From NCBI RefSeq assembly GCF_018304765.1, contig NZ_CP072642.1, positions 293,501 to 357,500 of the forward strand: a DNA stretch of 64,000 nucleotides. Direction: 5' to 3'. Under the pieces are notes generated by a model. That model made no database searches and was not told the origin of the DNA. It saw only the letters and a list, made by a program, of their open reading frames with translations. The DNA is from Chloracidobacterium sp. N. Its GTDB lineage: Bacteria; Acidobacteriota; Blastocatellia; Chloracidobacteriales; Chloracidobacteriaceae. This document shows, one piece after another, positions 1 through 64,000 of this stretch. How positions within the stretch are numbered: position 1 is the first letter of the stretch; every line of letters starts with the position of its first letter. The translations under genes were made by a program, and so were the position numbers.

Positions 1-1070
1 TCATCGGCGACTGGGCCATGGCCTTAGGCTATGCCCTGCTGGTCACGGGACTGGTCTGGGCGCTGCTGAACTATGGCTGGCTGGCCGTTGTGTTTGGCCA
101 GCTTCTGGTAGGCGGGCTGTTTCCTCTGCTGTGGGGGCTGCGGTTTCCAAATGGTTTCGAGCCGGCGTTTCTGCTGGGTGGGATGCTCATCATCCTGCCG
201 CTTGGGTTCCTCATCGGGTTTCGCCGGCCGGCGCGCCGCCTGCGAAAAGAGACTTTCGATCTCGCCCCTCGGTACATCCGCGATCGCCTCCGCCTCGAAC
301 GCTGGCGCGAAGACCGCGAAGTGCGGTGGCTGATTCACTGCAACCTGCTGCCGCCCTCCGGTTTTCGGGATGAGCGGCAGCGCGTCCTTGCCGAGTACGC
401 CCACCTGCCCGAACAGGGCCAGGAGTGGTTTATCGTGCTGCCGTTGGGTCCGGAGCGGATTGGCGTGGGGATTGGGGAAGTGAGCGGACAGGAACTCCAG
501 GCTTCCCTGCTGGTGGCGATTGTACTGGCGGCCATCCGGTCCAAGGCGGCCCACTATGCAGACTGTCCAGCGCAGGTCATCGAGCGCCTCAATGACTTTT
601 TATCCCCCCGCTTGCGGGCGATTGGTTCGCAGGTCCGGCTGCTGTACGGTATCGCCGATTTCCGCACGGGTGAGTTTATCTACTGTAATGCCGGCTATGT
701 TGCGCCGGTGGTGCTGCGACCGCGTGCGGGGGAAAAGCCGTCGCCCTCCAGCCTGACGGGGGCGCGGAACAGTGCGCTGGACGGCCGCACGGACCTGCGG
801 TTTACCGAAAATCGGGTGTGTCTCGAACGGGGGAGCCGGGTAGTGCTGATGAGTGACTGGCTGGCTGAAGTTCAGGGGCTGGAGTCTGATGCGCCCGACC
901 TTGCCTCACGCTACGAAACCCTGTTGGCGTCTCTGGATGAACCGCCGGAGGGCAACCTGCCACGTGCCGTAATTGACTATGCGCGTGAGCGCCTTCAGCC
1001 ACCGCCCGGTGAATCGTTTGCCAAGTCCCCGGCTGAGACTGAAATCACCGTCGTCTGCCTCACCTTCTAA
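1..1070 (+). CDS. Membrane-anchored SpoIIE/PP2C-like phosphatase domain protein, 5' end outside window
   Basis: The frame is open from the first bases of the window (no stop before the ATG at 18), so the gene probably starts further upstream. The visible N-terminal part has two or three hydrophobic segments (about the first 70 residues), followed by a soluble region resembling the RsbU/SpoIIE family of PP2C Ser/Thr phosphatases: VGIGEVSGQE corresponds to the family's GDVSGHG, FRTGEFIYCNAGY to the TG..YVNAGH block, VLMSDWLAE to the YTDG block, and the end TEITVVCL to the DDxTLVVL strand. Several metal-binding or active-site positions differ from the family consensus (Asp to Glu in GEVSG and TEIT, Gly to Trp in SDW), so activity is uncertain. 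A radical SAM gene follows 166 bases downstream on the same strand. Confidence 0.65.
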   Translation, partial: IGDWAMALGYALLVTGLVWALLNYGWLAVVFGQLLVGGLFPLLWGLRFPNGFEPAFLLGGMLIILPLGFLIGFRRPARRLRKETFDLAPRYIRDRLRLERWREDREVRWLIHCNLLPPSGFRDERQRVLAEYAHLPEQGQEWFIVLPLGPERIGVGIGEVSGQELQASLLVAIVLAAIRSKAAHYADCPAQVIERLNDFLSPRLRAIGSQVRLLYGIADFRTGEFIYCNAGYVAPVVLRPRAGEKPSPSSLTGARNSALDGRTDLRFTENRVCLERGSRVVLMSDWLAEVQGLESDAPDLASRYETLLASLDEPPEGNLPRAVIDYARERLQPPPGESFAKSPAETEITVVCLTF

Positions 1071-1236
1071 GCCTGGGGAAGGCATCCGCCGGGTCACCGG
1101 CCGTGTGATTCGGCAGCGGCGCGCTGTCTGCTCTTGCCGTGGGTACGCCAAACAAGTACCTTGCGTGGCCGGGCATGTGGCTTGTCTGGTGTGGCCGTGG
1201 CCCGTGATTGCACCCCTTCCCGGAGATGTTGCCGCA

Positions 1237-2409
1237 ATGTCTTTCCTCGATCAGATGACCAAAGAACTGCTCAAGCGGTACGGACGCCTTGCCTTGGGCA
1301 AGCCGTTTGCCCCGGTTTTCCTCAACATTCTGGCGACGTCCGTCTGTGACATGCGCTGTGTCCACTGCTTTTTCACCGAAGAACTGGATGACAAAGAGCG
1401 CAAAAAGAACCAGATGAAAACGGAAAACATCGTCCGGGTCAGCGAGACCCTGGGGGGGAATCTCTCCGTGCTGGTCATTGCCGGCGGCGAACCGTTCACC
1501 CGCCTCGACCTGCCGGATATTGCCCGGGCGTTTTACGAAAACAACCAGCTTGAATCCATCTACCTGATGTCCAACGGGCAAATCCAGAAGCGCATTCTGC
1601 CCGATGTCGAACGCATCCTGACCGAGTGCCCGAAACTTCACGTCACCGTGGCGCTGGGCCTTGACGGACTCGAAGCCGACCACGACCGGATTCGGCAGAA
1701 ACCGGGCAGTTGGGCGCGGGCCATTGACACGGCACGGCAGCTCCAGAAACTGAAGAAAAGCCTGGCGCGGCTCGACGTACAGACCTGCACGTGCGTGATG
1801 AACTCGAACCAGGACCGGCTGTTCGAGTGGTATGACTTTCTCAAGCACGACCTCCGGCCGGACAAAATCAACGTCAACTACATCCGTCCGCCGGCGGCCC
1901 GCCCCGAAGAACTCAACATTGATCTTGAGCGTTACCGGCGGTTGTCCCAGATGATCCTTGAAGATTCGCGCAGCGGACAGGCCAAGAACGTGTACGGCGG
2001 GCCGAATGGCGCCTTCAAGGCTGCCGTGGACATCTACATGCACGAACTCATCGCCAAAACCCAGGAAGAGAAAAAAGCCCAGCTCCGGTGTTTTGCCGGT
2101 ACAGCCGGCGGCGTCATCTACGACGAAGGCACGGTGTCGAGCTGCGAAAACCTGCCGCCCATCGGCAACCTGCGGGATTACGACTGGAATTTTTCGGCCC
2201 TGTGGTACTCCGAAGCCATGCAGATGCGGCGCGCGCGGGTCAAGGACGGCTGCTTCTGTACGCACGAAAGCAACTGCTACTACCCATCGCTGGCGTTCAA
2301 TCCGAAGCACCTGGTCAAGATCAAGCGTCTCGAACGCGACATCATTGCCGCCCGCAAGCGGGTCGAAGCCGTTGAACAGCAGGCAACCGTCGCCACGGCT
2401 TCATCCTGA
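1237..2409 (+). CDS. Radical SAM/SPASM domain protein
   Basis: 390-residue radical SAM enzyme. The 4Fe-4S cluster motif is CDMRCVHC (CxxxCxxC) about 35 residues from the start, followed by the SAM-binding GGEPF loop. The C-terminal third has a cysteine-rich SPASM-like region (CFAG..., SSCENLPPIGNL, CFCTHESNC) that would carry auxiliary clusters. The ATG at 1237 is preceded by GGAG at 1222; the frame is open further upstream but without homology-like sequence. SPASM proteins mature peptides or anaerobically modify proteins; similar solitary proteins are common in Acidobacteriota. The substrate cannot be read from the sequence. No precursor peptide gene is visible next to it. Confidence 0.85.
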   Translation: MSFLDQMTKELLKRYGRLALGKPFAPVFLNILATSVCDMRCVHCFFTEELDDKERKKNQMKTENIVRVSETLGGNLSVLVIAGGEPFTRLDLPDIARAFYENNQLESIYLMSNGQIQKRILPDVERILTECPKLHVTVALGLDGLEADHDRIRQKPGSWARAIDTARQLQKLKKSLARLDVQTCTCVMNSNQDRLFEWYDFLKHDLRPDKINVNYIRPPAARPEELNIDLERYRRLSQMILEDSRSGQAKNVYGGPNGAFKAAVDIYMHELIAKTQEEKKAQLRCFAGTAGGVIYDEGTVSSCENLPPIGNLRDYDWNFSALWYSEAMQMRRARVKDGCFCTHESNCYYPSLAFNPKHLVKIKRLERDIIAARKRVEAVEQQATVATASS

Positions 2410-2841
2410 ACCGCACGGCATGTTCAACCTGGTGTGAAAGGCACAGCGGCGGCAGGAAGCGTCTTCCGGCCGCCGTTGCTCTGTTGTGTGTGCTTCCGGT
2501 GATTCGTTTTTGCCGGGGGCCTGTGCCTGACCGGTTTGACGGCCGGGTTGCACACCTGCCGTCGGGTTCGTCATAATCGGCTGCGGCTGGTGGCTGTTCC
2601 GCCACCTCTTCCGAAGTCACTCCAGGTTGGAATTTTGGGGTTTGTCCGATGCGTACCTTTCGCCGCTATGCCCCATCCCTTCGTTTGCGGGTCGCTCTGA
2701 CCTGCCTCCCGTTGCGGCGGCGGGCCGATCTTTTTGCTGACTAGCCTTCCTTGGAAATCGGTTGCTCTGTCTGTCACACGCCGGCCGCACCAGGCCTGCC
2801 GGTTGCCCTTATTGCCGATGCCTTTTTCCAAGGAGGTCATC
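2410..2841. other. Intergenic region with terminator and candidate promoter
   Basis: No convincing coding sequence in these 432 bases. It holds a GC-rich terminator-like hairpin at 2445-2477 and a sigma70-like promoter candidate for the aminotransferase gene: TTGCAC at 2548-2553 and CATAAT at 2572-2577 with an 18-base spacer. The rest shows no recognisable structure. Confidence 0.4.
2445..2477 (+). terminator. Hairpin downstream of the radical SAM gene
   Basis: The arms CGGCGGC-A-GGAAG (2447-2459) and CTTCC-G-GCCGCCG (2463-2475) give twelve pairs around one mismatch with a 3-base loop, 36 bases after the stop codon. The following bases are only moderately T-rich. Confidence 0.5.
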
Positions 2842-4197
2842 ATGTCAGCCGCGATTCCAACGCTTACCAAATTCCCGCAGCTCATCACGGAACTGCCCGG
2901 CCCGAAGGCCCGGGCCATCGTTGAACAGGACCATCGCTACGTTTCGCCGAGTTATACACGCCCTTACCCGCTGGTCATCGAGCGCGGCTGGGGCGCGATG
3001 ATTCAGGATGTGGACGGCAATGTGTTTTTGGACTTCAATGCCGGGGTCGCTGTGCTGGCGACGGGCCATGCCCACCCGGAGATTGTGGCCGCGATTGCCA
3101 AACAGGCGGCGGAGTTTGTCCACATTGCCGGGGCGGATTACTACTACCCACAACTTGCGGCTCTGGCCGAGCGGCTCCAGACGGAAACGCCGGGGGATTT
3201 CCCCAAGCGGGTTCACTTTGGTAACTCCGGCGCAGAGGCCGTCGAATGCGCCCTCAAGGTGGCGATGTATGCCACCCGGCGCACGAAGTTCATCGCCTTT
3301 TTCAACAGCTTTCACGGGCGGACGATGGGGGCGCTGTCGCTCACCTCTTCGCGGGCGGCCCAGCGGTTGGGCTTCGGCCGCGCGGCGCTCGATGTCACCC
3401 ATATCCCCTATGCCAACTGTCTGCGCTGCGCCTACGGCAAAACGCCTGACACCTGCCAGGTGGAATGTGTGAAGGTCATCGAAGAGCGGCTGTTCAAAAC
3501 CACCTGCCCGAAGGAAGAAGTCGCCGCCGTCGTGGTCGAGGCGGTACAGGGCGAAGGCGGCTACGTCGTTCCCCCGGCCAAGTTTCACCACGAACTGCGC
3601 CGGCTGTGCGATGAGCACAACATCGTCCTCATCGTGGATGAGGTTCAGTCCGGCATGGGACGTACCGGGAAGATGTTTGCCATCGAGCACTTTGGGGTTG
3701 TCCCGGACGTGCTGTGCGCGGCCAAGGGGATTGCGTCGGGGCTGCCGCTGAGCGCAACCGTGGCGCGGGCTGACCTGATGAACTGGCACGTCGGCGCGCA
3801 TGCTTCGACCTTTGGCGGCAATCCCGTCGCCATTGCCGCTTCGCTCAAGACCTTTGAACTGCTCCACAACGGCCTGCTCAGGAACGCGGCCGAAATGGGC
3901 GAACGCATGCTGGGCGGACTGCGCCTGGTGCAGGCAAAGTATGCCGACCGGATTGCCGACGTGCGCGGATTGGGCCTGATGATTGGCGTCGAGTTTGTCA
4001 CTGACCGGCGCAGCCTGACGCCTGATCCTGAACTCCGCAACCGCATCGAGCAGGAGTGTTTCCGCCGCGGCCTCATCGTGCTGGGGGCCGGGGAGTCCAC
4101 AATCCGGTTCTCACCACCGCTCGTCATTGACGCCGAGCAGGTGGACTGCGCCGTGGAAATTTTTTCAGAGGCTATCGGCGCGGCACTCAATGCCTGA
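2842..4197 (+). CDS. Class III PLP-dependent aminotransferase (acetylornithine/4-aminobutyrate family)
   Basis: 451 residues. It shows the class III aminotransferase signatures: GNSGAEAVECALK in the PLP phosphate-binding region, FHGRTMGALSLT, the conserved VDEVQSGMGRTG with the Asp that contacts the pyridine nitrogen, and the Schiff-base lysine in CAAKGIASGLPLS. The family moves an amino group from omega-amino acids (acetylornithine, 4-aminobutyrate, ornithine, lysine) to 2-oxoglutarate; length and layout resemble the 4-aminobutyrate/acetylornithine-like group, and precise substrate is open. The start is fixed by AGGAGG at 2831-2836, five bases before the ATG. A cysteine-containing insertion (CLRCAYGKTPDTCQVEC) is present, as in related archaeal-type members. 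Confidence 0.85.
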   Translation: MSAAIPTLTKFPQLITELPGPKARAIVEQDHRYVSPSYTRPYPLVIERGWGAMIQDVDGNVFLDFNAGVAVLATGHAHPEIVAAIAKQAAEFVHIAGADYYYPQLAALAERLQTETPGDFPKRVHFGNSGAEAVECALKVAMYATRRTKFIAFFNSFHGRTMGALSLTSSRAAQRLGFGRAALDVTHIPYANCLRCAYGKTPDTCQVECVKVIEERLFKTTCPKEEVAAVVVEAVQGEGGYVVPPAKFHHELRRLCDEHNIVLIVDEVQSGMGRTGKMFAIEHFGVVPDVLCAAKGIASGLPLSATVARADLMNWHVGAHASTFGGNPVAIAASLKTFELLHNGLLRNAAEMGERMLGGLRLVQAKYADRIADVRGLGLMIGVEFVTDRRSLTPDPELRNRIEQECFRRGLIVLGAGESTIRFSPPLVIDAEQVDCAVEIFSEAIGAALNA

Positions 4198-4219
4198 GTA
4201 TCCAGCCACAGCCATATCT

Positions 4220-4258
4220 GGTGGGCGTCCCTTGGGGAGCGGCCCACCCTCGCTTTTT
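4220..4258 (+). terminator. Rho-independent-type terminator after the aminotransferase
   Basis: GGTGGGC (4220-4226) pairs with GCCCACC (4242-4248), followed by CTCGCTTTTT. It lies 23 bases after the aminotransferase stop codon. Confidence 0.6.
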
Positions 4259-4341
4259 GGGCTGTCTCTGGGATAGGTTGCCCTTGGTACGTCCGGCTTC
4301 GGTGCCGGTCGCCTATCCGATTGCTGAAAGGATGTCGTTCC

Positions 4342-5076
4342 ATGCAACCAGTCGGTTATGCCCCACCGCCGCCACCGGCCAAAAAACGCAATGTCTGGCT
4401 GTGGGTTCTGGGTGGCTGCGGAGTCCTCACCCTGCTCGGTATCGTGGCCGTTGGCGTGGTTCTCTACATTGCCTATTACGCCGCCTCGCGGGCCGTGGAT
4501 GAAGTCTCGAAGAACCCCGTCCGCACGGCAGCCAAACTCATCGAGTTGGCTAATCCCGACATTGAGGTGGTGTCGGTGGATGAGGAAAAGAAGCTGGTGA
4601 CCTTCCGCGACAAAAAGACCGGCACCACGACGACCGTTTCGCTTGAAGAGTTTGAGAAGCAGGCCAAGTCCGGGGAGGAAACGGGTAGTCCGGGTCCGTC
4701 CACCGGCAGCCAGCCGTCGTCTTCGCCGCCGGATGTCGGCATCAGCGAAAAGGATAACCTTCCCAACTGGGTCCCGGTGTATCCGGGGGCCAAGGTCACG
4801 GCCAAGGTGACATCGGGCAGCGGCAACAATGCGTCCGGTTCGCTGACCTTGATGACGAGAGACAAGCTCGAAGCGGTGTTCAGCTTCTATGAAACCAGGC
4901 TGGACGGTACTGGTTTTTCCGTGACACGTGCCGCATCCGGCGGCTACCGGGCGATTGCCGCCAAACGTGACTCCGGGGAAAGTATCAGCGTCATGGTGAT
5001 GAAAATGGAGGCTGAGGACCACACGGGAGACGATGACGACTACACGGGTATCGTGATCACCTACAAGTTGGAGTAG
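4342..5076 (+). CDS. Hypothetical membrane-anchored protein
   Basis: 244 residues with a proline-rich, basic N-terminus (YAPPPPPAKKR), one transmembrane segment (about residues 17-43, rich in Gly/Val/Leu) and a soluble C-terminal region presumably outside the cytoplasm. A Ser/Pro/Gly-rich linker near residues 115-135 separates two small domains. The last domain (from about residue 140) contains VPVYPGAKVTAKV and ends in an alternating beta-like pattern, resembling small secreted domains of unknown function. ATG at 4342 is preceded by GAAAGGA; a TTG at 4321 is an in-frame alternative. Specific function not recognised. Confidence 0.6.
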   Translation: MQPVGYAPPPPPAKKRNVWLWVLGGCGVLTLLGIVAVGVVLYIAYYAASRAVDEVSKNPVRTAAKLIELANPDIEVVSVDEEKKLVTFRDKKTGTTTTVSLEEFEKQAKSGEETGSPGPSTGSQPSSSPPDVGISEKDNLPNWVPVYPGAKVTAKVTSGSGNNASGSLTLMTRDKLEAVFSFYETRLDGTGFSVTRAASGGYRAIAAKRDSGESISVMVMKMEAEDHTGDDDDYTGIVITYKLE

Positions 5077-5091
5077 TGATGCCCGCCAGTG

Positions 5092-6321
5092 TCACGCCCA
5101 GCCTTGGACGGCATACATCAGCAGCCCGGAGCGGAGCTTCGGCTCAAACCAGGTGGACTTCGGGGGCATCACTTCTCCCCGGTCAGCAACAGCAAACAAC
5201 GCCTCCAGCGAAGTCGGGTAAAGGGAAAAGGCGACTGCTGCCTGTCCGGTGTTGACCCGCCGTTCCAGTTCCGCCGTGCCGCGAATCCCGCCGACGAAAT
5301 CCAGCCGCCTGTCCGTACGGGGATCGCCAATGCCCAGCAGCGGCTCCAGTACCTGCATTTGCAGGCGGCTGACATCCAGCCGCGCCAGGATGTCCTCCCC
5401 TTCTGCCGGACGAAAGCGGAAGCTGTGCCACCGGCCGGCGCAATAGACCGAAAAATCACCTTCCGCAGTGGGCGTTGGCGTGGCCGGACGTGGCTCGCAT
5501 CGGGCTTGCAAAGCCGCGATGAAGTCCGTTGGTGCATAGCCGTTGAGGTCACTGACAACGCGGTTGTAGGGCAGTATCCGCAGTTGACCCGCCGGGAAAA
5601 GCACCGCCAGAAAAAAGTTGTAGGGTGCTTCCGCTGACGGGTGCGGGTCCTGCGCACGCCATACGGCGCGGGCGCGGCTGGCGCTGGCCGAACGGTGATG
5701 CCCGTCGGCGACATAGAGCGTCGGAACATCCGCAAAGGCCAGGCGAACCTGGTCGGTCTCCGGCATGCGCCAGACCGTGTGCTGAATGCCATCCTCAGCC
5801 GTGAAGTCATACAGCGGCCCACCGGAACAGGTCTGCGCCACGAGCGCCTCCAGCGCCGGTACGTCCCGGTAGGCCAGAAACACCGGCTCCGTATGGACGC
5901 CCAGCGCCAGCAGATGCCGGGTGCGGTCGTCTTCCTTGTCCGGGCGTGTCTTTTCGTGCTTGCGGATCATGTCCCGGTCGTAGTCGTCCACGGCGCAGAC
6001 GCCGACGATGCCGGTCTGTGCCCGTCCCGCCATGACGAGCCGATAGACAAAGAAACCGGCTTCCTCATCAGTCAGCAGCGGCGCTTCCCGGATGAGCCGC
6101 TCCAGGTTGGCCCGGGCGGTCTGGTACTGGAGTTCCGCCTCCGGCGGGGTGTCGTCCGGCAGGTCCACGTCCGGCCGGGTGACGTGCAGCAGGCTGTAGG
6201 GGTTGTTGGCAACCAGCGCACGGGCTTCGTCGCGGCTGACAACATCGTAGGGAACCGCGGCCACGTCCGCGACGCGGGCGGGCTGGGGACGAAGTGCGCG
6301 AAAGGGATGAACAATGGCCAT
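5092..6321 (-). CDS. DUF1015 family protein
   Basis: 409 residues. The N-terminus (PFRALRP... VAAVPYDVVSRDEARAL) and later blocks such as LYVADGHHRSASA and FLAVLFPAGQLRILPYNRVV are characteristic of the DUF1015 family, a widespread bacterial and archaeal family of about 400 residues with unknown biochemical role. The gene is 48 bases downstream of a class-I amidotransferase gene on the same strand, and the two probably share a transcript. It converges with the membrane-protein gene ending at 5076. The start is the ATG at 6321; no strong ribosome-binding site is visible. Confidence 0.85.
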   Translation of the reverse strand: MAIVHPFRALRPQPARVADVAAVPYDVVSRDEARALVANNPYSLLHVTRPDVDLPDDTPPEAELQYQTARANLERLIREAPLLTDEEAGFFVYRLVMAGRAQTGIVGVCAVDDYDRDMIRKHEKTRPDKEDDRTRHLLALGVHTEPVFLAYRDVPALEALVAQTCSGGPLYDFTAEDGIQHTVWRMPETDQVRLAFADVPTLYVADGHHRSASASRARAVWRAQDPHPSAEAPYNFFLAVLFPAGQLRILPYNRVVSDLNGYAPTDFIAALQARCEPRPATPTPTAEGDFSVYCAGRWHSFRFRPAEGEDILARLDVSRLQMQVLEPLLGIGDPRTDRRLDFVGGIRGTAELERRVNTGQAAVAFSLYPTSLEALFAVADRGEVMPPKSTWFEPKLRSGLLMYAVQGWA

Positions 6322-6369
6322 GGTGTGTCCGATACCGGTTTGAACGTGCAGGGAATGGGGAAAGGCTGG

Positions 6370-7122
6370 TTACTCCAATGGCGGGCCCTGGCGATGCAGC
6401 GCCGCCTCGGCCACGAAGTGCTTGAACAGGGCTTGTGAAAAGGGATCGTGGTCGGCGTTGATTTCCGGGTGCCACTGCACGCCGAGCACGAAGTGGTTGG
6501 GCTGGGTTCCGACGACGGCCTCGATGACGCCATCCGCCGCCCAGGCGATGGCGCGCAGGTCGCGGCCGAGTTCGTCAATTGCCTGGTGATGGTGACTGTT
6601 GACACGTGCTGTGACGCCTCCGGCCAGCTTGGCCAGCAGGCTGTCCCGGTCAATCTGAATGCCATGGGCAACCCGGCGAAAAGTGCCGCGCTGCTGGTGC
6701 TGCATGACGTTTTCGACCTGCGAGGGCAGGTCCTGAAACAGCGTTCCGCCACGGTGGACGTTGAGCAGTTGCATCCCGTAGCAGATGGCAAGGACGGGAA
6801 GCCGTCGGGCATCGGCAAGGCGCAACAACTGAAGGTCGGTTTCATCCCGTTCCGGGTGAACCGGGCCGAGTGCGACATGCGGCGCCTGCCCGTAGCGGAA
6901 CGGGTCAATATCACCGGGATTGCCGGACAAAAGGATACCGTCAAGCACCTGGGCGACGGCGTCAAGGTAGCCCGGCTCCGTCAGCAGCGGGATGAGCAGC
7001 GGAATCCCACCGGCGTGCAAAACCGCGCGCGGGTAGGTCGTGCGCAGATGATAGGTGTCCTTGTCGGGGTCAATCCGAACGGTGATACCAATGATGGGCT
7101 GCTTCGTGTATGGTGCGGGCAT
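6370..7122 (-). CDS. Class-I glutamine amidotransferase-like hydrolase (peptidase C26, gamma-Glu-GABA hydrolase family)
   Basis: 250 residues. The nucleophile elbow is AICYGMQLLNVHRGGTLFQDL, with Cys in the expected place and the following GGTLxQD typical of the C26/PuuD group. The second catalytic element is VQWHPE, and SHHHQA matches the conserved SxHHQ block. The family hydrolyses gamma-glutamyl bonds, for example gamma-glutamyl-GABA in putrescine degradation. No other putrescine-pathway genes are adjacent, so the substrate is uncertain. The gene is divergent from the FKBP gene with 114 bases between, which should contain both promoters. Confidence 0.85.
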   Translation of the reverse strand: MPAPYTKQPIIGITVRIDPDKDTYHLRTTYPRAVLHAGGIPLLIPLLTEPGYLDAVAQVLDGILLSGNPGDIDPFRYGQAPHVALGPVHPERDETDLQLLRLADARRLPVLAICYGMQLLNVHRGGTLFQDLPSQVENVMQHQQRGTFRRVAHGIQIDRDSLLAKLAGGVTARVNSHHHQAIDELGRDLRAIAWAADGVIEAVVGTQPNHFVLGVQWHPEINADHDPFSQALFKHFVAEAALHRQGPPLE

Positions 7123-7236
7123 CGTCGGATGTTCTCGTCAGACCTGTTCGCTGGCGTGGGCGCAAGCCAGCCTTGGCCCCGCCAGATCACGTAAAACTCA
7201 GAATGGCGCAGCATCGCGCCAAAGGATGACCATAAC

Positions 7237-7563
7237 GTGACAAACCTTGCAATCACAGACCTGCAAACCGGCGCCGGCGCGGTAGCTGAAAACGGTCATG
7301 TCGTCACCGTCCACTACACCGGCTGGCTGCTTGATGGAACGAAATTCGACAGCTCCCACGACCGGCGGCAGCCCTTCGAGTTTGTGCTTGGGTTAGGGCA
7401 GGTCATTCGCGGCTGGGACCTGGGGGTTGCCGGCATGCGCGTTGGCGGCAAGCGGCAACTGACCATTCCGCCAGAGCTGGCCTATGGTAGCCGAGGGATT
7501 GGGCCGATTCCACCCAACGCCACCCTGCGCTTTGAGGTCGAACTGTTGTCGGTCAAACCGTGA
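7237..7563 (+). CDS. FKBP-type peptidyl-prolyl cis-trans isomerase
   Basis: 108 residues, a single FKBP domain with no signal peptide. Family motifs are [37 protein letters not shown] and [13 protein letters not shown], with the active-site aromatic residues in place. It catalyses cis-trans isomerisation of Xaa-Pro bonds in the cytoplasm. The start is GTG at 7237, since no ATG is near and AAAGGA lies upstream at 7221. Its TGA stop overlaps the GTG start of the next gene in a GTGA arrangement. Confidence 0.93.
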
Positions 7564-8234
7564 GGGCGTTGGTCATTGTCCCCGGCCATGCCATTTGTCT
7601 GAGACCTGATGCCCCGGACTTGACGGCGGATGACGCTTGGGCGCTTCAGCCATACCAGCGCGGGGAAGGTGGTTGCTACCTGGAGCACATCCGGGCGGGC
7701 GTCCGGTGGACAGCGGAAGATGACCACCGGTGGCTGGTGTTCTCCGGCGGAGATACCCACCGGGAGTATCCGACCCGAAGCGAAGCCGAAAGCTACCGGC
7801 AGGTGGCCGAAGCCCAAGGTTGGTGGCACTGCCGGGAAGTTGCCGCGCGGACGCTGACCGAGACCTTTGCCCGCGATTCCTACGAGAACCTGCGCTTCGG
7901 TCTGTGGCGCTTCCACGATGCCTTGGGTGCGTGGCCGGCCGAAGTCTTCGTGGTTGGCTGGGCATTCAAGCAGCAGCGGTTTCAGTGGCATGCCGCCGCC
8001 TTGGGCTGGCCCGCAGAGCGGTTTCACTACATAGGCGTCAATGATCCGCCGGACCTGGCTGCGGCCCAGGCTGGCGAATCACAGGCACTCCGCGATTTCC
8101 TGGCCGACCCCCACGGCCGGCAGGGGCGGCTGGCCGCCAAGCGCCACGCCCGCAATCCGTTCGGGCACCAGCCGCCGGCACACTGGCAGGCTCTGGGCTG
8201 GCTCACGAGGCTGGTTCCTGGAGAAGCTTTTTGA
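7560..8234 (+). CDS. DUF218-like (YdcF/SanA-type fold) protein
   Basis: 224 residues. It begins [10 protein letters not shown] and contains [21 protein letters not shown], then [15 protein letters not shown] and [15 protein letters not shown]. This order (hydrophobic strand with PGH, SGG, SEA, the ENL helix) matches the DUF218 superfamily and is closest to the cytosolic branch also found in fungi and plants. Function of that branch is unknown. It starts with GTG overlapping the FKBP stop codon (GTGA), so translation is probably coupled. Its 3' end overlaps the convergent TlpA-like gene by 32 bases. Confidence 0.65.
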
Positions 8235-8790
8235 CCTTGCGCTCAAAAATCCCTTCGTTGATGCCGCCGGTAACGGTGTCCCGGATGTTGCCGCGCCGGT
8301 CAATGAAGACGGTGTAGGGAATCGAGTTACCAATCCCGAAGCGGGCCGCCGTGGTGGAATCAGCCATGCCAATGGGGTAGCTGATTTGGCGTTTGGCAAG
8401 AAATTCCCTGACGACCTTCGGCCCTTCCTGATCGACCGAAAGACCAACGATTTCGAGACCGTCGCCTTTGAGACGACGGTAGGTGGCATCGAAGCCAGGC
8501 ATTTCGGCAACGCAGGGCGGGCACCAGGTGGCCCAGAAGTTGACGACCACGACCTTTCCACGATGGGCGCTCAAATCGAACTTGCCGGCGTTGAAGGTTT
8601 CGACGGCAAGGTTGGGCGCCGCCCGCGCGGCTTCCGGCGCTGGCGAAGAAGAAGCCGTTTTGGACGGCGCACCCGATGAAGATGGAGACGGTGAATCCGT
8701 CGGCGTGGACTGACAGGCCAGCCCCAGCGTGGCGCCAAGAACCAACACCAGGGTGAGACCATAACGTGGGGTAGGCGTGGACATTGTCAT
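8203..8790 (-). CDS. TlpA-like thioredoxin-fold lipoprotein
   Basis: 195 residues. The N-terminus is a lipoprotein signal peptide with lipobox LGLAC, then a Ser/Pro-rich linker, then a TlpA/ResA-type thioredoxin domain: VVVNFWATWCPPCVAEMPGF carries the CPPC redox pair, and IPYTVFIDRRG has the cis-proline. Such proteins reduce or isomerise disulfides outside the cytoplasm, for example in cytochrome c maturation; the specific partner is not shown. The ATG at 8790 is preceded by GGAG at a six-base spacing and is preferred over the upstream in-frame ATG at 8817. Confidence 0.85.
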   Translation of the reverse strand: MTMSTPTPRYGLTLVLVLGATLGLACQSTPTDSPSPSSSGAPSKTASSSPAPEAARAAPNLAVETFNAGKFDLSAHRGKVVVVNFWATWCPPCVAEMPGFDATYRRLKGDGLEIVGLSVDQEGPKVVREFLAKRQISYPIGMADSTTAARFGIGNSIPYTVFIDRRGNIRDTVTGGINEGIFERKVKKLLQEPAS

Positions 8791-8929
8791 AGACGCTCCA
8801 GCGTGGTGAAATCCCATGTGGTTATCATGCGCCGAATGTCACCTCCAAGACAACCGGCTTGCTACCGGCCAGACCTTTAGGTAGCGTCAACCTACGCTCA
8901 GCGCCGCTCATTGCCAGCACCACGCACTG

Positions 8930-9391
8930 GTGAAAAACGCCATGGGGTTCGTTCCACTTATTCTGGTTGTCATCGTGCTTCTGCCCCTCGTGTGGCTGGA
9001 GCTGCGGCGCTACGGCCGGGCGCGGCTGGACGGCAAGGTGTCCGACGCAATGCGGGCGCGGCTGGGCCGCCGGTTGCTGAGCGCCGGTTTGCTGGTTGTC
9101 GTCACGGCGCTGGTGGGGTTTGGGCTTGAGTTCCGTACGCTGTTTCAGCCTTCCCAACTGGTGGGCTACTTCCTCATCTGCGGATTGCTGCTGTGTCTGC
9201 TGGTGGGCACGATGATCTATGACATCCGCGCCGTGGTGCGTCAGTCGCTGCTGGAATTTCACGACCGGGATGCCGAAGCCGCACGTTTCCAGGCGTTCAT
9301 GGCGCGGGATGCCAGCCTGCCCCACGAGTTGTTCCAGAAGGGCCAATCGGGCGGGAGAGAGCCAGGGCGAACCCGCAAGCCACTGGGCTGA
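8930..9391 (+). CDS. Hypothetical small membrane protein
   Basis: 153 residues with three predicted membrane segments: about residues 6-24, 50-70 and 78-98. They are connected by a short basic loop (RRYGRARLDGK) and followed by a charged C-terminal tail. No known family recognised. Start is GTG at 8930; ATG at 8942 is an alternative. It lies 20 bases before the Ser/Thr kinase gene on the same strand and may be cotranscribed with it. The antisense reading frame here lacks any protein-like features. Confidence 0.55.
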   Translation: MKNAMGFVPLILVVIVLLPLVWLELRRYGRARLDGKVSDAMRARLGRRLLSAGLLVVVTALVGFGLEFRTLFQPSQLVGYFLICGLLLCLLVGTMIYDIRAVVRQSLLEFHDRDAEAARFQAFMARDASLPHELFQKGQSGGREPGRTRKPLG

Positions 9392-9411
9392 ACCTTAGAA
9401 AGTGCACTGCC

Positions 9412-11385
9412 ATGAGTGAAACGATTGCCATGATACCCCCGTCGCCGCCGGCTGGCGATCCGTTGATTGGACGAACGATTGCCGGACGCTTCCGGGTCAT
9501 CAGCAAGCTGGGCGAAGGGGGGATGGGGGCGGTGTACAAGGCGGAGCAGCTCAAGGTCAATCGCCTGTGCGCCATCAAAATTCTCAGTGCTTCCTTTGCC
9601 TCCGACCCGGATGCCCTGGCCCGTTTCAACCGTGAGGCGCAGATGTCGAGCGCCTTCAGTCATCCCCACGCGGTGACGATTTACGACTTCGGGGATGACA
9701 ACGGGTTGCACTACCTCGCCATGGAATTCGTCGAAGGGGAAACACTGTCGTCGGTGTTGCGCCGGGAGGGACCCTTGCCATTGGCGCGAACCCTGGCGAT
9801 TGCCCGGCAGGCCTGTGCCGCTCTTGATGCCGCCCACCGCATGAACATCGTGCACCGCGACCTCAAGCCGGACAACATCATGCTGTCCCGCCGCGACGAT
9901 GGCGATTGGGTGAAAATACTCGACTTTGGGATTGCCAAAATGGCCGGCGACGCCCCGCAGCGCGGGCAGGATTTGACTCAGGCCGGATTTGTGGTAGGGA
10001 CGCCACTCTACATGTCGCCGGAGCAGTTGGCCGGCGAGCGGCTCGATCCCCGGTCAGACATCTACAGCCTGGCCATCATCATTTACCAGATGTTGACGGG
10101 GCAGTTGCCCTTTGCCGGCGACAACATGCAGTCCGTCATGGTCAAGCGGCTGACGGAAGACCCGCTGCCGGTGTGGAAGGTCAACCCCCGAGTGGCGATT
10201 CCTCCCGGTGTCGAGGCGGCCCTGATGCGCGCCCTGCAGCGCCACCGTGACCGCCGGACACCCACCGTGCGGGATTTCATCGGCGAGCTGGAAGCCGGAT
10301 GTGCTGCGCCCGGTGTGGCTGCCCCCGGAGCAACACAGGCGCAGCCGGCCGCCGGGAGTACGTCGCCTTTCGCACCGGGCACCTCCCCCTTTCCAGGCGA
10401 GGAAGCCTACCAGACGACGCCGGGTGCCACGCCGATGGCTTCCACGCCACCTCCCAGTCCGGTTGCCACGGGAGGCGCGTCCCCGCTGCCAACGGTGGCG
10501 GCCAGCCCGCCGCCGGTTGGAGGAACGGTCATGCAACCGGGTGCTGCCCCCGGGCAGGCGCTCCCGCCGCCGTATCCGGCTGCGCCTTATGCACCTCCTC
10601 CGCCGGGGTATCCGCCGGCCCAGACCGGTTTTCCTCCCGCGCCGTCGGTGGCTCCGGCCGCCAGGTCGGGCGGTGGGGTCGGCATGATTTTGGCGGTGGT
10701 GGCCTTTGTCGGGGTGCTCGTTCTGGGGGGCGGGGCGCTGGGTGCCTATTTCTTTCTGTGGCCGCGGGATAGCGGGCGACAGACGCGGGACGACACGCCA
10801 CCCCGACGGAATGGGTCAGCCCAGGAGCCGCCCAAGCCGTCTCCTGTTGAGGCGTCTGGTAGTGGTGCGCCGTCCAATGCAGCCAAGGAAGCCTTCGCCA
10901 GCGGCGTTCAGGCGCTTGCCCAAAAAAGCTACGCCACGGCGGAACGCCATTTCCGTGCGGCACTCGATGCCTCTCCCGGATTCGGGAAGGCGCATCTCAA
11001 CCTTGGCATTGCCCTGTATCACCAGCGGAAGTTCGGCGAGGCGCTCGATCGCTTTGCCCAGGCGGCCCGCCTGTGTGATGACGAAGCCTGCAAGAACTTC
11101 GCCTGGAACTACCGTGGGCGCCTGCACTGGGAGCAACGCGAGTACGCGCTGGCCGAAGAGGATTTCCGGCAGGCTCTGACCCACGATGGCAACGATCTGT
11201 CGTCGCTGGCGTTTCGCGGCTTTATGCTGCGGCTGGACGGGCGGACGGCTGCGGCCAACGAACTGTTCGACCAGGTGCTGGCGCGCAGTCAGGACGAAAA
11301 TCTGAAGTCGGTCGTCCGGCAGTGCAAAGGCGCGGCGCTGCCACCGGCAACCGCTTCTGATGCCGGGATTGGCCCGGGGCAGTAA
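9412..11385 (+). CDS. Transmembrane Ser/Thr protein kinase with TPR domain
   Basis: 657 residues. The PknB-type kinase domain spans about residues 23-285: glycine loop LGEGGMGAVYKA, ATP lysine in CAIKIL, catalytic loop HRDLKPDN, metal-binding DFGIA, and TPLYMSPEQ. A long Pro/Ala/Gly-rich linker (about 300-420) leads to one transmembrane helix (about 423-446) and a C-terminal region of three or four TPR-like repeats (about 485-640), likely outside the membrane if the kinase is cytoplasmic. This kinase-TM-sensor plan is common in Acidobacteriota. Targets are unknown. Follows a small membrane-protein gene by 20 bases. Confidence 0.9.
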   Translation: MSETIAMIPPSPPAGDPLIGRTIAGRFRVISKLGEGGMGAVYKAEQLKVNRLCAIKILSASFASDPDALARFNREAQMSSAFSHPHAVTIYDFGDDNGLHYLAMEFVEGETLSSVLRREGPLPLARTLAIARQACAALDAAHRMNIVHRDLKPDNIMLSRRDDGDWVKILDFGIAKMAGDAPQRGQDLTQAGFVVGTPLYMSPEQLAGERLDPRSDIYSLAIIIYQMLTGQLPFAGDNMQSVMVKRLTEDPLPVWKVNPRVAIPPGVEAALMRALQRHRDRRTPTVRDFIGELEAGCAAPGVAAPGATQAQPAAGSTSPFAPGTSPFPGEEAYQTTPGATPMASTPPPSPVATGGASPLPTVAASPPPVGGTVMQPGAAPGQALPPPYPAAPYAPPPPGYPPAQTGFPPAPSVAPAARSGGGVGMILAVVAFVGVLVLGGGALGAYFFLWPRDSGRQTRDDTPPRRNGSAQEPPKPSPVEASGSGAPSNAAKEAFASGVQALAQKSYATAERHFRAALDASPGFGKAHLNLGIALYHQRKFGEALDRFAQAARLCDDEACKNFAWNYRGRLHWEQREYALAEEDFRQALTHDGNDLSSLAFRGFMLRLDGRTAAANELFDQVLARSQDENLKSVVRQCKGAALPPATASDAGIGPGQ

Positions 11386-11408
11386 CGGTTTCAGCACACC
11401 ACAGTCTT

Positions 11409-11984
11409 ATGACGCCAACCATCATCGTTCTGGATGATGAAAGTTCGGTGGCCTTCACCGTCGCCCACGCCATTGCGGCCCTGGGCTGGCATCCGGTGGT
11501 ATGTCCGCTGGCACTGACGGATGCCACCCGGCTGGATGAGCTGGCGCCGACGCATGTCGTCCTCGTCACCGGCCAGGCCCCGGCGGTATCCCAACCGGTC
11601 ATAGACACGCTCGTGGCCGCGCGGCTGGGGCACACGGCTTTGATTGGGATTGGCCAGGGAGCCCTGTCCTTGGGGGTGGCGCTGGGGCTTTCGGTGCCAC
11701 CGGAGCGCCCGGTGAGTCCGGGACTGGTTGAGGTCTGCCACGATGGTTGCCTGGCGTTTGGCAATCTCAAGTATCGCTTTCGGGCCTGGGCATCCCGTCT
11801 TCCCCGTCTGGGGGCGGAGAATCTGCCAGAGGCGCTGGAGATGACGGCCACGACGCCTGCCGGACTGCTGCTTGGCTTCCGTCACCGAACGCACCCATGT
11901 GAAGGGGTGCTGTTTCAGCCTGAATCAAGCGGTACGCCGGACGGACTCCAGTGGTTTGCCAATGTATTTGGCGTCCGCTCGTGA
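11409..11984 (+). CDS. Class-I glutamine amidotransferase pseudoenzyme (TrpG/PabA-like)
   Basis: 191 residues that follow the TrpG/PabA layout. It opens with IIVLDDESSV (family: ILLIDNYDSF). The nucleophile elbow reads IGIGQGAL instead of GICLGHQ, so the catalytic Cys is Gly (residue 82). LLLGFRHRTHPCEGVLFQPESSGTPDG matches the family's MGxRH...GVQFHPES block, but His is Gln (residue 170) while Glu172 remains. Both key residues are therefore absent and glutamine hydrolysis is not expected. No trpE/pabB partner is adjacent. It lies 23 bases after the Ser/Thr kinase, and its 3' end overlaps convergent ribD by 70 bases. Similarity to the family is by motif reading only. Confidence 0.65.
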   Translation: MTPTIIVLDDESSVAFTVAHAIAALGWHPVVCPLALTDATRLDELAPTHVVLVTGQAPAVSQPVIDTLVAARLGHTALIGIGQGALSLGVALGLSVPPERPVSPGLVEVCHDGCLAFGNLKYRFRAWASRLPRLGAENLPEALEMTATTPAGLLLGFRHRTHPCEGVLFQPESSGTPDGLQWFANVFGVRS

Positions 11985-13135
11985 TGCCGGCCGGCAGCCG
12001 CACGCGCCGCCGCCAGCAGGTGCGCCATCGTCTGGCTGGCGTAGCCGGTGAGGGCAACGTCTGCGCCGACCGGCTCGATGGTGCCATCCGTCAGGTTCAG
12101 GGTTTCTTCGAGCGTGGCCGCACCCTGCCCCCCGATGGCATTCAGTCCACCACCGCCAATGATGCGCGGCGCCAGAAAGCAGGTGATTTTGTCAACCAGA
12201 CGGGCATCCACGAAGGCCCCGGCCAGCGTGCTGCCACCTTCGACGAGCAGGCTGGCGATGCCCTCGGCAAAAAGCTGATTCAGCGCCGCCGGTAGCTGTG
12301 GACGGCCCTGGGCATCGGCTTCCACATAAAAAATACGGACACCGTACTGTTCGAGCCGGGACAGGTCTTCCAGCCGCTGCGGTGAAACAACGGTGACCAG
12401 CCACGTTGGACATACCCGGGCCGTCTGGACGAGGTGTGCCGTCAGGGGAAGGCGCACCCGCGCCGAATCAAACACCACCCGCACGAGCGGGCGGTGGCGG
12501 TACTGCCCGGTGCGGTCCGTGAGCTGCGGGTTGTCGGCCAGAACCGTGCCTGTGCCAACGGCAATCGCATCGTAGCGATGCCGCAACTCCTGTCCGGCCG
12601 CACGGGCGGCGGCACCCGTCACCCACTGGGAAGCGCCGGTGCGGGTGGCGATGCGTCCATCCAGACTCGTGGCCAGCTTGAGGTGAACGAAGGGGCGGCG
12701 TTCAAGCTGATTGATGATAAAGACTTCATTGAGCTGCGTGCCTTCCACGGGAAGCACATCCGTCAGCACTTCGATACCGGCTGCGCGCAACCGGGCAAAG
12801 CCACGTCCGTTGACCTGTGGGTTGGGGTCACGAATGCTGGCCACGACGCGCTGGATGCCGGCGGCAATGATGGCTTCGGTACAGGGTGGGGTGCGTCCGT
12901 AGTGGGAGCAGGGTTCGAGATTGACGTACAGGGTTGCCCCCCGGGCCCGATGGCCGGCTTCGCGCAGCGCCCAGACTTCGGCGTGGGTGGGTTCCGGTTC
13001 GTGATAGAAGCCGCGTCCCACGATGGCCCCGTCGCGGACAACGAGGGAGCCCACCAGCGGGCGGGGGCTGACCCGCCCCCGTCCCTGCCCGGCAAGGCAT
13101 AAGGTTTCACGCATCAGGGCTTCATGCTGTGTCAT
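11915..13135 (-). CDS. ribD: Riboflavin biosynthesis bifunctional deaminase/reductase RibD
   Basis: 406 residues. The N-terminal cytidine-deaminase-like domain has HAEVWAL and PCSHYGRTPPC, the zinc ligands of the pyrimidine deaminase. The C-terminal reductase domain starts near residue 145 (HLKLATSLDGRIATRTGASQW) and includes the NADPH-binding LLVEGGSTLAGAF. The enzyme deaminates and then reduces the 2,5-diamino-6-ribosylamino-pyrimidinone phosphate in riboflavin synthesis. The last roughly 40 residues extend past the usual reductase end and include the 70-base overlap with the convergent pseudo-amidotransferase gene. Start ATG at 13135; an upstream ATG-like frame to 13168 is less likely. Confidence 0.93.
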   Translation of the reverse strand: MTQHEALMRETLCLAGQGRGRVSPRPLVGSLVVRDGAIVGRGFYHEPEPTHAEVWALREAGHRARGATLYVNLEPCSHYGRTPPCTEAIIAAGIQRVVASIRDPNPQVNGRGFARLRAAGIEVLTDVLPVEGTQLNEVFIINQLERRPFVHLKLATSLDGRIATRTGASQWVTGAAARAAGQELRHRYDAIAVGTGTVLADNPQLTDRTGQYRHRPLVRVVFDSARVRLPLTAHLVQTARVCPTWLVTVVSPQRLEDLSRLEQYGVRIFYVEADAQGRPQLPAALNQLFAEGIASLLVEGGSTLAGAFVDARLVDKITCFLAPRIIGGGGLNAIGGQGAATLEETLNLTDGTIEPVGADVALTGYASQTMAHLLAAARAAAGRHHERTPNTLANHWSPSGVPLDSG

Positions 13136-13460
13136 ACGGTTTCTGTCGCGTCCGGCGCTGAGCCTCACCCTGGGCCTTATGGAAGCACAAAGCCGAGCGC
13201 GGATGCACGAACCACAGCCTGTTTTCTGTGTCTTTATGTCTCTGTGCTCTCACGCCCCGCCAGTGGGGCCAGCGCACCGGCAAAAGCTGTGGTATAGTGT
13301 GACCATCGAAACGGCATGGTTCACTGTATAACGACAGGCCCAGCGCCGAATATCCATTCTGAAGCGAGCCGGTCAGCTTGTTTTCCGGTCTCACTTCCGC
13401 CGGGTGGCAGTCCTGCCCCCGATGAAAGGCGCGGTTCTACGGAGAGCACCAAGGATACGT
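13136..13460. other. Intergenic region between ribD and the histidine kinase
   Basis: 325 bases with no credible gene. A weak promoter candidate for the downstream kinase gene has TATAGT at 13293-13298 without a good -35 box. Otherwise nothing recognised. Confidence 0.35.
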
Positions 13461-14549
13461 ATGTCGCAGTCACTGCCACCGGCCGACGAGCATCTGACGG
13501 ACTTGCTGGCGACGCTCTCTCCCTTCAATCTGCTTCAGAGCCTGTCCCACGAGTTGCGCGCCCCGCTGACGGCGATTCTGGGCTGGACGGAGTGGTTTTC
13601 AGAAGGCATTACCGACGCCCGGCAACAGCAGGAAGGCATCCGTCACATCCGGTCGGCTGCGGAAAAGATGCTGCAACTCCTTGACGACTACAGTGATCTG
13701 GCCCGGTTCGGGGAGGCCGAAGGTCTGGCGACGGCGGCCACCGACCTGCTGGTGACGCTGCGCCGCATTGGCCACGGGCTGGAACTGGTGGCCCAGCCGC
13801 GACGGCAATCGCTCCTGATTGCCGTGGAAGAACAGGCGTCATCGGTGACCGTCTCCCCGGTGGTGCGGCAGGCACTGTGGCTCGTCATGCGGCACGCTTT
13901 CCAGATGTTGCCGGAGGGGGCCGTGGTGAAGGTAAGCTTCAATCCGGTTGGCCAGGTGTTGGTGGAGAGCGATGCGGCGCCCCAAGAGAAGGTCAGTGCC
14001 GGGGGACTGAAGCTGGCGCGTTTCCTCATCGCGCGTGAGGGAGGGGCGCTGCTGGTCGAGCCACGTGATACCGGGATGGGCATTGTCATCCAGTTGCCCA
14101 CCCCGGACATGATCACCGTGCCGCCCCCGGCGACGTTGACCGGCCCGGCGGGCAGCGCGGATGACAGTCTGGCGCCGGCCCCCAGGGCCAGGAAAGTCCT
14201 CGTCATTGACGATGATGAAAACCTGCTGAAGCTGCTGGGGGCCGTTGTCAGTGCGGCCGGATATTGCCCCTACCTGGCGACGAGCGGGGTGCGTGGCCTC
14301 GAAACGGCCCGGGCCACGAAGCCGGATGTCGTGCTGCTCGATATTGGCATGCCGGGCATGGATGGCTTTGCCACATTCAACATACTGCGTGCCGAGCCGG
14401 AGTTGGCCAGATCGAAAATCGTGGCGCTGACGGCCTACACGGGCGCGGCCGAACGGGAACGGATTGCGCTCCACGGCTTTGATGGCTTCATTCCCAAGCC
14501 ATTCCGGCGCGAGCAGTTGATTCAGGTGCTTTCAGAACTTTCAGTCTGA
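13461..14549 (+). CDS. Hybrid histidine kinase-like protein with C-terminal receiver domain
   Basis: 362 residues. A HisKA dimerisation segment includes the phospho-acceptor SHELRAPLTAILGW at about residue 32. The ATPase region (about 115-225) is recognisable by its tail (AGGLKLARFLIAREGGALLVEP...TGMGIVIQLP), but the N-box asparagine is replaced (VMRHAF) and the usual G1 DxGxG is absent. A receiver domain occupies about residues 245-362: acidic pocket DDDE, phospho-acceptor Asp in LLDIGMPGMDG, TAYT and the PKPF lysine. There is no sensor or membrane domain. ATG at 13461 is preceded by AAGGA at 13451. Probable role is a cytoplasmic signalling scaffold or phosphorelay node. Confidence 0.8.
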   Translation: MSQSLPPADEHLTDLLATLSPFNLLQSLSHELRAPLTAILGWTEWFSEGITDARQQQEGIRHIRSAAEKMLQLLDDYSDLARFGEAEGLATAATDLLVTLRRIGHGLELVAQPRRQSLLIAVEEQASSVTVSPVVRQALWLVMRHAFQMLPEGAVVKVSFNPVGQVLVESDAAPQEKVSAGGLKLARFLIAREGGALLVEPRDTGMGIVIQLPTPDMITVPPPATLTGPAGSADDSLAPAPRARKVLVIDDDENLLKLLGAVVSAAGYCPYLATSGVRGLETARATKPDVVLLDIGMPGMDGFATFNILRAEPELARSKIVALTAYTGAAERERIALHGFDGFIPKPFRREQLIQVLSELSV

Positions 14550-14565
14550 ACAAGGGTGACAGCGC

Positions 14566-14865
14566 ATGTCCAGGACACGTCCAATGGTGCTTGAAGCCTC
14601 CGAGCTGGAAAAACAACTCGGTGATTTGTCAGCCTGGCAGTGCCAATCCGGTCGTCTGGTGCGGACACTGACCTTTCGCAACTTCGCGGATGCCTTGGAT
14701 TTCGTCAACCGGGTTGGAAAACTGGCCGAAGAAGCCGACCACCACCCGGACATCCTGCTGCACAACTGGAACCAGGTTACGCTGACCCTTTGGACGCATG
14801 ACGTGGGCGGGCTGACCATGCTGGATGTGAACCTGGCCCACAAAATTGATGCCGTTGTCAGCTAG
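14566..14865 (+). CDS. phhB: 4a-hydroxytetrahydrobiopterin dehydratase (pterin-4a-carbinolamine dehydratase)
   Basis: 99 residues, usual length for the family. EEADHHPDILLHNWNQVTLTLWTHD and GGLTMLDVNLAHKID are the family signature: the His-His-Pro block and the THDxGGLT strand form the pterin site. The enzyme dehydrates the 4a-carbinolamine formed by aromatic amino acid hydroxylases; no phenylalanine hydroxylase gene is in the window. It sits 16 bases after the histidine-kinase gene and converges with the FAD oxidoreductase. Confidence 0.92.
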   Translation: MSRTRPMVLEASELEKQLGDLSAWQCQSGRLVRTLTFRNFADALDFVNRVGKLAEEADHHPDILLHNWNQVTLTLWTHDVGGLTMLDVNLAHKIDAVVS

Positions 14866-14914
14866 GGCGCACGAAGCTCCCAAGGCACACAAGCGGTGAT
14901 CGCCGGTGATGTTT

Positions 14915-16015
14915 TCACCCGGGTAAGGGCTGGCGCGCCTTTTGCGCGAGGCGTTCGGCCGCAGCCAGGCCACTGAGAAAAGCCGCCTCGACCCGCCCGC
15001 CAATCAGATAGTCGCCACAGAGGTCGAGATTGAAGTCAGCGCCGGCTGTTGCGGCATCCGGGTTCGGCAGGCCTACCGCCGGGTTGGCATAGCGCCACTG
15101 TTTGATGTTCACCCACCGGAGCGTCGGCAGGTCAATCTGGAAGTGCTCACTCAGTGCGCTTGCCAGAACCTGGATGACCGTTCCTTCCGGCTGGTCAAGC
15201 AGGCTGTGGCTTGCATCCGGGCCAAACTGGGCGATGACAATGCTGTTTCCGTCAGGCACCCGGTACGGTGCCAGCCGGTCGAGCCAGGCCAGCCAGCCAA
15301 TGGGAGCCTCCCTGGATGTGGCCCGCAGCGCGCCTACGCCGGGGTAGGCCGTACTGGGTGGCGCGCCCCAGACCACGGTGATACAGGGGTGATACGTCAC
15401 CCCTTCGAGAGCCGTTTGCAGTGTGGTGAAAGGCGTTGGGAGGGGATGGCTGCGCGCCAGAAGCTGGGCGGCCTGTGGCGCCGGAAGCGCCAGGATGACC
15501 CAGTCGGCCGAGCGGATCCCACCCAGGGTCGTGTTGTCTCCACGGGTGTGAATGCTCCAGCGGCGCAGCGTCGCGTCCCAGGCAATGGCTTCGACAAAGC
15601 ATTCCCGGACGACCCGCGACTCGCCTATCCGCGCCACAATGGCCTTGGCCAGGGTGGTCATCCCGGAACGAAACATATAACGGTGCGGAAAACCGGGAAC
15701 GGCACTGACTTCAGGCTGACTGGCATCTGCCAGAGCCGTGGCCAGGTCGTGAAAGGGATAACTCACGACCGGGGCCGCCAGAGGAGCCAGGGCTTCAGTG
15801 ACGCCGACTTCGTGCAGAAAATCGGCAAAGGCAGTCGTCTTGACCGTGAAGTACTGCGCCCCGTGGTCGAAAGAGGTGTCCTCGTGGCGACGGGTGGCCA
15901 TGCGTCCACCCAGCGCGCGGCTCTTTTCCAGGACTTCACAGTTGAAGCCACGCTGCGTCAGGGTATAAGCCGCCGTCAGTCCGGCCAGGCCCGCGCCGAT
16001 GATGATGACATCCAT
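14915..16015 (-). CDS. NAD(P)/FAD-dependent oxidoreductase (renalase/amine-oxidase-like)
   Basis: 366 residues. The N-terminal dinucleotide-binding motif is IIIGAGLAGLTAAYTL followed by EVLEKSRALGGRMATRR, typical of the FAD-containing amine oxidase/renalase-like group. FDHGAQYFTVK is conserved in that bacterial family. The C-terminal FAD contact is LCGDYLIGGRVEAAFLSGLAAAERL. The substrate is unknown. It is 77 bases downstream of the carotenoid desaturase gene on the same strand, so both flavoproteins may share a transcript. Confidence 0.82.
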   Translation of the reverse strand: MDVIIIGAGLAGLTAAYTLTQRGFNCEVLEKSRALGGRMATRRHEDTSFDHGAQYFTVKTTAFADFLHEVGVTEALAPLAAPVVSYPFHDLATALADASQPEVSAVPGFPHRYMFRSGMTTLAKAIVARIGESRVVRECFVEAIAWDATLRRWSIHTRGDNTTLGGIRSADWVILALPAPQAAQLLARSHPLPTPFTTLQTALEGVTYHPCITVVWGAPPSTAYPGVGALRATSREAPIGWLAWLDRLAPYRVPDGNSIVIAQFGPDASHSLLDQPEGTVIQVLASALSEHFQIDLPTLRWVNIKQWRYANPAVGLPNPDAATAGADFNLDLCGDYLIGGRVEAAFLSGLAAAERLAQKARQPLPG

Positions 16016-16092
16016 GACGGTTCAGAAGGGCGGGAGGCACGGCATCGCGCGTCCCGGTATCTTTCAGGGGAAATAAACCCTTGGCCTGGCAC

Positions 16093-17469
16093 CTAGCTTG
16101 GGGGCGTACCGCCATGCCACTGCAGGTTGCGCCCGTAGGCGTCCAGGATCATCTGCGCGGCACGAAAACCGGACAGCGTGGCCCCTTCCATGCTCGGCGT
16201 GTACCCGTGGTGGGTAAAGTCGCCGCAGAGAAAGAAGTTTTCGATGGGGGTCTTCTGGGTCGGGCGCCGGCTTTCAGCGCCTGGCTCACAACGATACAGG
16301 GCCTGGGGAATCCGCACCACAGTGCTTTTGATGAGGTTCGCCTGGGCCACTTCCGGGAAGAGTTCGGTGAGGTCGTCGAGGCACAGGCGGACGATTTCAC
16401 CATCGTCGAGGTGGAAGATGTCCTTGGCCGGGGCGACGATCATTTCGATGAGACACACATCGTCAGCGTAACCCGGACTCGTGACCGACAGGTTGACGAC
16501 CAGCGACATCACCGTTCCGATGGCAAATACGGCATTGTCGAGGGCAATCACCTTGCGGTCAAAGCGAAGCTGGACGGTGATGACCGGGATTTCTTCAACC
16601 TGCCAGAGGCGTGAAAAGAACGGATAGCTCCAGGCCTGACCCGGCAGGACTTCCCGCAGCGCGTGCAGTTCCATGGCCGAGACATAGACATCAGCGGTAA
16701 GGAATTCACCGTTGGTCAGTTCCAGCCCCAGCGCGCGGGGAGCGTCGTTGGAGAAGTCAATCCGCGCCAGCCGGGCATTGGTACGAATGCGCGCCCCGCG
16801 CTTTTCGAGGTAAGCCTGGATGGGTTGAAAGAGCCGCTGGCAGGGATCGCCGTCGAGAAAGCCGATGCGTGTGGCGTTGAACCCCTGGGCAATCGAGGCC
16901 ATCTGGAAAATGATGACCCGTGCGGAGACTTCGTCGGGGCGCAGGAAACTGACCGTCCGTGACAGTGGATCGAAAAACCGTCCGATGGCTTCCCGGTTGA
17001 CGCCCAGGTTGGCTGCCCAGTCGCTGAAGTTTTTGACATCCTGGTTTTCGATGAAGTTCTTGTCACCGGTAAAGGCCGGCAGCAGACCTGTCAGCAGCTT
17101 GAGTTTGTCGCCGAAGCCGAGCAGGTCACTGCCAATCATCGAGCGCAGGATTTCGACCGGCCCGGCCGAGGGCGAAAAGGAAATGTTGGAGATTTTTCCA
17201 CCCTTGCTGGCATACACCAGTTGCTGCTTTTTCCACTGGATGCGGTCGGCAATGCCCACCCGCTCCATGAGGGCGATGAGGGATTTGTAGCTACCCCGAA
17301 TGACGTGTGGGGCCGTTTCAACCCAGTCGCCGTCTTTGTCCAGCCAGGAGGAGACCCGTCCGCCCAGCACTGGGCGTTTCTCCAGCACTTCCACTTCGTA
17401 GCCGTTGTCGGCCAGTTCGACGGCACAGGCCAGTCCTGCCAGGCCAGCGCCAATGACGATGACTTTCAT
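16093..17469 (-). CDS. Carotenoid desaturase of the phytoene/zeta-carotene type (CrtP/CrtQ-like) or related FAD oxidoreductase
   Basis: 458 residues from the ATG at 17469. Rossmann motif VIVIGAGLAGLACAVEL, then EVLEKRPVLGGRVSSW, and a C-terminal FLCGDFTHHGYTPSMEGATLSG that is the carotenoid-desaturase FAD signature. The layout matches plant/cyanobacterial-type desaturases rather than bacterial CrtI (no CrtI-type C-terminus). This group desaturates phytoene or zeta-carotene toward lycopene at the membrane; related family members of unknown function exist. No phytoene synthase is adjacent. The frame is open upstream to 17661 but without family sequence. Confidence 0.75.
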   Translation of the reverse strand: MKVIVIGAGLAGLACAVELADNGYEVEVLEKRPVLGGRVSSWLDKDGDWVETAPHVIRGSYKSLIALMERVGIADRIQWKKQQLVYASKGGKISNISFSPSAGPVEILRSMIGSDLLGFGDKLKLLTGLLPAFTGDKNFIENQDVKNFSDWAANLGVNREAIGRFFDPLSRTVSFLRPDEVSARVIIFQMASIAQGFNATRIGFLDGDPCQRLFQPIQAYLEKRGARIRTNARLARIDFSNDAPRALGLELTNGEFLTADVYVSAMELHALREVLPGQAWSYPFFSRLWQVEEIPVITVQLRFDRKVIALDNAVFAIGTVMSLVVNLSVTSPGYADDVCLIEMIVAPAKDIFHLDDGEIVRLCLDDLTELFPEVAQANLIKSTVVRIPQALYRCEPGAESRRPTQKTPIENFFLCGDFTHHGYTPSMEGATLSGFRAAQMILDAYGRNLQWHGGTPPS

Positions 17470-17670
17470 AGTGCAAACAATCCAGTGACAGCAGTCCCGT
17501 CTGGCAAGCCACGGGGTATCCTGCTCCGTCCTGCCAGAACGGGAATGAACGATACGCGCAATGCAGCCACCTAAGCTAGTGATTTTCGCTGGCCGCGAAT
17601 GCGAGCTTCTGAACGCTTCGTGTCCCGTCCGTTGACCTGTTGGCGCGGGCAAGGTAAACACATACCCGGT

Positions 17671-17708
17671 GCCAGGATTCCCCGGCCCGACGCCAGGATT
17701 CCCCGGCC
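17671..17708. repeat. Tandem 17-bp repeat with 21-bp period upstream of proS
   Basis: GCCAGGATTCCCCGGCC occurs at 17671-17687 and again at 17692-17708. It lies in the 275-base divergent region between the desaturase and proS, 36 bases before the proS start. Confidence 0.8.
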
Positions 17709-17744
17709 AACAAACTTTGTGTTTCGACGCTCAAACTTTTTTCC

Positions 17745-19184
17745 ATGTCCGAACAAAAATTGCCAACGCGCGCCGAGGACTTCAATGAGTGGTACAACCA
17801 GTTGGTTCTCCGCGCCGAGCTTGCGGATTATGCCCCGGTGCGTGGCTGCATGATCGTCCGGCCCTACGGCTGGGCGCTGTGGGAAAACATTCAGGCGGCG
17901 CTCGACCGCCGCTTCAAGGCCACGGGCCACCTCAACGCTGCTTTTCCCCTGCTCATTCCAAAGAGCTTTCTGGAACGCGAAGCCTCGCACGTCGAAGGGT
18001 TCTCGCCCGAACTGGCCGTGGTCACGATTGGCGGCAACAAGGAACTCGAAGAACCGCTTGTGGTGCGCCCAACGTCGGAGACGGTCATCGGGCACGCATA
18101 CGCCAGGTGGATTCAGTCCTACCGTGACCTGCCGGTGCTCATCAACCAGTGGTGCAGCGTCGTCCGGTGGGAACTGCGGACGAAGCTCTTTCTGCGCACG
18201 CTGGAATTTTTCTGGCAGGAAGGGCATACGGCGCACGCCACCTTCGAGGAAGCCGAAGCCGAAACCCGCCAGATGCTGGATGTCTATACCGATTTTGCCG
18301 TCAACGAGGCGGCGCTGCCGGTCATTCCCGGTATCAAGTCCGAGTCGGAGCGCTTTGCCGGCGCTGACCGCACCTACTCGATTGAAGCCATGATGGGCGA
18401 CGGCAAGGCGCTCCAGGCCGGTACTTCCCACAACCTGGGGCAGAATTTTGCCAGGGCGTTTGACATCCAGTTCCTTGACCGCGATGGCGAACGGAAATAC
18501 TGCTGGACAACGTCGTGGGGGATGTCCACGCGGATCGTGGGCGCGATCATCATGGTGCACGGCGACGACCAGGGCCTGGTCCTGCCGCCCCGCCTGGCGC
18601 CGATTCATGTGGTCGTTGTTCCGATTCACAAAAACGAGGACGAACGCGCGCGGGTGATGGAATCCGCCACGGGCCTGTATCAGGAAATGGTCAAGGTGGG
18701 CCTCCGGGTCAAACTTGATACGCGGGAAGGGTTGACGCCCGGCTTCAAGTTCAATGACTGGGAAATGCGCGGTGTTCCCCTGCGCATCGAGATTGGGCCG
18801 AAGGATGTGGAGAAGGGCGTCGTCGTGCTGGCACGGCGGGACCGTCCGGGCAGGGAGGGCAAGTCGGTGGTGGGCCGTGAAGGTGCCATTGTCACCATTG
18901 CCTCCATGCTGGAGGACATCCAGCTCGCCATGCTCGCTAAGGCCAAGGCGTTTCGGGATGCCCGTCTCCACGATGTGGCCGACTATGGCGCTTTCAAGGA
19001 AGCCATCGAAACGGGCTTTGCACGGGTGTGGTGGGATGGCGATGCCGCACTCGAACGTCAGATCAAGGAAGAAACCAAGGCAACGCTCCGGTGCATTCCG
19101 CTCGACCAGCCTGACCAGATGGGAAGGTGCTTTATGACCGGGCGGCCGACCCGCACCCAGGCCATCTTTGCGCGGGCCTATTAG
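17745..19184 (+). CDS. proS: Prolyl-tRNA synthetase, archaeal/eukaryotic-type
   Basis: 479 residues, matching the short ProRS type without the bacterial editing insertion. Class II motifs are visible: motif 2 in VVRWELRTKLFLRTLEFFWQEGHTAHAT, the ATP/Pro site in AGTSHNLGQNF, and motif 3 region TTSWGMSTRIVGAIIMVHGDD. The C-terminus has the anticodon-binding domain (VVVPIHKNEDERARV) and the extra C-terminal zinc-binding-like domain of this type, ending in ...ARAY. It charges tRNA-Pro. The ATG at 17745 fits the family N-terminus. Divergent from the carotenoid desaturase gene. Confidence 0.95.
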   Translation: MSEQKLPTRAEDFNEWYNQLVLRAELADYAPVRGCMIVRPYGWALWENIQAALDRRFKATGHLNAAFPLLIPKSFLEREASHVEGFSPELAVVTIGGNKELEEPLVVRPTSETVIGHAYARWIQSYRDLPVLINQWCSVVRWELRTKLFLRTLEFFWQEGHTAHATFEEAEAETRQMLDVYTDFAVNEAALPVIPGIKSESERFAGADRTYSIEAMMGDGKALQAGTSHNLGQNFARAFDIQFLDRDGERKYCWTTSWGMSTRIVGAIIMVHGDDQGLVLPPRLAPIHVVVVPIHKNEDERARVMESATGLYQEMVKVGLRVKLDTREGLTPGFKFNDWEMRGVPLRIEIGPKDVEKGVVVLARRDRPGREGKSVVGREGAIVTIASMLEDIQLAMLAKAKAFRDARLHDVADYGAFKEAIETGFARVWWDGDAALERQIKEETKATLRCIPLDQPDQMGRCFMTGRPTRTQAIFARAY

Positions 19185-19209
19185 GGGCGGCAAGCCAGGG
19201 GCGGCAAGC
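19183..19209. repeat. 13-bp tandem duplication at the proS stop codon
   Basis: AGGGGCGGCAAGC at 19183-19195 and 19197-19209, period 14. The first copy begins within the TAG stop codon of proS. Confidence 0.85.
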
Positions 19210-19238
19210 GACTCCGGCTGGCGACGTGTTGCCGTCCG

Positions 19239-19266
19239 TCCGGCTGGCTTGGTCCGGCTGGCTTGG
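19239..19266. repeat. Perfect 14-bp tandem duplication
   Basis: TCCGGCTGGCTTGG at 19239-19252 is directly repeated at 19253-19266, in the spacer between proS and the M48 peptidase gene. Confidence 0.85.
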
Positions 19267-19349
19267 GTTGCCCGGCCGGGCAAAATCAAGCAAGCTGAAA
19301 CTCCCCACCGGTTTTTTCCGCAATCGTTTCTGTTCCAAGGACACCTGCC

Positions 19350-20486
19350 ATGTCGTCTGACGAGCCTCTTTCGCCCCAACCCGAATCGGAAGCAGACTCT
19401 GCACCGGATACGGACCGGGCATCCGGGGAAGCCTCCGGGGACACTGCGCCGGCTGCTTCCACGGCGACGGATGCCGCCGCCGAAGCTGCACCTGGGACGG
19501 CGGAGCGGGAAGTTCGCTGCCGTTACTGCGGGCAGCGCAACCGCGTCCGCGCCGACTGGACGCCACGGGCCGGCGTCCGCTGTGGCCGCTGCCGGCTGCC
19601 GCTCGATGAGCAGGCGCACCGCAAGTTTCCGGGGCTGTCGCCACATGAATACATCCACCCGCTCGACTCCCAGGCGCTGGAAACCCTTCAGCTCATTCCG
19701 GGCATTGACCCGCTGCTCAAAAAGGCGCTCGAAGTCACGGGCGAAACCTACCTGCGGGTGATGTTTACGGCCAACGGCGTCAAGGTTTCGGAAAAACAGT
19801 GTCCTGACCTGCATGCCAAACTGGAGGTTGCCTGCCAGACCCTTGGCATCCGGGAGTTGCCGGAGCTGTATCTCAGTGTGACGAATCCTCTGGGCGGCGG
19901 CGGACTGGGCTTCAATGCGTTCACGAGCGGCGTCGAGCGTCCGTTCATCGTGTTGTTTACGCCGCTCATTGAACGGCTCGATGACATCGAGGTGCTGGCC
20001 GTCATGGCCCACGAACTGGGACACATTCACTGTCACCATCTGCTCTACAAAGTCGCCGCCGAACTGCTGTTTCAACTGGGCAGCTATGCGCTGTCCCGCG
20101 CACCGTTGCCGCCGGGAATTCCCGATCTGCTGACCTGGCCCGTGCGCAGCGCCCTGCTGACCTGGTATCAGAAAGCCGAGTTGAGCTGTGACCGGGCGGC
20201 CCAGCTCGTCGTTCAGGAACCGCACGTGTTGACCAGACTCATGATGAAGCTGGCCGGCGGCACGCTGACCTCGCGGCTCAATCACGAGGAGTTCATTGCC
20301 CAGGCCCGCGCCTTCGACCAGCGCAATGAGAGCAACTTCATTGACCGCTTCTGGACGTGGCAGATTGCCAGTGGGCGCACGCATCCCTTCCCCATCTGGC
20401 GGGTTTCAGAAATTCTCAAGTGGACAGAGAGCGAAGATGGCTTCAAAAAACTGATGAAGCCCGCCGCGCTCGCCACCCTATCCTGA
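19350..20486 (+). CDS. M48 family zinc metallopeptidase with N-terminal zinc ribbon
   Basis: 378 residues. After a low-complexity Ala/Ser/Asp-rich start, CRYCGQRNRVR...GVRCGRCRLPL forms a four-cysteine zinc ribbon (about residues 53-80). The peptidase domain (about 140-340) contains the HExxH site HELGHIHCHH and the third-ligand segment ELSCDRAA, both typical of M48. A hydrophobic stretch between them (YKVAAELLFQLGSYAL) may contact membrane. M48 proteases act in membrane or envelope quality control; the zinc ribbon is an unusual addition. The ATG at 19350 follows a purine-rich CAAGGA. Confidence 0.85.
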   Translation: MSSDEPLSPQPESEADSAPDTDRASGEASGDTAPAASTATDAAAEAAPGTAEREVRCRYCGQRNRVRADWTPRAGVRCGRCRLPLDEQAHRKFPGLSPHEYIHPLDSQALETLQLIPGIDPLLKKALEVTGETYLRVMFTANGVKVSEKQCPDLHAKLEVACQTLGIRELPELYLSVTNPLGGGGLGFNAFTSGVERPFIVLFTPLIERLDDIEVLAVMAHELGHIHCHHLLYKVAAELLFQLGSYALSRAPLPPGIPDLLTWPVRSALLTWYQKAELSCDRAAQLVVQEPHVLTRLMMKLAGGTLTSRLNHEEFIAQARAFDQRNESNFIDRFWTWQIASGRTHPFPIWRVSEILKWTESEDGFKKLMKPAALATLS

Positions 20487-20520
20487 CTGATTCAAGCCGG
20501 TTTGAGCCGGCACGCAACGC

Positions 20521-21156
20521 ATGAGGGCATTTTCGGCTTCCACCCCGCACGAACCCCGACTTGACTTTCACGAATGGAAAACCGGGACGATCATCGTTGA
20601 GCGGACAGGCATCCGGCGTCCGCTGTTTGCCCTGCGGCAGGCCGATCAGGTTCTGGCACATCTGGTGTGGCAGCGCCGGCGCGCCGGACGGTATGTGGCA
20701 CTGGCCGACGGCCTGACGCTCGATGTGAGCGTCGCGCGCATGGGCTATGAACTCACCATTCGGGATGACACCCAAGGGTTGTCCCGGTTGCGGATCAACC
20801 GCCGGCGCAACCCACATCGCGCCCGGATGACCATCGAGTTGCCGGCCGGCCGGTTTTTCGTACGGCTGCGCCGCGACAAACGCCAACCGGGGGATTTTGC
20901 GCTCCACGTACGGCGGGAGTTCTACAAACAGGACCTGCTCGAAGTGCAGTTCGAGCGCGCCCACCTCAACGCTCACCATGCTTCGCTGTCGCGCCGTCTG
21001 CTCACCATTCAGGTGTATCCCGTCATGCGCTGGGAGGCCGTTCACTTCCACCACCTCGTCGCCTTGCTGGTGGGGTGCATCGTGTTCGTCGGCGGACACG
21101 ATCAGTTCCGCTTTGATCCACGGGTGAATCCCTACATGGTCAAGCGGCGCGGATGA
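20521..21156 (+). CDS. Hypothetical protein coupled to a glycosyltransferase
   Basis: 211 residues, no recognised family. It is rich in Arg/His and in alternating hydrophobic residues, suggesting a beta-rich fold, with one hydrophobic segment near residues 180-196 (HLVALLVGCIVFVGG). The stop codon overlaps the glycosyltransferase start (ATGA at 21153-21156), which supports this strand and frame over the antisense ORF, and implies coupled translation. Confidence 0.6.
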   Translation: MRAFSASTPHEPRLDFHEWKTGTIIVERTGIRRPLFALRQADQVLAHLVWQRRRAGRYVALADGLTLDVSVARMGYELTIRDDTQGLSRLRINRRRNPHRARMTIELPAGRFFVRLRRDKRQPGDFALHVRREFYKQDLLEVQFERAHLNAHHASLSRRLLTIQVYPVMRWEAVHFHHLVALLVGCIVFVGGHDQFRFDPRVNPYMVKRRG

Positions 21157-22286
21157 ACATCCTGCACGTCAGCTCAGGCGATGCCTTCGGCGGCGGGGAG
21201 CGGCACGTGCTGGAACTCGTCCTTGCCCTGGCTGCCCGTGGGCATCGGCTGCACGTGGCCACCCCGGCCGACGGGGCCTTGGCCCGAAGGTTGCGCGAAG
21301 CCGCCGGCGCGCAGCCATCCGTTGTGCTGCATCCGCTCCGGGTGCGTCATGCGCTTGATCTGGGGGCAATGTGGTCGTTGGTGCGCCTGGTGCGCACACA
21401 CCGCATAGACATCCTGCACGCCCACTATGCGCGCGACTATCCGGTGGCCGCCGGCGTCGTCCGCTGGCAACGCCAGTGGGGAAACCACCGCCCGGCCCTG
21501 TTTCTGACCCGTCACCACTATGCGCCGTTGAACGGGCATCGGCTGTATGCCTGGTGGTTGAGTGTGGCGGAACGGTTCATTGCCGTATCGGGCTATGTGC
21601 GTGACCAGCTCAAGGCATCGCTCGGATGGGATGACCGGCGGTTCGTGGTCATCCCGAACTGGGTGGATTCCAGCCGTTTTCGCCGCCCGGCAGTCTTTGA
21701 CCGGGCAGGCTGCCGCCAGCGGTTCGGCCTGCCCCGGGACGGGTTTATCGTCGGCTGTCTCAATCGGCTGGAGCCGGACAAGGGGCAGGCGACGTTGCTC
21801 TTTGCCCTGGAGCTGGCCCGGCGCCAGGCACCACAGCTTCATCTGGTGCTGGCCGGAAACGCCGATGCTGCTTATCTTGCCCGCTTGCAGCAGCAGGCCC
21901 GGACGGCCGGTTTGACGGCTCAGGTGAGCTTTCCGGGCTTTGTCGAAGATGTGCCGGCCCTGCTTTTCGCCTGCGATGTCGTGGCCATTCCCTCCCGGAA
22001 TGAGGCGTTTTCGCTGGGCGTCCTTGAAGCCTGGGCCGCCGGTGTGCCGGTGGTCGTCTCCGACGTGGGTGGGTTGGCTGAGTTGGTCGCCCACGAAGAA
22101 AATGGCTTGCGGGTGGGCGTGCGGGATGTGAAGGGATGGGCGGCTGCCCTGTGTCGGCTGGCCTGTGATACAGTGCTGTGTCAGCGGTTGGTCAGGGCAG
22201 GGCAGCAGTCCGTTGGGCGCTACACGCTCAGCCACGCTGTGGTGGCGCTGGAACAGCTCTATCTGGCCCGGGCCACAAAATTCTGA
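21153..22286 (+). CDS. GT4-type glycosyltransferase
   Basis: 377 residues with the GT-B fold of family 4 retaining glycosyltransferases. N-terminal acceptor domain begins NILHVSSGDAFGGGERHVLEL; the nucleotide-sugar domain includes VGCLNRLEPDKGQATLLFAL, VSFPGFVEDVPALLFACDVVAIPS and the EX7E element NEAFSLGVLEAWAAG. It transfers a sugar from a nucleotide or lipid donor to an envelope glycan or lipid; the specific substrate is not deducible. Overlaps the upstream hypothetical gene by four bases. Confidence 0.88.
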   Translation: MNILHVSSGDAFGGGERHVLELVLALAARGHRLHVATPADGALARRLREAAGAQPSVVLHPLRVRHALDLGAMWSLVRLVRTHRIDILHAHYARDYPVAAGVVRWQRQWGNHRPALFLTRHHYAPLNGHRLYAWWLSVAERFIAVSGYVRDQLKASLGWDDRRFVVIPNWVDSSRFRRPAVFDRAGCRQRFGLPRDGFIVGCLNRLEPDKGQATLLFALELARRQAPQLHLVLAGNADAAYLARLQQQARTAGLTAQVSFPGFVEDVPALLFACDVVAIPSRNEAFSLGVLEAWAAGVPVVVSDVGGLAELVAHEENGLRVGVRDVKGWAAALCRLACDTVLCQRLVRAGQQSVGRYTLSHAVVALEQLYLARATKF

Positions 22287-22372
22287 TTCAACAAATCGCG
22301 GTTTCTGCAACGGGATGAGCATTTCGCTCGTCTGAGGTGTCAGTTGTCCAGGTTCAGGTCAGGAACACACCC

Positions 22373-23668
22373 ATGAGAGCCAAGGGATACGTCAGAAACC
22401 AGGTCATCCGGCGCGGATTGGCACTGCTTGTCCTGCTGGGGATGGTGGCCGGGCCCTTCCCGGCTGCGTTGGCCCAGTCCGGCCGACAGGTTACACGTCC
22501 ACGGGTGGTCGCTCCGCGCCCACCGGCAGAGCCTTCACCAGCTCCCGAAGGAGAAGACACCGCGCCTTCGACTTCCCGCCCGCGCCCCAGCCTGGGGCGG
22601 CGTGGGGAGGACGCCCCACGCCCGTCCGTGCCGTCCCCGTCCGCGCGGCCGCCGGCTGCTGACGTTGACGATGACATCATCACCATTCAGGCGACGCTGG
22701 TCACGATTCCGGTTATCGTCAGTGACGACTACAACCGCTACCTGCCGTTTCTGCGGAAAAACCAATTCTCCCTGCTGGAAGACAACGTACCCCAGGAAAT
22801 CACCTTTTTTGCGTCCGAACAGGTGCCTTTTCACGTCGCCCTGGTGCTCGATGTCAGCCGCAGCGCCTACCTGAGCATTAACGACATGTGCAGTGCGGCC
22901 AATGCCTTCATTGACTACATCCGCCCGGATGACAAGGTCAGCGTCTTCACCTTCTCGGACAAGATTCGGCAGCTCTGTCCCTTCACCAGCAACCAGATGA
23001 CGCTCCGGCAGGCCGTGGCGAGTGCTAGGATTGAAGGCGGTACCCGGCTCTATGACGCGGCCCAGCAAATTCTGGAGGGCTATCTGGCGCCCATCGAAGG
23101 CCGCAAGGCCATGATTCTGCTGACTGATGGTGAGGATACGACGAGCCGGCACTACAAGCCGCGGGATGTTCTCGACCGTGTGGCTGAATCCGATGTGCTG
23201 GTCTATACGGTGCAGTATCCCGCGGCGGACCCAAATCTGGTCCAGCCTTCGATTCAGTTTCCGTTCCCATTCCCATTTCCTCTGCCGGGGCGCCGTCCAC
23301 GTCGCGGCCCGTTCTTCCCGCTGGACGATCCACCACAGGGAGGCGGCAGCAGCCGGCAGGAACCGTCGGTGATGGGGATTGAGGAGACCTTCCTGCGGGA
23401 TGTCGCCACGATTTCCGGCGGGATGCACAGTCCGTTCACCGATGTTGGTACGGCGCGGACGATCTTCAGAAACATTGCCGAGGAGTTACGCCACGTCTAT
23501 GTTCTGGGCTACTACCCGACACGCGGACTCGACCAGGCCGGCTATCGCCGGGTGCGGGTGCGCGTCAATCTCCCTGAAGCCAGGGTACGGGCGCGTCTTG
23601 GCTATGTCGTCACCGAGCAGATGGCCCAGCGCAACCGGACGCCTGTTCCCACCAATGCCCGTGACTGA
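22373..23668 (+). CDS. VWFA-related secreted protein of the acidobacterial type
   Basis: 431 residues from the ATG at 22373, which follows an AGGAA. The N-terminus is a signal peptide (LALLVLLGMVAGPFPAALAQS), then a Pro/Arg-rich linker (about 35-95). The VWA domain shows the MIDAS motif as DVSRSAYLS (DxSxS) and a later ILLTDGEDTT. This combination, with FRNIAEELRHVYVLGYYPT near the end, is the hallmark of the VWFA-related domain proteins abundant in Acidobacteriota (TIGR03436). Such proteins probably bind metal and protein partners outside the cytoplasm. A GTG at 22337 is an alternative start. The stop overlaps the hisH start by one base. Confidence 0.85.
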   Translation: MRAKGYVRNQVIRRGLALLVLLGMVAGPFPAALAQSGRQVTRPRVVAPRPPAEPSPAPEGEDTAPSTSRPRPSLGRRGEDAPRPSVPSPSARPPAADVDDDIITIQATLVTIPVIVSDDYNRYLPFLRKNQFSLLEDNVPQEITFFASEQVPFHVALVLDVSRSAYLSINDMCSAANAFIDYIRPDDKVSVFTFSDKIRQLCPFTSNQMTLRQAVASARIEGGTRLYDAAQQILEGYLAPIEGRKAMILLTDGEDTTSRHYKPRDVLDRVAESDVLVYTVQYPAADPNLVQPSIQFPFPFPFPLPGRRPRRGPFFPLDDPPQGGGSSRQEPSVMGIEETFLRDVATISGGMHSPFTDVGTARTIFRNIAEELRHVYVLGYYPTRGLDQAGYRRVRVRVNLPEARVRARLGYVVTEQMAQRNRTPVPTNARD

Positions 23669-24282
23669 TGCGTAACCACCGGCTCGTCATTCTCGATTAC
23701 GGCGTCGGCAACCTGCGCAACCTGGAGCGCGCCTTTGCCCACCTGGGCCTTACGGCCCGGATTTCATCTGACCCGGAGGTGGTTCACCGGGCAACGCACC
23801 TGGTGCTGCCCGGTGTGGGGGCTTTCGGCGCGGCCATGGATGAACTCCGGTCGCGGGGACTCGAACCGGTCGTCCGGTCAGTGGCGCAGTCCGGTGTGCC
23901 GCTGCTCGGCGTTTGCGTGGGTTTTCAGATGCTCTTTGAGACCGGTCACGAGTTTGGCCGCCACGCCGGACTGGGATTGCTTGAAGGCGAGGTGCTGCGC
24001 TTTCCAGCCGAAGTCCGGCCCGTGCCCCACGTCGGATGGAATCAGGTCATCCAGACTCAGGCGCATCCCCTGTGGAAAGATATTCCCGACGGTGCCTTTT
24101 TCTACTTCGTGCATTCGTACTACGCCGCGCCACAGGTTTCCGGGCAGGTTCTGGGTGCAACGGATTATGGTCTGCGCTATGCCAGTGCTGTCGCGGGTGA
24201 CAACGTTATGGGCGTACAGTTTCATCCCGAAAAAAGCCACCAGGTCGGCTTACGTCTGCTCCATAACTTCGCCAGCCTGTAG
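23668..24282 (+). CDS. hisH: Imidazole glycerol phosphate synthase, glutamine amidotransferase subunit HisH
   Basis: 204 residues, usual length. LVILDYGVGNLRNLERAF starts the class-I amidotransferase; the nucleophile elbow GVCVGFQML has Cys, and VQFHPEKSH supplies His and Glu. With HisF it makes imidazole glycerol phosphate and AICAR in histidine synthesis. HisF and other his genes are not in the window. The ATG shares one base with the VWFA stop (TGATG), so reading is probably coupled. Converges with ispD. Confidence 0.93.
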   Translation: MRNHRLVILDYGVGNLRNLERAFAHLGLTARISSDPEVVHRATHLVLPGVGAFGAAMDELRSRGLEPVVRSVAQSGVPLLGVCVGFQMLFETGHEFGRHAGLGLLEGEVLRFPAEVRPVPHVGWNQVIQTQAHPLWKDIPDGAFFYFVHSYYAAPQVSGQVLGATDYGLRYASAVAGDNVMGVQFHPEKSHQVGLRLLHNFASL

Positions 24283-24379
24283 TGGCACCGCGTGGCCTGC
24301 CACACCTGCCTTGCGGCTTGTCTTGCGCGCACCGGCGAAATGGAAAGCCGGACAGGGAAGGGCTGGAAGGTGGCGTGGG

Positions 24380-25075
24380 CTACGTTGGTTCGCGTGCGAG
24401 GCGCTGCCAGAGAAAATCAGCCAGCGGCAGATCGTCCGGGTGCGTGATTTTCAGGTTCCAGCGCGGCCCGGGCACGATCCGTACCGGCACGCCCAACCGT
24501 TCAACCAGCATGGCGTCATCGGTTGCCGTCACCTGTTCGGCTGCGGCGCGCGCGTGGGCGTCCCGGAGCAGTCCGGTCTCGAAGGCCTGTGGCGTCTGCA
24601 CCGCATAGAGGGTTGAACGGGGAGGGGTTTCGTAGGCCAACCCGTCCTGTACCAGCTTGATGGTGTCCGTGGCCGGGTGCCCGACCACAGCCGCGCGGTC
24701 GGCCCGGGCAGCAGCTATTGTGGCGGTGATGAGTTCTGTCGTGGCAAAGGGCCGTACAGCATCGTGGACGACGACCACCGATGCCGCATCCGGCACGGCC
24801 GCCAGCGCCAGCCGTACCGATTCCTGCCGCTCCGCTCCACCGGCAACGGCCGTGATGGGTTTTTCGACGGGGAAGGTTTCCAGCAGGGCGTCAAACACCG
24901 GCCGCGCCGTCGGCGGCAACGCCACGACGATGTGGCTTACGTCCGGGCAGGCGGCCAGCCGGCGCAGCGTGTGAATGATGATGGGACAGCCGGCAAGTTC
25001 GAGAAACTGTTTCGGGCGGTCAGCGCCAAACCGGGCACCAAGCCCACCGGCCGGAACAATGGCAACAGCCGTCAT
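24380..25075 (-). CDS. ispD: 2-C-methyl-D-erythritol 4-phosphate cytidylyltransferase
   Basis: 231 residues. The nucleotide-binding signature [21 protein letters not shown] is the IspD N-terminus; [10 protein letters not shown] and [11 protein letters not shown] are further family blocks. It transfers CMP to methylerythritol phosphate in the non-mevalonate isoprenoid route. The start codon overlaps the P450 stop (ATGA at 25072-25075), so it is the distal gene of a coupled pair with the P450. Confidence 0.95.
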
Positions 25076-26418
25076 GCCCGGGCTTCAAGGATCATCGGCA
25101 TGCCGTACTTCGGGCGCAGGGTGATGAGCGGCTCCGGCACGACGCGCGCTTCAGGGGCCAGGCGCAGGCGCCACTTCTGCGCCAGGGTCGCCAGAATGAG
25201 CACGCCTTCCATCCAGGCGAACCCTTCGCCAATGCAGGCGCGCGGCCCGCCGCCAAAGGGAAAGTAGCTGAACTTCGGACGTTTTTCCTTTTCCTCCGGC
25301 GTCCAGCGTTCAGGGATGAAACGCTCCGGCGCCGGGTAGAAATCCGAGCGGCGCTGGACAACATACGGACTCATGAGAATCAGCGCGCGCGCCGGCAGGC
25401 GGTAGTTGCCCAGCGAAAAGGCTTCGAGGGCGCGCCGTCCGAAGACCCAGGCAGGCGGATACAGCCGCATGCTTTCGGCAAAGACCATTTCCGTGTACTT
25501 GAGCTTGCCATAATCGGCGGCCGTGGGCAGGCGTCCACCTAAGACGGCATCCACTTCGGTGTGCAGGCGGGCTTCGACTTCGGGATGCTGCGACAGCAGA
25601 TACCACGTCCAGGTGAGGGCATTGGCCGTGGTTTCGTGGCCGGCAAGGAAGATGGTCATGGCTTCGTCGCGGAGCTGTTCATCGGTCATCCCCGTGCCGT
25701 CGCCTTCTTCGTCCTGGGCGATGAGCAGCATCGAAAGCAGGTCTCCCCGGTCTTCGCTGGTGCGGCGGCGTTCTTCGATGATGCGATAGACGGTTTCATC
25801 CAGCCGCGCCCGCGCCGCACGGAAGCGGTAGTTGAACGGCAGCGGGAGTTTTTCGATCAGCTCGAAGAAGGGCAGCGTCATGACAGCGGAAAACAGTTCG
25901 ATGGTCGTCGTCAGCGCCGCGCCAATTTCGTCCATTTCGCTTTTGACTTCAGCATCGAACAACGTCTTGGCGACGACCCGCAGCGTCAGCCGCATCATTT
26001 CTTTGGCCATGTCATGTTGTTCGCCGGGCTGCCATTCGTCGCGCATTTCAGCCGCATACTGCGCCATGATGCGCGCATAGAGCGCAATGCGCTCCCGGTG
26101 AAAGGCCGGCTGCGACAGCCGGCGCTGCCGTTTGTGAAACTCACCTTCGCTCGTGAGCAGGCCGTTGCCCAGAAACTTGCGCGCCCGTTGCAGGCCGCGC
26201 CCCTTGATGAAGTTCTTGTGGTTGGTGATGAGAATTTCCCGGATGTAGTCGGGATTGCTCACCATAAAGACCCGCTCACTTCCGAGGCGAAACTGCACGA
26301 TGTCACCGTACCGGCGGTACATGCCCTGCAGGAGCCGGAGGGCATCCGTCCGAAAGCGGTAGATGTTGGCGCCTGGCAGGGTCCGCGCGGCGCGTGGCGC
26401 TTCGAGTTGGGCAATCAT
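25072..26418 (-). CDS. Cytochrome P450
   Basis: 448 residues from the ATG at 26418. All P450 signatures are present: I-helix [11 protein letters not shown]-helix [10 protein letters not shown] (ExxR), PERF region, and heme loop [17 protein letters not shown] with the cysteine ligand. The start at 26418 matches the family N-terminus (the frame continues upstream). It resembles the CYP110/CYP97-like bacterial class that oxidises lipophilic substrates (fatty acids, terpenoids, carotenoids); assignment to a specific substrate is inference. Overlap with ispD and the nearby carotenoid desaturase make an isoprenoid-derived substrate plausible. Confidence 0.93.
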
Positions 26419-26578
26419 GGCAACGTTGTTTCCGGCGGATGAAGTATCGGCGCAAGCGGCCGACCTCTGGACAACAGGCGACCGTCGGGCGCTCGGCAGC
26501 GGCGAAATTGTATGTCCGGTCAAGCCATGACGCAATCGGGAAATTTGAGTTTGGCTTCAGTTTTTGCCGGCCCGGTTT

Positions 26579-27388
26579 TCACTGGGAGGCTTTGGTCTCC
26601 CACTGCCTGCCCGTCCGGCGCACGACGAGTTGTGCCAGTTCGATACCGCTGGTGTCATCCGGTGGCCGGAAGTGGATGCGCTGGTTCTGCCCGATGATGA
26701 TGTAGGTGGGGTGTCCGCAGCGACGCAGGTTGACGCGCAGTGCTGTCACTTCCGGCCAAGGGAGCGTCACCTGCTGCCAGACGCCCTGATATTCAACGTG
26801 GAAGGGGGTGATGGTGAGGTTGACCCGCGCCATGCTCCACGCCAGAAGCAGGGCCAGGATGCCAGGCGGCATCAGCAGCACGGCGGCCACCAGACTGCCA
26901 AGCCACAGCGGGAGCAGGAGCAACAACAGTCCAAGCCCATACACCGGAAAGCGCCAGGGGGAACGCAACGGGAATTCGCACGTGCCAAGGAAATAGGTCT
27001 CGCTCCGGGCGTTGCCGATCCACTGGGCCGTCGGCCAGTCGAAGGTGATGCGGAGTTGCGGGCCGCCGTAGCCAAGTTCGATTTCGTCTCCGCTGGTCAG
27101 GCTGGCCCGGCTGACATAGTTGCCGTTGAGGCGCGTGCCGTTGGTGCTTTCCAGGTCTTCAATCCAGATGGCAGTGCCGTCGGAGGACAGCCGGGCGTGG
27201 TGGCCGGAAGCTGCCGTGTCGTCGGGGGCCAGGCGCACCTCACAGTGGTGCGAACGGCCGATGACGGCCGGGAGGTGCCGGATGACCTGCTGCTTGCCTG
27301 CCAGACCGCCGCGCAGGTGGAGTACCGTCACGGTGACGGCGGCATTTTCCGGGAAATGGACGGCGGCTTCATTCGTCGTCGGCATCAT
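26579..27388 (-). CDS. FHA domain membrane protein
   Basis: 269 residues. An FHA domain lies at about residues 15-115: VIGRSHHCEVRL, HARLS, IEDLESTNGTRLNG (the phosphothreonine-binding GR, SxxH-like and TNG elements). Two closely spaced hydrophobic segments (about 150-195, GLGLLLLLLPLWLGSL and LLMPPGILALLLAW) follow, with a C-terminal domain resembling bacterial PH-like pieces. It could read out Ser/Thr kinase activity, fitting the many kinases nearby. The ATG at 27388 overlaps xseB by about 20 bases. Confidence 0.8.
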   Translation of the reverse strand: MMPTTNEAAVHFPENAAVTVTVLHLRGGLAGKQQVIRHLPAVIGRSHHCEVRLAPDDTAASGHHARLSSDGTAIWIEDLESTNGTRLNGNYVSRASLTSGDEIELGYGGPQLRITFDWPTAQWIGNARSETYFLGTCEFPLRSPWRFPVYGLGLLLLLLPLWLGSLVAAVLLMPPGILALLLAWSMARVNLTITPFHVEYQGVWQQVTLPWPEVTALRVNLRRCGHPTYIIIGQNQRIHFRPPDDTSGIELAQLVVRRTGRQWETKASQ

Positions 27389-27632
27389 CGCCTGTGGGCG
27401 CAAGGGGAGCGGTGGTGACGCTGCCATCGGCGGACTTGAGAATGATTTCAATCCGCTGCTCAGCGGCCAGAAGCCGCTCACGGCAGCGGCGCGCCAGCGT
27501 CATCCCCCGCTCAAAAAGATCGAGCGCCTCTTCCAGCGGAAGCTGCCCGTCCTCCATCTGCTGGACAATCTGCTCCAGTTCGGCAAGGGCTGCTTCGTAG
27601 GTGAGTGATTCAGGCGCTTTGGGAGCCGGCAT
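27369..27632 (-). CDS. xseB: Exodeoxyribonuclease VII small subunit
   Basis: 87 residues. LTYEAALAELEQIVQQMEDGQLPLEEALDLFERGMTLARRC is the XseB signature. With XseA it forms the single-strand-specific exonuclease VII; xseA is not in the window. ATG at 27632 is set by the family N-terminus. The next gene upstream on this strand, cytochrome c, stops four bases before it. Confidence 0.92.
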   Translation of the reverse strand: MPAPKAPESLTYEAALAELEQIVQQMEDGQLPLEEALDLFERGMTLARRCRERLLAAEQRIEIILKSADGSVTTAPLAPTGDDADDE

Positions 27633-27636
27633 AGGT

Positions 27637-27990
27637 TCAGAGTGTGCGCAGGTACGCGATGAGATCGTCGAGTTGCTGGGCCGTGTACTTGCTGCCAAAG
27701 GCCGGCATTCCGCCGCCGCCTTTCTGAATCTGGGCTTTGACGACGGCAACCGAAACCGGGCGATTGGTGGCCGGCATTTTCCTGCCTTTGAACAATCCCT
27801 GCAAGCCGGGCCCGATATTGGTCGTTTTGCTCGTTGCACTGTGGCAGGGGGCACAGGTTTCAGCAAACAACTGCCTGCCGGTGGCGGCGTTTCCGGTTGC
27901 TTTGCCTTTTTGCGCAACGGCCGCGGTCAGACTGGTCGCCAGAGCGCCAAGCAGCGCGAGTGCCAGCAGGAGTGATTTGAGAGTGGTCAT
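27637..27990 (-). CDS. Class I-like c-type cytochrome, secreted
   Basis: 117 residues. A signal peptide (LKSLLLALALLGALATSLTAAVA) precedes one heme-binding CAPCH at about residue 46; the axial Met is in GGGGMPAFG. Typical small monoheme cytochrome of the periplasm that shuttles electrons. The ATG at 27990 is preceded by GGAG. A strong terminator hairpin ends 16 bases upstream of this start codon (28007-28041), separating it from the ferritin-like gene. Confidence 0.9.
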   Translation of the reverse strand: MTTLKSLLLALALLGALATSLTAAVAQKGKATGNAATGRQLFAETCAPCHSATSKTTNIGPGLQGLFKGRKMPATNRPVSVAVVKAQIQKGGGGMPAFGSKYTAQQLDDLIAYLRTL

Positions 27991-28006
27991 AATGTCTCCG
28001 GGGAGT

Positions 28007-28041
28007 AAAAAGCCCCTGCCGACACACACGTGGGCAGGGGC
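28007..28041 (-). terminator. Rho-independent terminator for the ferritin-like gene
   Basis: On the minus strand a perfect 9-bp stem, GCCCCTGCC (28041-28033) and GGCAGGGGC (28020-28012), is followed by five T residues (28011-28007). It lies 46 bases after the ferritin-like stop codon and 16 bases before the cytochrome c start. Confidence 0.8.
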
Positions 28042-28087
28042 GGGAGTTGTGGCACAGGGTTAGCCCAAGTTGGACTGGTTGGACAGC

Positions 28088-28705
28088 CTATTTAACGACC
28101 GGCCCCTGAAGCAGCGGGTCCTTCTGGAGAACGAAACGCAGGAGTGCGGCATGCTGCGCCTCGGCCGCGCCGATACCGGCCAGCACCGGAATCAGGTCTT
28201 TTTCCGAGAAGGACGTCAGCACGCCGATGTAGGCCCCAGCCGCCTGCTCTTCAAGCGTCAGGGCAAATTCGAGAATGTCCGTGGCTGACTTGATGTTCGG
28301 CACGGCTTCCGCAATGGCTTCATATTCCTCGGGGTTTTTCTTCGGCTCGACGGGCGTCCCGCCAAACTTCTTGATGACGCCCATGAGCGCATCCCGGTGC
28401 GCCTCGTGGTGGCTCATAAACAGCTTGGCCGCCGCCAGCGCCGGGCCTTCGAGCAGTCCCGTGCCGGCACCGACGCCATAAGCGGCAATCGCCTGGTGTT
28501 CAAGGTTGAGCGCCACGTTGGCAATCTTCACGTCGCCGGCCTTGTCCGCGCCCAAGGCCACGGATGGCGTCAGAAGTGAGCTGCCGAGCATGGTGAAGGC
28601 GCTGGCCCCGAGGCCCACCACGCCCGCCTTGAGCGCCGCCCGGCGGCCGCGTTGAATGAGTTCACCGACTTCCAGGTACTTGTTGGTCAGGTCGCGTTCT
28701 TTCAT
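28088..28705 (-). CDS. Ferritin-like domain protein with Tat-like leader
   Basis: 205 residues from the ATG at 28705, preceded by GGAGG. The N-terminus has RGRRAALKAGVVGLGASAFTML, resembling a twin-arginine leader. The mature part is a four-helix bundle with iron-ligand motifs in two halves: LEHQAIAAY and SHHEAHRDAL, then LEEQAAGAY and AEAQHAALL. It belongs to the dessication/ferritin-like group of exported proteins; function is undefined (metal storage or oxidoreduction are options). A strong terminator follows. Confidence 0.8.
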   Translation of the reverse strand: MKERDLTNKYLEVGELIQRGRRAALKAGVVGLGASAFTMLGSSLLTPSVALGADKAGDVKIANVALNLEHQAIAAYGVGAGTGLLEGPALAAAKLFMSHHEAHRDALMGVIKKFGGTPVEPKKNPEEYEAIAEAVPNIKSATDILEFALTLEEQAAGAYIGVLTSFSEKDLIPVLAGIGAAEAQHAALLRFVLQKDPLLQGPVVK

Positions 28706-29100
28706 TGGAATCACATCCTCCGAAAATGTGAAAAAAACCGCGTTACAACGATGTCGAACGGTGTGACGAAACCGCACGACGGCATCTTGAGTGCGCGTAT
28801 GCCGCACATGGCAGACATACAACCAGTGGTTTGGCCCGGATGAATGTTTTTTGGAAACACTCCCCGCGGCCACAGAGTTGCGGGAGGTTTATTGCATCGA
28901 ACATCAGGATGCAAAGTTTTTGGGGCTTTCAAGCCAGGGAAGCCCCACGGGCGAACCCTCTGATGCCTGCCGGGGGTGCAGGATTGTGTTGTGAGGGACT
29001 ACCATGGCGGCGCATGTCGGCTCTGGCTGCTGCCGTACGGACACGCCGCGCTGGATTGGCCATGGGGGGCTTTCCATGGGCGGCTACGGCCCATGGGCGG
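28706..29100. other. Intergenic region upstream of the ferritin-like gene
   Basis: 395 bases with no supported gene between two minus-strand genes. It should carry the ferritin-like gene's promoter, but no clear consensus boxes were found. Its distal end contains a 17-bp tandem duplication next to the DJ-1-like gene's stop codon. Confidence 0.35.
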
Positions 29101-29107
29101 CTACGGC
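29074..29107. repeat. Perfect 17-bp tandem duplication at the end of the DJ-1-like gene
   Basis: CCATGGGCGGCTACGGC at 29074-29090 is directly repeated at 29091-29107, covering the stop codon of the gene on the minus strand (29101-29103). Confidence 0.85.
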
Positions 29108-29748
29108 GCGGCGTCCCGGCGGAGGAAAGCCTCGGCGCGTGCCACAATTCCGGGGCCGGCTGTTTCCGGTGTCCCGGCCGTGAAGGGTGGCTGGGGCGCA
29201 TATTCAATGAAAAGCTGCATGAGTTCGGCTGTTTCCTGCCCGCAGTCGAGCGCGGCGAGTGTCAGAGCGGCGTCAATTCCGGCTGAAACACCGGCCGCCG
29301 TAAGGATGTTGCCCCGGCGGACGACACGCGCCTGGCTGGGCGTGATGCCAAACTGCCGCAACATCCCGCGGGCCGACCAGTGGGTGGCCGCTTCGCCGCC
29401 GGTGAGAATCCCGGCGGCAGCCAGAATCAACGAGCCGGTACACACGCTCAGCGTCCAGCGTGTGGTGGGATACAGGCAGCGCAACCACGCCAGGGTGTCC
29501 GGGTTGCGCATTTGTGCCGGTGCATTTCCGCCCGGAACCACGAGGATGTCCGCCCGTGTGACTTCGTCACAGCTTAGGTCCGCCTGGAGACGCAGAAAGG
29601 TTGAGTCAACGGTGACGGGTCCCCGTTGCCGGGCGACAAACTGCACGACCGCACCCGGCAGCCCACGCAAAATCTCGTAGGGGCCAATGGCATCGAGAGC
29701 CGTCATGCCGGGATAGAGATACACGACAATGGTACGGGTGGATTCCAT
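29101..29748 (-). CDS. DJ-1/PfpI family protein (isonitrile hydratase-like)
   Basis: 215 residues from the ATG at 29748. Nucleophile elbow SVCTGSLILAAAGILTGGEAATHW carries the conserved Cys and the THW typical of isonitrile-hydratase-like members. The N-terminus (VVYLYPGMTALDAIGPYEIL) is the GlxA/InhA type. The protein probably acts as a hydrolase or hydratase in the cytoplasm. No AraC-type domain is fused. Divergent from the amino-acid permease gene. Confidence 0.82.
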   Translation of the reverse strand: MESTRTIVVYLYPGMTALDAIGPYEILRGLPGAVVQFVARQRGPVTVDSTFLRLQADLSCDEVTRADILVVPGGNAPAQMRNPDTLAWLRCLYPTTRWTLSVCTGSLILAAAGILTGGEAATHWSARGMLRQFGITPSQARVVRRGNILTAAGVSAGIDAALTLAALDCGQETAELMQLFIEYAPQPPFTAGTPETAGPGIVARAEAFLRRDAAP

Positions 29749-29852
29749 GGAGTGAAGGGCGGTGTGCCAACCGGAGGTTTGACAGAGAATAAAGGCAGAC
29801 CATAGCATCGGACGGCTTTCCCGAACATCATCACACGCCCTTCCGTTGGAAC

Positions 29853-31640
29853 ATGTCCCTTTTTGTCCGTCTGTTCCGTACGAAATCCGTGGCGCGCATC
29901 CAGGCGGATGCGGCGTCCGGCCTGAGTGATCACGAAACCGGCAGCACCCTGGCCAAGGAACTCACCACCTTTGATTTGACGGCCCTGGGCATTGCCGCCG
30001 TCATTGGCGCCGGGATTTTTTCAACCGTCGGTAATGCGGCCTACAGCGGCGGCCCGGCCGTATCGCTGCTGTTCATCTTCACGGCCGTTGCCTGTGGTTT
30101 TGCGGCCCTGTGCTATGCCGAGTTTGCCTCGATGATCCCGGTGGCCGGGTCGGCCTACACCTATGCCTACGCCAGTTTTGGGGAACTCGTCGCCTGGATC
30201 ATCGGCTGGGACCTCATTCTGGAATACGCCATCGGCAACATTGCCGTAGCCATTTCGTGGAGTGAGTATTTTTCCAATCTGCTGTCCGGGTGGGGCTATC
30301 CCATCCCGCCCTACTTCCGCATGGATTTTCTCACGGCCAGACGTGGCTTTGCGGCCGTCAACGAACTGCTCGGACAGGGACAAAACCTCGAAGCCATCCG
30401 CGCGTTGGAGGGGATGGCGTCCCAGGTCACGGCCTATGAAGCCTGGCTCAATGCGCCGCGCCTGGGGGGGCTGCCCCTTGTCTGCAATCTCCCGGCCCTC
30501 GCCATCGTGACGCTGATTACGGCGCTGGTGTACGTCGGCATCCGCGAGTCCAAGCGGGTGTCCAATGCAATGGTGGTCTTCAAGGTGGCCGTCGTGGTGT
30601 TTGTGATCGTCGTGGGGGCCTTTTACATCCAGCCGGAAAACTGGAAGCCCTTTGCGCCCAACGGGGTGGCCGGGGTGCTCAAGGGTGTGGCGGCCGTGTT
30701 TTTCGCCTACATCGGCTTTGACGCCATTTCGACGACAGCCGAAGAATGCCGCAATGCCCAGCGTGACCTGCCACGGGGGATCATCTACTCGCTGCTTATC
30801 TGTACGCTGCTCTACGTCCTGGTTTCCCTTGTGCTGACCGGCATGGTGCCCTACACCAAGCTCCAGGTGGCCGACCCGATGGCGTTTGTCTTCGGCAGGG
30901 AAGGGGCGAATCTGCTCATCGTCGAGCGTATCGTTGCCGTCAGCGCCGTGGTGGCCACAACCACCGTGCTGCTTGTCTTTCAGATTGGCCAGCCGCGTAT
31001 CTGGATGGCGATGGCGCGGGACGGTCTGCTGCCCAAGGTGTTTGCCCGGGTTCACCCACGGTTCAAAACGCCGGGATTTGCCACCATCGTGACCGGCTTT
31101 CTGGTGGCGATTCCCTCGTTGTTTATGAACCTGACCGAAGTGACCGACCTCACCAGCATCGGGACGCTCTTTGCCTTCGTGCTCGTGTGCGGCGGGGTGC
31201 TCATCCTGGAGCAGACCGCGCCTTCCGCAGAACGGAAGTTTCGTGTGCCCTACATCAACGCCAAGTACATTGTGCCGGCCGGAGTCGTGATAGCCGGGCT
31301 GGTCTTTGCCATGTATCCGCCGGCAAGGGCCGTGGCGCGCGATTTTCTGACCGTCACACCGGCCGCCGGGGAAAGCTGGCTGGGAGCCGTTTCGCACAAG
31401 CTGCCGTTCCTGGTCTTTGCCGTGGGAACGGTGGCGCTGGCGGGGCTGTGCTTTCTCAAGGACCTTTCCCTGATTCCTGTCCTGGGTTTGCTGTTGTGCA
31501 GTTATCTGATGACAGAGTTGGGAATCGTCAACTGGCTGCGGTTTCTGGGGTGGCTGGCGGTTGGTCTCGTCATTTACTTCGGCTATGGCTTCCGGCACAG
31601 CCGTCTTGAAATGGAAGCCAGGAAGCAGGTTTCCGGCTGA
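29853..31640 (+). CDS. APC superfamily amino-acid permease (cationic amino acid transporter type)
   Basis: 595 residues with about 12-14 membrane helices. The first helix contains LGIAAVIGAGIFSTVGNAA, the GAGIF substrate-binding break of the APC superfamily, and helix 6-like segment AAVFFAYIGFDAISTTAEE matches the CAT branch. It imports amino acids across the cytoplasmic membrane by cation or exchange coupling. The extra length and C-terminal helices fit the CAT-like group. ATG at 29853. Confidence 0.9.
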   Translation: MSLFVRLFRTKSVARIQADAASGLSDHETGSTLAKELTTFDLTALGIAAVIGAGIFSTVGNAAYSGGPAVSLLFIFTAVACGFAALCYAEFASMIPVAGSAYTYAYASFGELVAWIIGWDLILEYAIGNIAVAISWSEYFSNLLSGWGYPIPPYFRMDFLTARRGFAAVNELLGQGQNLEAIRALEGMASQVTAYEAWLNAPRLGGLPLVCNLPALAIVTLITALVYVGIRESKRVSNAMVVFKVAVVVFVIVVGAFYIQPENWKPFAPNGVAGVLKGVAAVFFAYIGFDAISTTAEECRNAQRDLPRGIIYSLLICTLLYVLVSLVLTGMVPYTKLQVADPMAFVFGREGANLLIVERIVAVSAVVATTTVLLVFQIGQPRIWMAMARDGLLPKVFARVHPRFKTPGFATIVTGFLVAIPSLFMNLTEVTDLTSIGTLFAFVLVCGGVLILEQTAPSAERKFRVPYINAKYIVPAGVVIAGLVFAMYPPARAVARDFLTVTPAAGESWLGAVSHKLPFLVFAVGTVALAGLCFLKDLSLIPVLGLLLCSYLMTELGIVNWLRFLGWLAVGLVIYFGYGFRHSRLEMEARKQVSG

Positions 31641-31652
31641 GAGACGGATGCG

Positions 31653-32924
31653 CTAGGGGGGAAGCCGGGCGTCCAGCGCGCGCAGCCGTTGCGCCAGGCG
31701 GAGCAGCTCTGCGTCGCCCATCGCTGCCCGGCCCTCGATGACGGCCTGGCACCGCTCGGTGACGGCTTGCCACTCACTCATCGGATGCCCGGAACGTTCA
31801 CTCGCCGCCAGGCACAGCTCTTTGAGCGGCGCTGTCGTGGGGAGTCCCGTGTAGTGACACAGCCGCCGGTGAAAGCGCCGGTACAGGTTTTCAAGCGCCA
31901 GATCGCGCGCCGCTGCCGCTTTCTGAATCTGCGCCATGGCTGTGACGAACTCCAGGGCATTCGTGCGGGGTTTGACCGGCAGCCGCACCGGTCGTCCGAA
32001 GCGGCGTCCCAGGGTGTAGGCCGCCAGGAGTCCCAGGGCGACGATGTGCCACACCATCCAGGGAATGGGTGTTCCCCGGAAATAGCCCAGCAGACCAAGC
32101 AGCCCGCCGTTGGTGGTGCGGTAGCCGTGATGGTAGTCGTCAAAAACCACCTGTCCGGCGTTGTCGCGTGTCGCCAGCCGCACGAGATTGAGCAGAAAGC
32201 GTGCATTGTCGCCTTCGGCCAGTCCCTGGTTGGCAATGACGAAAGGATCGCCGACGTGGATGATACGTCCCTCCCCGTAACGGACTTCAGCAACGGCCGG
32301 GGTGTCCTGAACGCCGGCCAGCGGCACGCAGGCCGCCATCTGGAACGGAAAGGGGAAATCATCCCCTGTGTCGGAGATCGGCGCTGGCTGCATTATCACG
32401 GTTGTGGCTTTGGGAGAGACGCCCAACCAGCTCACGCCCTGAAAGGCACCGCCCGGTTGCCATGGCACTGCGCGTTGCACCGGAACCTGACCGAAAGCCG
32501 AACCGGAACCTTCCGGCAGCAGGTGCGAACCCGGAAGAAGCTGCTGGCGGCCGAGCCGGAGCGGCCACCAGCGCTCGAACATGACGAACGTTCCGCCCCG
32601 CCCAATCCATTCCGCCAGCGCCCGGAGTTGCCTGGCTCCGGGCTTGGTACGAGGCTCGACAAAGATGACGACCCGCACATCCTGTCGGTCGGCCAGGGCA
32701 CGGTAGTCCTGTTCCCAGCGGCTGACCCGCACACCCGATTCCTGCAGGAGCAGGTAAGCGCCCAGTGTGCCGTAGGGCCGGCCGGAATGGGTCGAGCGGT
32801 CGGCGGCATAGTCATCCATTTCCGCATCCGGTTCCGGTTTGACGTAAAACAGCAGATTGATGCCCAGCAGCAGGGCCACCACCAGGGCAACGAGCAGGCT
32901 GTTGGTCAGAGTTTGGCGGTTCAT
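31653..32924 (-). CDS. DUF4350 domain membrane protein
   Basis: 423 residues. An N-terminal membrane helix (SLLVALVVALLLGINLLFYV) precedes a soluble domain (YGTLGAYLLLQESGVRVSRW, RALAEWIGRGGTFVMFE) typical of DUF4350, and a second helix near residue 280 (WMVWHIVALGLLAAYTLGRRF). Such proteins often accompany MoxR-type ATPases and DUF4129 proteins in envelope systems; here a DUF4129 gene lies 80 bases upstream on the same strand. No MoxR gene is in this window. Function unknown. Confidence 0.78.
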   Translation of the reverse strand: MNRQTLTNSLLVALVVALLLGINLLFYVKPEPDAEMDDYAADRSTHSGRPYGTLGAYLLLQESGVRVSRWEQDYRALADRQDVRVVIFVEPRTKPGARQLRALAEWIGRGGTFVMFERWWPLRLGRQQLLPGSHLLPEGSGSAFGQVPVQRAVPWQPGGAFQGVSWLGVSPKATTVIMQPAPISDTGDDFPFPFQMAACVPLAGVQDTPAVAEVRYGEGRIIHVGDPFVIANQGLAEGDNARFLLNLVRLATRDNAGQVVFDDYHHGYRTTNGGLLGLLGYFRGTPIPWMVWHIVALGLLAAYTLGRRFGRPVRLPVKPRTNALEFVTAMAQIQKAAAARDLALENLYRRFHRRLCHYTGLPTTAPLKELCLAASERSGHPMSEWQAVTERCQAVIEGRAAMGDAELLRLAQRLRALDARLPP

Positions 32925-33004
32925 GCGGCAGGGGTTTCAGGTCGGGCCGGAATGAGGGGGGGGCATCCCACCGGCAATGGCCGGGCAAAACAGGTCAGGC
33001 AAAA

Positions 33005-34126
33005 CTAGGCGGTGGTCGGCAGGGCGGCGCGCACTTCCTGGTAACGTGACAGGCAGCGTTCGTAATCTTCCCGGCTGCCCTGGCGTTGTCCATACCAGAG
33101 TCGGTCGAAGCGGTCGGTCAGCTCGTGCATTGCCGGGTAGAGACGCGCCTGGGCGCGGACGGCGGAGAGATACTCGCGGTTGGTCCAGGCCGGGTTCAAC
33201 AAGATCACTTCCCGCCGGTCGAGTTCGTGGAGCAGGGCAATATAGACCTTGCGCACCGCCTGTCTCCAGTCGCCGGCTTCAGCCGCAGCCTGCGCCTGTG
33301 CCAGCAGATCGTCGGCATCCAGATCAAGCGCGACGGGTTCGCCCAGAATGATCCGTGTCCCGTCTTCCGCATCGGTTGGCGGTCGGCGCAGGCGACGTGC
33401 GAGCCAGACGGCCCCACCGGCAAGCAGGAGCGTCAGGCTGACCCACAGGCCCATTTGCACCCACTGGTTTGACCAGAGCCCACCACTTTCGGCGTCAGAT
33501 GGTTGGCCCCGGGGCATTCTGCCAAAAATCCTTTCCAGCCACGCCACCAGCCACTCCTGCAGGTGCTCAAGCGGGGTCTTGGTCTTTCTGATGGGTTGAA
33601 AGTCCTTGCGGGCAAGAATTTCCTGGACGTTGGCTGTGGGCCCATCCGGTACATCGTTGGCGTGGTGCTCCAGAATGGCGATATGGGCTTTCAGGGACTG
33701 TAGCCGTTCGTGGATGTCCATCGCATCCATAGCCTGACAGAGTTCGTCAAGGGCCGCGCGAAGGCTTCGGTTGTCCACGGTCAGCCGGCCGGTCGGGGTC
33801 GTAATGCCTGGGTGCTCCGGCAAAAGCCGATACAGTGCTTCCCGGTCACGGGGGGGAAGGCAGCGGTCCAAGGGCGCCACAGCGCCTTCGGATTCGTTGT
33901 CGTCCAACGCGGGTGTCCGGGTGGGGGAAGCCTGGTAGGGGTTTTCGAGGATGTCCCGGGCTTTTTCGATGATTTCCCGTGCTTGCGCCAGGCGCGTGCG
34001 ATACTCATCCAGCGACATTTCCTCCGGCACGGCGGACTGAACAGGGAGTGTGCCGAGCAGCAGGCACAGCCACCACCCTATCCGGCAGAACCGAAGCCGT
34101 CCGGTATCGCCTCTGGTACCATTCAT
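33005..34126 (-). CDS. DUF4129 domain membrane protein
   Basis: 373 residues from the ATG at 34126. It has an N-terminal signal-like segment (CRIGWWLCLLLGTLPVQSA), a charged region, a central membrane helix (VQMGLWVSLTLLLAGGAVWLARRL) and a C-terminal domain with the DUF4129 block (YIALLHELDRREVILLNPAWTNREYLSAVR). The start lies two bases after the 3-hydroxyacyl-CoA dehydrogenase stop, so the two are in one operon, with DUF4350 downstream. Role unknown; possibly a membrane partner of a MoxR/VWA-type system elsewhere. Confidence 0.8.
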   Translation of the reverse strand: MNGTRGDTGRLRFCRIGWWLCLLLGTLPVQSAVPEEMSLDEYRTRLAQAREIIEKARDILENPYQASPTRTPALDDNESEGAVAPLDRCLPPRDREALYRLLPEHPGITTPTGRLTVDNRSLRAALDELCQAMDAMDIHERLQSLKAHIAILEHHANDVPDGPTANVQEILARKDFQPIRKTKTPLEHLQEWLVAWLERIFGRMPRGQPSDAESGGLWSNQWVQMGLWVSLTLLLAGGAVWLARRLRRPPTDAEDGTRIILGEPVALDLDADDLLAQAQAAAEAGDWRQAVRKVYIALLHELDRREVILLNPAWTNREYLSAVRAQARLYPAMHELTDRFDRLWYGQRQGSREDYERCLSRYQEVRAALPTTA

Positions 34127-34128
34127 GG

Positions 34129-34971
34129 TCAGTATTCGTAGAAACCGCGTCCCGTTTTCCGCCCAAGCCAGCCGGCGGCGACATACTGCCGCAGCAGCGG
34201 GCACGCCCGGTACTTCGGATCGCCAAAACCTTCGTAGAGCACGTCCAGAATGGCCAGGCACACGTCGAGTCCGATGAAATCGGCCAGCGTCAACGGTCCC
34301 ATCGGATGGTTCATGCCGAGTTTCATGATGCCATCAATGGCCTCGCGGGTGGCGACGCCTTCGTAGAGGGCAAACATGGCTTCGTTGAGCATGGGCATGA
34401 GAATCCGGTTGGAGACAAAGCCGGGGAAATCGTTGGCCATCAGGCAGGTTTTGCCCAGTCTGGCGCCCAGTTCGAGGACGTAGCTGGCGGTGGCCTCGCT
34501 GGTGGCGCAGCCACGGATGACCTCGACGAGCGGCATGACCGGCACGGGATTCATGAAGTGCATGCCGATGACCTGTGCCGGGCGTTTGGTCGTCGCGGCG
34601 ATCTTTGTAATCGAAATCGAGGAAGTGTTGGTGGCCAGAACCGTTTCCGGGGGCGTCAGGGCGTCGAGTTCACGGAACAGGGAGGCCTTGGCATCGAAGT
34701 TCTCGATGATGGCCTCGACAACGATTTCTGCGCCGGCCACCTCCGCCAGTTCCGTTGTCGGGCGGATACGGGCCAGAATTTCCTCCTGCCGGGCAACGGT
34801 CAGGCGTTCCTTTTTGACATCGCGTTCAAGGCTGGAACGGATGGCTGCCAGTCCACGGTCAAGGTACTCCGGGGCAATATCCCGGAGCACGACCTGGAAT
34901 CCGGCGCGCGCGGCCACCTGGGCAATCCCACTGCCCATCGTTCCCGCGCCAATCACGGCAAATGTACCCAT
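34129..34971 (-). CDS. 3-hydroxybutyryl-CoA (3-hydroxyacyl-CoA) dehydrogenase
   Basis: 280 residues, normal length. The N-terminal NAD-binding motif is [21 protein letters not shown]; the catalytic block is [21 protein letters not shown] and the C-terminal helical domain has [26 protein letters not shown]. It oxidises or reduces 3-hydroxyacyl-CoA in butyrate or fatty acid metabolism. It is the first gene of an apparent operon with the DUF4129 and DUF4350 genes; the metabolic relation to them is unclear. Confidence 0.93.
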
Positions 34972-35164
34972 ACACTCTTGTAATCCTTGCGCAATAAACA
35001 GTTACGACTGGAACTAATGGCGTGGCGTCAATACCGTAGCGCAACGCCCGGTGTGTTGCACAGTCATTTTGTCACCGTAGCCAGCGGGCCAAGTCTGATT
35101 TGCACGATGCCCGTCGGGCCATGCACAGGTGCGTCCACGATTCGATGCCAGCCGGCGAAATGCA

Positions 35165-35920
35165 CTAACAGTACACCGAGACGCCGGCCGGAATCGGCGC
35201 AAAGTCTTCCCCGCTACACGGCTGGAAGCCGTCCGGCCAGCGAGCGTGCATCCGACACAAGACACGATTCTGTAAGGGGGCATCGTGGTTCACGCGCGCG
35301 ACACACAGCTTGATGAATTCGGTGTCGCACTGTTTCACAAGCTGCCGAATGTCATGCGCCAGGTAGCGCGGCACGAAGCCAATCTGCATTGGCTCGTTCC
35401 CGGTGCGGACAGCCACGGCATGTCGGTCATACTCATTCTGAAGGTCGAGCATGATCTTCAGCGGTTCCTCCGGGGCCAGTCGGGCAATTCGTTCGAGGGC
35501 TGCCGGGGGCATCCAGTGAACGCCATGCAGGAAAAACTTGTTCAGGTAACAGCCGTCCGCGTCGGGGACGGGGCAGGGAAACACCTCAACCGCATCCGTC
35601 CGGCGAAGTCCCTCCGTCACTCCCAGGATCACGAGGGGGTCAGGTGGGCTGTCCGTGTCGAAGCCGCTCCAGCGCAGGTAGGCTTCATACTCCGGCCGGG
35701 CCTTCGACAGCAGCCGGTTGGCAAAAAGCGGAAACAGCTCATCTGATTCGTAAATCTGGTTCAGGTTCGTCATTCCCGCGAACGGTTGAAACCCTGGCTT
35801 CCGTGCGCCTTGCAGGTAACAGAAGCGGTAGAGTCCGCCATCGTGTTCCAGCCGGCCGACGGGCCGCCAGCCGGTTTGATCGGGCATAGGCGGACGCCAG
35901 GCGACAAAAAGGGAGTTCAT
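35165..35920 (-). CDS. HIRAN domain protein with HipA-N-like region, partner of the adjacent kinase
   Basis: 251 residues from the ATG at 35920. The N-terminal half (about 1-95) resembles the N-terminal part of HipA proteins (VGRLEHDGGLYRFCYLQGA, LFANRLLSKARPEYEAYLRW). The C-terminal half (about 125-205) carries a HIRAN-like domain: NKFFLHGVHW, LDLQNEYDRHAVAV, IGFVPRYLAHDI. HIRAN domains bind DNA ends or damaged sites in nucleases and helicases. The ATG overlaps the kinase stop (ATGA at 35917-35920), so translation is probably coupled. It looks like a split HipA system in which the kinase and its N-terminal module are separate chains. Whether it acts as toxin-antitoxin or defence is unknown. 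Confidence 0.75.
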   Translation of the reverse strand: MNSLFVAWRPPMPDQTGWRPVGRLEHDGGLYRFCYLQGARKPGFQPFAGMTNLNQIYESDELFPLFANRLLSKARPEYEAYLRWSGFDTDSPPDPLVILGVTEGLRRTDAVEVFPCPVPDADGCYLNKFFLHGVHWMPPAALERIARLAPEEPLKIMLDLQNEYDRHAVAVRTGNEPMQIGFVPRYLAHDIRQLVKQCDTEFIKLCVARVNHDAPLQNRVLCRMHARWPDGFQPCSGEDFAPIPAGVSVYC

Positions 35921-36843
35921 TGCCGTTTGTCCTGTTCCAGCAGCCGACGTTGGTTCGTCAGCAACAATTCCAGCGTGAAATTCCTGCACGTTTCGGACAT
36001 GCGCGCCGGCGGCACGCTTTCCAGAATACCCCGGATTCCCTCCCGGTTCACCGTCCGCAGCCGCTCCTGCCACGCACGCGCCGCATCTGGAGCATAGGCA
36101 GCGAAGGCCCGGAATGCCTCACGCAACTCCAACGGCTTGTTGCTGGCGGGTGAACTGTAGAAGGCACTCCGCCCCCGGGCCGCAAATGTCGCAATCGTCC
36201 GGTTCCGATCCTTGCTCGTCAGCCGTTCTTCCCGCTCTTCGTCAAGGAGATTCCTTGCCAGTGCTGCGCCGTGATCAAAGGTCGGGGCCAGCCGCAACGT
36301 GCTGCCATCCCGGAGCGCTCCCCAGTTTTCGTGATGCCGATCCTGGTTTGCAATCCAGGCATCCAGCAGGACATATCCGACGAAAACATCCAGGGCCGAT
36401 TCAATACCGGGGGGAACATGCGTCATCCAATCCTCAGATGGAGGGCTTAGCTGTGCAACGATGTCGCATACTGCTTCGACTGTGTGTTGCCGGACCTTGA
36501 ACCGCTGTGCTTGGGGATACTGCGGATCGGCCGCCAGCAACAGTTCGTTGCCCAGCACCAGCACGAAGGGCTTGTGGGTCATGTTCTCGCAGACCACGCC
36601 GGGACGAATGTACTGCTCGCCGTCGTACTCGGCCGCCAGTTCGTATTTGACGTGGGGCAGGCCCAGCAAACCACACAGGTGACAGGCGACAACTTCGGCC
36701 CAGTCCTCGCCGGTTCCCCGGTCTTCCGCCTTGAACAGCAGCCGCCGGTTGCCGTCGCTAAACCAGAACTTCGGCTTGCTGCCCAGTGGTTCGACGGATT
36801 GCGAAAGCGAGCGGTCAACCCGGCGTATGGAAAACTCGCCCAT
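35917..36843 (-). CDS. HipA-like Ser/Thr kinase
   Basis: 308 residues. Kinase landmarks are readable: ATP lysine in LLFKAED (K38), Glu50 in the next helix, catalytic loop ANQDRHHENWG (D168, N173) and metal-binding APTFDHG (D190). This corresponds to the HipA-like C-terminal kinase domain, without the HipA N-terminal lobe, which appears as the separate downstream gene. HipA kinases phosphorylate translation factors or tRNA synthetases; the target here is unknown. The gene sits next to the IscB element, separated by 111 bases. Confidence 0.8.
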   Translation of the reverse strand: MGEFSIRRVDRSLSQSVEPLGSKPKFWFSDGNRRLLFKAEDRGTGEDWAEVVACHLCGLLGLPHVKYELAAEYDGEQYIRPGVVCENMTHKPFVLVLGNELLLAADPQYPQAQRFKVRQHTVEAVCDIVAQLSPPSEDWMTHVPPGIESALDVFVGYVLLDAWIANQDRHHENWGALRDGSTLRLAPTFDHGAALARNLLDEEREERLTSKDRNRTIATFAARGRSAFYSSPASNKPLELREAFRAFAAYAPDAARAWQERLRTVNREGIRGILESVPPARMSETCRNFTLELLLTNQRRLLEQDKRQ

Positions 36844-36939
36844 GCGTTCATTCTACCGGCTGCGTACCCACGAGCATCACTTCCACATCCGTCTTGGCTG
36901 TCCTGGCGCGGGACTGGACTGGGCCTCAGCCCTGAGTCA

Positions 36940-36964
36940 CGCAATTTCACTCATCTAAATTGCG
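36940..36964. repeat. Palindrome over the iscB stop codon
   Basis: CGCAATTT (36940-36947) pairs with AAATTGCG (36957-36964) around a 9-base loop that includes the iscB stop codon. It may be the element's right-end structure or a terminator. Confidence 0.55.
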
Positions 36965-38370
36965 CGGGAGACTCCGCCCTGAAGGGCGGAGAGGGATAGC
37001 GCGGCTCCTGTTCCCGCTTCTTCTTTCACCAAAGCTGTCCTGCTCCACGCATACCCATAACCGTCGGCACGTTGCATCAAGGCACAGAACCGGTGATGAA
37101 TCCCTTGCACCAGACCGTTTTTGGTCTGGAGATTGAAACTGCCGCTGGCGCGAATGGCAACCCGACCAACATACGTGCCCACCTTCCTGCCAGTCGTCAC
37201 CACCGCCCGCACCATGTCGCCCGTCTGAAATCCGAAGTGGCGTTTGCTGCGGGTCAGGTATCCGCGTGGGAAGCCATGCCGGTTGAGCCGTGTGCGCTGG
37301 TAGCTGCCGCGTCCGGCGCACTGGATGCCAAGGGTCGGCACGCTCCAGCCACGCACGGCGGCGACATCCCCCACGCAAACGGCATCGAGAGCGTGCGTTT
37401 TCGGAATACCGAACCGCAAGCGATTGAATTTCGTCCGGCCGCCAGTACCCACCTCAACCGGAAGACCCGTTTCCTTCAGCGCCGCGTAAAGCGCCCAGCG
37501 GGTGCTGTTGACCGCTGACGCATCACGCAGCGGGGATAGGGCCTGCGCTTCAATGCGCGCCAATCGCTGCGGGTCACGGGCCAGGAACTCCGCCACATCG
37601 CGGTTGCCCTTCTTCTGGTTGCAGGTTCGGCAAGCGATCACAAGATTGCTCACCCGATGACTGCCGCCTTTTGAGCGCGGATGGATATGGTCAATCTCCA
37701 ACGGCACATCCTGCGTGTCACAGTAGGCGCACTTACGCTTCCACTTCTCCAGCAGGTATTCGCGTACCTCGTATGTACGGGCGGCTTCGGAAGCCGCCCC
37801 TACCGATACCGTCCGCACCCGAATTTCGGGATGTTGCATCGCCTGCATATCAAAGCGCGCCAGTTCCTGCGAGATTGCGGTCACAGGTGTCCAGCGGCAA
37901 AGCCGATTGACCCAGGAAAGCGTTGTTTCCACCCGATGGCGCAGCGATGGGGCAAGCCATCCTTCAGGCTTCCGACGATTGGCGAACCGACAGGCGCGAT
38001 GGCGCAGGTTGGCGCTTCGGCGTCTTCGCCGAAACGCCCGGCGGGCCGTCATCGCATCCCGGATCGCGTGGCCCCGGTGGGACAACTCCGCAAGAAACAC
38101 CACATGCGCGGCTTGGCGCACTTCGCCCGTTTCGGCGTCAACCTCTTCGCTTTCCCGAACCAGCGCCAGGCCCGTGGTCCTGCTTCCCGGGTCGATCTTG
38201 ATCCGCACAGGTTGCACGACGGACGCTTCCACCGTCCGATCAACCAGACGGATCGTGAATGGCACGAGCCGATGTACCCGCGCGCGTCCGCGCTCAAGCA
38301 ACAGCCGGGCCCGTTTTTCGGAACACGGCATCAGCGGCCGCTTCCGCTTGTCCAGGACAAACACTGCCAA
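36955..38370 (-). CDS. iscB: IscB RNA-guided nuclease (RuvC + HNH)
   Basis: 471 residues from a TTG start at 38370, set by the family N-terminus AVFVLDKRKRPLMP and by AGGAGG at 38384-38379, eight bases upstream. Domains in order: PLMP domain; RuvC-I with Asp60 (KIDPGSRTTGLAL); arginine-rich bridge helix (about 108-133, RRAFRRRRRSANLRHR); RuvC-II Glu169 (ISQELARF); HNH domain with C214/C217/C247/C250 zinc ligands and D227-H228...N242 (EIDHIHPRSKGG); RuvC-III with His326 and Asp329 (HALDAV). All catalytic residues are present, so it should cut both DNA strands guided by an omegaRNA, as known for IscB, the Cas9 ancestor family. The last residues (SALQGGVSRAI) are encoded by the right-end hairpin. 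Confidence 0.93.
   Translation of the reverse strand: MAVFVLDKRKRPLMPCSEKRARLLLERGRARVHRLVPFTIRLVDRTVEASVVQPVRIKIDPGSRTTGLALVRESEEVDAETGEVRQAAHVVFLAELSHRGHAIRDAMTARRAFRRRRRSANLRHRACRFANRRKPEGWLAPSLRHRVETTLSWVNRLCRWTPVTAISQELARFDMQAMQHPEIRVRTVSVGAASEAARTYEVREYLLEKWKRKCAYCDTQDVPLEIDHIHPRSKGGSHRVSNLVIACRTCNQKKGNRDVAEFLARDPQRLARIEAQALSPLRDASAVNSTRWALYAALKETGLPVEVGTGGRTKFNRLRFGIPKTHALDAVCVGDVAAVRGWSVPTLGIQCAGRGSYQRTRLNRHGFPRGYLTRSKRHFGFQTGDMVRAVVTTGRKVGTYVGRVAIRASGSFNLQTKNGLVQGIHHRFCALMQRADGYGYAWSRTALVKEEAGTGAALSLSALQGGVSRAI
36972..36991. repeat. Right-end hairpin of the IscB element
   Basis: CTCCGCCCT-GA-AGGGCGGAG forms a 9-bp stem. The same stem sequence occurs at the left end (38660-38679), as expected for paired element ends. 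It lies inside the iscB 3' coding end. Confidence 0.75.
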
Positions 38371-38703
38371 GTCTGACGCCTCCTGTAACGGTCCCTTACG
38401 GGACTTGTGACGTGAGCCTTGCGGCCCATCTCCCCTCGGAAATGTCTGCAACCGGCTCCTTCCTTGCGGAAGCGATGAGAACCTTCGGCGCTTTACCTTT
38501 CACCAGCATGATCCCCACCTTCCAGTGTCCGGGACTGAGGAAGCATCCCGGAGTGGGTCTTGACGACCTGTTGCCAACGTAGCGGGTTGGATACCGCTTT
38601 TCCTGGTCAACCCGGCTTGCTCCCAAAACTCCGGCCTTTGGGCCGGGGTAGTGAACAAGCTCCGCCCTTCAGGGCGGGGTAGTTGACCGGCGTTTGTGAT
38701 GAC
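38371..38703 (-). ncRNA. omegaRNA (HEARO) scaffold upstream of iscB, with putative 5' guide
   Basis: The 330 bases before iscB on its strand are not convincingly coding. They contain the conserved omegaRNA core (TTCCTCAGTCCCGGACACTGG, close to the TTTCCCCAGTCCCCGGAACT core of known IscB omegaRNAs) around 38519-38539, stem-loops at the left end, and run into the iscB ribosome-binding site as in the HEARO family. In IscB systems the 5' part of the RNA is the guide, from DNA just outside the element; that would be about 38688-38703. Exact ends are estimates. Confidence 0.75.
38629..38679. repeat. Two tandem left-end hairpins of the IscB element
   Basis: CTCCGGCC-TTT-GGGCCGGGG (38629-38648) and CTCCGCCCT-TC-AGGGCGGGG (38660-38679) are two related stem-loops 31 bases apart, each followed by TAGT(T)GAAC/TAGTTGAC. 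The outer one matches the right-end hairpin. Confidence 0.75.
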
Positions 38704-38938
38704 ACCGACCGGCGTCGGCACTTTGAACCACTCAGACAGCTTCACAAAGGGCGAAGCATCCTTCGGCGGGGCGTGCCGTGTTCGCTGACCCGCCGCTGGC
38801 AAGGAAGTTCAGACAGAAAAAAGAAAGGTGGTTTTCTTGCGGCTGTTCCCTGTGGCTTACGGGCGCGGCAGCGCCGGAAGGGAAGCATGAACGACACCCC
38901 CAGGTCTGTTCCAAAGACCCGCCCCCTGTGGACGGCCA
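38704..38938. other. Non-coding flank between the IscB element and the LysW-like gene
   Basis: About 235 bases with no supported gene. Short ORFs on both strands have no protein-like composition. A small AAGAAA/TTTCTT hairpin lies near 38822-38840. The minus-strand ORF from 38802 runs into the omegaRNA region and is considered spurious. Confidence 0.35.
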
Positions 38939-39166
38939 TCAGTAGTACCGGTCGCGGTCGTCGTCATCGTCGTCGTCATAATCGTCATCGTAGTCCTCGT
39001 CCTCGTCGTCGTAGTCCGATTCGAGGTCGAGTTCAATCGGGTCGAGTCCGACCAGGCGGAGTATGGCACCACATTCATCACACTCGATGATGTCGCCTTT
39101 ATCCGCATCCTCATCTACGTGAATCGCTGCTTTGCACTCGGGACAAGTTCCCTGTGGCATGACCAT
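38939..39166 (-). CDS. LysW-like zinc-ribbon protein with acidic tail
   Basis: 75 residues. CPECKAAIHVDEDADKGDIIECDECGAILRLVGLDPIEL closely matches the LysW/ArgW amino-group carrier fold, with four zinc cysteines (CPEC, CDEC). LysW proteins end in EDWGE, whose terminal Glu carries the substrate in lysine or arginine synthesis. Here the tail is instead a run of Asp/Tyr ending in RDRYY, so the carrier residue is missing. The tail is encoded by GTC/ATC-type trinucleotide-rich DNA (38939-39020). Start ATG at 39166 or 39160; an AAGGAG lies just upstream. No LysX/LysZ genes are adjacent. Divergent from accA. Confidence 0.7.
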   Translation of the reverse strand: MVMPQGTCPECKAAIHVDEDADKGDIIECDECGAILRLVGLDPIELDLESDYDDEDEDYDDDYDDDDDDDRDRYY

Positions 39167-39376
39167 CCATCTCCTTGGCTGTGCATGGCGGGTTGCGTGG
39201 CACGAACGTAATCCAGTCAGTAACCGGCTGCAAGTCAGTCCCTGCCCCGAAACGGAAAGCGCGCAACCCGCACGCGCCGGGCCAGGTGAAACGTGGATGT
39301 CTCTTGTCGGTCTGCGCGCTGATGGTTAGAGTCAACGCCTTCGTTCCCAAACCCATCGTTTTTTGGTTGTCCACGG

Positions 39377-40357
39377 ATGTCATCAACGGAAAAAGCGGCA
39401 CAGATCAAGCTTCTGGAATCCCAGTTGGCGCAGCTTTCCGCCGCGCCCCACACTCCGGCACAGGATGCTGAAATTCTGAGACTCCAGGCGCGTGTCCGTG
39501 AACTACAGGCGGAAATTCTAGGCGAGGCGAATGAAAGGCATGAGATGACGCCCATGGACCGGGTTCGGCTGGCCCGGCACCCCGACCGTCCGTATTCCCT
39601 GGATTTCATCCACCTGCTGTTTACCGACTTTCACGAACTGCATGGCGACCGACGCTTTGCCGATGATCCGGCCATTGTCTGCGGCTTTGCCCGGTTTGAA
39701 GGGGAGCCGGTGTTCATCGTCGGGCAGCAGAAAGCCAACTACAAGCAGCGCAAGATGGAAGACCGCAAATACCGCAACTTCGGCATGCCCAAGCCGGAAG
39801 GCTACCGCAAAGCCATCCGGTTGATGCAGATAGCCGCCAAGTTCCGGCGTCCGATCCTGTCGTTCATTGACACACCGGGGGCCTATCCCGGCATCGAAGC
39901 CGAAGAGCGGGGGCAGGGAGAGGCGATTGCCCGGAACATCATCGAAATGATGCGGCTGCCGACGCCCACGATAGGCATCATCATCGGCGAGGGGGGGTCG
40001 GGCGGCGCGTTGGCCGTCGGCGCCTGTGACCGCATTGACATGCTGGAAAACACGATTTATTCCGTCATTTCGCCCGAAGGCTGCGCTTCCATTCTCTGGA
40101 GGGATGCCAACAAGGCGGACCTGGCCGCCGCCGCCATGAAAATCACGCCGGAACCGCTCAAGGCAGCCGGGATCGTGGATGAGATTGTTCCTGAGCCGGG
40201 GGAAGGCGCCCATACCGACCATGCCGCCGCGGCCGAAAATCTGCGGCCGGTGCTGATCAGGCAACTCAAAGAACTGCGCGCGCTGTCGCCGGAAAAACTC
40301 ATCGAGCAGCGGTATGCGCGCTACTGTCGGCTGGGGGCCTTCGTCGTCGAGAACTGA
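39377..40357 (+). CDS. accA: Acetyl-CoA carboxylase carboxyltransferase subunit alpha
   Basis: 326 residues. After a coiled-coil N-terminal helix, RLARHPDRPYSLDFIHLLFTDFHELHGDR and SFIDTPGAYPGIEAEERGQGEAIARN plus GEGGSGGALAVG are the AccA signatures. With AccD it transfers the carboxyl group from carboxybiotin to acetyl-CoA in fatty acid synthesis. accD is not in the window. ATG at 39377. Confidence 0.96.
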   Translation: MSSTEKAAQIKLLESQLAQLSAAPHTPAQDAEILRLQARVRELQAEILGEANERHEMTPMDRVRLARHPDRPYSLDFIHLLFTDFHELHGDRRFADDPAIVCGFARFEGEPVFIVGQQKANYKQRKMEDRKYRNFGMPKPEGYRKAIRLMQIAAKFRRPILSFIDTPGAYPGIEAEERGQGEAIARNIIEMMRLPTPTIGIIIGEGGSGGALAVGACDRIDMLENTIYSVISPEGCASILWRDANKADLAAAAMKITPEPLKAAGIVDEIVPEPGEGAHTDHAAAAENLRPVLIRQLKELRALSPEKLIEQRYARYCRLGAFVVEN

Positions 40358-40361
40358 AGCC

Positions 40362-40385
40362 GGGTTCAGTAGTGGGTTCAGTAGT
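40362..40385. repeat. Perfect 12-bp tandem duplication at the aroC stop codon
   Basis: GGGTTCAGTAGT at 40362-40373 repeats at 40374-40385; the aroC stop codon (40378-40380 on the minus strand) lies inside, so a second in-frame-like TGA context follows it. Confidence 0.85.
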
Positions 40386-41565
40386 CTGCCACCTGCGCCT
40401 GGTAGCCGGCCACGTTGCGCTGCATTTCCACCAGCGAGTCGCCGCCGAATTTCTCGCACCAGACCTGCGCCAGCACCAGGGCCGTCATGGCTTCGGCAAT
40501 GACACCGGCGGCCGGCACGGCCGTTGTGTCTGATCGCTCGAAAGCAGCGGCCTGGGTTTCCTTCGTCAGGACATCCACACTTTGCAGCGCACGGCGGAGC
40601 GTCGAAATGGGTTTGAGGTGTCCCCGGAGACGCAGCGGCTGGCCGTTGGTCATGCCCCCTTCCAGTCCGCCGGCATGGTTGGTGGGGCGGGTGAAACCCG
40701 TTCCGTCGTAGGCAATTTCGTCGTGCAGTTGTGCACCGGAACGTTGCGACACCGCGACGCCAGCGCCAATCTCAACCGCCTTGACGGCCTGAATGGACAT
40801 CAGTGCCTGGGCCAGGCGTCCGTCAAGCCGCAGGTCCCATTGGGTGTGTGTTCCAAGCCCGACCGGTAGCCCCCGGACGACGACTTCAAACGCGCCGCCC
40901 AGCGTGTCACCACGTTCGCGGGCCGCATCCACGGCGGCCACCATCTCGGCTTCAATGGCCGGGTCAATGCACCGGAGCACCGGGCTGTCCTGAACAGCAG
41001 CAATACGTTCCCACGGCGCATCGGCCAGCATGTCGTCGGCCGGAATACCCCCGACGCGGATGACGTGACTGGCAATTTCGACGCCGAACACGGCCAGCAA
41101 CTGCCGGGCGAGCGCCCCGGCCGCCACCCGCGCCGCGGTCTCACGCGCGCTGGCGCGCTCCAGGATGTCGCGCAGGTCATGGGTGGCGTACTTGAGTCCG
41201 CCGGCCAGGTCGGCGTGGCCCGGCCGCGGGCGCGTCACGCGGCGCGACTTCTTCGGATCATCGGCAATGGCATCCCACTCCGGCGTCGGCTGGCTGGCCA
41301 TGACAGCCTGCCAGTTCTCGAAGTCGGCGTTGCGGATGAGCAGCGCCACCGGCGAGCCAAGCGTCCGACCGTGGCGCAGCCCGGAAAGGACCTCAACCCG
41401 GTCACGTTCAATCTTCATGCGGCCGCCGCGTCCATAGCCGAGCTGCCGCCGATGAAGCTGGGCATCAATGGCGGCAACGTCAACCGGTAGCCCGGCCGGC
41501 AAACCTTCGACAATCGTGACCAGCGCCGGCCCGTGGGATTCGCCGGCCGTGATGAAACGCAACAT
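40378..41565 (-). CDS. aroC: Chorismate synthase
   Basis: 395 residues from the ATG at 41565, after AAAGGA. N-terminal [26 protein letters not shown], and [37 protein letters not shown] are the family signatures with the FMN site. It removes phosphate from EPSP to give chorismate in aromatic amino-acid synthesis. Divergent-to-convergent neighbours are accA (convergent) and YihY (upstream, same strand). Confidence 0.96.
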
Positions 41566-41613
41566 AACACCCGATCCTTTCACCCTTTATTCAACCGTTC
41601 CGATTTCGTCCGG

Positions 41614-42555
41614 CTAGCGCGCTGCCGGCGGGGAAGGCGGCGCGCCCGGCCGGGAAGCCACGTCGAGCGCAGCCAGGTTGGCCCCCAGCAGAAGCAGCAG
41701 GGAAGACACAAACGCCCACATCACAAGCGAGACCGTCACGTAAAACGGGCCGTAGGTTTTGCGGAAGTCAATGAGCGGCAGGCAGGCGACGAAAACATAA
41801 TGCGCCGCCTCCCACAGCAGTCCCACCCAGACGGCCATCGGCAACACCCGCCGCGCCGCCGGACGTTCACTCGGCAGGATCATGTACAGCCCGAAAAGCA
41901 TGCCGATGGTGATGGGCAGGGACAGCACCTTGGCCCCGACAAGCGTCATGAAGGATGCTAGGCGCGGCACTCCGGCGTTGCCGAGCAGTTGTGTGGCCAA
42001 CCATTGCATACCGGCCGTGAGGGCGACGATCAGCAGGAAACAGACGCCACACACCGGTACGAGTCCCATGGCGAGCAACTGGCTTTTCCAGCCGCTCCGG
42101 GGCTGTTTGACGCGCCAGGCCCGGTTCAGCGCCAGTTCCAGCGGAGTGAAAATACCGGCGCTCGTAAAAATCAGCGCCACAATCGAGAACACCGCCACAC
42201 CCCGGTTGGTGTGCTCTTCCAGCACAACCCGCAGGTTGCGCACAATGAAATCCTCGGCAACCGGCAGGTAAGTCGTCTTGAGCAGAAACAGCGTGGTTTC
42301 GACCCCCGTGTTCCAGTGCAGGACTTCGCGGCACGTCAACAGTACGAGCAGCAGAAAGGGATAGAGCGCCAGCAGGGCGTTGAAGGCAATGGCCGAGGCC
42401 AGCACATAGACTTCGTTGCTGGCCAGGTCGGCAATTGCCGGAAAAATGCGGCGGGCCGTGAGTCCAATGCGGTAGAAAAAGCCCAGTTGCCCCGGAGTTG
42501 CCAGCGGCGGAGCCACGTTGGGGGCCTGGTTGGCAGGGAGTGTGGTAGCAGGCAT
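41614..42555 (-). CDS. YihY/BrkB-family membrane protein
   Basis: 313 residues with about six membrane helices. NEVYVLASAIAFNALLALYPFLLLVLL, TSAGIFTPLELALNRAWRV and WEAAHYVFVACL match the YihY/virulence factor BrkB family, envelope proteins of unknown activity. The start is taken as the ATG at 42555 (GGA nine bases upstream); an in-frame ATG at 42585 is possible. Divergent from the thioredoxin-like lipoprotein gene. Confidence 0.85.
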   Translation of the reverse strand: MPATTLPANQAPNVAPPLATPGQLGFFYRIGLTARRIFPAIADLASNEVYVLASAIAFNALLALYPFLLLVLLTCREVLHWNTGVETTLFLLKTTYLPVAEDFIVRNLRVVLEEHTNRGVAVFSIVALIFTSAGIFTPLELALNRAWRVKQPRSGWKSQLLAMGLVPVCGVCFLLIVALTAGMQWLATQLLGNAGVPRLASFMTLVGAKVLSLPITIGMLFGLYMILPSERPAARRVLPMAVWVGLLWEAAHYVFVACLPLIDFRKTYGPFYVTVSLVMWAFVSSLLLLLGANLAALDVASRPGAPPSPPAAR

Positions 42556-42679
42556 GTCCGAATTCCAAAAAAGCTTTTCGTGCATAGGTTGCCGAAGGCA
42601 AGGCGGTGATTTCAAGGCACAGTAACCATCCGCCTGCCAAAAGGTATCGTCAGCCGGCCGTCGCCAAACTACAATGCGT

Positions 42680-42704
42680 CCCGGTTGTTTCGGGAACAAC
42701 CGGG
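42680..42704. repeat. Perfect 10-bp stem-loop in a divergent promoter region
   Basis: CCCGGTTGTT (42680-42689) pairs with AACAACCGGG (42695-42704), loop of five. It lies between the YihY and peroxiredoxin-like gene starts, with about 95 bases to the latter. It could be an operator or an RNA hairpin in a 5' leader. Confidence 0.6.
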
Positions 42705-42799
42705 TGCCTGCTCCGTTGACTCGACAGCGCCACTGCTTTGACAAGCCGCGTCATGCGGCACGACTTCCTGCGATGACTTCTTCACGAGGTATTCAGACA

Positions 42800-43432
42800 A
42801 TGAAAAGTGCATTCAAACGTGCGTCGGTGCTTTGCATGCTGGCCGCCGCGCTATTTGTGGCGGCCTGTACGGCCGCCAATACGGCAACGGCGACGCCGCC
42901 AGCCGGAACGCCGGCGCCACCCTTCACGGCCGTGGACAGCAACGGCAAAAAACACTCACTCAGCGATTTCAAGGGCAAATTCGTCGTGCTCGAATGGGTC
43001 AACTTCGATTGTCCCTTCGTGGTGCGGCACTACAAGAGCGGCAACATGCAGGCGCTCCAGCGCAAGTACACCGCCAAGGGCGTGGTGTGGCTTTCCATCA
43101 ACTCATCTGCGGTGGGCAAGCAGGGCCATTTCAGCCCCGCTGAAATCAACGCCAAAATCAAGGAGCGGAATGCCGCGCCAACAGCCTATCTGATTGACAC
43201 CGATGGCACTATTGGCAAGGCTTACGGGGCCAAAACGACGCCCCACATGTACGTCATTGATCCCGAAGGCAATCTGATTTACCAGGGCGCCATTGACGAT
43301 TCCGTGTCCACGGACCCCAACGAAAAGGCCAAGGTCAACTACGTTGAAGCCGCCCTCGACGCGGCGATGGCCGGCAAGCCGGTGGCGGTCGCCACGACGA
43401 AGCCTTATGGGTGCAGTGTCAAGTATCAGTAA
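42800..43432 (+). CDS. Peroxiredoxin/thioredoxin-like lipoprotein
   Basis: 210 residues. Lipoprotein signal with lipobox FVAAC, then a thioredoxin fold of the AhpC/TSA-like type: FVVLEWVNFDCPFVVRHYKSGNM with a CPF cysteine in place of CxxC, TPHMYVIDPEGNLIYQGAID, and an end PYGCSVKYQ with a second conserved cysteine. This is the Prx-like1 group; function not established, likely thiol redox outside the cytoplasm. ATG at 42800 is preceded by CGAGG. Followed by a terminator-like structured region. Confidence 0.85.
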   Translation: MKSAFKRASVLCMLAAALFVAACTAANTATATPPAGTPAPPFTAVDSNGKKHSLSDFKGKFVVLEWVNFDCPFVVRHYKSGNMQALQRKYTAKGVVWLSINSSAVGKQGHFSPAEINAKIKERNAAPTAYLIDTDGTIGKAYGAKTTPHMYVIDPEGNLIYQGAIDDSVSTDPNEKAKVNYVEAALDAAMAGKPVAVATTKPYGCSVKYQ

Positions 43433-43506
43433 CTTGGCAGACCTGATGTAAGGATGGCCGGACGGAGAGCGGATCGGCGCCGGCCGGTGAGACCCGGGCA
43501 AAGCGA

Positions 43507-43561
43507 ACCTGGCGATGCAGAGGGAGGCCGATACTCCCCGGTGTGTGTCGCCAGGTCTTTT
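43507..43561 (+). terminator. Structured terminator-like element between the peroxiredoxin-like gene and DUF1844
   Basis: ACCTGGCGA (43507-43515) pairs with TCGCCAGGT (43548-43556), enclosing an inner GGGAG/CTCCC hairpin, and is followed by CTTTT. The preceding bases GGGCAAAGCGAACC...GATGCAGAG weakly recall c-di-GMP-I riboswitches, but the match is not sufficient to assign one. Confidence 0.55.
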
Positions 43562-43646
43562 CCGTGCCGGGTTGACATGGAAGAAACCCCAACCAGACAC
43601 CCTGACGCCACGGCCCCAGCGTCAGCACCGGAGAGAGAAATCCCCC

Positions 43647-44108
43647 ATGAGCGAAGAAGTACCCTCATCATTCAAAGTCAGTGACCGTCGGTTGTTCAAT
43701 CCCGATGGAACACTCCGCACGGATGTGGAACAGGACACATCGCGGGTTGAATCCGGGTCCACACGGTCAACCGGTGAACCATCGGTTTCCCCCCAGAGCG
43801 CCAGCACGCCTGCGGATCAGCCGACACCGCCCAGGGAAGACCCCCTGTTCAGTGATTTTGTGCTGGAGTTGGCCACCAACGCCATGATGATGCTCGGTCT
43901 CATCGAGCATCCACAGTACGGGCGATTGCCGCCGGACATCGAGGGGGGACGGCACTACATTGACGTTTTGGCGATGCTGCTGGAGAAGACCAAAGGCAAC
44001 CTGGCGCCTGCCGAACAGCGCCAACTCCAGGAAACCGTCGCTTCCCTGCGGATGCAATTCGTGGCCATCACGAAGCGGATGGCGGCACAGGTACGCAAGG
44101 ACGCCTGA
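43647..44108 (+). CDS. DUF1844 domain protein
   Basis: 153 residues from the ATG at 43647. A disordered Ser/Thr/Pro-rich first half (about 1-70) is followed by the DUF1844 block: LFSDFVLELATNAMMMLGLIEHPQYG and GGRHYIDVLAMLLEKTKGNLAPAEQRQLQE. The family is found in Acidobacteriota and Deltaproteobacteria-like genomes; role unknown. A structured element ending in CTTTT lies about 90 bases upstream. Confidence 0.82.
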   Translation: MSEEVPSSFKVSDRRLFNPDGTLRTDVEQDTSRVESGSTRSTGEPSVSPQSASTPADQPTPPREDPLFSDFVLELATNAMMMLGLIEHPQYGRLPPDIEGGRHYIDVLAMLLEKTKGNLAPAEQRQLQETVASLRMQFVAITKRMAAQVRKDA

Positions 44109-44132
44109 TGCCGAAGCCACCTGACAGACGGA

Positions 44133-44165
44133 GGGAACCGTCCCTGCGCTGCAAAGACGGTTCCC
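44133..44165. terminator. Stem-loop between convergent DUF1844 and rplT
   Basis: GGGAACCGTC (44133-44142) pairs with GACGGTTCCC (44156-44165), a perfect 10-bp stem with a 13-base loop. Its position between two convergent genes suggests a bidirectional terminator; no clear T-tract is present. Confidence 0.55.
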
Positions 44166-44204
44166 GACAATTAGGACAGCAAGACTGAGATGGGCGCTGG
44201 CGTT

Positions 44205-44561
44205 TCAGGCCAGCACCTGCCGGACCCGCGACACGAGGCTGGCAAAGCCGGTTTCGTCCGTGACGGCCAGATTAGCCAGGATTTTGCGGTCAAGTGTAAT
44301 GCCAGCCTTCTTGAGACCGTGCATAAACTGGCTGTAGCTCAAACCACTGCGCCGTGCCGCCGCGTTGATGCGCACAATCCACAGTGACCGGTAGTCGCGT
44401 TTCTTGATGCGGCGGCCGATATAGGCAAACTTCAGCGCCCGCTCAACGGATTCCTTGGCGGAGCGATACAGCTTGCTCTTGGTCATCTTGTAGCCTTTGG
44501 CCAGTTTGAGAATCTTCTTCCGTCGCTGTAATCGTTTGTTCCCACGTTTTACACGAGGCAT
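44205..44561 (-). CDS. rplT: 50S ribosomal protein L20
   Basis: 118 residues. [36 protein letters not shown] and [25 protein letters not shown] are L20 signatures. Last gene of the thrS-infC-rpmI-rplT cluster on this strand. L20 binds 23S rRNA and nucleates the large subunit; its autoregulatory site could not be identified with confidence. Confidence 0.97.
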
Positions 44562-44697
44562 GGTATTTTTGACTCCTCAATACGCACAAACTTCAGAAAA
44601 GCCTGTTCCTTGCAGCTATCCTTCCGCCCGGCCGATACTTCCGGCTGGATTGCACGCTGCCGCCCAATGGGCCGCAGCGGCTGTCTCCTGACACCTC

Positions 44698-44901
44698 TTA
44701 CCGATTGCCGTAGGGCAGCATCCGGCGCACGGTTGGCTCATCGGCTGGTGAAACGTAGGTGTCCAAGTCAAGATGACGCCGCCGTTTCGGAGATTTCTTG
44801 GTCAGAATGTGGCGGCAGTGTGAGTGTCCGCGCTTGAACCGTCCGTTGGCCGTTGAGCGGAAACGTTTGACCGCGCCCTTGTGTGTTTTCAGCTTGGGCA
44901 T
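44698..44901 (-). CDS. rpmI: 50S ribosomal protein L35
   Basis: 67 residues from the ATG at 44901. [43 protein letters not shown] is the L35 family sequence. It lies between infC and rplT, the usual order. Confidence 0.96.
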
Positions 44902-45014
44902 GTGCTTTCTCCTTCTGTCTCTTCCTGTTGGCGAAGTGCGCCCGCAGGCGCTGCCGGGGTCGCGCACCGGAAGGCGCTTCCAACCGGCACCTCACCCCGG
45001 CACGCGAGGTGTGG

Positions 45015-45557
45015 TCACTTCCTGGGCGTAAAGATGACGAACATCGTCATCCCTTCCATCTTGGGGCGGACTTCAACCGTGGCCACATGCGCCAAGTCTT
45101 TTTCGAGCCGCGCCAAAACCCGCTCGCCGAGTTCCCGGTGCGTAATCTCACGTCCAATGAAGCGCACCGACGCCTTCACTTTATCCCCGTCCTCCAGCGC
45201 CCGCAGGGCGTTGTTTTTCTTGAACTCGTAGTCGTGCTCCCCAATGCTGGGCCGAAGCTTGATTTCCTTGACCGAGATAACCGTTTGCTTCTTTTTGGCT
45301 TCGTGCTGCTTCTTCTTCTGCTCGTACTGCCACTTGCCGTAGTCAATGATGCGACACACCGGGGGGTTGGCCTGAGAGGCCACTTCGACCAGGTCCAACC
45401 CCCGCTCCCGGGCAATGGCCAGTGCCTGCTGGGGCGGCATGATACCGAGCTGGTTTCCGTCCTCATCAATGACCCGCACTTCACGATGGCGGATGCGCTC
45501 ATTCGTGGGCACCTGCGGGCCACGGTCGCGGGTGCTTCGATTGGGTGAGATGGCGAT
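45015..45557 (-). CDS. infC: Translation initiation factor IF-3, probable AUC start
   Basis: 180 residues. The IF-3 signatures are [52 protein letters not shown] and the C-terminal domain [21 protein letters not shown]. No ATG or GTG lies at a sensible start. An ATC at 45557 is in frame, with AAAGGAG seven bases upstream (45565-45571), the best ribosome-binding site in the region. infC is known for rare AUU/AUC starts used for autoregulation, so this start is proposed. A TTG at 45581 lacks a ribosome-binding site. Confidence 0.93.
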
Positions 45558-45564
45558 ACGACAA

Positions 45565-45571
45565 CTCCTTT
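45565..45571 (-). promoter_or_regulatory. Ribosome-binding site that sets the infC AUC start
   Basis: AAAGGAG on the minus strand, seven bases before ATC at 45557-45555. It is the only strong Shine-Dalgarno before the conserved IF-3 sequence. Confidence 0.7.
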
Positions 45572-45639
45572 GCTGGGGCAACGTCCATGCCGGACCATGC
45601 CGATTGTCCTTTGACCGCGCACCGGACGCGGCCGTTGCC

Positions 45640-45675
45640 AGGGCGTGATGACACGCTAGGGCGTGATGACACGCT
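45640..45675. repeat. Perfect 18-bp tandem duplication at the thrS stop codon
   Basis: AGGGCGTGATGACACGCT at 45640-45657 is directly repeated at 45658-45675, so the 3' end of thrS and its TAG stop codon are duplicated. Confidence 0.9.
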
Positions 45676-47587
45676 GCTGAACTTCCTGCGTGACACGGGC
45701 GATGAAATCGCCGACGGAAAATGTCCCGATGTCGCCGTCACTGCGTGTCCGCACCGCCAGGTTTCCGGTCTCTGCCTCACGGTCGCCCAAGATGACCATG
45801 TAGGGAACTTTGCGCAACTGCGCCTGCCGAATCTTGGCGCCAATCTTTTCACTGCGTGCGTCCAGCTCAACCCGCAGCCCCGCTTGCCGTAGTGTCTGGG
45901 CGATCCCGGCGGCGTGGTCATTCCATCGGTCGGCGATGGGCAGAACCGCCACCTGCACCGGCGCCAGCCAGACGGGAAACCTGCCTCCGAAGTGCTCGAT
46001 GAGAAGCCCAAAAAACCGTTCGAGCGAACCCAAGATCGCCCGGTGAACCATAATGGGCGGATGCGGGCGGTTGTCCGCGCCGATATATTCCAGCCCAAAA
46101 CGCTGGGGCAGATTGAAATCCACCTGAATTGTCGCCAGTTGCCAGGTGCGCCGAATGGCGTCAATCACCTTGATGTCAATCTTCGGGCCGTAAAACGCAG
46201 CTTCGCCTTCGACACGGGTGTAGGCCAGCCCCAACCGGTCGAGCGCCTGCGTCAGCGCCGCTTCCGCCAGTGCCCAGACTTCGGGTCCGCCCAAGTACTT
46301 CGCGTGATTTTCAGGGTCACGTACCGAGAGTTCAATCCGGTACTCGAACCCGAACGTGGCATAGACCTTTTGGGCAAACTCCAGGCAGCCGATGATTTCT
46401 GCTTCCAGGGTTTCCGGCGTGCAGAACAGGTGGGCGTCGTCCTGGGTAAAGCCGCGCACCCGCAGCAGGCCGTGCTGCACACCCGACCGCTCGTAGCGGT
46501 ACACCGTGCCCATTTCGGCGTAGCGCAGCGGCAACTCCCGGTAACTGCGTGGCTGGGACTTGTAAATCTGGATGTGAAACGGGCAGTTCATCGGCTTGAG
46601 CTGGTATTCCAGCGGCTCATCCTCGAACTGCATCGGGGGGTACATGTCACCCCGGTACTTGGCCGTATGCCCCGACGTTTCCCACAACCGGCTCGATGCC
46701 ACGTGTGGCGTGCGAACGAGTTGGTAATCGCGGGCAAACAGCTCTTCGTAGAGAAATTCCTGCAACAGGTGCAGGATGAGTGCGCCCTTGGGATGAAACA
46801 GAACCAGCCCGCTGCCGACTTCATCCGTAAAGCTGAACAGGTCAAGCTCTTTGCCCAGCCGGCGATGGTCACGGCGGGCGGCTTCTTCGCGCTGCTGAAG
46901 CCAGGCGTCGAGTTCTTCCTGGGTGAAAAAGGACGTGCCGTAGATGCGCTGCATCTGCGGATTCCGCTCATCGCCCAGCCAGTAAGCCCCGGCGATGGAC
47001 AGCAGCTTGAACGCCTTGATCCGTCCGGCGCTCGGCACATGCGGCCCACGACAGAAATCAATGAACTGGTCGCCCAGCGTGTAGAAACTGGGATTTTCGC
47101 CGCCCTTCTCACCGATAAAGTAGCATTTGAGTTCGTCAGCACTGAACTTTTGCAGGGCTTCTTCGCGCGGCATCTCGACCCGGCGAAAGGGCGTGTTCTG
47201 TTTGACGATCTCGCGCATCCGCTTCTCGATGCGCACCAGGTCATCCGGTGTGAAAGGCTTTTCCTGGAGAAAGTCGTAGTAGAACCCACCCTTGGGATCG
47301 TCTTTGAGGGCGGGGCCGGCGCCGAGTTTTGTCCCCGGAAACAGGTCAAGGACGGCGGCCGCCAGCAGGTGTGCCGTCGAGTGACGGTAAATCTCCAGCG
47401 CTTCCGGGTCTTCGGGCAGAACCGGCTCGACGGTATCCGTCGCGGAAACTTCACAGCTTGTATCCCGCAGTTCGCCATTGACGCGCACGGCGAGCGCCCG
47501 TTTGGCCACGCCCGGATCGCGGGCCTGGAGCACCTGAAAGGCCGTGAGGCGGGAATGAGCGGATGCCGAAGCCGGTGACACTTCCAT
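45656..47587 (-). CDS. thrS: Threonyl-tRNA synthetase
   Basis: 643 residues from the ATG at 47587. An N-terminal TGS-like domain is followed by the editing domain with [14 protein letters not shown], class II core (motif 2 with [27 protein letters not shown]; zinc-site region [10 protein letters not shown]), and the C-terminal anticodon domain ([13 protein letters not shown]). It charges tRNA-Thr and edits Ser-tRNA-Thr. First gene of the infC-rpmI-rplT cluster, 152 bases after tRNA-Val on the same strand. Confidence 0.96.
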
Positions 47588-47739
47588 AACCAGACAACAA
47601 CGAAGCGGGCGTGCCTGGTACGCGCGGCGTCGCCCGCCCTGAATCTGCCACACCCCAGCCGGCGTCTCCCGCGCCGCGCCCAAGTGTGGCGCAACCAGAC
47701 CGATGCACCGTAAAGCTTGGTGGGCTGGGGTGAAGGAAG

Positions 47740-47814
<75 letters not shown>

Positions 47815-47904
47815 GCAAGTACCCCGACACCGGCTGGCGGTGCAACAGCAAGTCCCAAAGAATACTGGCCTGGCCAAAGGCTGTCAAAAGAAATCTGCGT
47901 TACG

Positions 47905-48753
47905 TTACAGTTCCCGAACCGGCTGGGGGCGGGGTGCCGGTTTCGTGGGCGGTGTGGTGGTGGGGGAAGCCGGAGGGGAGTGGTCAGGGTCATGTCCGTC
48001 AGTATCGGTTCCGGAACCATTTTCTTTGCCGCCGAAAAAGAAACCGTACTCGAAGACAATTCCGCTTTTGCCGTTGCCTGGATGATTCGGAATTTTGTAG
48101 GCCACCACGATGATCTGGTTTTTCGTCGGGTGAAAGAGCACGCCGGGGGTGAAAAAGCCAAAGTCATGCCGGCCGTAAAACCACTCGCCCAGCAGGTATA
48201 GCCGGTGCTTGATGAGGGGCTGCTCAACTGCGGCGATAGGGTGAACGGTCGTCTTCTTGAAGAGGTTTTCCGTGCCAAAGCTGACGCCAGCCGTCAGACG
48301 GGTGTGCGTTTAGGGTAACACCAGGCTGCCGTGGGAGTAGGTAAATCCGCCCAGCCCACGCCCCCGCAGGTTGTACGTCACCATCTGCCCCACCTCCATT
48401 TCATTTCCCAGGCGGGATGCCGTTTCTGAAACATGGGCAGCGCCGTTTTGAACCCGACACCGATGTTTTCATTCAGCGCCTGTGGCGTCCCGCTGTTGTA
48501 GGTCGTCACCGCCAGTTCGGTGTTTTTGCCAATGCCGTAGCAATAGAAGTTGGTTGCATACCAGTAGCGCCCCGGATTCCACGGGCGCCACTGGGTTTCG
48601 TGCATGATGAAGTGTCGTCCCTTGGGGGTGATGTCGGCTGAAGGCAGGTTCGGCTGAAGGCAGGTTGACGATGGCCTGTTGGGCTGGAACGGTCAAAATG
48701 AAAAACAGTCCCAGCCACTGGGCAAGAAACAGCCAGCGGGAAGTGATACGCAT
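47905..48753 (-). pseudogene. Degraded secreted (probably beta-barrel-like) protein gene
   Basis: On the minus strand, a signal peptide (MRITSRWLFLAQWLGLFF, from 48753) reads into VNLPSA, then a second frame continues as DITPKGRHFIMHETQW...WYATNFYCYGIGKNTEL...IGVGFKTALPMFQ, and a third segment in the first frame reads MEVGQMVTYNLRGRG...GSLVLP, a TAA stop at 48312-48310, then RLTAGVSFGTENLF...FHPTKNQIIVVAYKIP to 47905. The first shift is explained exactly by a 16-bp tandem duplication at 48635-48666: removing one copy joins the frames. A second shift lies near 48415-48440, and the TAA is an in-frame nonsense. The original product, about 275 residues and secreted, is not recognised beyond a beta-strand-like pattern. 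No intact copy is in the window. Confidence 0.75.
48635..48666. repeat. 16-bp tandem duplication causing the pseudogene frameshift
   Basis: CGGCTGAAGGCAGGTT at 48635-48650 is exactly repeated at 48651-48666. Deleting one copy would restore the reading frame between the signal peptide and the next protein segment. Confidence 0.9.
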
Positions 48754-48918
48754 GGAGGTGTACCAGGTTTTGGTCAGCGCCGGGAAGGCTTGGCTGCCCA
48801 AAAGGTGTGGTGGGGGGGCGCTGAAAGGCGTTGTGGGGAACGTGTGACCACAAGTTTACTCCAGACATTGTATGCTGGCACAAGTAAGTGAAACCAACGC
48901 ACCAGGGAGCGGCCGACC

Positions 48919-49902
48919 ATGGCGATTCAGAAACGAACGGTAGGCGTGATCGGCACCGGCAATGTTGGCGTTGCCGCTGCTTATGCCCTGTTTATGCAGC
49001 AGACGGCGAGCGACCTCATTCTGCTCGACAAGGACCAGTGCCGCGCGGAAGGCGAAGCCCTCGACCTGATGCACGGACAGACCTTTGCCGGCCCCACGCG
49101 GGTGCGGGTCGGCACCTATGCCGACCTGTCCGAAGCGCAGGTCATCGTCATGACTGCCGGCGTCGGCCAGCGCCCTGGCGAAACCCGGCTCGACCTGATG
49201 GAACGCAATGTTGCCGTCTTTCGCGCCATCCTGACCGAACTTGACCGCCACGCGCCGACAGCCCTGCTGGTCATCGCCACCAATCCGGTGGACGTGCTCA
49301 CGTATGTTGCCCAGGAGCTTTCCACGCGCCCACCGCAGCGCATCCTCGGAACCGGAACGATGCTGGACACGGCACGTTTCCGAAGCCTGCTTGGTGAACA
49401 CTACGGCGTGGACCCACGCTCGGTGCACGCTTACATCCTGGGCGAGCACGGCGACACGGAATTTCCGGTCTGGAGCGATGCCCGCATCGGCGGCCTGCGC
49501 CTCGTGGGCAACACCATTAACGGCCGGCCCTACGACCGTCCGGCGCTGGATGCCATCTTTGAGCGGACGCGCCGCAGCGCCTACGACATCATCGAGCGGA
49601 AAGGTTACACCAACCTCGCCATCGGATTGGTCATCGCGCGGCTGGTGCAGACGATTCTCGATGGACAGCACAGCGTGTTGCCCGTCAGTGTGCGGCTTCA
49701 GGGTGAGTACGGTATCTCCGGCGTCTGCCTGAGTCTGCCGGCTATCGTCAGCGAGAATGGACTCGAAACGAGTATTCTACCGGAACTGGATGACGCCGAA
49801 CTGGCGGCGATGCACCATTCGGCCAACGTCCTGCGCGAACGCATCGGCGAAGCCCTGCCCGGTCACGCCGGACAGGAACCGAAAACCCAGGGAGCCGGGT
49901 GA
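48919..49902 (+). CDS. ldh: L-lactate dehydrogenase
   Basis: 327 residues. NAD motif VGVIGTGNVGVAAAYAL; substrate loop GQRPGETRLDLMERN has Gln at the position selecting lactate over malate; ATNPVDVLTYV and catalytic ILGEHGDTEFPVWS. It interconverts pyruvate and lactate with NADH. ATG at 48919. The stop overlaps the GTG start of the AAA/kinase gene (GTGA). Confidence 0.93.
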   Translation: MAIQKRTVGVIGTGNVGVAAAYALFMQQTASDLILLDKDQCRAEGEALDLMHGQTFAGPTRVRVGTYADLSEAQVIVMTAGVGQRPGETRLDLMERNVAVFRAILTELDRHAPTALLVIATNPVDVLTYVAQELSTRPPQRILGTGTMLDTARFRSLLGEHYGVDPRSVHAYILGEHGDTEFPVWSDARIGGLRLVGNTINGRPYDRPALDAIFERTRRSAYDIIERKGYTNLAIGLVIARLVQTILDGQHSVLPVSVRLQGEYGISGVCLSLPAIVSENGLETSILPELDDAELAAMHHSANVLRERIGEALPGHAGQEPKTQGAG

Positions 49903-51923
49903 CACCCCGGCCTGATCAGCCAACGATGTCGAATCCCTACCTCAACCGGGTTGCGATTCGTGACCCAGCCCAGTTTTACGGACGGCGGCGGGAAGTGGCC
50001 CGCATTTTTTCCCGCCTTGGCGCCGACCGTCCGCAGTCCATCGCCGTCGTGGGTGATCGGCGCATCGGCAAGTCGTCGCTGTTGAACTATTTGTGCGTCC
50101 CCGAGGTGCGGCGCCAGCACCTTGCCCGCCCTGACGAATACGTGTTCGTCTTCATGGACCTTCAGCAGCGCCGGCGGGTGGTGCTCGACGATTTCCTGCA
50201 GACCTGGCTGGTGGAAATTCAGCGCAGCGCCGCCATGCCCGTGACGGAAAAACCGGGTTTCGACGGTATCCATGCCGTCCTCAACCAGTTGCGGGCCGAG
50301 CGGCGCAAACTCATCGCCATTTTCGATGAGTTTGACGTACTGACCTCGAACCGGTCGTTTTCGGCGGACTTCTTTGCCTTTCTGCGCTCCCTGGCCAACA
50401 ACTACGAAGTTGCCTACGTGACTTCTTCCGGGCGTGAACTCCAGGAGTTGTGCCACGCCGACCAGATTGCCGACTCGCCCTTTTTCAACATCTTCACGAA
50501 CATCTACCTGCGGGCCTTTCCCGACGCAGACGCCTATGAACTCATCACCCGTCCGTCCGAACAGGGCGGTCTCCCACTGGCCCCCTATGCCGAGGACATC
50601 CGGTGCCTGAGCGGAAACTTCCCGTTTTACCTGCAAATCGCCTGCTCGATTTATTTCGAGCAGCTCCAGGATGCGGGTCGCCTCGACATCCCGGCCATCG
50701 AGGAGGCCTTCGACGACGAAGTGCGGGGTCACTTTCGCTACCTCTGGGAGCACTTTTCCGCCGATGAACGTGCTGTCTGTCAGGCAATGGCCAACGGTCA
50801 GCCGGTGCTGCGCGAGCACACCTACGTGTTTGAGGATTTCAAGCGCGCCGGGTACATCCTCACCGGGTCCGACGGCAAGCCCCGCTGGTTCTCCCGGCGC
50901 TTTCTGCCCGTGGTGCTGCATCCCGGACGCGGCGGCAGCGGTGAGTATGTGGCCGTCCCGCCGACCCTTGAAATGCCGGCCGCGCGGCGCGCCACGTCAC
51001 GGGACACAGCGCGTCGCCTCGGGGTGGAGGGGCCGCCGCCTGTGCCTTCCCACCTGGGACGTTTCGAGGTCATCGAGCGGCTCGGCGGCGGCGGCATGGG
51101 GGAGGTGTTTCTGGCCCGCGATGCGGAGCTTGGGCGCAAGGTCGCCATCAAGGTGCTCAAAGCCTGCTATGCCCATCAGGCGGAAACCCGTCAGCGTTTT
51201 CTGCGGGAAGCGCGGATGGTGTCGAGCCTCAACCATCCCCACATCGCCACCCTGTACGAAATCGGGGAAGCCGACGGGCTGCCCTATCTCGTGATGGAAT
51301 ACGTCCGGGGCAAAACCATTGCCCAGCACCTCCGTGAACAGGGGCCGTTTCCCTGCGCTGAAGTGTGTCGGATTGGCGCCCAGGCCGCCGAGGGCCTGGC
51401 TGCCGCCCATGCCATTGGTGTCATTCACCGCGACATCAAACCTTCCAACCTGCAACTCGATGCCCAGGGCAACGTGCGCATCATTGACTTCGGCCTGGCC
51501 AAGCTCGATGCCACGGCGGGCTGGACCCAGCTCTCCAGTTCGGATGATCACCTGCGCGCCGTGTCGGACATCACCGAAGCCGGGGTTCTGGTTGGAACCG
51601 TCACCTACATGTCGCCCGAACAGGCAACCAATGACACCCAGGTATCCCTGGCCGGAGATGTGTTTTCGTTGGGCATCGTGCTGTACGAAATGACGACCGG
51701 CCGGCTGCCGTTCGATGGGAAGTCCTACTACGACGTGATGGATGCCATTTTGCATGCCACCCCCGCGCCCATTCGGGACTGGCGGCCCGACGCGCCAGTG
51801 GCACTGGTGCGCGCGATTGACGCCGCCCTCGCCAAAAAACCGGAAGCGCGTCCCACGGCGGCCGCTCTGGCCGGGATGCTGCGGCAGGCGGCTCAGTCCC
51901 CAGCCGTTTCTTCCGTCACCTGA
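49899..51923 (+). CDS. AAA ATPase and Ser/Thr protein kinase fusion
   Basis: 674 residues. N-terminal AAA/STAND-like ATPase (about 20-330): Walker A VVGDRRIGKSSLLNYL, Walker B LIAIFDEFDVL, a TSSGRELQEL block, and a winged-helix-like end. From about residue 385 a PknB-type kinase: RLGGGGMGEVFLARD, KVAIKVL, HRDIKPSNLQLD, DFGLAKL, VTYMSPEQ. No membrane segment. The start GTG overlaps the ldh stop and has GGGAG upstream; an ATG at 49926 is an alternative. The ATPase part resembles archaeal-type/cyanobacterial regulatory ATPases that sense oligomeric state; how it controls the kinase is unknown. Converges with the STT3-like gene, overlapping 31 bases. Confidence 0.88.
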   Translation: MTPRPDQPTMSNPYLNRVAIRDPAQFYGRRREVARIFSRLGADRPQSIAVVGDRRIGKSSLLNYLCVPEVRRQHLARPDEYVFVFMDLQQRRRVVLDDFLQTWLVEIQRSAAMPVTEKPGFDGIHAVLNQLRAERRKLIAIFDEFDVLTSNRSFSADFFAFLRSLANNYEVAYVTSSGRELQELCHADQIADSPFFNIFTNIYLRAFPDADAYELITRPSEQGGLPLAPYAEDIRCLSGNFPFYLQIACSIYFEQLQDAGRLDIPAIEEAFDDEVRGHFRYLWEHFSADERAVCQAMANGQPVLREHTYVFEDFKRAGYILTGSDGKPRWFSRRFLPVVLHPGRGGSGEYVAVPPTLEMPAARRATSRDTARRLGVEGPPPVPSHLGRFEVIERLGGGGMGEVFLARDAELGRKVAIKVLKACYAHQAETRQRFLREARMVSSLNHPHIATLYEIGEADGLPYLVMEYVRGKTIAQHLREQGPFPCAEVCRIGAQAAEGLAAAHAIGVIHRDIKPSNLQLDAQGNVRIIDFGLAKLDATAGWTQLSSSDDHLRAVSDITEAGVLVGTVTYMSPEQATNDTQVSLAGDVFSLGIVLYEMTTGRLPFDGKSYYDVMDAILHATPAPIRDWRPDAPVALVRAIDAALAKKPEARPTAAALAGMLRQAAQSPAVSSVT

Positions 51924-54184
51924 GTCAGCTGCAGCGTCCGCCCCTGGGTGATGTCGGCTTCGGTGGCCACGGCGGCAAAGACACCTTCCGGGGTCACGAT
52001 GCGGTAGGGAGCCACGGCGGCCAGCGTGGTGAGCGGCGACTTCTGCTGGGCATACGGAACCCGCCGGGCAAAGCGCCCTTCAGCATCGGCCACGACTTCA
52101 TCCAGGTAATCGAACTCGCGTTGGAAATACGTCCGAATGCGCGTGCTGATCTGCACCCGCGCGCCGGGGGTGGTCTGTCCGGTGATGAGCGCGCCCGGCA
52201 CGCGCTCGAAGACCTTGGCGGCCGCATGCGGCTGCTTGAACAGAGGATAGTCCGTTTCAAAGTCGCTTTCACACACCAGACGGAGTTGGGTCAGTGCTGC
52301 GTCACCCCGGGGAATACCTTCATCGGCCACCAGCCGGGCATAGAGCGAAGCTTTCATCCGTTCGTTCCAGTCTTCCCATGGGGTTGATGTTCCGGTGGCC
52401 GGGTCCCAGGCGGCATTGTGCGCCGTCGCTTTGGGTGAGAGCGGCGTGATGAGGACGTAGCGCACCCGCCGCGCTTCCATAAGCTGAAAAGACGCTTCCG
52501 GCGGCAATACCAGCATGGCCGCGCCGTCGCGGATGCCCATGCGCAGTGGTTGCGTGTGACCGAGCGGGGACGCCACGGTTGGTCGGCCGGCAACCCCGAT
52601 GACCCAGTGGCCGGGCGTCCAGTCACACAGAACGGCGTAATCATGGGGGGCATCACCCCGTGGACTCGTCGCCGGCGTATGCGTTGCCAGCCAGCGCAGG
52701 GTGGGTTCGGCATCCACGAACGCTCCGGTCGGTGAGACGAGATAGGTTGGCGCGCCAATGGTGAAGTTGACCGTCGGGGCCAGCATTCCGGCAAACAGCA
52801 CGGCCGGGAGGATGGCCCAGCGGCGCGTCTGATGTTGTGACCAGCGGGCCAGCCAGTCCGGCAGCCGAACCAGCGCCAAGGCGATGACCACGGCAAAGGG
52901 GACGGCAAACAGGCCGCTGAACTTGAGCTGAAGCAGCGCCAATCCTGTCGTGAGCAGGGAAACACCCCAGATCATCCAGTGCGGAACGGCGTCCGGCCGG
53001 GACTTCGGCCACGCCTCCCGTGCCACGGCCACCCACGCCAACGGCAGCAGCCAGAGAAAGCCGGTGTAGTTGTTCGTGGTGTCGGCAAAGGACGACTGAA
53101 GCAACGGCTGGCTCTCGAAAATCGTCGCCAGCCACGGATCGGCCGCGCCGATGTGCTGCACGCCGTACTGCACGAAATGCCAGACCTCGCCTGGCCACAG
53201 GCGGGGCAGGACGCCGACACCCAGCCCGGCCCAGGCCAGAAACCACCCGCTCTGCCGGTGCCAGCTTTGGCTGTTGTCCTTACCTGCCGTCGTCCAGCCC
53301 AAAGCGATCAGTGTGGCCCCGGCTGCCAGCCAGCCAGCCAGCCAGGCCGTCATGAGCGCCGGGTTGACACCGTGGGGTTCGGCCATCCGGGTTGCGACAA
53401 AGGGCGCCAGCCAGATGAGAAGCGTCAGCCACGCCCAGAGACTGACGCGCAGGTGCGCCTGCCGGGCTGCCGGCTCGGAACGGTACAGAAGCGATCCCCC
53501 CAGGGTGACCAGGGCGTGCAGCCCGACGAGCAGGGGCAGGATGGTGGCACAGAGCAGCCCAATGGCGAGGGCGCTGCCAGCCACGACTCCGTGCCGGTTT
53601 GCCGGATGCTCCCGCACGACGGCCCACAGGTAGAGTCCCGTGCAGAGCGACTCAAAAACGTGGTGATCCACATAGCCCACGGCGCACACCACCCAGAGCG
53701 AGGGCAGCCAGGCGAGGATAAGTCCGGCCGTCACTCCGGCCCAGACGCCGCCCAGGCGGGTGGCAATGGCATAGCCCAGGCAAGGCGTGAACGCTCCGAG
53801 GAGCGGCGTCAGCCAGCAGGCGACAGCCGTTGTCCAGCCCTCATCCGGCCGGCCGCTCCCCTGGAAAAGGGTGTAGGTCGCCTGCGCCACAAAGGCATAG
53901 AGCCAGTCGAACCCAAAGGGCCAGTTGACGCGCGCGCCATCGGGAAAGTTGACGTAGTGATCCACGTCGGGCACCTGCAGGCCGTGCGCGACCGCGAAAT
54001 GAATGCGGCGCAGGTGGTAGAACGAGTCCGTCGAAATCGGAAAGATGCCGAAATCCGTGAAGACGCCGTCGAGATTGGAAAGCCGGATGGCAAGCCCCAG
54101 CAGATAGATGAGCGCCAGCATCACGGCCGAACGGTACAGCAGACGGCGCACGCCGGTCGGCGGCGGAGCCAGCGTGGTTGCCAT
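51893..54184 (-). CDS. STT3/AglB/PglB-type oligosaccharyltransferase-like membrane protein
   Basis: 763 residues from the ATG at 54184, preceded by GGAGGT seven bases upstream. About 11-13 membrane helices, then a large soluble C-terminal region (about 480-763). The first loop STDSFYHLRRIHF...DVDHYVNFPDGARVNWPFGFDWL corresponds to the STT3 family's acidic DxYYHLR and the conserved YP.G...W block. CDWTPGHWVIG at about 560 may correspond to the WWDYG motif, with the Asp displaced, so catalytic assignment is uncertain. Such enzymes transfer lipid-linked glycans to Asn of exported proteins. Gene lies downstream of the large kinase-TPR gene on the same strand. A (TGGC)5 run is present in the coding region. 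Confidence 0.65.
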   Translation of the reverse strand: MATTLAPPPTGVRRLLYRSAVMLALIYLLGLAIRLSNLDGVFTDFGIFPISTDSFYHLRRIHFAVAHGLQVPDVDHYVNFPDGARVNWPFGFDWLYAFVAQATYTLFQGSGRPDEGWTTAVACWLTPLLGAFTPCLGYAIATRLGGVWAGVTAGLILAWLPSLWVVCAVGYVDHHVFESLCTGLYLWAVVREHPANRHGVVAGSALAIGLLCATILPLLVGLHALVTLGGSLLYRSEPAARQAHLRVSLWAWLTLLIWLAPFVATRMAEPHGVNPALMTAWLAGWLAAGATLIALGWTTAGKDNSQSWHRQSGWFLAWAGLGVGVLPRLWPGEVWHFVQYGVQHIGAADPWLATIFESQPLLQSSFADTTNNYTGFLWLLPLAWVAVAREAWPKSRPDAVPHWMIWGVSLLTTGLALLQLKFSGLFAVPFAVVIALALVRLPDWLARWSQHQTRRWAILPAVLFAGMLAPTVNFTIGAPTYLVSPTGAFVDAEPTLRWLATHTPATSPRGDAPHDYAVLCDWTPGHWVIGVAGRPTVASPLGHTQPLRMGIRDGAAMLVLPPEASFQLMEARRVRYVLITPLSPKATAHNAAWDPATGTSTPWEDWNERMKASLYARLVADEGIPRGDAALTQLRLVCESDFETDYPLFKQPHAAAKVFERVPGALITGQTTPGARVQISTRIRTYFQREFDYLDEVVADAEGRFARRVPYAQQKSPLTTLAAVAPYRIVTPEGVFAAVATEADITQGRTLQLTQVTEETAGD
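53325..53344. repeat. Tetranucleotide repeat (GCCA)5 in the STT3-like gene
   Basis: Five perfect copies of GCCA on the plus strand (TGGC on the coding strand), encoding part of a membrane helix. Loss or gain of one unit would shift the reading frame. Confidence 0.7.
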
Positions 54185-54258
54185 CTCAGCCCACCTCCGT
54201 TCCGGGGAGTGGAGCTGCACGCCATGGCGGCCCGGAGACCAGGCTCCGTTTCCCAGCG

Positions 54259-57200
54259 TCACGCTTTGAAATCATCGGTGATGCGCCGCCATTCCTCCAC
54301 GACGGCGGCAATGTCGCTGCGCTCGCGGGAGAGTCGTTTCTGGTCGTGTGGGTTGGCTTCTTCAAGCAGGGTTTCCAGCGCCTGCAGGGTGAGGTTGGCG
54401 GCGGCCAGTGCCTCCATCCGATCACCCCGTCCCCAGCGGCAGCGCGCGATGACCCACTGGGCGCGCCATTCGACATCCCGATCCCCCAGTTCCCGGGCCG
54501 TTGCGGCGGCCGACACGCTGCGGTCGAGCGCCAGGGTCAGTTCCTTGCGGATGAGATGGACTTCACCGAGCGTCTGAAGCATTTCGGCACGTACCTGGGC
54601 GTCATCCGTGGTGCGGTTGAGCAACTGGGCTTCTTCGAGCAGTTGCAGGGCTTCCCGGAGGTTGCCGGTGCGGGTGTACATCTGCGCAGCATTGACGAGC
54701 GCCATTTCCAGCACCCGCTGGTTCTTGTTTTCACGCGCGCTCCGAATCGCCAGGCGGTAATAGGCCAGGGCATCGGCGTAGCGCCCTTCCTGCCGGAAGG
54801 TATCGCCAATGTTGTTGAGCATGGCCCCTTCACTGGCGCGGTCGTTGATTTCGCGCATGATCTGAACGGCCCGCTGGTAGCAGTCGCGGGCGCGGGACAC
54901 CTGTCCCTGGCTGTGAAACGCCGATGCCATCAGCATCAGGCCCTTGCGCTCGATGTCGCGGTCACCGGTGGCCCGTGCCGTCTGAAGCATCTCGCGCCAG
55001 GTGGATTCCAGGGATACGACACTGTGCAGCACGCTCTGAAGGGAGTGCGGTTGGGTGGGGCGCGCGTCACGGCGCGGCGCGGCGGGTGCCCGGCTCTGGT
55101 CCTCGACGATGGTCTCCGCCAGGCGACCGCTGTTGAAAAGCTCACCCATGCCGAGGTTTTCGGCAAAGGCCGCCACGTCGTTGAGCAGTTCTTCGAGTGA
55201 AAACTCGCTCGCTTCGCTCCCACGTCCCGTACTGCGTGCCATCGTCAGGCTGTGCAGGGCATCCAGATCGCTTGGCATTTCAGCCCCACCCGGCTCTGCG
55301 ACGGCCGGCGGCCTGGCGGCCGGTGGCGGTACGGGCGGGGGTGGTGGGGTGGAAGCCAGCCATTTGGTAGGTTCCGGCTCCGGTATCGGGGGGGCGGTTT
55401 TCACTTCCCCGGCCTTGGCGCTTTCGGCCTTGGCGCTTTCGGCCTTGGCGCTGACTGGCACTGCCGCAATGGACCCGGTTTCATCCAGCAGTGAGGTGGC
55501 TTTGCCGGCAGGCGCCTGGTCCGCTTTCAGGGCCACGGTGGCTTTGGGTTCCAGTGGGCGCGTGGCAAGGGCGCGGTCAAGCCGCACCTTGAGGTCAAAG
55601 ACCGGCCGTTTGTCTTCCAGGAAGGCGGACGCTACGGTGTCTTCGGGAAGATCGGTCTGAAGCGTGGTAATCACCGAGAGCGCTTCTTCGATGGCCGCCT
55701 GCGCGTTGGCAAAGTCCTGCCGCTGCATGAAGCATTCTGCAAGACCGTAGGCGGCCATCCACCGGACATGGGGCGATTCCACTTCCCGCGCCAGTTCGCG
55801 CGCGCGGGCATAACAGGTTTCCGCTGCTGCGAAGTCGCCTTCCGCGCGCTGGGTATCGCCAATCTCAGTGAGAATTTCGGCTTCGATGGGGGTGACTTCC
55901 GCCGTTTCGGCCAGCAGCAGGGCCGCCTGGAGCGTACTCAGGGCGGACTTGGCATCGCTGCGCCGCCGCCGAATCCGCCCGACATTGAGCAGGTAGCGCG
56001 CTTCGGCCGCGCCGTTGCCGATGTCGCGGGCGATGTCCACCGCCTGCTGGACATACTCCATGGCTTCCGTGTCGTTGCCCCGCCGCATGAAGACTTCGCC
56101 CAGTCCATTGAGCGCCACGGACTCGCCGTAGCGGTGGCCGAGGGCGTAGGCAATGCGCAGGGAGCCGGCATAGCATTCCTGCGCTTCGTCCAGGTGAACG
56201 AGTTGCAGGTGGATGAAACCCAGGAGTGCCAGCGCCCGGCGTTCCTCGAAGATATTGCCGAGATGGCGCGCCATCGTCAGCGCCTGCCGGGCGTCGGAGA
56301 GGGCTTCGGCAAACTTGCCCCGCTGGGCATTGACAGCCGCATTGACCAGACGGGCGGCCGCCTGGCCACTGCGATCCCCGGCCCGTTCGGCAACATAAAG
56401 GGCTTCGTCAACGGCTTGGAGTGCCGCCGTCAGGCGGCCGCGTTCGACGTGGGCCGTGGCGGTGACAAGCAGGGCCAGGCACAAACCGGAAGCATCCTCA
56501 CGGGCGCGGAGCGTGGGCAGGGCCGCTGCGGTCAGTTGCAGGGCCCCTTCGGCATCACCCGTCAGATTGCACAGGCGCGCCAGACTGACCTGCGTGCGCC
56601 CCAGCCAGGTCAGCTCATGCGCCTGGCACAGTTCAAGCGCGCGCTCCAGCGCCTGCCGCGCATCGTCAGGTTGGGCGCACTCGATGAGCAGGTTGCCATA
56701 GGTCAGATGGTAGCGCGCTTCCTCGTCGGGGCTGAGGGGCGGCTTGGCCGCATCACCCTGAAGGCGGTTGAGCGCCTGGGCAACCCACCCGAAGAACTTT
56801 CCCGCATCGGCGAAAGCGTAGAGATTCCAGCGGGCATAACCGGCTTCAAGGGCGTATTCAATGGCCTTGCGCCATTCCTCCGCCCGGAAGTAGTGGTAGG
56901 CCAGATCGCTGGCCGTGAAATCCTGGCGTCCGAGCGCCGCTGCCGAAGCCCGTGGTGACGTGGCCTGCTGCTCCAGGCGCTCGGCAATCCGGGCATGCAA
57001 CCGCTTCCGCCGCCGCCGGGTGATGCGCCGGTAGAGCACGCGGTGCACCATGGTGTTGACAAAACTGTACCGGTCTTCCCGCCAGCCGGCCATTTCCCGA
57101 ATCAGCCCCAGTTTGAGGGCATTTTCGATATGCCGCAGCAGGTCTTCTTCCGTGGACTCCGTCAGGAACTGCAGGAGGTCAAAGGTGAATTCCTCACCAA

Positions 57201-59259
57201 TCACCGCCGCGTGGGCCAGCACGTCAGCCAGGTCGTCATCGAGCCGCACGAGCAGCGGTTTGACCAGCGCGACAATGGATTCCGGCAAATCGAACTCATC
57301 CACATCCTGGCAGACCCAGCCCGTTTCCTCGCCATGCGAAATCTGCCCGCTGGCAATCATGGCGTTGACGACTTCACAGACGTAGTACGGATTGCCCTTC
57401 GTTTCTTCGGCCAGCATCAGCGCGACACTGACCGGCAGGTGCACCTGGGCGCCGAGCAGCCCTTCGACCATCAGCCGGATTTCACTGTTGGAGAGCGGCG
57501 GCAGCTTGATCTGGTCATAGCCGCCCACATCGTCCAGTGACTGCAACCAGTTCCGTAAGGCGGGTGTGCCGTCGGGCAGACTCGTGAACGGACGACAGGC
57601 AACGATGGTCAGCAGCCGGTCCTGGCGCGTCTGACGCAGCAGGTGGCTGACAAAATCCAGCAGAAGCGGGTCGGCATGGTGCGCGTCATCGAGAAAGAGC
57701 ACCGCGCCCCGCTCCCGGGCCAGCAGGCGGCACAGATAGGTCAGGTCGGCAAAAAAACTGTTCCGGTCGGCGGCCAGCCGGGCGGCCAGCTTGGTGGTGT
57801 AGGATTCATCGCACAGGTTGGCAAAGAACGTCCCATCCAAAAACTGCTCATCGGCCGGCGACAGTGACCGTACGGCGCGCAGTTCCGGGTTGAAGTAGGC
57901 CATCGCGGCCATGCGGATGTCGGACAGGGGAAACTGTCCGGCGGCGGCGCGGGTCGGGTCGCAGCGCAGGCGCAGCAGGATCGGCTGGCCTTCGCCCACA
58001 TCCTCCAGCCGAATCATGAACTGTTCGATGAGGCGGGTTTTACCAATGCCGGCTTCGCCAAAGATGACCACCGGCCGTCCCCGGCGGGTGGTCACCGACT
58101 GCCAGGCTGCAATGAGGACACCAAGTTCCGGCGTGCGACCGACAAACTCCCCGCCGCTCATGCCGGTTGGGAGATGAACTGAACTGGGCGGAAGTGTGCT
58201 GGATTTCGGCAGGGCCGGGGCCTCGGCCGGCACCACCCGGGTGAAGGGGCCTGGGGCGGCCGGAGATGGCTCCGGCGGCAGCGCCGGGATGCCCTGTGGC
58301 GTCATGATCGAGACACTGCCTGGCGCAAGCTGGCGCTGTACGCTGCGAAAGGCCTCGGCCAGCTCTTCGGCCGTCTGGTAGCGGTTGGCCGGTGATTTCT
58401 CCAGCGCCCGCATCACAATGGCTTCGAGCGCCTGGGGAATTTCGGGTCGCAGTTCGCGGAGCGGTTTGGGTTTTTGTTTGACCTGGGCAATGACGGTGGC
58501 CAGCGGCGTCGGCTCGTCAAAGGGCAGCTTGCCGGTGAGCATTTCGTAGGCAATGATGCCGATGCTATAGACATCCGACCGCCCATCAATCCGGTGGGCC
58601 TGACACTGTTCCGGCGACATGTACTGCGGCGTCCCGATGATCCCTGTGCCGGTAAGGTTCATCAGATTGGGATTGTTCATCGCCAGCTTGGCAATCCCGA
58701 AGTCGAGCACCTTGACGGTTTCACCCGTACGCAGTTTTTCCAGCATGATGTTGGCTGGTTTGAGGTCGCGGTGGATGATGCCCTCGGCATGCGCGGCATG
58801 CACGGCGTCACACACCGGCGCGAGCACCGACACGACCCGGAGGGGCGAAAGTGTCTTGGCCTGCTGGAGTTCCTGCCCCAGGCTGTGCCCTTCGAGAAAC
58901 TCCATGACGATGTACGCCTCACCAATGGCGCTCATCCCGTAGTCATAAATGGTGATGGCGTTGGGGTGCTTGAGGCGGCCCGACAGCAGGGCTTCCCGGC
59001 GGAAGCGTTCGAGGGCCGCCGGATTGGATACCAGGTCAGCATTGAGAATCTTGAGCGCGACCCGCCGCTGCATCGTGGCATGGATGGCTTCATAGACCGC
59101 GCCCATCCCACCGCGTCCGACCATGCGCACAATCTGATATTTCCCGTCCACCACACGCGCCACGGTGGAGGGTTTGTCCGAAGCCAGTGGCGCTCCGTCC
59201 TGGGGACAGATGTTGTATTCATCAGGGTAGGTCGCACCACACTTCGGACAGGACTTCAT
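54259..59259 (-). CDS. Giant Ser/Thr kinase with zinc ribbon, AAA ATPase and TPR array
   Basis: 1666 residues. It opens with MKSCPKCGATYPDEYNICPQDG, a zinc-ribbon-like motif (CPKC, CPQDG). Kinase domain about 35-305: MVGRGGMGAVYEA, VALKIL, HRDLKPANIML, DFGIAKLA, GTPQYMSPEQ. Then an AAA_16-type ATPase (about 375-720; FVGRTPELGVLIA, Walker A FGEAGIGKTRLIEQF, GAVLFLDDAHHAD), as in MalT-like signalling ATPases. From about 750 to the end are many TPR-like helical repeats, split by a low-complexity Ala/Pro/Glu linker near 1230-1320. Domain order kinase-AAA-TPR is typical of large signalling proteins in Acidobacteriota and Myxococcota. Targets unknown. Confidence 0.9.
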   Translation of the reverse strand: MKSCPKCGATYPDEYNICPQDGAPLASDKPSTVARVVDGKYQIVRMVGRGGMGAVYEAIHATMQRRVALKILNADLVSNPAALERFRREALLSGRLKHPNAITIYDYGMSAIGEAYIVMEFLEGHSLGQELQQAKTLSPLRVVSVLAPVCDAVHAAHAEGIIHRDLKPANIMLEKLRTGETVKVLDFGIAKLAMNNPNLMNLTGTGIIGTPQYMSPEQCQAHRIDGRSDVYSIGIIAYEMLTGKLPFDEPTPLATVIAQVKQKPKPLRELRPEIPQALEAIVMRALEKSPANRYQTAEELAEAFRSVQRQLAPGSVSIMTPQGIPALPPEPSPAAPGPFTRVVPAEAPALPKSSTLPPSSVHLPTGMSGGEFVGRTPELGVLIAAWQSVTTRRGRPVVIFGEAGIGKTRLIEQFMIRLEDVGEGQPILLRLRCDPTRAAAGQFPLSDIRMAAMAYFNPELRAVRSLSPADEQFLDGTFFANLCDESYTTKLAARLAADRNSFFADLTYLCRLLARERGAVLFLDDAHHADPLLLDFVSHLLRQTRQDRLLTIVACRPFTSLPDGTPALRNWLQSLDDVGGYDQIKLPPLSNSEIRLMVEGLLGAQVHLPVSVALMLAEETKGNPYYVCEVVNAMIASGQISHGEETGWVCQDVDEFDLPESIVALVKPLLVRLDDDLADVLAHAAVIGEEFTFDLLQFLTESTEEDLLRHIENALKLGLIREMAGWREDRYSFVNTMVHRVLYRRITRRRRKRLHARIAERLEQQATSPRASAAALGRQDFTASDLAYHYFRAEEWRKAIEYALEAGYARWNLYAFADAGKFFGWVAQALNRLQGDAAKPPLSPDEEARYHLTYGNLLIECAQPDDARQALERALELCQAHELTWLGRTQVSLARLCNLTGDAEGALQLTAAALPTLRAREDASGLCLALLVTATAHVERGRLTAALQAVDEALYVAERAGDRSGQAAARLVNAAVNAQRGKFAEALSDARQALTMARHLGNIFEERRALALLGFIHLQLVHLDEAQECYAGSLRIAYALGHRYGESVALNGLGEVFMRRGNDTEAMEYVQQAVDIARDIGNGAAEARYLLNVGRIRRRRSDAKSALSTLQAALLLAETAEVTPIEAEILTEIGDTQRAEGDFAAAETCYARARELAREVESPHVRWMAAYGLAECFMQRQDFANAQAAIEEALSVITTLQTDLPEDTVASAFLEDKRPVFDLKVRLDRALATRPLEPKATVALKADQAPAGKATSLLDETGSIAAVPVSAKAESAKAESAKAGEVKTAPPIPEPEPTKWLASTPPPPPVPPPAARPPAVAEPGGAEMPSDLDALHSLTMARSTGRGSEASEFSLEELLNDVAAFAENLGMGELFNSGRLAETIVEDQSRAPAAPRRDARPTQPHSLQSVLHSVVSLESTWREMLQTARATGDRDIERKGLMLMASAFHSQGQVSRARDCYQRAVQIMREINDRASEGAMLNNIGDTFRQEGRYADALAYYRLAIRSARENKNQRVLEMALVNAAQMYTRTGNLREALQLLEEAQLLNRTTDDAQVRAEMLQTLGEVHLIRKELTLALDRSVSAAATARELGDRDVEWRAQWVIARCRWGRGDRMEALAAANLTLQALETLLEEANPHDQKRLSRERSDIAAVVEEWRRITDDFKA
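55411..55455. repeat. 15-bp in-frame tandem repeat within the giant kinase gene
   Basis: GGCCTTGGCGCTTTC occurs at 55411-55425 and 55426-55440, with a third degenerate copy at 55441-55455. It encodes repeated Glu-Ser-Ala-Lys-Ala units in the linker, so unit number could vary without frameshift. Confidence 0.85.
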
Positions 59260-59481
59260 GACGGGAACTTATGGGCAGGAGAGTCCGGGGCGCATCCACC
59301 GCACACGGTGCCGGTAGCCAACCGAAAGGGGCGCTGGACAACATACGACCCCGCCGGGCAGCCAGTCTGCCGCCGGAGGCCGCCGGGCTGAAAAAAGCGA
59401 AGGAAACCGCAGAGTATAGGGAGAAGTTCCCGCTGGCAACCAACATCTGTCATAGCTGTGGAAACCTCGCCGGTGAACCCC

Positions 59482-61071
59482 TCATCCGAGTGCCGCGCCG
59501 TTTGTCGCAATGACCTGAGCATACCACGCAAAGGAATCCTTCGGAGTGCGAACCTGCGTGTCATAGTCCACATACACCAGCCCGAAACGCTGCTTGTAGC
59601 CCTCGGCCCATTCAAAGTTGTCCAGGATGGACCAGTGAAAGTACCCCTGCACCGGCACGCCTTCCCCGACGGCACGGCGTAGTTCGCGCAGGTAGCGCGT
59701 TGTGAAATCAATGCGCTGCGGGTCGTGAACTTTTCCATCAAGCGCCACCCAGTCGCGCAGCGCCAGTCCGTTTTCCGTGATGTATATCGGTCTTTTGTAA
59801 CGTTCGTGGAAAAATTTCGGCCCCCACCGGAGCGCTTCCGGCGTCACGGGCCAGTCAAAGGCCGTCAGGGGGGTGGCCGGCGTCGGAATGACGACCCGCG
59901 GCCCGCCGCGTCCGTCGGACTGAATCTTAAACCCGAAGTAGATGTTGACGCCACAGAAGTCCACCGGCGTTGAAATGACGGCCATATCCCCGTCCGCCAC
60001 CTGCGGCGCGTCGGCCTTGTACAGCGCCAGCCCTTCGGCCGGGTACTCACCGAGAAAGACCGGGTCCATCCACCAGGCGTTGTTGAACGGATTTTTGAGC
60101 GGCAGCCCGACCGAGGCGTTGAACAGAAAACCGTAGCCCTGAATCCCGAAGTTGAACGCGCGCGCAGCGGCGATGTCTTCGGGTTGCTCGGTGGCGGGGT
60201 AAGCAATGGGCGTTGCCGGCGCAAAGCCAATCCGGGACTGTTTGACGTGGGCGCGCAACGCCTGAACACCTTTCCCATGCGCCAGCAGTGCGTGATGGCC
60301 TGCCTGGAGCACGTCCTTGAGGGGCAGCAACAGCCCGGGGGCATGCCGCCCCGCCTGGTAGCCCAGCGTGATGAACACCTGCGGCTCGTTGAGGGTCATC
60401 CAGTAAGTGATGCGGTCGCCCAGCCGCCGGGCAGCGACGGTCGTGTATTCAGCAAACCAGTCGGCGCTGTCCCGGTTGGTCCAGCCTCCGCGCTGGTGCA
60501 GCGCCAGCGGCAGGTCCCAGTGATACAGCGTGCAGAAGGGCGTTATCCCGGCCGCCAGCAGTTCGTCCACGAGGCGGTCGTAGAAATCCAGCCCCCTGGC
60601 GTTGACCGTCCCGGTGCCTTCCGGGAGGATGCGCGCCCAGGCGAGGCTGAAGCGGTACGCCTTGAGACCCAGCTTCTTCATCAGGGCCACGTCTTCCTTG
60701 TACCGCCGGTAGTGGTCACAGGCGACATCGCCTGTATGGCCGCGCCAGATGGCATTCGGTTTGCGCACGAACATGTCCCAGATGGACTGCCCTTTGCCGT
60801 CGGCATCCAGGGCGCCTTCGATCTGGTAGGCCGCTGTGGCCGCACCCCACTGAAAGCCAGCGGGGAAGGTGTTTCCGGCTGGCTTCTGGCTGGTGCGTGG
60901 CTTGCGGGAGGGGGCCTGCGGTGTTGCAGCGGACGTCACACTGCCGGCTGCCAGGGCGGCCGTGGTCGTCAGGGTTGAGGCCAGAAAGCGCCGCCGGGAA
61001 GCCCGGCGGCGGGATGGGGCGTCCGTCTCTTGCGTGACCGGTGTTTCAACGGGGAGCTTGTCCATGGACAT
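59482..61071 (-). CDS. GH1 family beta-glycosidase with Tat signal
   Basis: 529 residues. The N-terminus has RRRASRRRFLASTLTTTAALAAG, a twin-arginine leader (SRRRFLA). The GH1 domain starts GNTFPAGFQWGAATAAYQIEGA; the acid/base is Glu in WMTLNEPQVF and the nucleophile is Glu in IYITENGLALRDW. It should hydrolyse beta-glucosides or related sugars outside the cytoplasm. The ATG at 61071 (or 61065) overlaps the preceding substrate-binding gene by 26 bases, with AGGAAA further upstream. Confidence 0.92.
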   Translation of the reverse strand: MSMDKLPVETPVTQETDAPSRRRASRRRFLASTLTTTAALAAGSVTSAATPQAPSRKPRTSQKPAGNTFPAGFQWGAATAAYQIEGALDADGKGQSIWDMFVRKPNAIWRGHTGDVACDHYRRYKEDVALMKKLGLKAYRFSLAWARILPEGTGTVNARGLDFYDRLVDELLAAGITPFCTLYHWDLPLALHQRGGWTNRDSADWFAEYTTVAARRLGDRITYWMTLNEPQVFITLGYQAGRHAPGLLLPLKDVLQAGHHALLAHGKGVQALRAHVKQSRIGFAPATPIAYPATEQPEDIAAARAFNFGIQGYGFLFNASVGLPLKNPFNNAWWMDPVFLGEYPAEGLALYKADAPQVADGDMAVISTPVDFCGVNIYFGFKIQSDGRGGPRVVIPTPATPLTAFDWPVTPEALRWGPKFFHERYKRPIYITENGLALRDWVALDGKVHDPQRIDFTTRYLRELRRAVGEGVPVQGYFHWSILDNFEWAEGYKQRFGLVYVDYDTQVRTPKDSFAWYAQVIATNGAALG

Positions 61072-62311
61072 TGGGCACTTCGGTTTCCTGGTCGGATGAA
61101 GGGTGGATGGTGGTTCGATAATGATAGCTTCCATCCCGGAGTTCGAGAATGACCGCCGGTTTGACGGCATTCCGATTGGCATCGAGCGAAATTGTGCCGG
61201 TGACGCCAGGAAAATCACGGGTGGCGGCCAGGGCGTCGCGGATTTTTTCGCCGTCGGTGCTGTTGGCCCGTTCAATGGCGGCGTAGAGCACCTGCGCGCC
61301 GTCGTAAGCCAGCGCCGCCAGGGCATCGGGGGTGTCGCCGTACCGCTGGCGGTAGGCGGCAATGAACGCCTGCACCCGTGGGTCCGGGTTGTCCACGGAG
61401 TAGTGGTTCGTGATGAAACAGCCGTCGAGGGCTTCCTTCCCGCCGCGCCACAGGTCAGGGGAATCCCAGCCGTCGCCGCCGATGAAGGGCACCCGGATGC
61501 CGAGTTCCCGCGCCTGTTTGATGATCTGTCCCACGTCGCCGTAGTAGCCCGGCGCATAGACGAAGTCCGCGCCCGCTTCCCGGATGCCCGTCAGTTGCGC
61601 GTTGAAGCTGGCATCGCCGGCCTGGTAGTTCTTTTCGATGACAACCGTGCCGCCGAGCCGCGTGAAACTTTCCCGAAACGATTTGGTGAGACCTACGCTG
61701 TAATCGTTCTTGACATCCGTGATGATGGCCGCGCGCCGCAGCTTGAGGTCCTGGACGGCGAACTTCGCGGCGGCTTCACCCTGGAAGGGGTCAATGAAGC
61801 AGACCCGAAAGATGAAATCGCCCTTGCGTGTGACCTTCTCGTTGGTTGAGGAAGGCGTCAGCATAGGGACGCGCTTTTGCTGACACACGGCCGCCGCCAC
61901 AATGCTGCGCGCCGAGCCGACTTCGCCCAGAACGGCGATGACGTTGTCGCGCGTCACGAGGCGTGTGACGACGGTTTTGGCTTCTTCCGGCTGACCGCGG
62001 TCGTCTTCGAGGATGAGTTCGATACGTGAACCACGAATCCCGCCGGCCGCATTGCGTTGTTCGGTGGCCAGGCGAATGCCCCCCATGGACGACGTGCCGA
62101 AGGTCGCCGTGTCGCCGGTCATCGGCATATAGACGCCAATTTTCAGCACCGGGGGCAGCCCGTCGCCGGCCGCCGCCCGGCCTTTGCGCTCACAGGCCGC
62201 CACGCCTGCCAGGGCCGCCAGCGCCAGCCAGACCCACACGACCTGCCACCGCCGAAGCCACACCGGGAACGTGGAAGGGCGCAAAGCGGAACCCGTCATG
62301 GATGGTCGCAT
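61046..62311 (-). CDS. Branched-chain amino-acid-type ABC transporter substrate-binding lipoprotein
   Basis: 421 residues. A hydrophobic leader with lipobox LAGVAAC precedes a Leu/Ile/Val-binding-protein domain: KIGVYMPMTGDTATFG, LILEDDRGQPEEAKT, VLGEVGSARSIVAAAV, GDGWDSPDLWR. It binds a small ligand, perhaps an amino acid, for import or sensing; no ABC permease or ATPase genes are adjacent. The start is the ATG at 62311, with ATG at 62299 possible; it begins 13 bases after rph and overlaps the GH1 gene, forming an apparent operon. Confidence 0.85.
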   Translation of the reverse strand: MRPSMTGSALRPSTFPVWLRRWQVVWVWLALAALAGVAACERKGRAAAGDGLPPVLKIGVYMPMTGDTATFGTSSMGGIRLATEQRNAAGGIRGSRIELILEDDRGQPEEAKTVVTRLVTRDNVIAVLGEVGSARSIVAAAVCQQKRVPMLTPSSTNEKVTRKGDFIFRVCFIDPFQGEAAAKFAVQDLKLRRAAIITDVKNDYSVGLTKSFRESFTRLGGTVVIEKNYQAGDASFNAQLTGIREAGADFVYAPGYYGDVGQIIKQARELGIRVPFIGGDGWDSPDLWRGGKEALDGCFITNHYSVDNPDPRVQAFIAAYRQRYGDTPDALAALAYDGAQVLYAAIERANSTDGEKIRDALAATRDFPGVTGTISLDANRNAVKPAVILELRDGSYHYRTTIHPSSDQETEVPNVHGQAPR

Positions 62312-62324
62312 CCCAGGTAAGGGC

Positions 62325-63047
62325 TTATTCCAGCAGCCCCAGGAGTTGGCGCTGGAGGGTGATGAGTTCACGGATGCCCTGCATGGCCAGATCGAGGAGC
62401 GCATTCATGTTCTCCCGCGAGAAGGGACGCTGCTCGGCCGTTCCCTGCACCTCGACAAGGCGGCCATCGCCTGTCCCGACGACATTCATATCCACTTCAG
62501 CCCTGGAGTCTTCACGGTAATCGAGGTCCAGCAGGGGCGTGCCGTTGACCGTTCCGACACTGACGGCGGCCAGATAGTCCGTCACCGGCATGTCTTTCAG
62601 GACGCCATCCGCCTGAAGCTTGCGGGCCGCCATGACGAGCGCCACAAACGCGCCGGTGATCGCCGCCGTGCGTGTGCCGCCATCGGCCTGAATGACATCA
62701 CAATCGAGGTAAATCGTCCGCTCGCCCAGCTTGGCAAAGTCCACGACGGCGCGCAGGCTGCGCCCAATCAGGCGTTGAATCTCATGTGTCCGCCCGGAGG
62801 GATTCCCACGGGTGACTTCCCGTGGGGTGCGCTGGTCGGTTGCACGCGGCAGCATGGCGTATTCGGCCGTCACCCAGCCGGTGCCCTTGCCCTTGAGAAA
62901 CGGCGGCACTTTTTCTTCGACACTGGCCAGGCAGATGACCCGCGTATCACCAAATTCGACCTGTACCGACCCTTCCGCGTATTTGTTGACATGTGGCGTC
63001 AACTGTACCGTTCGCAGGGCATTGGGGGCGCGCCCACCACTTCGCAT
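62325..63047 (-). CDS. rph: RNase PH
   Basis: 240 residues. The family sequence RPPNALR-like start [65 protein letters not shown] and [22 protein letters not shown] are all RNase PH signatures. It trims tRNA 3' ends phosphorolytically. ATG at 63047. First of an apparent rph-substrate-binding-GH1 run. Confidence 0.95.
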
Positions 63048-63157
63048 GGCTGGTGTCTTCCGGTTGTTCTGGATGTTGTCCGCGTTGTTTCACAACTCCG
63101 GCAACGTGACAAGCCCCTTGTACAAGCGAGGGCAGGTTCGGGAGCGGGAAAGGCGCT

Positions 63158-64000
63158 TCAGCCGGCGACGGCGCGTTCCACGGCCGCAATGACGCGCTCC
63201 CATGTGGCGTCAGTCATTTCCGGCCAGATCGGCAGACTCAGGACTTCAGCCGCAGCCATCTCACTCACCGGCTGGGCCGGAAACCGGCCGGCATAGACCG
63301 GAAGCTGGTGAATGGGCGTCGGGTAGTACACCATGGTTCCGATGCCCTGCGCCTGGAGCGCCTGCCGGATGGCGTCCCGCCGCTCCCGTGGGAGGCGTAC
63401 GGTGTACTGGTGAAAGACATGCCCCGGAGTAACGGCCGGCGGCGTCACCCCAGGCAGTGAGGCGAGCCGGGCCGTATATCGTTCGGCCAGGCGTCGCCGG
63501 GCGGCATTCCAGCCGGTCACATGGGGCAGTTTCACCCGCAGGATGGCCGCCTGAAGGCCATCGAGCCGCGAGTTGTAGCCGAGCATTTCGTTCTGGTAAG
63601 GCACGAGGGAGCCATGCGAGCGCAGCTTGCGGGCGCGTTCGGCAAGGCGGGCGTCGTTGGTGACGATGAGCCCGCCATCGCCATACGCGCCCAGATTTTT
63701 CGACGGGTAGAACGAAAACGCGCCCACCGTGCCCAGCGTCCCGACATAGCGCCCGTGCAGCCGTGTCCGGGTGGTCGGCTGACAGCCCTGGCCGTCACAG
63801 CCGGCACATGGCGGCAGGTACTGCGCCCCAAACGCCTGGGCGGCATCCTCAATCACGGCCAGTCCATAACGTTCGGCCAGTTCCAGCACCGCGCCCATAG
63901 CTGCCGGACGCCCAAAAAGATGCACGGGCAGCAGAGCCCGGGTGCGGCTGGTGATCCGGGATGCCACGGCGTGTGGATCAAGGTTGAAGCTTTCGGCTTC
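63158..64000 (-). CDS. DegT/DnrJ/EryC1 aminotransferase, start beyond window
   Basis: The frame stays open to the window end, reading ESFNLDPHAVASRITSRTRALLPVHLFG, so the gene begins beyond 64000. AVIEDAAQAFGA, then SFYPSKNLGAYGDGGLIVTND (Schiff-base Lys) and VFHQYTVRLPRERRDAIRQAL are family signatures. It transfers an amino group to keto-sugars for cell-surface polysaccharide synthesis. Between EDAAQAFGAQY and VGTLGTVG sits an unusual insertion with CAGCDGQGC, spaced like a metal ligand group; its role is unknown. Confidence 0.88.
   Translation of the reverse strand, partial: EAESFNLDPHAVASRITSRTRALLPVHLFGRPAAMGAVLELAERYGLAVIEDAAQAFGAQYLPPCAGCDGQGCQPTTRTRLHGRYVGTLGTVGAFSFYPSKNLGAYGDGGLIVTNDARLAERARKLRSHGSLVPYQNEMLGYNSRLDGLQAAILRVKLPHVTGWNAARRRLAERYTARLASLPGVTPPAVTPGHVFHQYTVRLPRERRDAIRQALQAQGIGTMVYYPTPIHQLPVYAGRFPAQPVSEMAAAEVLSLPIWPEMTDATWERVIAAVERAVAG

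Follow-up and report, generated by a model that had tools for sequence, protein, structure and literature searches.

Two overlapping reverse-strand genes in the window, a 64,000-nucleotide stretch of the Chloracidobacterium sp. N genome, are virtually certain to be a copy of hipIN, the pair described in 2021 by Gerdes, Baerentsen and Brodersen in mBio as the kinase HipI and its putative antitoxin HipN, a HipS-like plus HIRAN protein (PMC8262856). The match is far beyond chance: both proteins satisfy, over their full length, the PADLOC profiles of phage-defence candidate PDC-M03 (PDC-M03A for HipI, 1.5e-104; PDC-M03B for HipN, 1.1e-84), and the two genes are paired in 148 of 148 related loci. 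We read hipIN as a phage-defence module of two genes resembling a type II toxin-antitoxin pair, in which HipN would restrain HipI until its HIRAN domain meets DNA ends, and put the probability of this reading as a whole at roughly 0.55. Computation shows the folds, the gene overlap, conservation at active-site and HIRAN positions, constant pairing, a loss that strikes hipI selectively, and prophage and defence contexts; from these we infer inhibition by HipN, triggering by DNA ends, a target for the kinase and a role in defence by abortive infection. HipN is very probably an antitoxin and phage defence is the likely main role; for DNA ends as the trigger the odds are about even.

The hipI stop and hipN start share four bases, ATGA, at 35917-35920, as inspection of the open reading frames shows. 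A listed 302-aa frame from a GTG at 36073 is merely an upstream extension of hipN. Pfam placed HIRAN above its cut-off in HipN (1.5e-9, residues 145-220), with HipA_C in HipI (6.7e-6) and Couple_hipA in HipN (0.27) below the curated cut-offs of those families. These weak matches were settled by AlphaFold (AF2) models and Foldseek searches. The HipI model (pLDDT 96.3) matched CtkA (3akk, 4.7e-13), HipA (3dnt, 2.7e-7) and HipT (8ezr_B, 3.9e-7), and is a HipA-fold core kinase lacking N-subdomain 1, with every kinase motif present. In the HipN model (pLDDT 94.3) the HipS-like part matched HipS(Lp) (8ezr_A, 2e-4, 24% identity) and E. coli HipS (7ab3_E, 2.3e-3), and the HIRAN part matched the HIRAN domain of HLTF (4xzg, 2.3e-5; DNA-bound form 4s0n, 5.9e-5), making HIRAN recognizable by both sequence and fold. 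The downstream neighbour of the kinase thus combines the HipS-like and HIRAN domains that define HipN.

Conservation was counted on 64 HipI and 67 HipN relatives (Table 1); the AlphaFold models, too, were built from 64-67 relatives. The Gly-rich loop of HipI varies at position 20 (L/M/Q/V/T), and in the sequence alignment no serine stands where HipA Ser150 aligns. In HipN, A168, G181 and P184 are invariant (67/67). The HIRAN domain of HLTF binds 3' DNA ends via a surface that includes N90 and N91, and the N90A-N91A mutation disrupts its function (PMC11237066). On sequence inspection, N162..D165 of HipN are taken to correspond to N91..D94 of HLTF; the N91 equivalent, N162, is kept in 65/67 relatives, and the N90 equivalent, Q161, is variable, which counts against the favoured reading. 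An earlier note on this DNA had proposed a HipA-like kinase with intact ATP-binding and catalytic residues, overlapping by four bases a partner made of HipA-N-like and HIRAN regions. The Pfam, PADLOC and structural matches and the conserved residues (K38, D168, N173 and D190 in all 64 HipI relatives) show this domain reading to be right.

Table 1. Features of the hipIN pair and its surroundings, in window coordinates.
Feature	Position	Strand	Basis or conservation
Strain-specific insertion with hipIN and iscB, 3.9 kb	34975..38892	.	same-genus comparison
hipI, HipA-family kinase without HipA N-subdomain 1, 308 aa	35917..36843	−	PADLOC, AF2, Foldseek
HipI Gly-rich loop L20-G-S-K-P-K25	36769..36786	−	G21, K23, K25 64/64
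HipI K38, predicted ATP-binding lysine	36730..36732	−	64/64
HipI catalytic motif D168-R-H-H-E-N173	36325..36342	−	D168, R169, H170, N173, W174 64/64
HipI D190, predicted Mg-binding aspartate	36274..36276	−	64/64
hipN, HipS-like plus HIRAN protein, 251 aa, start ATG 35920	35165..35920	−	PADLOC PDC-M03B, AF2
HipN residues ~1-110, HipS-like (HipA N-subdomain-1-like) domain	35591..35920	−	Foldseek, Couple_hipA 0.27
HipN residues ~111-228, HIRAN domain	35237..35590	−	Pfam 1.5e-9, Foldseek
HipN HIRAN motif N162-E-Y-D165	35426..35437	−	N162 65/67, D165 64/67
IscB gene (element spans 36951-38687)	36955-38451	−	
HEARO RNA	38424-38687		1.4e-20

The survey of pairing and neighbours that the earlier note had suggested drew on 68 viral contigs and the best 80 of 450 confirmed genome loci; these 148 are best-scoring relatives rather than a random sample. 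In every locus hipN lies directly after hipI, and defence-type settings, the P2 hotspot of prophages and type I restriction-modification (RM) operons, recur around the pair. Among 107 non-redundant hipI-hipN junctions 88 overlap, 65 of them by exactly 4 nt. HipI and HipN distances co-vary closely in a mirror-tree comparison (r 0.91, against a maximum of 0.11 in 1000 permutations), a correlation to which shared ancestry contributes. Disruption is one-sided: eight loci have a broken hipI, none a broken hipN (p = 0.010), even though searching with hipI biases the survey against broken copies of that gene. Misassembly of MAGs may explain some of the breaks. Two further broken hipI genes turned up in a planctomycete sample and may overlap the first eight. 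Constant pairing, together with loss of hipI but not of hipN, is what would be predicted for a toxin and its antitoxin. Programmed frameshifting in the broken hipI genes was ruled out, the break positions differing between loci, and a 573-aa open frame (genome G158) that had looked like a fusion of HipI with HipN proved to be two ORFs.

Two single loci are of separate note. On an Oscillatoria plasmid (L004, 5008-6738) a transposase-like ORF replaces hipI and precedes an intact hipN. In genome G018, which has no hipI match, a solo hipN (L007, 1489-2229; 45% identical) lies divergent from a mutL-like gene; it is either an antitoxin left orphaned or a HipS-HIRAN protein put to use with no kinase. 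That a HipN-like protein can be retained where the kinase is missing tells against the favoured reading.

HipS blocks the ATP site of HipT and thereby neutralizes the kinase (PMC10627512, PMC9325769). By analogy, the HipS-like domain of HipN would dock on HipI where the N-subdomain sits in HipA, keeping the Gly-rich loop inactive. The inhibitory contact would have to differ from that of E. coli HipS, since the Glu63 and Trp65 of the latter have no evident counterpart in HipN by sequence inspection. The HIRAN domain would bind free 3' DNA ends, of which phage replication intermediates or restricted and degraded DNA might supply a surplus; this binding would loosen HipN from HipI, and the freed kinase would stop growth and abort the infection. 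Much of this was anticipated: sensing of phage DNA ends by HIRAN, leading to abortive infection, has already been suggested for hipIN (PMC8262856), and HIRAN and HipA genes have been counted among predicted defence genes and noted next to those of diDNases (PMC11706625). The earlier note's proposal, a DNA-sensing kinase system of two components acting in stress control or phage defence, was thus already in print as a hypothesis; it fits the HipS-like domain, the HIRAN motif, the obligate pairing and the genomic contexts. In the literature searched we found no experimental test of hipIN, PDC-M03 or HIRAN in phage defence.

The case for defence is correlative, and comes from where hipIN sits. 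The pair is present in 51 of 5426 E. coli genomes, in two lineages. In the first, each of the four copies inspected occupies the gpA-gpQ interval of a P2-like prophage, a published P2 defence hotspot (PMC9122126), one of them adjoining SIR2 and an ATPase. Similarly, the P2 portal gene lies within 1.5 kb downstream of hipIN in 33 of the 68 viral contigs, 29 of which also have gpA upstream; five more contigs have a P2-type integrase nearby, and in a Clostridioides phage hipIN adjoins an integrase. Elsewhere, in PM2-like (Vinavirales) Vibrio prophages, the pair adjoins an integrase (L002, 11590-13304). The second E. coli lineage (30 genomes, 67% identical DNA; L228, 8976-10635) was inspected in one copy; the surrounding island also contains cdiA/cdiB-like genes and IS remnants, together with a KAP P-loop NTPase and a Gp2 gene of inovirus type. 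We conclude that hipIN is widespread and probably an anti-phage module.

The same mobility would suit an addiction module, kept by prophages, plasmids and islands for their own stability, in which HIRAN serves only to localize or autoregulate the DNA-bound complex rather than to sense phage. Carriage on plasmids and prophages and the intact antitoxin beside broken toxins are as such a module would have them, and, since the window pair shows no HTH protein, the DNA binding could come from HIRAN. Addiction does not, however, specifically predict placement in a defence hotspot and in RM operons, and conservation of the HIRAN motif across phyla also speaks against it; we consider it unlikely.

In the window the pair sits among housekeeping genes, which, like the lack of an HSDR_N match in this genome, counts against the favoured reading; it lies in a gap between a 3-hydroxyacyl-CoA dehydrogenase gene and a small gene preceding accA. 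This gap is an insertion spot: it measures about 45-75 bp in five same-genus genomes and holds an IS607-type tnpA/tnpB in a sixth (G001). hipN is absent from all six, and the nearest homologues of the window pair are planctomycetal (77% and 78%), so recent horizontal acquisition is, on these comparisons, the most likely origin. The earlier note had placed the pair next to an IscB element; the position is true, the neighbour coincidental. The flanks of the 148 relatives hold no IscB apart from a weak 59-aa HNH-region match in L185, and the second replicon carries, without hipIN, a copy 98.7% identical to 36951-38497 (G000:C2:311833-313379); these findings rule out a functional link and make IscB an independent element; a 74% related copy lies at C1:2185616.

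Such a distribution sits poorly with a DNA-damage checkpoint, in which HipI would impose dormancy (persistence) once HIRAN senses stalled forks or broken host DNA, phage defence being a by-product. The function of HIRAN in HLTF (PMC11237066), the solo hipN beside mutL in L007 and the activation of the anticodon nuclease RloC by DNA breaks (PMC3874168) are in keeping with a checkpoint, but hipIN is sporadic and moves horizontally, being found in none of the six same-genus genomes, about 8 of 294 planctomycete species and the small E. coli fraction given above, and its settings are prophages and RM operons. A checkpoint is therefore, in our estimate, quite unlikely.

The RM setting is the second defence context. 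The order hsdS-hipI-hipN-hsdR, with tight or overlapping junctions, occurs in 11 genome loci; the hsdS/hsdR-nested copies (L117, L118, L124, L128, L130, L136 and others) come from planctomycetes and from MAGs labelled Limisphaerales, Acetothermia, Bacteroidales and Chromatiaceae. Variant layouts are hsdM-hipI-hipN-hsdS in Thiocystis and hsdR-hsdS-hipI-hipN-hsdM on a Rhodococcus plasmid, and in eight more loci a type I RM gene lies on one flank only. The clade of the window copy (support 0.985) has 37 hipIN loci, 19 of them inside or beside type I RM operons. We found no earlier report of such recurrent nesting in the literature searched. That hipIN is the retaliation arm of type I RM, silent while the RM complex is intact and released by restriction-made ends or by anti-restriction proteins, in the manner of PrrC, which always accompanies type Ic RM and is activated by an anti-restriction peptide, would account for the 11 tight loci and the two variant layouts, but is very improbable given that most relatives lack a detectable linked type I RM system, the genome of the window has no HSDR_N match and the inspected prophage copies adjoin no type I RM genes.

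A further, unlikely reading is that through hipIN type I restriction is coupled to abortive infection: the HIRAN domain of HipN might read either the ends made by the type I enzyme or by phage replication, or the disappearance of an RM complex that had kept the pair silent, and so unleash HipI. The pair would then be a kinase counterpart of PrrC, later freed from RM in prophage and window-like copies. If DNA ends do control the kinase, hipIN would act as a toxin switch that senses DNA ends directly, and would functionally link restriction to kinase-driven abortive infection. The survey supplies natural E. coli copies in P2 prophages, testable in K-12.

As to known systems, the earlier note's statement that the arrangement has no standard name does not hold, for it is hipIN (PMC8262856) and PADLOC PDC-M03. 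With hipIN as published the window pair shares the core kinase without N-subdomain 1 followed by HipN with its HipS-like and HIRAN domains, and differs in nothing essential; the present analysis adds the RM-nested and P2-hotspot settings, the asymmetry of hipI loss and the structure models. PDC-M03, matched full-length by both components, is itself a catalogue entry only, and its name drew no match in the literature searched. HipBST of E. coli O127 and Legionella likewise has a split HipA, with the kinase apart from its HipS inhibitor domain, but includes the HTH protein HipB and has the order B-S-T, whereas the window pair has no hipB or other HTH gene, puts the kinase gene first and fuses HIRAN to the HipS-like domain. 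HipBA has the kinase fold and motifs of HipI; it differs in its HTH antitoxin, HipB, in carrying N-subdomain 1 in the kinase chain rather than in the partner, and in Ser150. CtkA, an H. pylori kinase, is the closest solved kinase fold and best sequence match to HipI; we know of no HIRAN partner for it. PrrC and RloC resemble hipIN in being growth-stopping effectors, PrrC tied to type I RM and RloC responding to DNA breaks, but they are unrelated in protein and chemistry, and the likeness is one of layout and logic.
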